In this document: in pieces, positions 1-15,196 of the stretch | Layout: each line of letters opens with the position of its first letter | Position numbering within the stretch: the first letter of the stretch is position 1 | Assembly (NCBI GenBank): GCA_022837185.1 | Contig: JALHJD010000038.1 | Coordinates: 3,518-18,713, forward strand | Origin: Desulfobacteraceae bacterium | GTDB lineage: Bacteria; Desulfobacterota; Desulfobulbia; Desulfobulbales; Desulfobulbaceae | Length of the DNA: 15,196 bases | Reading direction: 5' to 3' | The notes under the pieces: model-generated | Database searches by the model: none | Seen by the model: only the letters and a program-made list of their open reading frames with translations | Told to the model about the DNA's origin: nothing | Made by a program: the position numbers and the translations under genes

Positions 1-1124
1 ATCTCGGAAAGATCACGGCTCAGGGCGTCACGGTCAACCTCCTCGTAATGGTTGGTCAGTTTCAAAACGATATCGGTGACCTTCCGTTCATTGCGCTCGA
101 TGACCTGAAAGAGCAGGTCGGTGAAATCCTCACGGTTCTGCCTGGTAATCCGTCCCATCATGCCGAAATCGATGAAGCAGACGACGTTCCCGGGCAGGAT
201 GAAGATATTGCCCGGATGCGGATCGGCATGAAAAAAACCGTGCACGAAAATCTGCTCCATGATCAGATTGGTGCCCCGTTCCGCAACCAGGCGCAGATCC
301 GTGCCCTCCTGCCGGAGCGCATCAATATTGGACGACTTGATGCCCCTGATGTTCTCCATGGTCAGGATCCGGTCGGTGCTCAACTCGCGGTACACCCTGG
401 GTACATAAACGGTTTTGTTCCCCTCGAACTGCCGGGCAAAACGCTGAATATTGGATATCTCGACCGAGTAGTCGAGTTCATTGGAAAGGGTCCGGGCAAA
501 CTCTTCGACAATGGCTGTCGGCCGGTGGCCCTGCAATTCCTCCAGATACATTTCCATGAGCGAGGCAAGGTGGGCGAGAATCTCCAGGTCAACGGCCACG
601 ATCTGATCGATATCGGGCCGCTGCACCTTGACCACGACCTCCTGAAAGTCCCAGAGGATAGCTCTGTGCACCTGGCCGATGGAGGCGGCGGCAATGGGCT
701 GCTCTTCAAAACTGTGGAACAGCTCCAGGGGTTTTTTCCCGGTTTCGGCAAAGACAATCTCTTCCACCTCGGCAAAGGGGAACGGCGGAACATCGTCCTG
801 CAGCTTGGACAATTCCTCCAGGTATTCGGGCGGAACAAAATCGGGGCGGGTGGAAAGCAGCTGACCGAGTTTGATAAAGGTGGGGCCCAGTTCCTCGAAG
901 GCCATGCGCAGACGCTCGGGACGGGAGTGCCTCTCAATCATTTCCCGGGGTTTGCGGTTGATCATCTGCAGCCCTGTTTCAAGGTACTGGTCGATGTGCA
1001 GTATGTCGACGAGGTCACTGAACCCGTACTTGAACAAGACCCGCAATATCCTCCGGTAACGGTTGAGATGTCTGTAGGTCCGCCCGATGGCGGTAATCTT
1101 CCTGATGCTGAACATTACCGGCAT
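1..1124 (-). CDS. ABC1/AarF/UbiB-family atypical kinase, partial (C-terminus off window)
   Basis: The first 374 residues of an ABC1 (UbiB/AarF/ADCK) atypical protein kinase-like ATPase; the C-terminus lies beyond base 1. Family hallmarks are in order: the KxGQ motif (KLGQ, residues 85-88) in the N-terminal extension, the Ala-rich nucleotide loop AAASIGQVHRA (about 145-155), the VVVKVQRP lysine (K166), the catalytic-type segment HADPHPGN (299-306) and the metal-binding DFG (319-321). Bacterial members support quinone/isoprenoid lipid biosynthesis, although their substrates are unsettled. The start chosen is ATG at 1124, 7 bp after the phasin-like stop. An in-frame ATG at 1115 is equally possible, and neither has a clear ribosome binding site. 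Tight linkage to the phasin-like gene suggests co-transcription and translational coupling. No key residue is missing in the visible part. The family call is firm; the physiological substrate is unknown. Confidence 0.93.
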   Translation of the reverse strand, partial: MPVMFSIRKITAIGRTYRHLNRYRRILRVLFKYGFSDLVDILHIDQYLETGLQMINRKPREMIERHSRPERLRMAFEELGPTFIKLGQLLSTRPDFVPPEYLEELSKLQDDVPPFPFAEVEEIVFAETGKKPLELFHSFEEQPIAAASIGQVHRAILWDFQEVVVKVQRPDIDQIVAVDLEILAHLASLMEMYLEELQGHRPTAIVEEFARTLSNELDYSVEISNIQRFARQFEGNKTVYVPRVYRELSTDRILTMENIRGIKSSNIDALRQEGTDLRLVAERGTNLIMEQIFVHGFFHADPHPGNIFILPGNVVCFIDFGMMGRITRQNREDFTDLLFQVIERNERKVTDIVLKLTNHYEEVDRDALSRDLSE

Positions 1125-1131
1125 TGCTGGC

Positions 1132-1446
1132 TCAGTCTTCGGTTTTCTTCTCTTTTTCGATCATCTTGCGCAGTTCCCGGATCTGCTTCTTCACCTCGGC
1201 GATGTCATCGCCGGTGGCCACGTTCATCTTTTTCATCTGCGCCTCCACGGCCTCCTGGATGCGCTTCTCCATATCGTTCCTGGCCTTCTCGGAACGCTTG
1301 AGCAGATCGTCAACGAACTGCTTCCCCTCATCCTGGGTCATTTTCCCTTTTTCGATGAGGTCCTTTTTGAGTTCCTCAAGCTTCTCCTTGGTAACGAAAG
1401 CGGCCCCTGCCCCCAGATAAAAAATGTCCCGTATGAAATCCTGCAT
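1132..1446 (-). CDS. Phasin-like small coiled-coil protein
   Basis: A 104-residue, highly charged, mostly helical protein. It opens with a short hydrophobic stretch (residues 1-18, with FYLGAGAAFVTKEK) followed by long amphipathic helices rich in K and E. This is the layout of the small phasin / polyhydroxyalkanoate granule-associated family (phaF/phaI N-terminal type). The segment around 'VDDLLKRSEKARNDMEKRI' is typical. The start is well supported: AGGAGG sits about 6 bases before the ATG. It lies 34 bp after the RapZ-like gene and 7 bp before the UbiB-like gene, so it is likely the middle gene of a three-gene operon. No PHA synthase is in the window, so storage-granule binding is not supported by context. 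A membrane- or UbiB-associated accessory role is an alternative inference. Confidence 0.8.
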   Translation of the reverse strand: MQDFIRDIFYLGAGAAFVTKEKLEELKKDLIEKGKMTQDEGKQFVDDLLKRSEKARNDMEKRIQEAVEAQMKKMNVATGDDIAEVKKQIRELRKMIEKEKKTED

Positions 1447-1480
1447 GGTTTCCTCCTGTTATTTGGTGGTGGACAAAAAC

Positions 1481-1849
1481 TTACTCCTTCTCCATATCAC
1501 GATGGAATACCTGTGTATCAATGGCGTGGTCACGGATGATGTTTCCGACATGCTCCACTATGGCAACGGACCTGTGCTTGCCGCCCGTGCACCCGACGGC
1601 AAGCCGCATGACCTCTCTCCCCGATTCCTCATGAATCCTGAGAAAGGAGAGAAGGCACGGCTCAAAGAAGGAAAGGAAATGAACCGTCTTGGCATTGTTC
1701 AGCACATAGGCGGCCACATCCCGCTCAAGGCCCGTCTTGTCCTTCAACTCCGGGACATAATAGGGATTGGGCAGGAAGCGGATGTCCCATACCGTATCGG
1801 CATCCGGGAGACCGTACTTATATCCGAAGGAAAAAAGAGTTACCTGCAT
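1481..1849 (-). CDS. Free-standing RapZ C-terminal domain protein
   Basis: A 122-residue protein equal to the C-terminal domain of RapZ/YvcJ. Visible family motifs are SFGYKYGLP (7-15), DIRFLPNPYYV (22-32) and the phosphate-binding-like GCTGGKHRSV (86-95). Full RapZ is about 285 residues with an N-terminal P-loop ATPase domain. Here that domain is absent, and the upstream sequence shows no Walker motifs, so this is a stand-alone C-terminal domain rather than a truncated gene. In E. coli this domain binds the sRNA GlmZ and senses glucosamine-6-phosphate; that role here is inference. An in-frame ATG at 1888 would add 13 residues unlike the family (MQRTGSDDAQRTA). I prefer 1849 because the homology begins there and because the predicted promoter would leave a transcript of only about 7 bases before 1888. 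The ribosome binding site is weak at both. Confidence 0.87.
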   Translation of the reverse strand: MQVTLFSFGYKYGLPDADTVWDIRFLPNPYYVPELKDKTGLERDVAAYVLNNAKTVHFLSFFEPCLLSFLRIHEESGREVMRLAVGCTGGKHRSVAIVEHVGNIIRDHAIDTQVFHRDMEKE

Positions 1850-1902
1850 GGCTGTCCGTTGTGCATCATCGCTGCCTGTTCTTTGCATGCTATACTTTTG
1901 TT

Positions 1903-1932
1903 ATTATATGCAAAGCATCCGTCAAATGCCAA
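1903..1932 (-). promoter_or_regulatory. Sigma70-like promoter for the RapZ-C/phasin/UbiB operon
   Basis: On the minus strand a -35 box TTGGCA (1932-1927) is followed by an 18-base spacer and a perfect -10 box TATAAT (1908-1903). The expected transcription start is near 1896, which gives a leader of about 46 bases to the ATG at 1849 but almost none to the ATG at 1888. Assigned by consensus match only. Confidence 0.55.
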
Positions 1933-1981
1933 CAGGAATATTCCATAACGCCACTGAATAACAAGCGAAATCCGGACCTTT

Positions 1982-2018
1982 CCCGGCTCCCCTTTCCGTG
2001 TGCGGAAAGCGACCCGGG
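1982..2018. repeat. Intergenic hairpin, two-tier stem
   Basis: A perfect 7-bp stem CTTTCCG (1992-1998) / CGGAAAG (2003-2009) with a TGTG tetraloop. It is extended across an internal loop by CCCGG (1982-1986) pairing with CCGGG (2014-2018). No T-tract follows on either strand, so it is not an intrinsic terminator. It sits between the two divergent promoters and upstream of the predicted flavodoxin transcript start, so its role is unknown; a protein-binding dyad is possible. Confidence 0.4.
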
Positions 2019-2099
2019 GCGGCGGAACGATGCCTGGCCGCGTTCATCACAGGTGCCGTTCCCGGTCCATTATTAATCGGCCCTGGCGGCAAAAACGTC

Positions 2100-2128
2100 T
2101 TGAGGCCCGGAAAAAAAGAGGATATGAT
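2100..2128 (+). promoter_or_regulatory. Sigma70-like promoter for the flavodoxin gene
   Basis: A -35 box TTGAGG (2100-2105), a 17-base A-rich spacer and a -10 box TATGAT (2123-2128) match the sigma70 consensus at 4/6 and 5/6. Transcription would begin near 2135, which gives a leader of about 170 bases before the ATG at 2305. The leader contains GGAATCATTCC (2162-2172) and a 6-bp hairpin GTCCGG/CCGGAC (2179-2198). I see no protein-coding gene in 1889-2304. Confidence 0.45.
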
Positions 2129-2304
2129 TGTGGAAACAGGAAGTTATTTGTCGTTTTATCAGGAATCATTCCTTTTGGGTCCGGAACATTTCCCGGACAT
2201 GCAACCAACGGCGGACTGTTCATAATGCTTGATCGAAAGACCTCTTCGTCTGACCCTGCACCCCTCGTTGTCACCTTCCCATTCATCACACAAGGAGAAT
2301 TGAT

Positions 2305-2826
2305 ATGAAACAGCTTGTTGTCTACTCATCAAAGGGAGGAAACACCAGAAAACTCGCTGAAGCCGCCTTTTCCCGGCTGTCGGGTGAGAAGGAAATCAGT
2401 CCGGTTGCCGGAGCGCCGGACCCCGGCGATTATGATGTCGTGGTGGTGGCGTTCTGGTATCAGGGCGGGCAGCCGGATTCCGACAGCCAGCAGTACCTGA
2501 AAAAATGCAAGGGGGTCCGCAAACTGTTCCTTCTCGCCACCCACGGCGCCGCCAAGGACTCCGACATCTCCAGATTGGGCATGAACAAGGCAAGGGAGCT
2601 GGCCTCGGGGGCGAACATCGTCGGCACGTTCAGCTGCCAGGGGGAAGTTCCGCAAAATGTGCTGGATGCCGCGGCCAACAAGGATCCCCAGCCTCCCTGG
2701 CTCAAGGATGCGGCGACCGCCACGGGGCACCCGGACCGGGAAGATTTTTACGAACTCTCCCTGGCCCTTGAAAAAGCAGGAGTGGTGGAAGTTCCCAAAC
2801 CGGGCGAAAAACGGATGTTCTCCTGA
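2305..2826 (+). CDS. Flavodoxin-family protein
   Basis: A 173-residue flavodoxin-like fold protein. The N-terminus shows the beta1 strand and phosphate-binding loop of FMN-binding flavodoxins, LVVYSSKGGNTRKLA (residues 4-18). The usual T-G-N-T is G-G-N-T here. Next come a strand DYDVVVVAFWYQGG with the YQGGQPD segment (about 43-58), where an FMN-contacting loop is expected, and LFLLATHGA (about 75-83). The C-terminal 50 residues (around DPQPPWLKDAATATGHPDREDF) resemble flavodoxin-family proteins of anaerobes that serve as electron carriers or stand-alone reductases. The substrate cannot be read from the sequence. A strong ribosome binding site (AAGGAGA) fixes the start. The gene is monocistronic: promoter-like sequence at 2100-2128 upstream and a strong terminator about 28 bp downstream. 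It encodes no signal peptide and is probably cytosolic. Confidence 0.88.
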   Translation: MKQLVVYSSKGGNTRKLAEAAFSRLSGEKEISPVAGAPDPGDYDVVVVAFWYQGGQPDSDSQQYLKKCKGVRKLFLLATHGAAKDSDISRLGMNKARELASGANIVGTFSCQGEVPQNVLDAAANKDPQPPWLKDAATATGHPDREDFYELSLALEKAGVVEVPKPGEKRMFS

Positions 2827-2853
2827 AATGGACTCCGACAAACGATCAGTGCT

Positions 2854-2891
2854 CCGCCCCCTGGACGCAGTTCGGAGGGCGGTTTTTTTTT
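2854..2891 (+). terminator. Intrinsic terminator after the flavodoxin gene
   Basis: A perfect 6-bp GC stem CCGCCC (2854-2859) / GGGCGG (2877-2882) is followed directly by nine T residues (2883-2891). It sits 28 bp after the flavodoxin stop codon, on the same strand. This is a textbook rho-independent terminator and confirms that the gene is transcribed alone. Confidence 0.9.
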
Positions 2892-2954
2892 GGAAGGAGA
2901 ATCGGTGGGGCCGCCGGCGGGCGCCGTGAAATCCTTTCCCGGAGAAGGGGACCC

Positions 2955-3188
2955 CTATTGGCCATCCCCTCCCAGGGTCGGCTTGTACAGGCAGATTTCA
3001 TATGTTTTGCATATGCCCATCGCCATCCTGCTCGGCATGCCCAGGGATATCAGCCGGCAGTAAACATGGAGCGGATTGAACAGGTGCCGAATCCTGTCGA
3101 GAAAGTTTGAGTTGCTGTTCTGACCCATGGTTGACATCGCATTATCAATGAGTATCCGGCTCTTTGCGGACAGAAAATGAACATCCAT
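2955..3188 (-). CDS. Small hypothetical protein, 77 aa
   Basis: I do not recognise this protein with certainty. It has a polar N-terminus, then a segment that looks conserved, FLDRIRHLFNPLHVYCRL (about residues 29-46). A Gly/Met/Ala-rich stretch with two cysteines (C45, C60) and a basic-hydrophobic end (YEICLYKPTLGG) follow. There is no signal peptide and no confident membrane helix, although residues 44-67 are moderately hydrophobic. The start is uncertain: the ATG at 3188 lacks a clear ribosome binding site, and in-frame ATGs at 3137 and 3128 would yield shorter proteins starting just before the conserved-looking part. It lies 72 bp after the PGPGW-type gene on the same strand, behind the inverted repeats at 3196-3236. 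It may be the last operon gene or a separately regulated one. Confidence 0.55.
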   Translation of the reverse strand: MDVHFLSAKSRILIDNAMSTMGQNSNSNFLDRIRHLFNPLHVYCRLISLGMPSRMAMGICKTYEICLYKPTLGGDGQ

Positions 3189-3195
3189 TCAGAAC

Positions 3196-3236
3196 GTGGT
3201 TCTTACCACTCTCCGATTTCATCGGGAATGTGGTAA
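3196..3236. repeat. Nested and alternative inverted repeats between two minus-strand genes
   Basis: TTACCAC (3203-3209) and GTGGTAA (3230-3236) form a perfect 7-bp outer stem. Inside it CCGAT (3213-3217) and ATCGG (3221-3225) form a 5-bp stem with a 3-base loop. A third arm, GTGGT (3196-3200), can pair instead with ACCAC (3205-3209), so two mutually exclusive hairpins are possible. There is no T-tract on either strand. It lies just upstream of the 77-residue gene and could be an RNA switch-like leader, a processing site or an operator. Confidence 0.5.
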
Positions 3237-3260
3237 TTTGTCGCGCCGTCCCGGCTCCCC

Positions 3261-3665
3261 CTAAAACTGAAAGGGGGGCTTCTTTTCTTTCCGGCGCATC
3301 CAGTTGAGGAATCGCCTCACCCGGGGCCGGTGAACGAGGAAATCCACCACCTGGTGTTTTTTGGGGAAGTCCATGAAGGAAAGGCCGATGATCATGGTTA
3401 TTACGCCTTGTCCGGGCAGCACCAGCATGGCGGCCCCGGCCATGAGGAAGGCAAAACCGATGGCGTTCCTCGTCAGAAATATCATCTTCGCCAACAACGG
3501 GTGCCGTTGGTGGCGCTCCTCAACTTTCTCACGGTGCTGGATGAAATATTTGGCAGGCAGCCGGGCGATGATCCAGGGAACGGCGAGAAGACTGCCGATA
3601 AAGGTCGCCATGGACAACAGGCCGAGCCATTCAATGACAAGCAGCGTATGGCGGGACAGCTCCAT
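3261..3665 (-). CDS. PGPGW-type small inner-membrane protein
   Basis: A 134-residue integral membrane protein. One membrane segment is at about residues 8-33 (VIEWLGLLSMATFIGSLLAVPW). A second hydrophobic hairpin spans about 67-98 and contains LPGQGVITMIIGLSFMDFPKK, which matches the Pro-Gly-x-Gly turn and following 'Gl..ldfPgK' pattern of the PGPGW putative transmembrane family. The canonical trailing PGW is replaced by PGQG. The loop between (REKVEERHQRHPLL) and the C-terminus (RRFLNWMRRKEKK) are strongly basic and probably cytosolic. AGGAGG lies 8 bases before the start, inside the end of the prmA-like gene, and only 3 bp separate the two genes, so translational coupling is likely. The function of the family is unknown. 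Confidence 0.82.
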   Translation of the reverse strand: MELSRHTLLVIEWLGLLSMATFIGSLLAVPWIIARLPAKYFIQHREKVEERHQRHPLLAKMIFLTRNAIGFAFLMAGAAMLVLPGQGVITMIIGLSFMDFPKKHQVVDFLVHRPRVRRFLNWMRRKEKKPPFQF

Positions 3666-3668
3666 GGA

Positions 3669-4511
3669 CTATACCTCCTGCCGCCTGTTGCGCAGCAGCC
3701 ACAGCCGCCACATGTCCCTGGCGCCGCGCCGCAGCACCTGCAACCTGTCCGCCGGCAGGCCGGCAAGGAGTTCCCCTTCCATGGCGGCGATGAATCCCGA
3801 GATCATGTACATTTTTGCCCCCCAGAAACGCGGTTCGGCAAAAAGTCTGAGCAGCAGCCCTTTGTAGAGGTTGGCCACGACCAGATCGTACCCCCGCAGG
3901 TCAGGCAGCGCCTCGCCCGCATCAAGCTGGACGACGTCCACCCGCGAGCCGCAGGAGTTGAGTTCGACATTGCGCCTGGCTACCTTGCAGGCCAGGGGAT
4001 TGATATCCACCGCGGTCACATGTCCGGCGCCGAGCTTGGCGGCGGCAATTGCCAGGAGGCCGGTTCCGGTGCCCAGGTCGATGACCGAGCCGATGACCTC
4101 GTCCGATCCGGTCAGAACACGTTCCAGCGTTTCCAGGCACAGGCGGGTCGTGGCGTGAAAACCGCTGCCGAAAATAACGCTGGGATCAAGGATGATTTCT
4201 CCGGGACCGGCGGCCTGCCCCGCTGCCTCCCACACAGGCCGGACAACCAGGGACCCGGTGGCGAAGGACTCTATGGTGACGCCCGCCTCCCAGTCCCGAT
4301 AGTCAAGGTCGGCCCGGTAGATGATCCGGGCGCCGGTTGCGCCGCACAGGTCGTTGACCAGGTCATCCTTGGGACGGTGAAAAAACAGAATGGCCGCATC
4401 GTCTTCGACCCAGCAGCCGATGAAATCAGGATCCTCGACAGACGGTACGTCGCGCCGGTCAAGGTAATAGACGGCAAGCCGGCCGTATCTGGTGTGAGGA
4501 GGGCGCAGCAT
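3669..4511 (-). CDS. prmA: PrmA-type ribosomal protein L11 methyltransferase
   Basis: A 280-residue class I SAM-dependent methyltransferase of the PrmA family, which trimethylates ribosomal protein L11. The N-terminal part (1-105) is the substrate-recognition region, shorter and more divergent than in E. coli PrmA (293 aa). The family signature DPSVIFGSGFHATTRLCLE (109-127) is clear. The SAM-binding motif I VIDLGTGTGLLAIAAAKLGA (143-162) and the acidic VDINPLA (168-174) follow. The post-motif element is VANLYKGLL (212-220), where canonical PrmA has N-I-L. The gene begins 8 bp after the nitroreductase-like stop with no obvious ribosome binding site, so it probably relies on coupling. The family call is good. 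Because of the N-L-Y change, a related protein methyltransferase with another target cannot be excluded. Confidence 0.85.
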   Translation of the reverse strand: MLRPPHTRYGRLAVYYLDRRDVPSVEDPDFIGCWVEDDAAILFFHRPKDDLVNDLCGATGARIIYRADLDYRDWEAGVTIESFATGSLVVRPVWEAAGQAAGPGEIILDPSVIFGSGFHATTRLCLETLERVLTGSDEVIGSVIDLGTGTGLLAIAAAKLGAGHVTAVDINPLACKVARRNVELNSCGSRVDVVQLDAGEALPDLRGYDLVVANLYKGLLLRLFAEPRFWGAKMYMISGFIAAMEGELLAGLPADRLQVLRRGARDMWRLWLLRNRRQEV

Positions 4512-4519
4512 GGCGCAGG

Positions 4520-5122
4520 TTATTCGCCGGCCGCTTTGCCGGGGGAAAGAAGGAGATCGTTCAGCCGCCGTTTGGGCACATGGTGGACGCCCTTTTCGTC
4601 CCGCCAGTAGCGGACGGGGTCATCTCCTTCCCCTTCTTCCAGCACGACCCGTTCCGCCGGATAGCCGAGGGCCACGACCAGCAGAACCCGGTAGCGCTCT
4701 TCCACCTCCAGAACCTTTTTGATTGCCGGGGCCACGGAGGCGATCCGGCAGCCGTAGATTCCTTGTTCGGCGGCGCCAAGGAGCAGATTCTGGGTCGCGA
4801 TGCCGAGATCGACCTCGGCGTACTTTTCCGCTGTCCCGCTCCTGTCGCGGTCGAGCAGACAGACGATATAGGCCGCCGGTCGCTCCCCTTCCGCCGGCCC
4901 GGGCCAATCACGCAGGTAGCCGGCCCAGCCGAGGCAGGGAAACACAAGCTCGCGCAAACGGTGATCGGTGACGATCATGTATCGCAGCGGCTGCCTGTTG
5001 CCGGCCGAACCGCCCAGCCTGGCAAGATCGACCAGGTCGCGCAGGACTGCGTCGTCGATAAGCTGGTCCTCGCGGTATCTCCGGACCGTTCTCGTTGCTC
5101 TGATCAGATCAGCTATCATCAT
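4520..5122 (-). CDS. Nitroreductase-family flavoprotein
   Basis: A 200-residue nitroreductase-like protein, normally an FMN-dependent homodimeric NAD(P)H oxidoreductase. The N-terminal LIRATRTVRRYREDQ (6-20) is the phosphate/FMN-binding R-[ST]-x-R-x-[FY] region. Next are ARLGGSAGNRQPLRYMIV (34-51), the FMN-contacting 'sp.N.QP' segment, and YAEVDLGIATQNLLLGAAEQGIYGC (101-125), the family's central helix. The C-terminal part ALGYPAE (151-157) is the usual 'lGyp.e'. The start is ATG 5122 (a second ATG directly follows): AGGAA lies 6 bases upstream and the family homology begins here. A longer frame back to 5212 would add 30 residues unlike the family that only shadow the DUF748 gene. It overlaps the end of the DUF748 gene by 14 bp. 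The substrate is unknown. Confidence 0.9.
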   Translation of the reverse strand: MMIADLIRATRTVRRYREDQLIDDAVLRDLVDLARLGGSAGNRQPLRYMIVTDHRLRELVFPCLGWAGYLRDWPGPAEGERPAAYIVCLLDRDRSGTAEKYAEVDLGIATQNLLLGAAEQGIYGCRIASVAPAIKKVLEVEERYRVLLVVALGYPAERVVLEEGEGDDPVRYWRDEKGVHHVPKRRLNDLLLSPGKAAGE

Positions 5123-8100
5123 GAACCGTTCCTGTCGTTGCCGGGGTGATGAGGGGCTCCAGAACCAATTGCACCCGCGGCGGCCCTTGGCCTCCCGGTT
5201 CGGCGACGGCAATTCTGTCCGCTGGGATCGAAAGGGTGTCGACCAGGTAATCCCGGACGGCGAGCGCCCGCTTCCGTTCGAGCTCCCGCAGGGCTTCCTC
5301 GCTCACCTCCACCCGGACAAAGGGAAGCGGATCAAGGTCACGGGCCAGCTCGGCCGGATCGATCTCCTCGGTTTCCACCGTCGCTTTTCCCTCCCTGATC
5401 GCTGCCAGCCGCTCTATTTCCCTTTCCTCCAGCCGTACTCTTTCCAGGGCCCGCTTCCTGTTCTCTTCTTCCCGCCGCAGATCCTCCTCCTGCTGCAGGA
5501 CAGCCTGCAAGGCATCCGCATCGAGCTCATCGCTGACAACGGGCTGCAGCCGCAGCCGCAGAAAAGGCCGGCGGGCCAGCAGCTCTCCGTAGCCGGCCAG
5601 CACTTCCGGCTCATCGGGAAGTGCCGACCCGGGGCCAAAGGCAACATGATCGGGAAGTTCCAGTGCCGGCAGGTGCTCCCGGACCACGAGCAGCGGCGCT
5701 ATAGCGGCCCGGACCGCCTGATGCCGCAGCCGGTTCCGGAGCTGGTGGAAGAGAAATGTCCCTTCCCCGGCCGCGGGTGGATTTTCGCGCAACGCCATGG
5801 TCAGCTGCAGCCGGTCGTCAATGAACAGGGCCAGTGCCTGGAGCATGGGGGATTCCCTCTCCGGCGTCGCCCCGGAGATCCGCACGGTGGCGGCAATCTC
5901 GGATCCTTCCCCGGACCTGCTCAGGGTCTGGGTCCAGGCCGCGCCGGCTTCGTTGACCGCCAGGCCAAGCTCCTGACGGAAAAAATCCTCAAAGGGCGTC
6001 AGCCGGACATCCGTCGCTTCCAGGGAATAGCTGCGCACCTTTTCCGCTTCCGTTTCTCCGTCGATGGTAAACGCCCCGGATCCGTTCATTCGGCCCCGGA
6101 AGGAAAAAGGCATGACCTTCTCCCCCAGGGAAGCGATATCGCCGTTTATCCCGGTCAGTTCCGGCTGGTAGCCGGGCAGCAGGACGGGCCAGGGAGGAGT
6201 GAAGCGGCCGTCCTCGATGCTGACCTTGTCGACGGCTACCCCGGCGAAGGAGAGTTTGCCGGGATGGAAGAACCTGGCGAGGACATCTTCCCCCTCACTC
6301 AATCCAGCGGCAACCGCCGGCTTGCGCACCATGATCTCCCCCAGGTCGAGATGACGGGGGCTGGTCCGCAGCACAACCCTGTCCGAGGTTGCCAACTGCC
6401 ATTGCACCCGCGGACCGCCCTGTTCGCCGGCCTCCAGGTCGTTCATCCATACCTGGCCGGAAAATTCGCCGGCGGGCATGGCCACGTTGCCCTGTATATG
6501 CAGGGTCCCCTGTTTGACCGGCGGAACAACAACGGCGGACAGACAGGGATCGAACAGGCGGAAGTCGATATGCCGCAGATTGATCTCCAAACTGCCGGTC
6601 CGCCCCGCCGGGAAATACTGCCCGGCAACCTGTACTTCGCCCCGGGAGCCGATGGCGGCCGAAGCGGCTATGTTGTTCCCGCTGCCGCCGTCCATGAGAT
6701 GGTCGGCCTGCAGGTTGAAGCTGTCGACCGCCAGGTCGTTTTCCGCCCCGCAGAGGGGTGCCAGGAGGGGAGCGTGCAGCCTGGAGCCGCTGATGCGCAG
6801 ATTGTCGACGGTCAGATGCGGCTCCCGGTTTCCGCCGGCCCGGGAATCCGAATCCGGGGAAACGGCCGGCAGCGAAAAAATTTCACTGTTGACCAGTTCC
6901 AGGGTGCCGCAGCCGAAACGGCGGGCGGCTTCATCGATCTGAAAATTCTCGCAGCGCAGCCGCTCCCCGGACGCGATGGTCTTCGTCCCGGCCCTGAGGG
7001 AAAATTGCGCGACATCGAGTCGGCCTTCCCGCAACTGCATGGACGTGCCGGGCTCTTCTGCTCCGGCCCCGCCTCCCGCCATCACGTCAAAGGCAAAACT
7101 GATGCCGCCGATCCCCCGGTCCAGCCGAAGACCTGCTGCCGGCAGAAGATCCCCATGGCGCTGGAAATCGAAACGGTCGGCGGAAAACCTGCCTTTGCCC
7201 GCACCCCCCGGAAAAATTTCTCCCTCGGCGGACAATTTGGTTCCGCTGCCTTCCTGCCCGGCGACGGCACGGAAGGAGAACCGCGCCGGGCCGTTACCCT
7301 CCCGGCCCTTTGCCGCCTCCGGCGCTGCCTGCAGGGTGAACTCGACTTTGCTTAATGTTGTGACGGGCCCCGCCGAGGAAGTCGGGGGCAGTTGTATGGT
7401 GCCGTCCGCGGCATGCAGTTGCGTTACCAGGAACCTGTCCGGCGACAGCAGGAAGGCATCGATGATCCCGAACACCCCTCCGATTTGATGGTCCCCGGGC
7501 TCCTTCGCCTCATCGTGGAACACCAGGAGCGGCTTGGAGAAGCCGACATCATGCACAAGGAACCGGCCGGTCGAAGGGATGAATGCGAATGTGCAGTCGG
7601 CCCGCGGCGCCCCGAAAACCGGCCTGTCCTCCCTGTCGACAAACTGCAGGCCCGACACCGATGCCCGGCCGCCGACCACAAATCTCTCCCCCCCTTCCCT
7701 CTCCCGGGGAAACACGATTTTCAGCTCGACATCGGCCTGTCCGCCGCTCAATCTGAAATCGCCGGCCTGCCCGGGGACAGATACATAATCAAGGTAGCTG
7801 CCCAGTTCCACCTCGCTGCTGCGGAGGGAAAGACTTATTTCCGGTTTCCCTTCGCCGTTTGCCGTCCTGACAGCCTCGGCCCGCACCGGGCTGCCGTTGA
7901 CCAGGGCGCTGATTTTCGGCAACCGGTCGCTGCCGCCGCTTTTCCCTCCGCCGGGAGGCAGGTACAGTTCGAGTTGTTCCACCAGGTACTGCCTGTTGAT
8001 GAGATCATCCTGGAAAACAATTGTCCCGCCGCGGACATCAAGCTCTCCGGCTTCAAGCCAGGCCGGCCAGACGGATCCCGATTCCCTGTTGACCTGGGGG

Positions 8101-8714
8101 GCGAAAATATTGAGGACGTCGTTCAAGTCGGTGAAGCCGGCCGCGTCACGCCTGACCTGCAAGTCCAGTCCTTCCAGGGCGATCCTGTCGCAGAGCAGCT
8201 TCCCCCGGAAGATTCGTTCGAGTCCGAGCCGGCACCGGACCGCTTCGCAGGACAGGAAGTTTCCGCTCCTGCCCGTGCTCCCCCGCGGCACGCCGATGGT
8301 TACTTCCTCCAGATAAAGATCCAGGGTAAAGGGGGCAAAGACTATTCTTTTCACCGCCACCGGCCGTTCCAACCGTTCGGCCAGCATTCCTGCCATTGGT
8401 CCCTTTATCAGGGCCGGTACCAGAAAATATCCGCCGACGCCGTACAGCAGCACGCCGATCAGGGGCACGAGCAGCCAGCGGAGCGGCCTGAGCCGCACAG
8501 GCTGCCGCTGTGTCTTTTTCCTCCCGTACCGGCTGGGGTGGCGGGGAGCGGCATCGTCCTCCCCATTGGCTCTGTCAGGTTGCGGCCGCCGGACCGGGCG
8601 ATCCGGCGATTTCCGCTCCCCGGTCTCCCTGCCGGCCTCTTTTTCCTCACCTCCCTCCTCCGGTTCTTCCGGACCGGCCGTGATGGGAATCTCTCCAAAC
8701 CTGTCTATGGCCAT
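5109..8714 (-). CDS. Large DUF748/AsmA-like envelope protein
   Basis: A 1201-residue protein of the DUF748 family, part of the AsmA-like superfamily of long beta-rich proteins anchored in the inner membrane and reaching across the periplasm. Residues 1-77 form a low-complexity, charged cytosolic tail rich in E, P, R and G. One membrane helix follows (about 78-100, RWLLVPLIGVLLYGVGGYF), then the typical VKRIVFAPFTLDLYLEEVTIG (121-141) and GFTDLNDVL. The long middle is repetitive beta structure. Residues about 1070-1110 are a highly charged predicted helix or coiled coil. The end (about 1125-1190, with VSEEALRELERKRALAVRDYLV and IPADRIAV) resembles the OmpA-like tail of DUF748 proteins. AsmA-like relatives are implicated in lipid transport or outer-membrane homeostasis; the exact role here is unknown. 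It is the first gene of a minus-strand operon and divergent from cdaA. AAGGA lies about 12 bases before the ATG. Confidence 0.9.
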   Translation of the reverse strand: MAIDRFGEIPITAGPEEPEEGGEEKEAGRETGERKSPDRPVRRPQPDRANGEDDAAPRHPSRYGRKKTQRQPVRLRPLRWLLVPLIGVLLYGVGGYFLVPALIKGPMAGMLAERLERPVAVKRIVFAPFTLDLYLEEVTIGVPRGSTGRSGNFLSCEAVRCRLGLERIFRGKLLCDRIALEGLDLQVRRDAAGFTDLNDVLNIFAPQVNRESGSVWPAWLEAGELDVRGGTIVFQDDLINRQYLVEQLELYLPPGGGKSGGSDRLPKISALVNGSPVRAEAVRTANGEGKPEISLSLRSSEVELGSYLDYVSVPGQAGDFRLSGGQADVELKIVFPREREGGERFVVGGRASVSGLQFVDREDRPVFGAPRADCTFAFIPSTGRFLVHDVGFSKPLLVFHDEAKEPGDHQIGGVFGIIDAFLLSPDRFLVTQLHAADGTIQLPPTSSAGPVTTLSKVEFTLQAAPEAAKGREGNGPARFSFRAVAGQEGSGTKLSAEGEIFPGGAGKGRFSADRFDFQRHGDLLPAAGLRLDRGIGGISFAFDVMAGGGAGAEEPGTSMQLREGRLDVAQFSLRAGTKTIASGERLRCENFQIDEAARRFGCGTLELVNSEIFSLPAVSPDSDSRAGGNREPHLTVDNLRISGSRLHAPLLAPLCGAENDLAVDSFNLQADHLMDGGSGNNIAASAAIGSRGEVQVAGQYFPAGRTGSLEINLRHIDFRLFDPCLSAVVVPPVKQGTLHIQGNVAMPAGEFSGQVWMNDLEAGEQGGPRVQWQLATSDRVVLRTSPRHLDLGEIMVRKPAVAAGLSEGEDVLARFFHPGKLSFAGVAVDKVSIEDGRFTPPWPVLLPGYQPELTGINGDIASLGEKVMPFSFRGRMNGSGAFTIDGETEAEKVRSYSLEATDVRLTPFEDFFRQELGLAVNEAGAAWTQTLSRSGEGSEIAATVRISGATPERESPMLQALALFIDDRLQLTMALRENPPAAGEGTFLFHQLRNRLRHQAVRAAIAPLLVVREHLPALELPDHVAFGPGSALPDEPEVLAGYGELLARRPFLRLRLQPVVSDELDADALQAVLQQEEDLRREEENRKRALERVRLEEREIERLAAIREGKATVETEEIDPAELARDLDPLPFVRVEVSEEALRELERKRALAVRDYLVDTLSIPADRIAVAEPGGQGPPRVQLVLEPLITPATTGTVHDDS

Positions 8715-8824
8715 GGCGCGTTGCGTCCTTAAATTTTCGATTCATTTCCCCTTCACTTCGGGAAGCTGCGGGAAAAATTTATTTATATAACCATGTAAGG
8801 GAAAATTTGCCAGTCCCTCATTTT

Positions 8825-8854
8825 TTGATAATTACTTTTATTTTTCTGTTCAAT
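8825..8854 (+). promoter_or_regulatory. Weak candidate promoter for the cdaA operon
   Basis: In the AT-rich divergent spacer (8715-8925), TTGATA (8825-8830), an 18-base spacer and TTCAAT (8849-8854) give a 5/6 and 4/6 match to sigma70 boxes. An alternative extended -10 like element, TGCTAAATT, lies about 20 bases downstream without a good -35. On the minus strand TATAAA-like sequence near 8785 could serve the DUF748 gene, also without a good -35 box. Confidence 0.3.
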
Positions 8855-8925
8855 TGGAATTTAACATGCTAAATTTAAAGAAATAAATCACGTACATCAT
8901 TTTCTTTTGCCCGGCTTCCGCGACG

Positions 8926-9726
8926 ATGGTCAACTTCATCAGCACACTCAGATGGCAGGATGTGGTCGATATATTGATTGTCACAATCATCATATATCGC
9001 ATCATTCTGCTTATCAGGGGCACCAGGGCGGTGCAGATGCTCATCGGCATCGTCGTCATCACCATTATCTATTTCATTGCCCGGCAGCTCGACCTTCTCA
9101 CCCTGCACTGGATTCTCCGCACCTTCCTGAATTCCATCTTCCTCATCATCATCATTGTCTTCCAGCGCGACATCCGCCGGGTCCTGACCCAGGTGGGCAA
9201 GACACCCTTTCAGAAGCAGCAGGATATCGTCCTGCACGACCTGAATGAGATCGTCAAGGCGGTGAGTCATATGGCAAAAAAACGAATCGGGGCGCTGATC
9301 GTCATTGAACGGGAAACCGGACTCCGCGACTATATCGAATCCGCTCACTCCATCGACGCCAAGCTGACCAGGGAACTGCTGATATCGATCTTTCTGCCGA
9401 CCTCTCCCATTCATGACGGCGCGGTGGTCGTCTACAACGGCAGGATTCACTCAGCCGGCTGCCTCCTGCCCCTTTCCCAGAACGCCCACATCGCCAAACG
9501 GTACGGCACCAGGCACCGCGCCGCGCTGGGACTCTCCGAGGAAACCGACGCTGTCATCCTGGTGGTTTCCGAAGAGACCCAGGAAATATCGCTGGTGGAA
9601 AACGGCACCATCAAAACGTACCGGGACGAAGAGTCCGTGGCAAGCGCACTGCACAAAATATTCGTCAACAACATCTTGCCCGGCTCTTCGTGGAGGAGCT
9701 GGCTGGGCAAGTTGCACCGCACATGA
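8926..9726 (+). CDS. cdaA: Diadenylate cyclase CdaA
   Basis: A 266-residue membrane-bound diadenylate cyclase that makes the second messenger c-di-AMP from two ATP. Three N-terminal membrane helices (about 13-30, 37-53 and 59-79) precede a short linker and the DAC (DisA_N) domain (about 100-255). Both catalytic signatures are intact: DGA (164-166, in PIHDGAVVV) and RHR (in GTRHRAALGLSEETDAVILV, 194-213). The length matches CdaA (about 270). The ATG at 8926 is the only plausible start in frame, although it has no good ribosome binding site. The stop overlaps the cdaR start (ATGA), so the two are translationally coupled. The cdaA-cdaR-glmM order is the conserved arrangement in which CdaR and GlmM regulate the cyclase; operation here is inferred from synteny. 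Confidence 0.96.
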   Translation: MVNFISTLRWQDVVDILIVTIIIYRIILLIRGTRAVQMLIGIVVITIIYFIARQLDLLTLHWILRTFLNSIFLIIIIVFQRDIRRVLTQVGKTPFQKQQDIVLHDLNEIVKAVSHMAKKRIGALIVIERETGLRDYIESAHSIDAKLTRELLISIFLPTSPIHDGAVVVYNGRIHSAGCLLPLSQNAHIAKRYGTRHRAALGLSEETDAVILVVSEETQEISLVENGTIKTYRDEESVASALHKIFVNNILPGSSWRSWLGKLHRT

Positions 9727-10685
9727 AGAAAATACGATTATTCAGAAACAAGCCCGATAACTGGATGCTGAAGGTCGTTTCGCTTTGCCTGGCGGTCATG
9801 CTCTGGTATTTTGTCGTCGGCGAGGACCAGGTCGACATCAACATGCAGGTCCCCATCGAGATCATCAACCTTCCCAAAGATCTGATTATTTCCAATCAGT
9901 ACAAAAGTGAGATCGAGGTTTCGATCCGCGGTCCCCGCAGCATGATCCAGGATATCCGCAACCGGAACATCACCCGGCCGGTGGATCTTTCCACAGCCAA
10001 GCCCGGGACCATTGTGATCCGAAATGATGAGCAATCGGTTCCTTTTCCCAAGGGCGTCACCGTTCAAAGGCTCCAGCCGACCAACATTACCCTCCAACTC
10101 GATCAGCTCGTCCAGAAAAAATTTCCCATCAAGGCGGTCACCGAGGGAAAACCAGCCAAGGGCTACGAGCTTCAGCAGATACAACTCGATCCGGACCACC
10201 TCGTTATATCCGGCCCCAAGACGGTGCTGGAAAAGGGGTATGAAATTTCCACCTATGTCATCGATCTGGACGGCCTCAACCACACAACCACCATGCAGGT
10301 CAATCTCAATCTTGAACCCGACCTGTTCGAGCTTTTGGGGGAGACGGTGGTTTCAGCCCGGCTCGAGGTGCGGGAAGTGATGGAGGAGCGAACCGTCAAG
10401 AACATTCTTGTCAACGCCCGTGACGCGCAGGTGCCGGTTGCCGTCAAGCCGGACTCGGTAACGGTCAGGGCCGCCATTCCGGTCAACCTGATCAAGGAAA
10501 CACCGGAGCTTTCCATGCTCTTCCGCGCCTCGGCATCCGTAAAAGACGGGGAATGGCCGCAAACGGTAAAGGTGAACGTCACCGGCGTCGCCGTTCCCGG
10601 CCACGATCCGGTGAAAATCATCGAGGTCAAGCCTCCGGAAGTGGTCGTCACCGCTGCTGACGGTCCGAAAGACCTGGAAGAATAG
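9723..10685 (+). CDS. cdaR: CdaR / YbbR-domain cyclase regulator
   Basis: A 320-residue protein with one N-terminal membrane anchor (about 13-33, [18 protein letters not shown]) and an extracytoplasmic region of about three YbbR repeats (roughly 36-120, 124-212 and 215-308). Repeat hallmarks include [25 protein letters not shown] with VISGPK, and IPVNL. CdaR binds CdaA and modulates c-di-AMP synthesis in Firmicutes; the same role is inferred here. The start is ATG 9723, overlapping the cdaA stop by 4 bp. A GTG at 9690 would overlap cdaA by 37 bp, and its extra residues do not resemble the family. The number of repeats (Firmicute CdaR often has four) is lower, as is usual for Gram-negative members. 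The C-terminus ends in a short acidic tail without a second membrane helix. Confidence 0.93.
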
Positions 10686-10728
10686 CAAGGCGCAGCATCC
10701 ATCAATCATCTGCACAGAGTCGACCGCC

Positions 10729-12042
10729 ATGAATACAGGATCACGAAAACTGTTCGGGACCGACGGGGTCCGGGGCATTGCCAACATCCATCCGATGACC
10801 ACCGAAATCGCCATGCAGATCGGCCGGGCCATCGCCTTCCTGGTGAAAAACCAGAGCAGGGACCATCATATCGTCATCGGCAAGGACACCCGCCTGTCGG
10901 GCTATATGATCGAAAACGCCCTGGCCGCCGGTATTTGCTCCATGGGAGTCAACGTCCTGCTGGTGGGCCCGCTGCCGACGCCCGGCATCGCCTTTATCAC
11001 CACCTCCATGCGGGCCGATGCGGGCGTGGTGATCTCCGCCTCCCATAACCCCTTCCAGGACAACGGCATCAAGATATTCTCCGGCGACGGCTTCAAGCTG
11101 CCGGACGACATGGAAGCGGAAATCGAGGAACTGATCTTTTCCCAGAAAATGGAGGCCTTGCGGCCGGTGGCCGACGAAGTGGGCAAAGCGGCACGCATCG
11201 ATGACTCCAAGGGCCGCTACATTGTCTTCTTAAAGAATACGTTCCCGCGCAAATACACCCTGGACGATTTCCACATCGTGCTTGACTGCGCCCACGGGGC
11301 AACATACAAGGTGGCCCCCCATGTTTTTGCCGAACTGGGCGCCAGGGTCACCGCCATCGGGGTCGATCCGGACGGCAAGAATATCAACTCCCGCTGCGGC
11401 GCCCTGCATCCCGAAGTCATTGCCGCCAAGGTCAAAGAGGTCGGCGCCGACATAGGGCTTGCCCTGGACGGCGACCACATCATGGCCATCTGCGCCAGGG
11501 AGCTGCTTGCCGGCCGCAAGCTCAGGAAAAAAACGCTCGTGGCCACGGTGATGAGCAACATGGGCCTGGAAGAGGCGATGGGAAAAATGGGGGGCAAGCT
11601 GGTCCGCACCAGGGTCGGCGACCGGTACGTCGTTGAAGCCATGCGGAGCAAGGGGTACAATTTCGGCGGCGAGCAGTCCGGTCATCTGATCTTCCTCGAC
11701 CACAACACCACGGGAGACGGGACCCTGGCGGCCCTGCAGCTCCTGGCAGTGATGATCAAGAGAAACAGGCCCCTGTCCGAGTTGAGCAAAATCATGACGG
11801 CGTATCCCCAGGTCCTGGAAAACGTCCGCATGTCCGCCCAGGTTGCCCCGGATCAGATCCAGGGCTTTCCCCAGGCCCTGGCCAGGGCCGAACGGAAACT
11901 CGGCAGCCGGGGCAGGATACTGGTACGGCCCTCGGGCACCGAGCCGGTAATCCGGATCATGGTCGAGGGTGAAGACGACAAGGAGATCGGCTCCCTGGCC
12001 CTTGACCTCTGTGATGTGATCAGAAGGGCCGATAAAAGCTGA
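10729..12042 (+). CDS. glmM: Phosphoglucosamine mutase GlmM lacking the metal-binding loop
   Basis: A 437-residue GlmM, the alpha-D-phosphohexomutase that converts glucosamine-6-phosphate to glucosamine-1-phosphate for UDP-GlcNAc and peptidoglycan synthesis. Well conserved elements are [10 protein letters not shown] (7-16), the phosphoserine loop VISASHNP (101-108, S105 catalytic), the sugar-binding GGEQSGH and the C-terminal phosphate-binding [15 protein letters not shown]. The Mg-binding signature is broken. Residues 245-255 read [11 protein letters not shown], where homologues have ALDGDGDR, about 12 further residues, then a second DGD and the IMAIC-like strand. About 17 residues (51 bp) are absent, in frame, including the third aspartate and the Arg of DGDGDR. 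The total is shorter than the usual 445-455 residues. The rest reads as an intact protein under constraint. Mutase activity would be expected to be lost. It follows cdaR by 43 bp. Confidence 0.93.
11467..11475 (+). other. Probable in-frame deletion junction in glmM
   Basis: The bases GACGGCGAC encode the single remaining D247-G248-D249. In homologues this D-G-D occurs twice, once at the start of DGDGDR and again about 14 residues later before the conserved H/Q-I-M segment. Loss between two such short direct repeats would leave exactly one copy, as seen. The reading frame is preserved. Confidence 0.75.
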
Positions 12043-12074
12043 TGCCGGATTCAGCCAAGGGAGGGGAGAAGAGC

Positions 12075-12551
12075 ATGCGCAGCAGATACGTCTGGCTGAT
12101 CGTCCTGTCGCTCCTGGTGTATGGCGCGGGTCATGCAGGGGTAAACAATTACACCTGGAAGGATGCGCAGGGGGTCCTCAACATCACGGATTATCCGCCC
12201 CCCGAAGGGGTCGAAATCCTGGACATCCGTCCCGTTCCCCGGCAACGGGTGAAGCGTCCCGCCAGGCCGCCCGAGGCAGCCCGGGCCGCGGATGCGCAAA
12301 AAAGCCGGCGGCTCCTCGAAGGGCAGGCCGCCCGCTACCGGGCCGAGGAAGCCGCCGCCAGGGAGGATGCGGTCAGCCTCCTGCAGGAAGCGCAGCACCT
12401 GCGCTCACGAAGCGCGATCCGCAAGGTGAAAAGAAAATACCGCCGCTGGGCGGCGGTCATGGAAAGCGAGGCCCGGCAACTCGTCCACCGGGCGGACGCC
12501 CTGGCCAAAAAGGCCGAAAAACTGGAAATCGAGGCGGGCGCCCTGCTCTGA
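12075..12551 (+). CDS. Secreted DUF4124-domain coiled-coil protein
   Basis: A 158-residue exported protein. It begins with a signal peptide (MRSRYVWLIVLSLLVYGAGHA), with likely cleavage near residue 21. A DUF4124 motif follows, NNYTWKDAQGVLNITDYPPP (about 24-43), a short beta unit common in proteobacterial periplasmic proteins. From about residue 58 it is Ala-, Arg- and Glu-rich and predicted to form long helices or a coiled coil. The ATG at 12075 is preferred: a strong AGGGGAG ribosome binding site lies 6 bases upstream, and the signal peptide starts exactly there. An ATG at 12042, overlapping the glmM stop as TGATG, would prepend 11 polar residues to the signal peptide. It is probably the last gene of the cdaA operon. 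The function is unknown; a cell-envelope role is inferred from location and context. Confidence 0.82.
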   Translation: MRSRYVWLIVLSLLVYGAGHAGVNNYTWKDAQGVLNITDYPPPEGVEILDIRPVPRQRVKRPARPPEAARAADAQKSRRLLEGQAARYRAEEAAAREDAVSLLQEAQHLRSRSAIRKVKRKYRRWAAVMESEARQLVHRADALAKKAEKLEIEAGALL

Positions 12552-12553
12552 AC

Positions 12554-12569
12554 CCCGCATCATTGCGGG
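12554..12569. terminator. Possible weak bidirectional terminator hairpin
   Basis: A perfect 6-bp stem CCCGCA/TGCGGG with a TCAT loop lies 2 bp after the DUF4124 stop and 26 bp beyond the convergent aminotransferase stop. Next to it GGGGC/GCCCC (12577-12588) could form another stem. Neither is followed by a good T-tract, so termination is inferred from the convergent position only. Confidence 0.35.
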
Positions 12570-12594
12570 AAAGACAGGGGCCAGCCCCCGGGCT

Positions 12595-13776
12595 TCATGT
12601 CCTGGCCCTGGCCATTGCCCTTTTGAAGGCATCCGCCGACCGTTCAATCACCGAATCATCCACGCAAAAGGCCAGGCGGATGAAACCGGGGGCGCCGAAG
12701 CCCCGGCCCGGAACGGCCAGAATTTTTTCCTGCTGCAGAATGGTACAGAATTCCACGTCATCGCCGGGGACCTTGGGAAAAACGTAAAAGGCCCCTTTGG
12801 GTTTCGTATAGTCAAACCCGGCCGCGTCGAGGACGGCGCAGAATGTCTCCCTCCTGCGGGCGTACACCCCCGTGTCCACGGTCACGTCCTGCAGCTGCTC
12901 CACCACCCTCTGCATCAGCGCCGGCGCATTGACAAAACCGAGTATCCGGTTGGCCAGGGTCAGCGCATCGATCAGCAGCTGCTTCTGCTTGATCTCCGGA
13001 TGGACGGCCAGGTATCCGATCCGCTCGCCGGGCAGGGACAGGTCCTTGGAATAGGATGAAACGATGATCGAATTCCTTGAGGCCGCCATGACCGACGGCA
13101 CCTCGCCGCCGTCATAGACAATCTTGCGGTAGGGCTCATCGGCGACGAGGTAGATGGTCGTACAGAGCTTCTCGGAGAAACGCTCCAGCAGCCGGCCGAG
13201 CCGCCGGACCGATTCCCGGGAATATATCTGTCCGGTCGGATTGTTGGGACTGTTGATCAGGACAATCTTGGTTTTTTCATTCAGGGCCCTTTCAATTGCC
13301 CGCAGATCGAGGTTGAACTCGCTGTCAGTAGGGACAATTCTGCTCTTGCCGCCATGGTTGTCGATATAGAATTCATATTCCACAAAAAACGGGGAAAGGA
13401 TGATCACCTCGTCACCCGGATCGAGCAGGGCTTTCATCACCAGGTTGATGGCGCCGGCAGCGCCGCAGGTCATGAGCACTTCTCCCTGGTCGAGGTCGAT
13501 CCCCTGCTCGGCGGACAACCTCCTGGCCAGCGCCTCCCGAACATAGGGAAAGCCGCCGTTGGGCATATAGCCGTGGGCGCCGGGCTTGTCATCGGCAGCC
13601 AGTTCCCGCAGCACCTCGAAAAACCGCGGCGGCGGAGGCACGTTGGGATTGCCGAGGCTGAAGTCAAAGATGTTGTCCGGCCCGTACCGCGCCTTCATCT
13701 TGGCGCCCTCCTCGAACATTTTCCGGATCCAGGAGGATCGTTCGGCGAACTGCTGCATTTTTCTGGCAACGGTCAT
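12595..13776 (-). CDS. Class I/II PLP-dependent aminotransferase
   Basis: A 393-residue fold-type I aminotransferase of the aspartate/aromatic (AspC/Tyr) superfamily, transferring amino groups between amino acids and 2-oxoacids with pyridoxal phosphate. Diagnostic residues are in place: FDFSLGNPNV (37-46) at the substrate end, MTCGAAGAINLVMKALLDPGDEV, the conserved Asn in NSPNNPTG (175-182), DEPYRKIVYDG with D213 and Y216, the Schiff-base lysine K244 in SSYSKDLSLPGERIGY, and R367 in GFIRLAF, which binds the substrate carboxylate. The start is supported by AAGGAAA about 8 bases upstream. It follows the TerB-DnaJ gene by 55 bp of AT-rich sequence and converges with the cdaA operon. The substrate cannot be chosen from sequence; annotation as AspC would be a guess. 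Confidence 0.93.
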   Translation of the reverse strand: MTVARKMQQFAERSSWIRKMFEEGAKMKARYGPDNIFDFSLGNPNVPPPPRFFEVLRELAADDKPGAHGYMPNGGFPYVREALARRLSAEQGIDLDQGEVLMTCGAAGAINLVMKALLDPGDEVIILSPFFVEYEFYIDNHGGKSRIVPTDSEFNLDLRAIERALNEKTKIVLINSPNNPTGQIYSRESVRRLGRLLERFSEKLCTTIYLVADEPYRKIVYDGGEVPSVMAASRNSIIVSSYSKDLSLPGERIGYLAVHPEIKQKQLLIDALTLANRILGFVNAPALMQRVVEQLQDVTVDTGVYARRRETFCAVLDAAGFDYTKPKGAFYVFPKVPGDDVEFCTILQQEKILAVPGRGFGAPGFIRLAFCVDDSVIERSADAFKRAMARART

Positions 13777-13831
13777 AACTTATTTCCTTCCGATTAATAT
13801 TACCGAAAATCTACAGAAATACAGTAATAAA

Positions 13832-14671
13832 TCATACGTTATTAAATTTTTTCTTAAAGTAATCATAGGCCATGTTGATTTCCTTCATTTTTTCCTCGGC
13901 GACCCGCTTGAACTCCTCCCCGAGATGACTGACCTTGTCCGGGTGGTATTGCATGCTCAATTTTCTGTACGCTTTTTTAATCACTGTAAAATCCGCACCC
14001 GGTTCAAGGCCGAGAACGGCATAATACTGTTCCTCGGCCCCGGCGCCGGTGCCGTACTCGTGCTGCTGCCGGTACATGTACTTGGCTTCGATTGTCCGCT
14101 GATCATAGGCTGAAATATGGAGGAACGCAGCAATGGTCCTGGCCTGGCTGATTTCAGTTTCGGGCGGCGGCTGTTTGGTATGGATGATCTGATAAATCAG
14201 CTCGAGGAGAATCAGGCGGGGCTCATAGGCAAAAGAGTTCCTGAACTCAAGCAGCAGCTCATCCATGCTGAGCTCGGCATCCCGCGCTTCCTTGACCAGC
14301 TGCTTGACCCAGTACATCTGATCCTGGGTGTAGCGCAGGTTGTACTGAAAAAAATTGAGAATGGTCTGCAATTCGGCCTTGGTGAAATGGCCGTCGGCCT
14401 GGGCGATCCTGACCAGGATGTTGACCAGCAGATAGACGAAACGGTTGTGGGTTTCGGTCTGGGAGGCCTCATATTTGCTGATCCGGCTCTGCACATAATA
14501 GCTGAATCCCCAGAAAGCGGCCAGCAGGAGCAGGAAACCGAACACTCCGGCAAACAGGAGAAAACCGAAAAAATTCAGCAGGGCAGGAGCGCCGCCGGTG
14601 GCAAGGAGAATGAGGGCAACGACGAGCAAACAGCCCCCGCAGCCGGGTTGATTATGATACCTGTATTGCAT
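13832..14671 (-). CDS. Membrane TerB-DnaJ (DjlA-like) co-chaperone
   Basis: A 279-residue protein with the DjlA layout. Two N-terminal hydrophobic segments (about 13-30 and 33-57) are followed by a TerB-like helical domain (about 75-195, with [16 protein letters not shown] as the acidic signature) and a C-terminal J domain (214-277). The J domain carries HPD at 243-245 and the flanking [30 protein letters not shown] pattern (read in two parts, 213-242). J domains stimulate Hsp70 (DnaK) ATPase, and DjlA-type proteins recruit DnaK to the inner membrane. Differences from E. coli DjlA are two hydrophobic segments rather than one and no Gly/Gln-rich linker. The start at 14671 has no clear ribosome binding site. 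It lies 36 bp after ftsY and may be co-transcribed with it. The gene symbol djlA is avoided because orthology is not shown. Confidence 0.88.
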
Positions 14672-14707
14672 TGATGAACCAGGACAAGGTGGAACGTACG
14701 CGGCTCC

Positions 14708-15196
14708 CTATTCCTCGGGCGCGCTGCCGGCGGAGAAGTTGGCGAACAGGGCATCGACGAACTCCCGCGGATCGAAGTCGCGGAGGTCTTCAATTTTTTC
14801 GCCGATACCGATAAAGCGAACAGGGATTCCAATCTCCCGGCAAATATTGACAATAATCCCTCCCTTGGCGGTGCCGTCGAGCTTTGTCAGGGTCAAACCG
14901 GTTATTTCCACGGCCTCATTGAACAGTTTGGCCTGGGAAATACCGTTCTGACCGGTCGTCGCATCGATGATCAGCATTACCTCGTGCGGGGCCCCCGCCA
15001 GCTTCTTGCCGATCACCCGCTTGATCTTTTTCAGCTCTTCCATCAGGTTGACCTGGGTATGGAGCCGGCCGGCGGTATCGACGATGATGACATCGACGTT
15101 TCTGTGCAGGCCGTACTCGATGGCATCGTAGACAACCGCGGATGGATCGGCGCCCTGCTTCTGGGCGACTATGTCCACCCCGCAACGTTCGGCCCA
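14708..15196 (-). CDS. ftsY: Signal recognition particle receptor FtsY, C-terminal part (5' end off window)
   Basis: The last 162 residues of the FtsY SRP-receptor GTPase; the N-terminal and P-loop portions lie beyond base 15196. Visible NG-domain elements are [19 protein letters not shown] (the insertion/G2 region), the G3 motif DTAGRLHT followed by [17 protein letters not shown], the G4 motif [10 protein letters not shown] and the closing [20 protein letters not shown], which marks FtsY rather than Ffh (no C-terminal Met-rich M domain). FtsY docks the SRP-ribosome complex at the inner membrane for co-translational insertion. The gene runs into the TerB-DnaJ gene after 36 bp. No anomaly is seen in the visible part. 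Confidence 0.96.

Follow-up and report, generated by a model that had tools for sequence, protein, structure and literature searches.

GlmM is described as essential in papers on Staphylococcus aureus and Bacillus subtilis (PMC6368335, PMC6797236), and, in the sections of the B. subtilis paper available to us, PgcA with raised phosphoglucosamine mutase activity did not replace GlmM in its essential role(s) (PMC6797236). The available portions of two reports further describe direct inhibition of the diadenylate cyclase CdaA/DacA by GlmM in B. subtilis and S. aureus (PMC8573169, PMC6368335). In B. subtilis, domain 2 of GlmM contacts CdaA, and the acidic interface residues given in that excerpt are D151, E154 and D194/D195, both of the last two numbers being printed (PMC8573169); S. 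aureus DacA was reported, in the part of the study at hand, to be unaffected by the GlmM proteins of Escherichia coli and Pseudomonas aeruginosa (PMC6368335). An account of the PGM1 paralogs, as excerpted, finds three metal-ligand aspartates in all of the sequences compared, and distinguishes serine, sugar-binding and phosphate-binding regions in phosphohexomutases (PMC5570346). The family also includes a protein without enzymatic activity, PGM5, which the passages available to us treat as separate from the closely related, active PGM1 (PMC7761743).

Here we examine a glmM gene that appears to have lost its metal-binding loop. The window, that is, the whole stretch of DNA analysed, is 15,196 nucleotides long and comes from a draft genome assigned to a Desulfobacteraceae bacterium (GenBank assembly GCA_022837185.1, contig JALHJD010000038.1, positions 3,518 to 18,713). 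The features that matter for the argument are as follows.

8926–9726, + strand: cdaA, encoding a diadenylate cyclase that has both the DGA and the RHR motif (TIGR00159 score 235.8 bits, cut-off 188.8)
9690–10685, + strand: ybbR-like gene between cdaA and glmM, start codon provisional (Pfam YbbR, E 1.9e-19)
10729–12042, + strand: glmM, encoding a phosphoglucosamine mutase of 437 aa that lacks 17 internal residues (TIGR01455 and Pfam)
11465–11475, + strand: remaining copy of an 11-bp direct repeat, TGGACGGCGAC, marking the deletion junction, with 51 bp missing (alignment with the congener G004)

The locus resembles the known clusters in gene order, with cdaA and then ybbR directly upstream of glmM and all three on the + strand; we take the DGA and RHR motifs of cdaA to be catalytic. 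The glmM frame is open from the ATG at 10729 to the TGA at 12042, and its 437-residue product scores 556.8 bits against TIGR01455, above the curated GlmM cut-off of 447.55, and matches all four Pfam domains, PGM_PMM I, II, III and IV. SASHNP, GGEQSGH and RPSGTEP, which we assign to the catalytic serine, sugar-binding and phosphate-binding regions, are all present in the translation. Unlike the GlmM proteins of the relatives examined, however, the window protein has no metal-binding loop with three aspartates of the DGDGDR type. The initial annotation had read an altered junction at residues 245–255 in an otherwise intact frame, and this observation, made well from the raw sequence, is correct; the junction spans bases 11461–11493, ending three bases past the 11490 originally given.

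The extent of the loss was defined by alignment with G004, a congener and, judged by glmM, the nearest relative among the genomes searched. G004 aligns to window positions 3059–15196 at 90.2% identity, and relative to it the window glmM lacks exactly 51 bases, from 11465. In G004 a perfect copy of the 11-mer TGGACGGCGAC stands on either side of the missing stretch; the window retains one copy, at 11465–11475, which is the sole one on its + strand. The proposed loss of 17 residues, or 51 bp, between short direct repeats encoding DGD was thus exact in length, by alignment with G004 and with other relatives, and right as to the repeats. In relatives the DGDGDR loop is followed by eleven residues and then a second DGD, whereas the window protein has a single DGD. 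Because one DGD remains, the lost stretch can be read in two equivalent ways with the same resulting sequence: either the third loop aspartate, the arginine and everything onward through the second DGD were lost, or the whole DGDGDR loop was lost together with the residues that precede the second DGD. No more than two of the loop's three aspartates are left, and the arginine after the loop and the segment that follows it are gone. Given that three aspartate ligands occur in all of the PGM1 paralogs compared (PMC5570346), the deleted GlmM should be catalytically inactive. Structure models of the deleted and loop-bearing forms (mean pLDDT 40.1 and 44.0) were too poor for use, probably because their alignments held just 24 close homologues.

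The loop is kept throughout the relatives. Among 29 aligned relatives (the loci with a GlmM frame, L009–L037, of which L022 has its C-terminal end cut), 26 carry DGDGDR and three DGDADR, with the loop columns ungapped in all of them; counting missing residues against these homologues gave 17, with the gap in the window sequence alone. DGD[G/A]DR was likewise kept in all 80 genome_contigs loci, a set that overlaps with the 29, represents the best 80 of 339 stretches encoding a relative, and may lack entries from the genome of the window or from one very close to it. Because this search started from the loop-bearing protein P0002 (described below), with one of six peptide patterns extending into the lost segment, the set is biased towards loop-bearing loci. 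In seven of the 80 the second DGD is GGD or NGD, with the spacing unchanged. The 29 relatives without a gap and the 80 loci with the loop together argue that the loop loss is not a chance reading, and they provide no case of a relative naturally lacking the loop, which the initial annotation had named as a possible refutation. The DGDADR variant occurs in intact GlmMs at L031, L032 and L035, from three genomes of genus g9, and in seven rows of the 80 genome_contigs loci, which overlap with the 29-relative set.

Searching with the deleted protein gave the same picture from the other side. In 50 of 57 genomes the glmM match breaks at the loop; among the matches listed, only the window's own glmM match is uninterrupted, and the six genomes in which a full-length glmM match is absent (G005, G008, G012, G015, G027 and G040) are uninformative on the loop. 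The junction pattern itself was matched in one of the seven genomes of the genus, the window's own.

We also searched about 5.8 billion proteins with the deleted form, scoring the 8,000 candidates that shared most words with it; 7,993 matched and the best 120 were listed. The closest of these 120 after the window's own protein is P0002, a 454-aa protein identical to the window GlmM at 437 of 437 aligned residues and differing from it by one 17-residue insertion, DGDGDRLIVCDERGRIV, which supplies the three-aspartate loop. P0002 has a single member sequence, recorded for 15 contigs of up to 86,124 bp, although these contigs may not be mutually independent or may derive from another site. The deleted form, P0001, has a single contig listed, whose 18,713 bp equal the length of the window's contig C22. 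Among the best 120 of the 7,993 matches, 118 have the standard loop and spacing, P0001 lacks the loop, and P0102 reads DGDGER with the loop in place, the one database protein to do so. With the loop-bearing twin listed on 15 contigs, the deletion probably reflects either faulty assembly or a single isolated event, and not a new kind of protein.

The remainder of the gene speaks against general decay, as had been claimed at the outset. From residue 8 onward and with the loop left out, window and G004 glmM differ by 51 synonymous and four non-synonymous codons, and only one of the four can be assigned to the window's branch. These counts, together with the lack of any difference from P0002 outside the loop, rule out general gene decay and indicate that glmM was under constraint up to the time of the deletion, supposing that it took place. 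The rest of the roughly 12.2-kb G004 alignment has ten other gap openings, of 1–19 bases, which by eye against the window's open reading frames fall in intergenic stretches or close to predicted gene boundaries. Conservation along the alignment is lowest, at 83% in one 500-base step, within a 1,201-residue open reading frame on the − strand (5109–8714), upstream of the cdaA cluster.

The repeat that bounds the missing stretch is long for this position. Eight of 109 relative rows, both G004 rows among them, have 11 bp as their longest in-register repeat between the sites, and the other 101 reach 9 bp at most, the rows being drawn from overlapping sets with G004 in both. This places the lineage among those with the longest repeat available here for slippage or template switching, with the repeat inferred from G004 and not from the window's own unbroken form, P0002 being known as protein only.

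The window's genome is a draft of 535 contigs, 88.94% complete and 7.52% contaminated. The search it had seemed worth making for a further mutase returned two other phosphohexomutase genes, on contigs C40 and C446, and no second GlmM in this 88.94%-complete genome, a result that the incompleteness and fragmentation keep from being proof of absence. The C40 mutase is 28% identical to the query and has the loop DGDFDR; the C446 mutase has DPDGDR, and just short pieces of it match the query. Because a second mutase at about 26–33% identity is found in at least 40 of the 50 relatives with glmM, C40 does not look like a special substitute; these second mutases are of a distant kind, likened to C40 by their identity to the query.

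Other genes of the pathway were also inspected. The best GlmS match in the window's genome (C249, 7343–7663) spans model positions 1–106 and runs into the end of the contig (7,664), which illustrates how fragmented the assembly is. GlmU (C477, 19061–20026) matches only about positions 2–325 of 452, and does so in five of five genomes, the others being the congeners G001, G002, G004 and G006. Since the same match, ending at 322–325 of 452, occurs in four of four congeners, we rejected the idea that the short GlmU points to pathway damage or a bad assembly; it suggests that GlmU in this genus may be short, without part of its C-terminal domain, which we take to be the acetyltransferase. In G012, a genome of the same family (contig C1, one 2.77-Mb contig, 99% complete), GlmM was not found: the best TIGR01455 match has E 1.8e-7 and falls in a 656-aa frame that is also the sole PF02878 match above cut-off. 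The regions inspected there were L150 (550000–560000) and L152 near 19062; on C1 the cdaA-ybbR pair is followed, where glmM would be expected, by a frame that by eye is DsbA/thioredoxin-like. MurA and a short GlmU are present in G012.

The initial annotation had offered three explanations for the loss: an assembly artefact, a recent inactivating deletion with another GlmM elsewhere, and a pseudo-mutase retained for its binding to CdaA. The first is now the best supported of the three, with the loop-bearing form on 15 contigs and the deleted form on one. An artefact is the most likely origin, rather than a real recent deletion, and we think it probable, if well short of certain, that the 51-bp loss arose in vitro or in silico and is absent from the living population. 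On this reading the uncultured bacterium, a relative of Desulfobulbaceae, has a cdaA-ybbR-glmM cluster with a normal, catalytic glmM, and its living population would make the 454-residue loop-bearing form; the loss could have come about through a rare template-switched or slipped read, or because the assembler took a path over the short repeat in a bin that was mixed or of low depth. That no second GlmM was found in the 88.94%-complete genome, and that GlmM is described as essential in the cited species, would make such a loss hard to tolerate. Against an artefact, the rest of the G004 alignment has no clear sign of poor assembly, and assemblers usually work with k-mers longer than 11 bp, so that a repeat of this size does not readily account for a pure assembler collapse. 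Short direct repeats are sites of both slippage and template switching, and slippage at repeats takes place in living cells too. That slippage deleted the stretch for real and very recently, in a single lineage or in some minority of the cells, and left GlmM inactive, is a possibility we take seriously without thinking it probable; the cells would be dying, rescued by another mutase, or a minority variant picked by the assembler. Slippage classically removes exactly what lies between direct repeats and leaves one copy, as here with 11 bp, a repeat of this length is uncommon among the relative rows, and the genome has the C40 and C446 genes. Yet GlmM is described as essential in S. aureus and B. 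subtilis in the accounts available (PMC6368335, PMC6797236), both mutases are distant from it, a distant second mutase is too common among relatives to mark a special substitute, and the loop-bearing protein is listed on 15 contigs. The recent-deletion part of the second explanation keeps this lesser probability, while the additional GlmM it called for was not found in the genome as assembled. A literature search on in-frame glmM deletion between direct repeats in metagenome-assembled genomes brought up a single paper, on B. subtilis as a cell factory, which matched the topic in part.

Two explanations would give the shortened protein a function, and both fare poorly. The pseudo-mutase proposal, in which the deletion is maintained for GlmM's structural role, inhibition of CdaA lowering c-di-AMP, draws on the position of cdaA and ybbR directly upstream and on the inhibition described, in the excerpts at hand, for B. 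subtilis and S. aureus (PMC8573169, PMC6368335). It also accords with the location of the published interface residues, which by hand mapping lie outside the deleted stretch. On the same hand alignment to chain 7ojr_A, which we take to be B. subtilis GlmM, the interface places in the window protein are R156, D159 and E202 (taking D195), so that two of the three are acidic and one is an arginine, the latter being, if anything, a point against the proposal. The deletion, moreover, is shared by none of the 29 relatives, 119 other listed proteins or 80 loci (overlapping sets), the remaining sequence is identical to the loop-bearing form, with no adapted lineage seen, and no second GlmM that could supply GlcN-1-P was found in the genome. 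In the part of the S. aureus work available, neither the E. coli nor the P. aeruginosa GlmM had an inhibitory effect on DacA of S. aureus (PMC6368335). We accordingly regard the pseudo-mutase as extremely improbable. A working mutase, in which the remaining DGD gives two metal ligands and something else the third, is scarcely better placed and we consider it very unlikely: the remaining DGD does occupy the position of loop aspartates one and two, and the serine motif is intact, as are those for sugar and phosphate binding, but three aspartate ligands occur in all PGM1 paralogs compared in the excerpted account (PMC5570346) against at most two here, the arginine and following segment are gone, and a shorter loop was seen in no relative examined.

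Set against described systems, the window protein is like the GlmMs of cdaA-ybbR-glmM clusters in gene order, in its four Pfam domains and three motifs, and in the identity of its 437 remaining residues to a recorded loop-bearing form; it differs in the 17 missing residues and in having at most two of the three metal-ligand aspartates. If real, the deleted form would resemble PGM5 as a family protein without enzymatic activity. PGM5, however, is separate from the active PGM1 in the passages available (PMC7761743), whereas the only GlmM found in the window's genome is the affected one, on a single contig.

There is a very slim chance that the deletion is real in a living lineage in which GlmM serves only as a partner of CdaA and a generalist phosphomannomutase/phosphoglucomutase supplies GlcN-1-P; were this true, the catalytic role of GlmM would be split from its c-di-AMP regulatory role in nature. 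The case also carries a warning: when a draft genome shows an in-frame gap bounded by short direct repeats, the gap can pass for an active site lost under selection, and a check of other assemblies for the same protein brings this to light.
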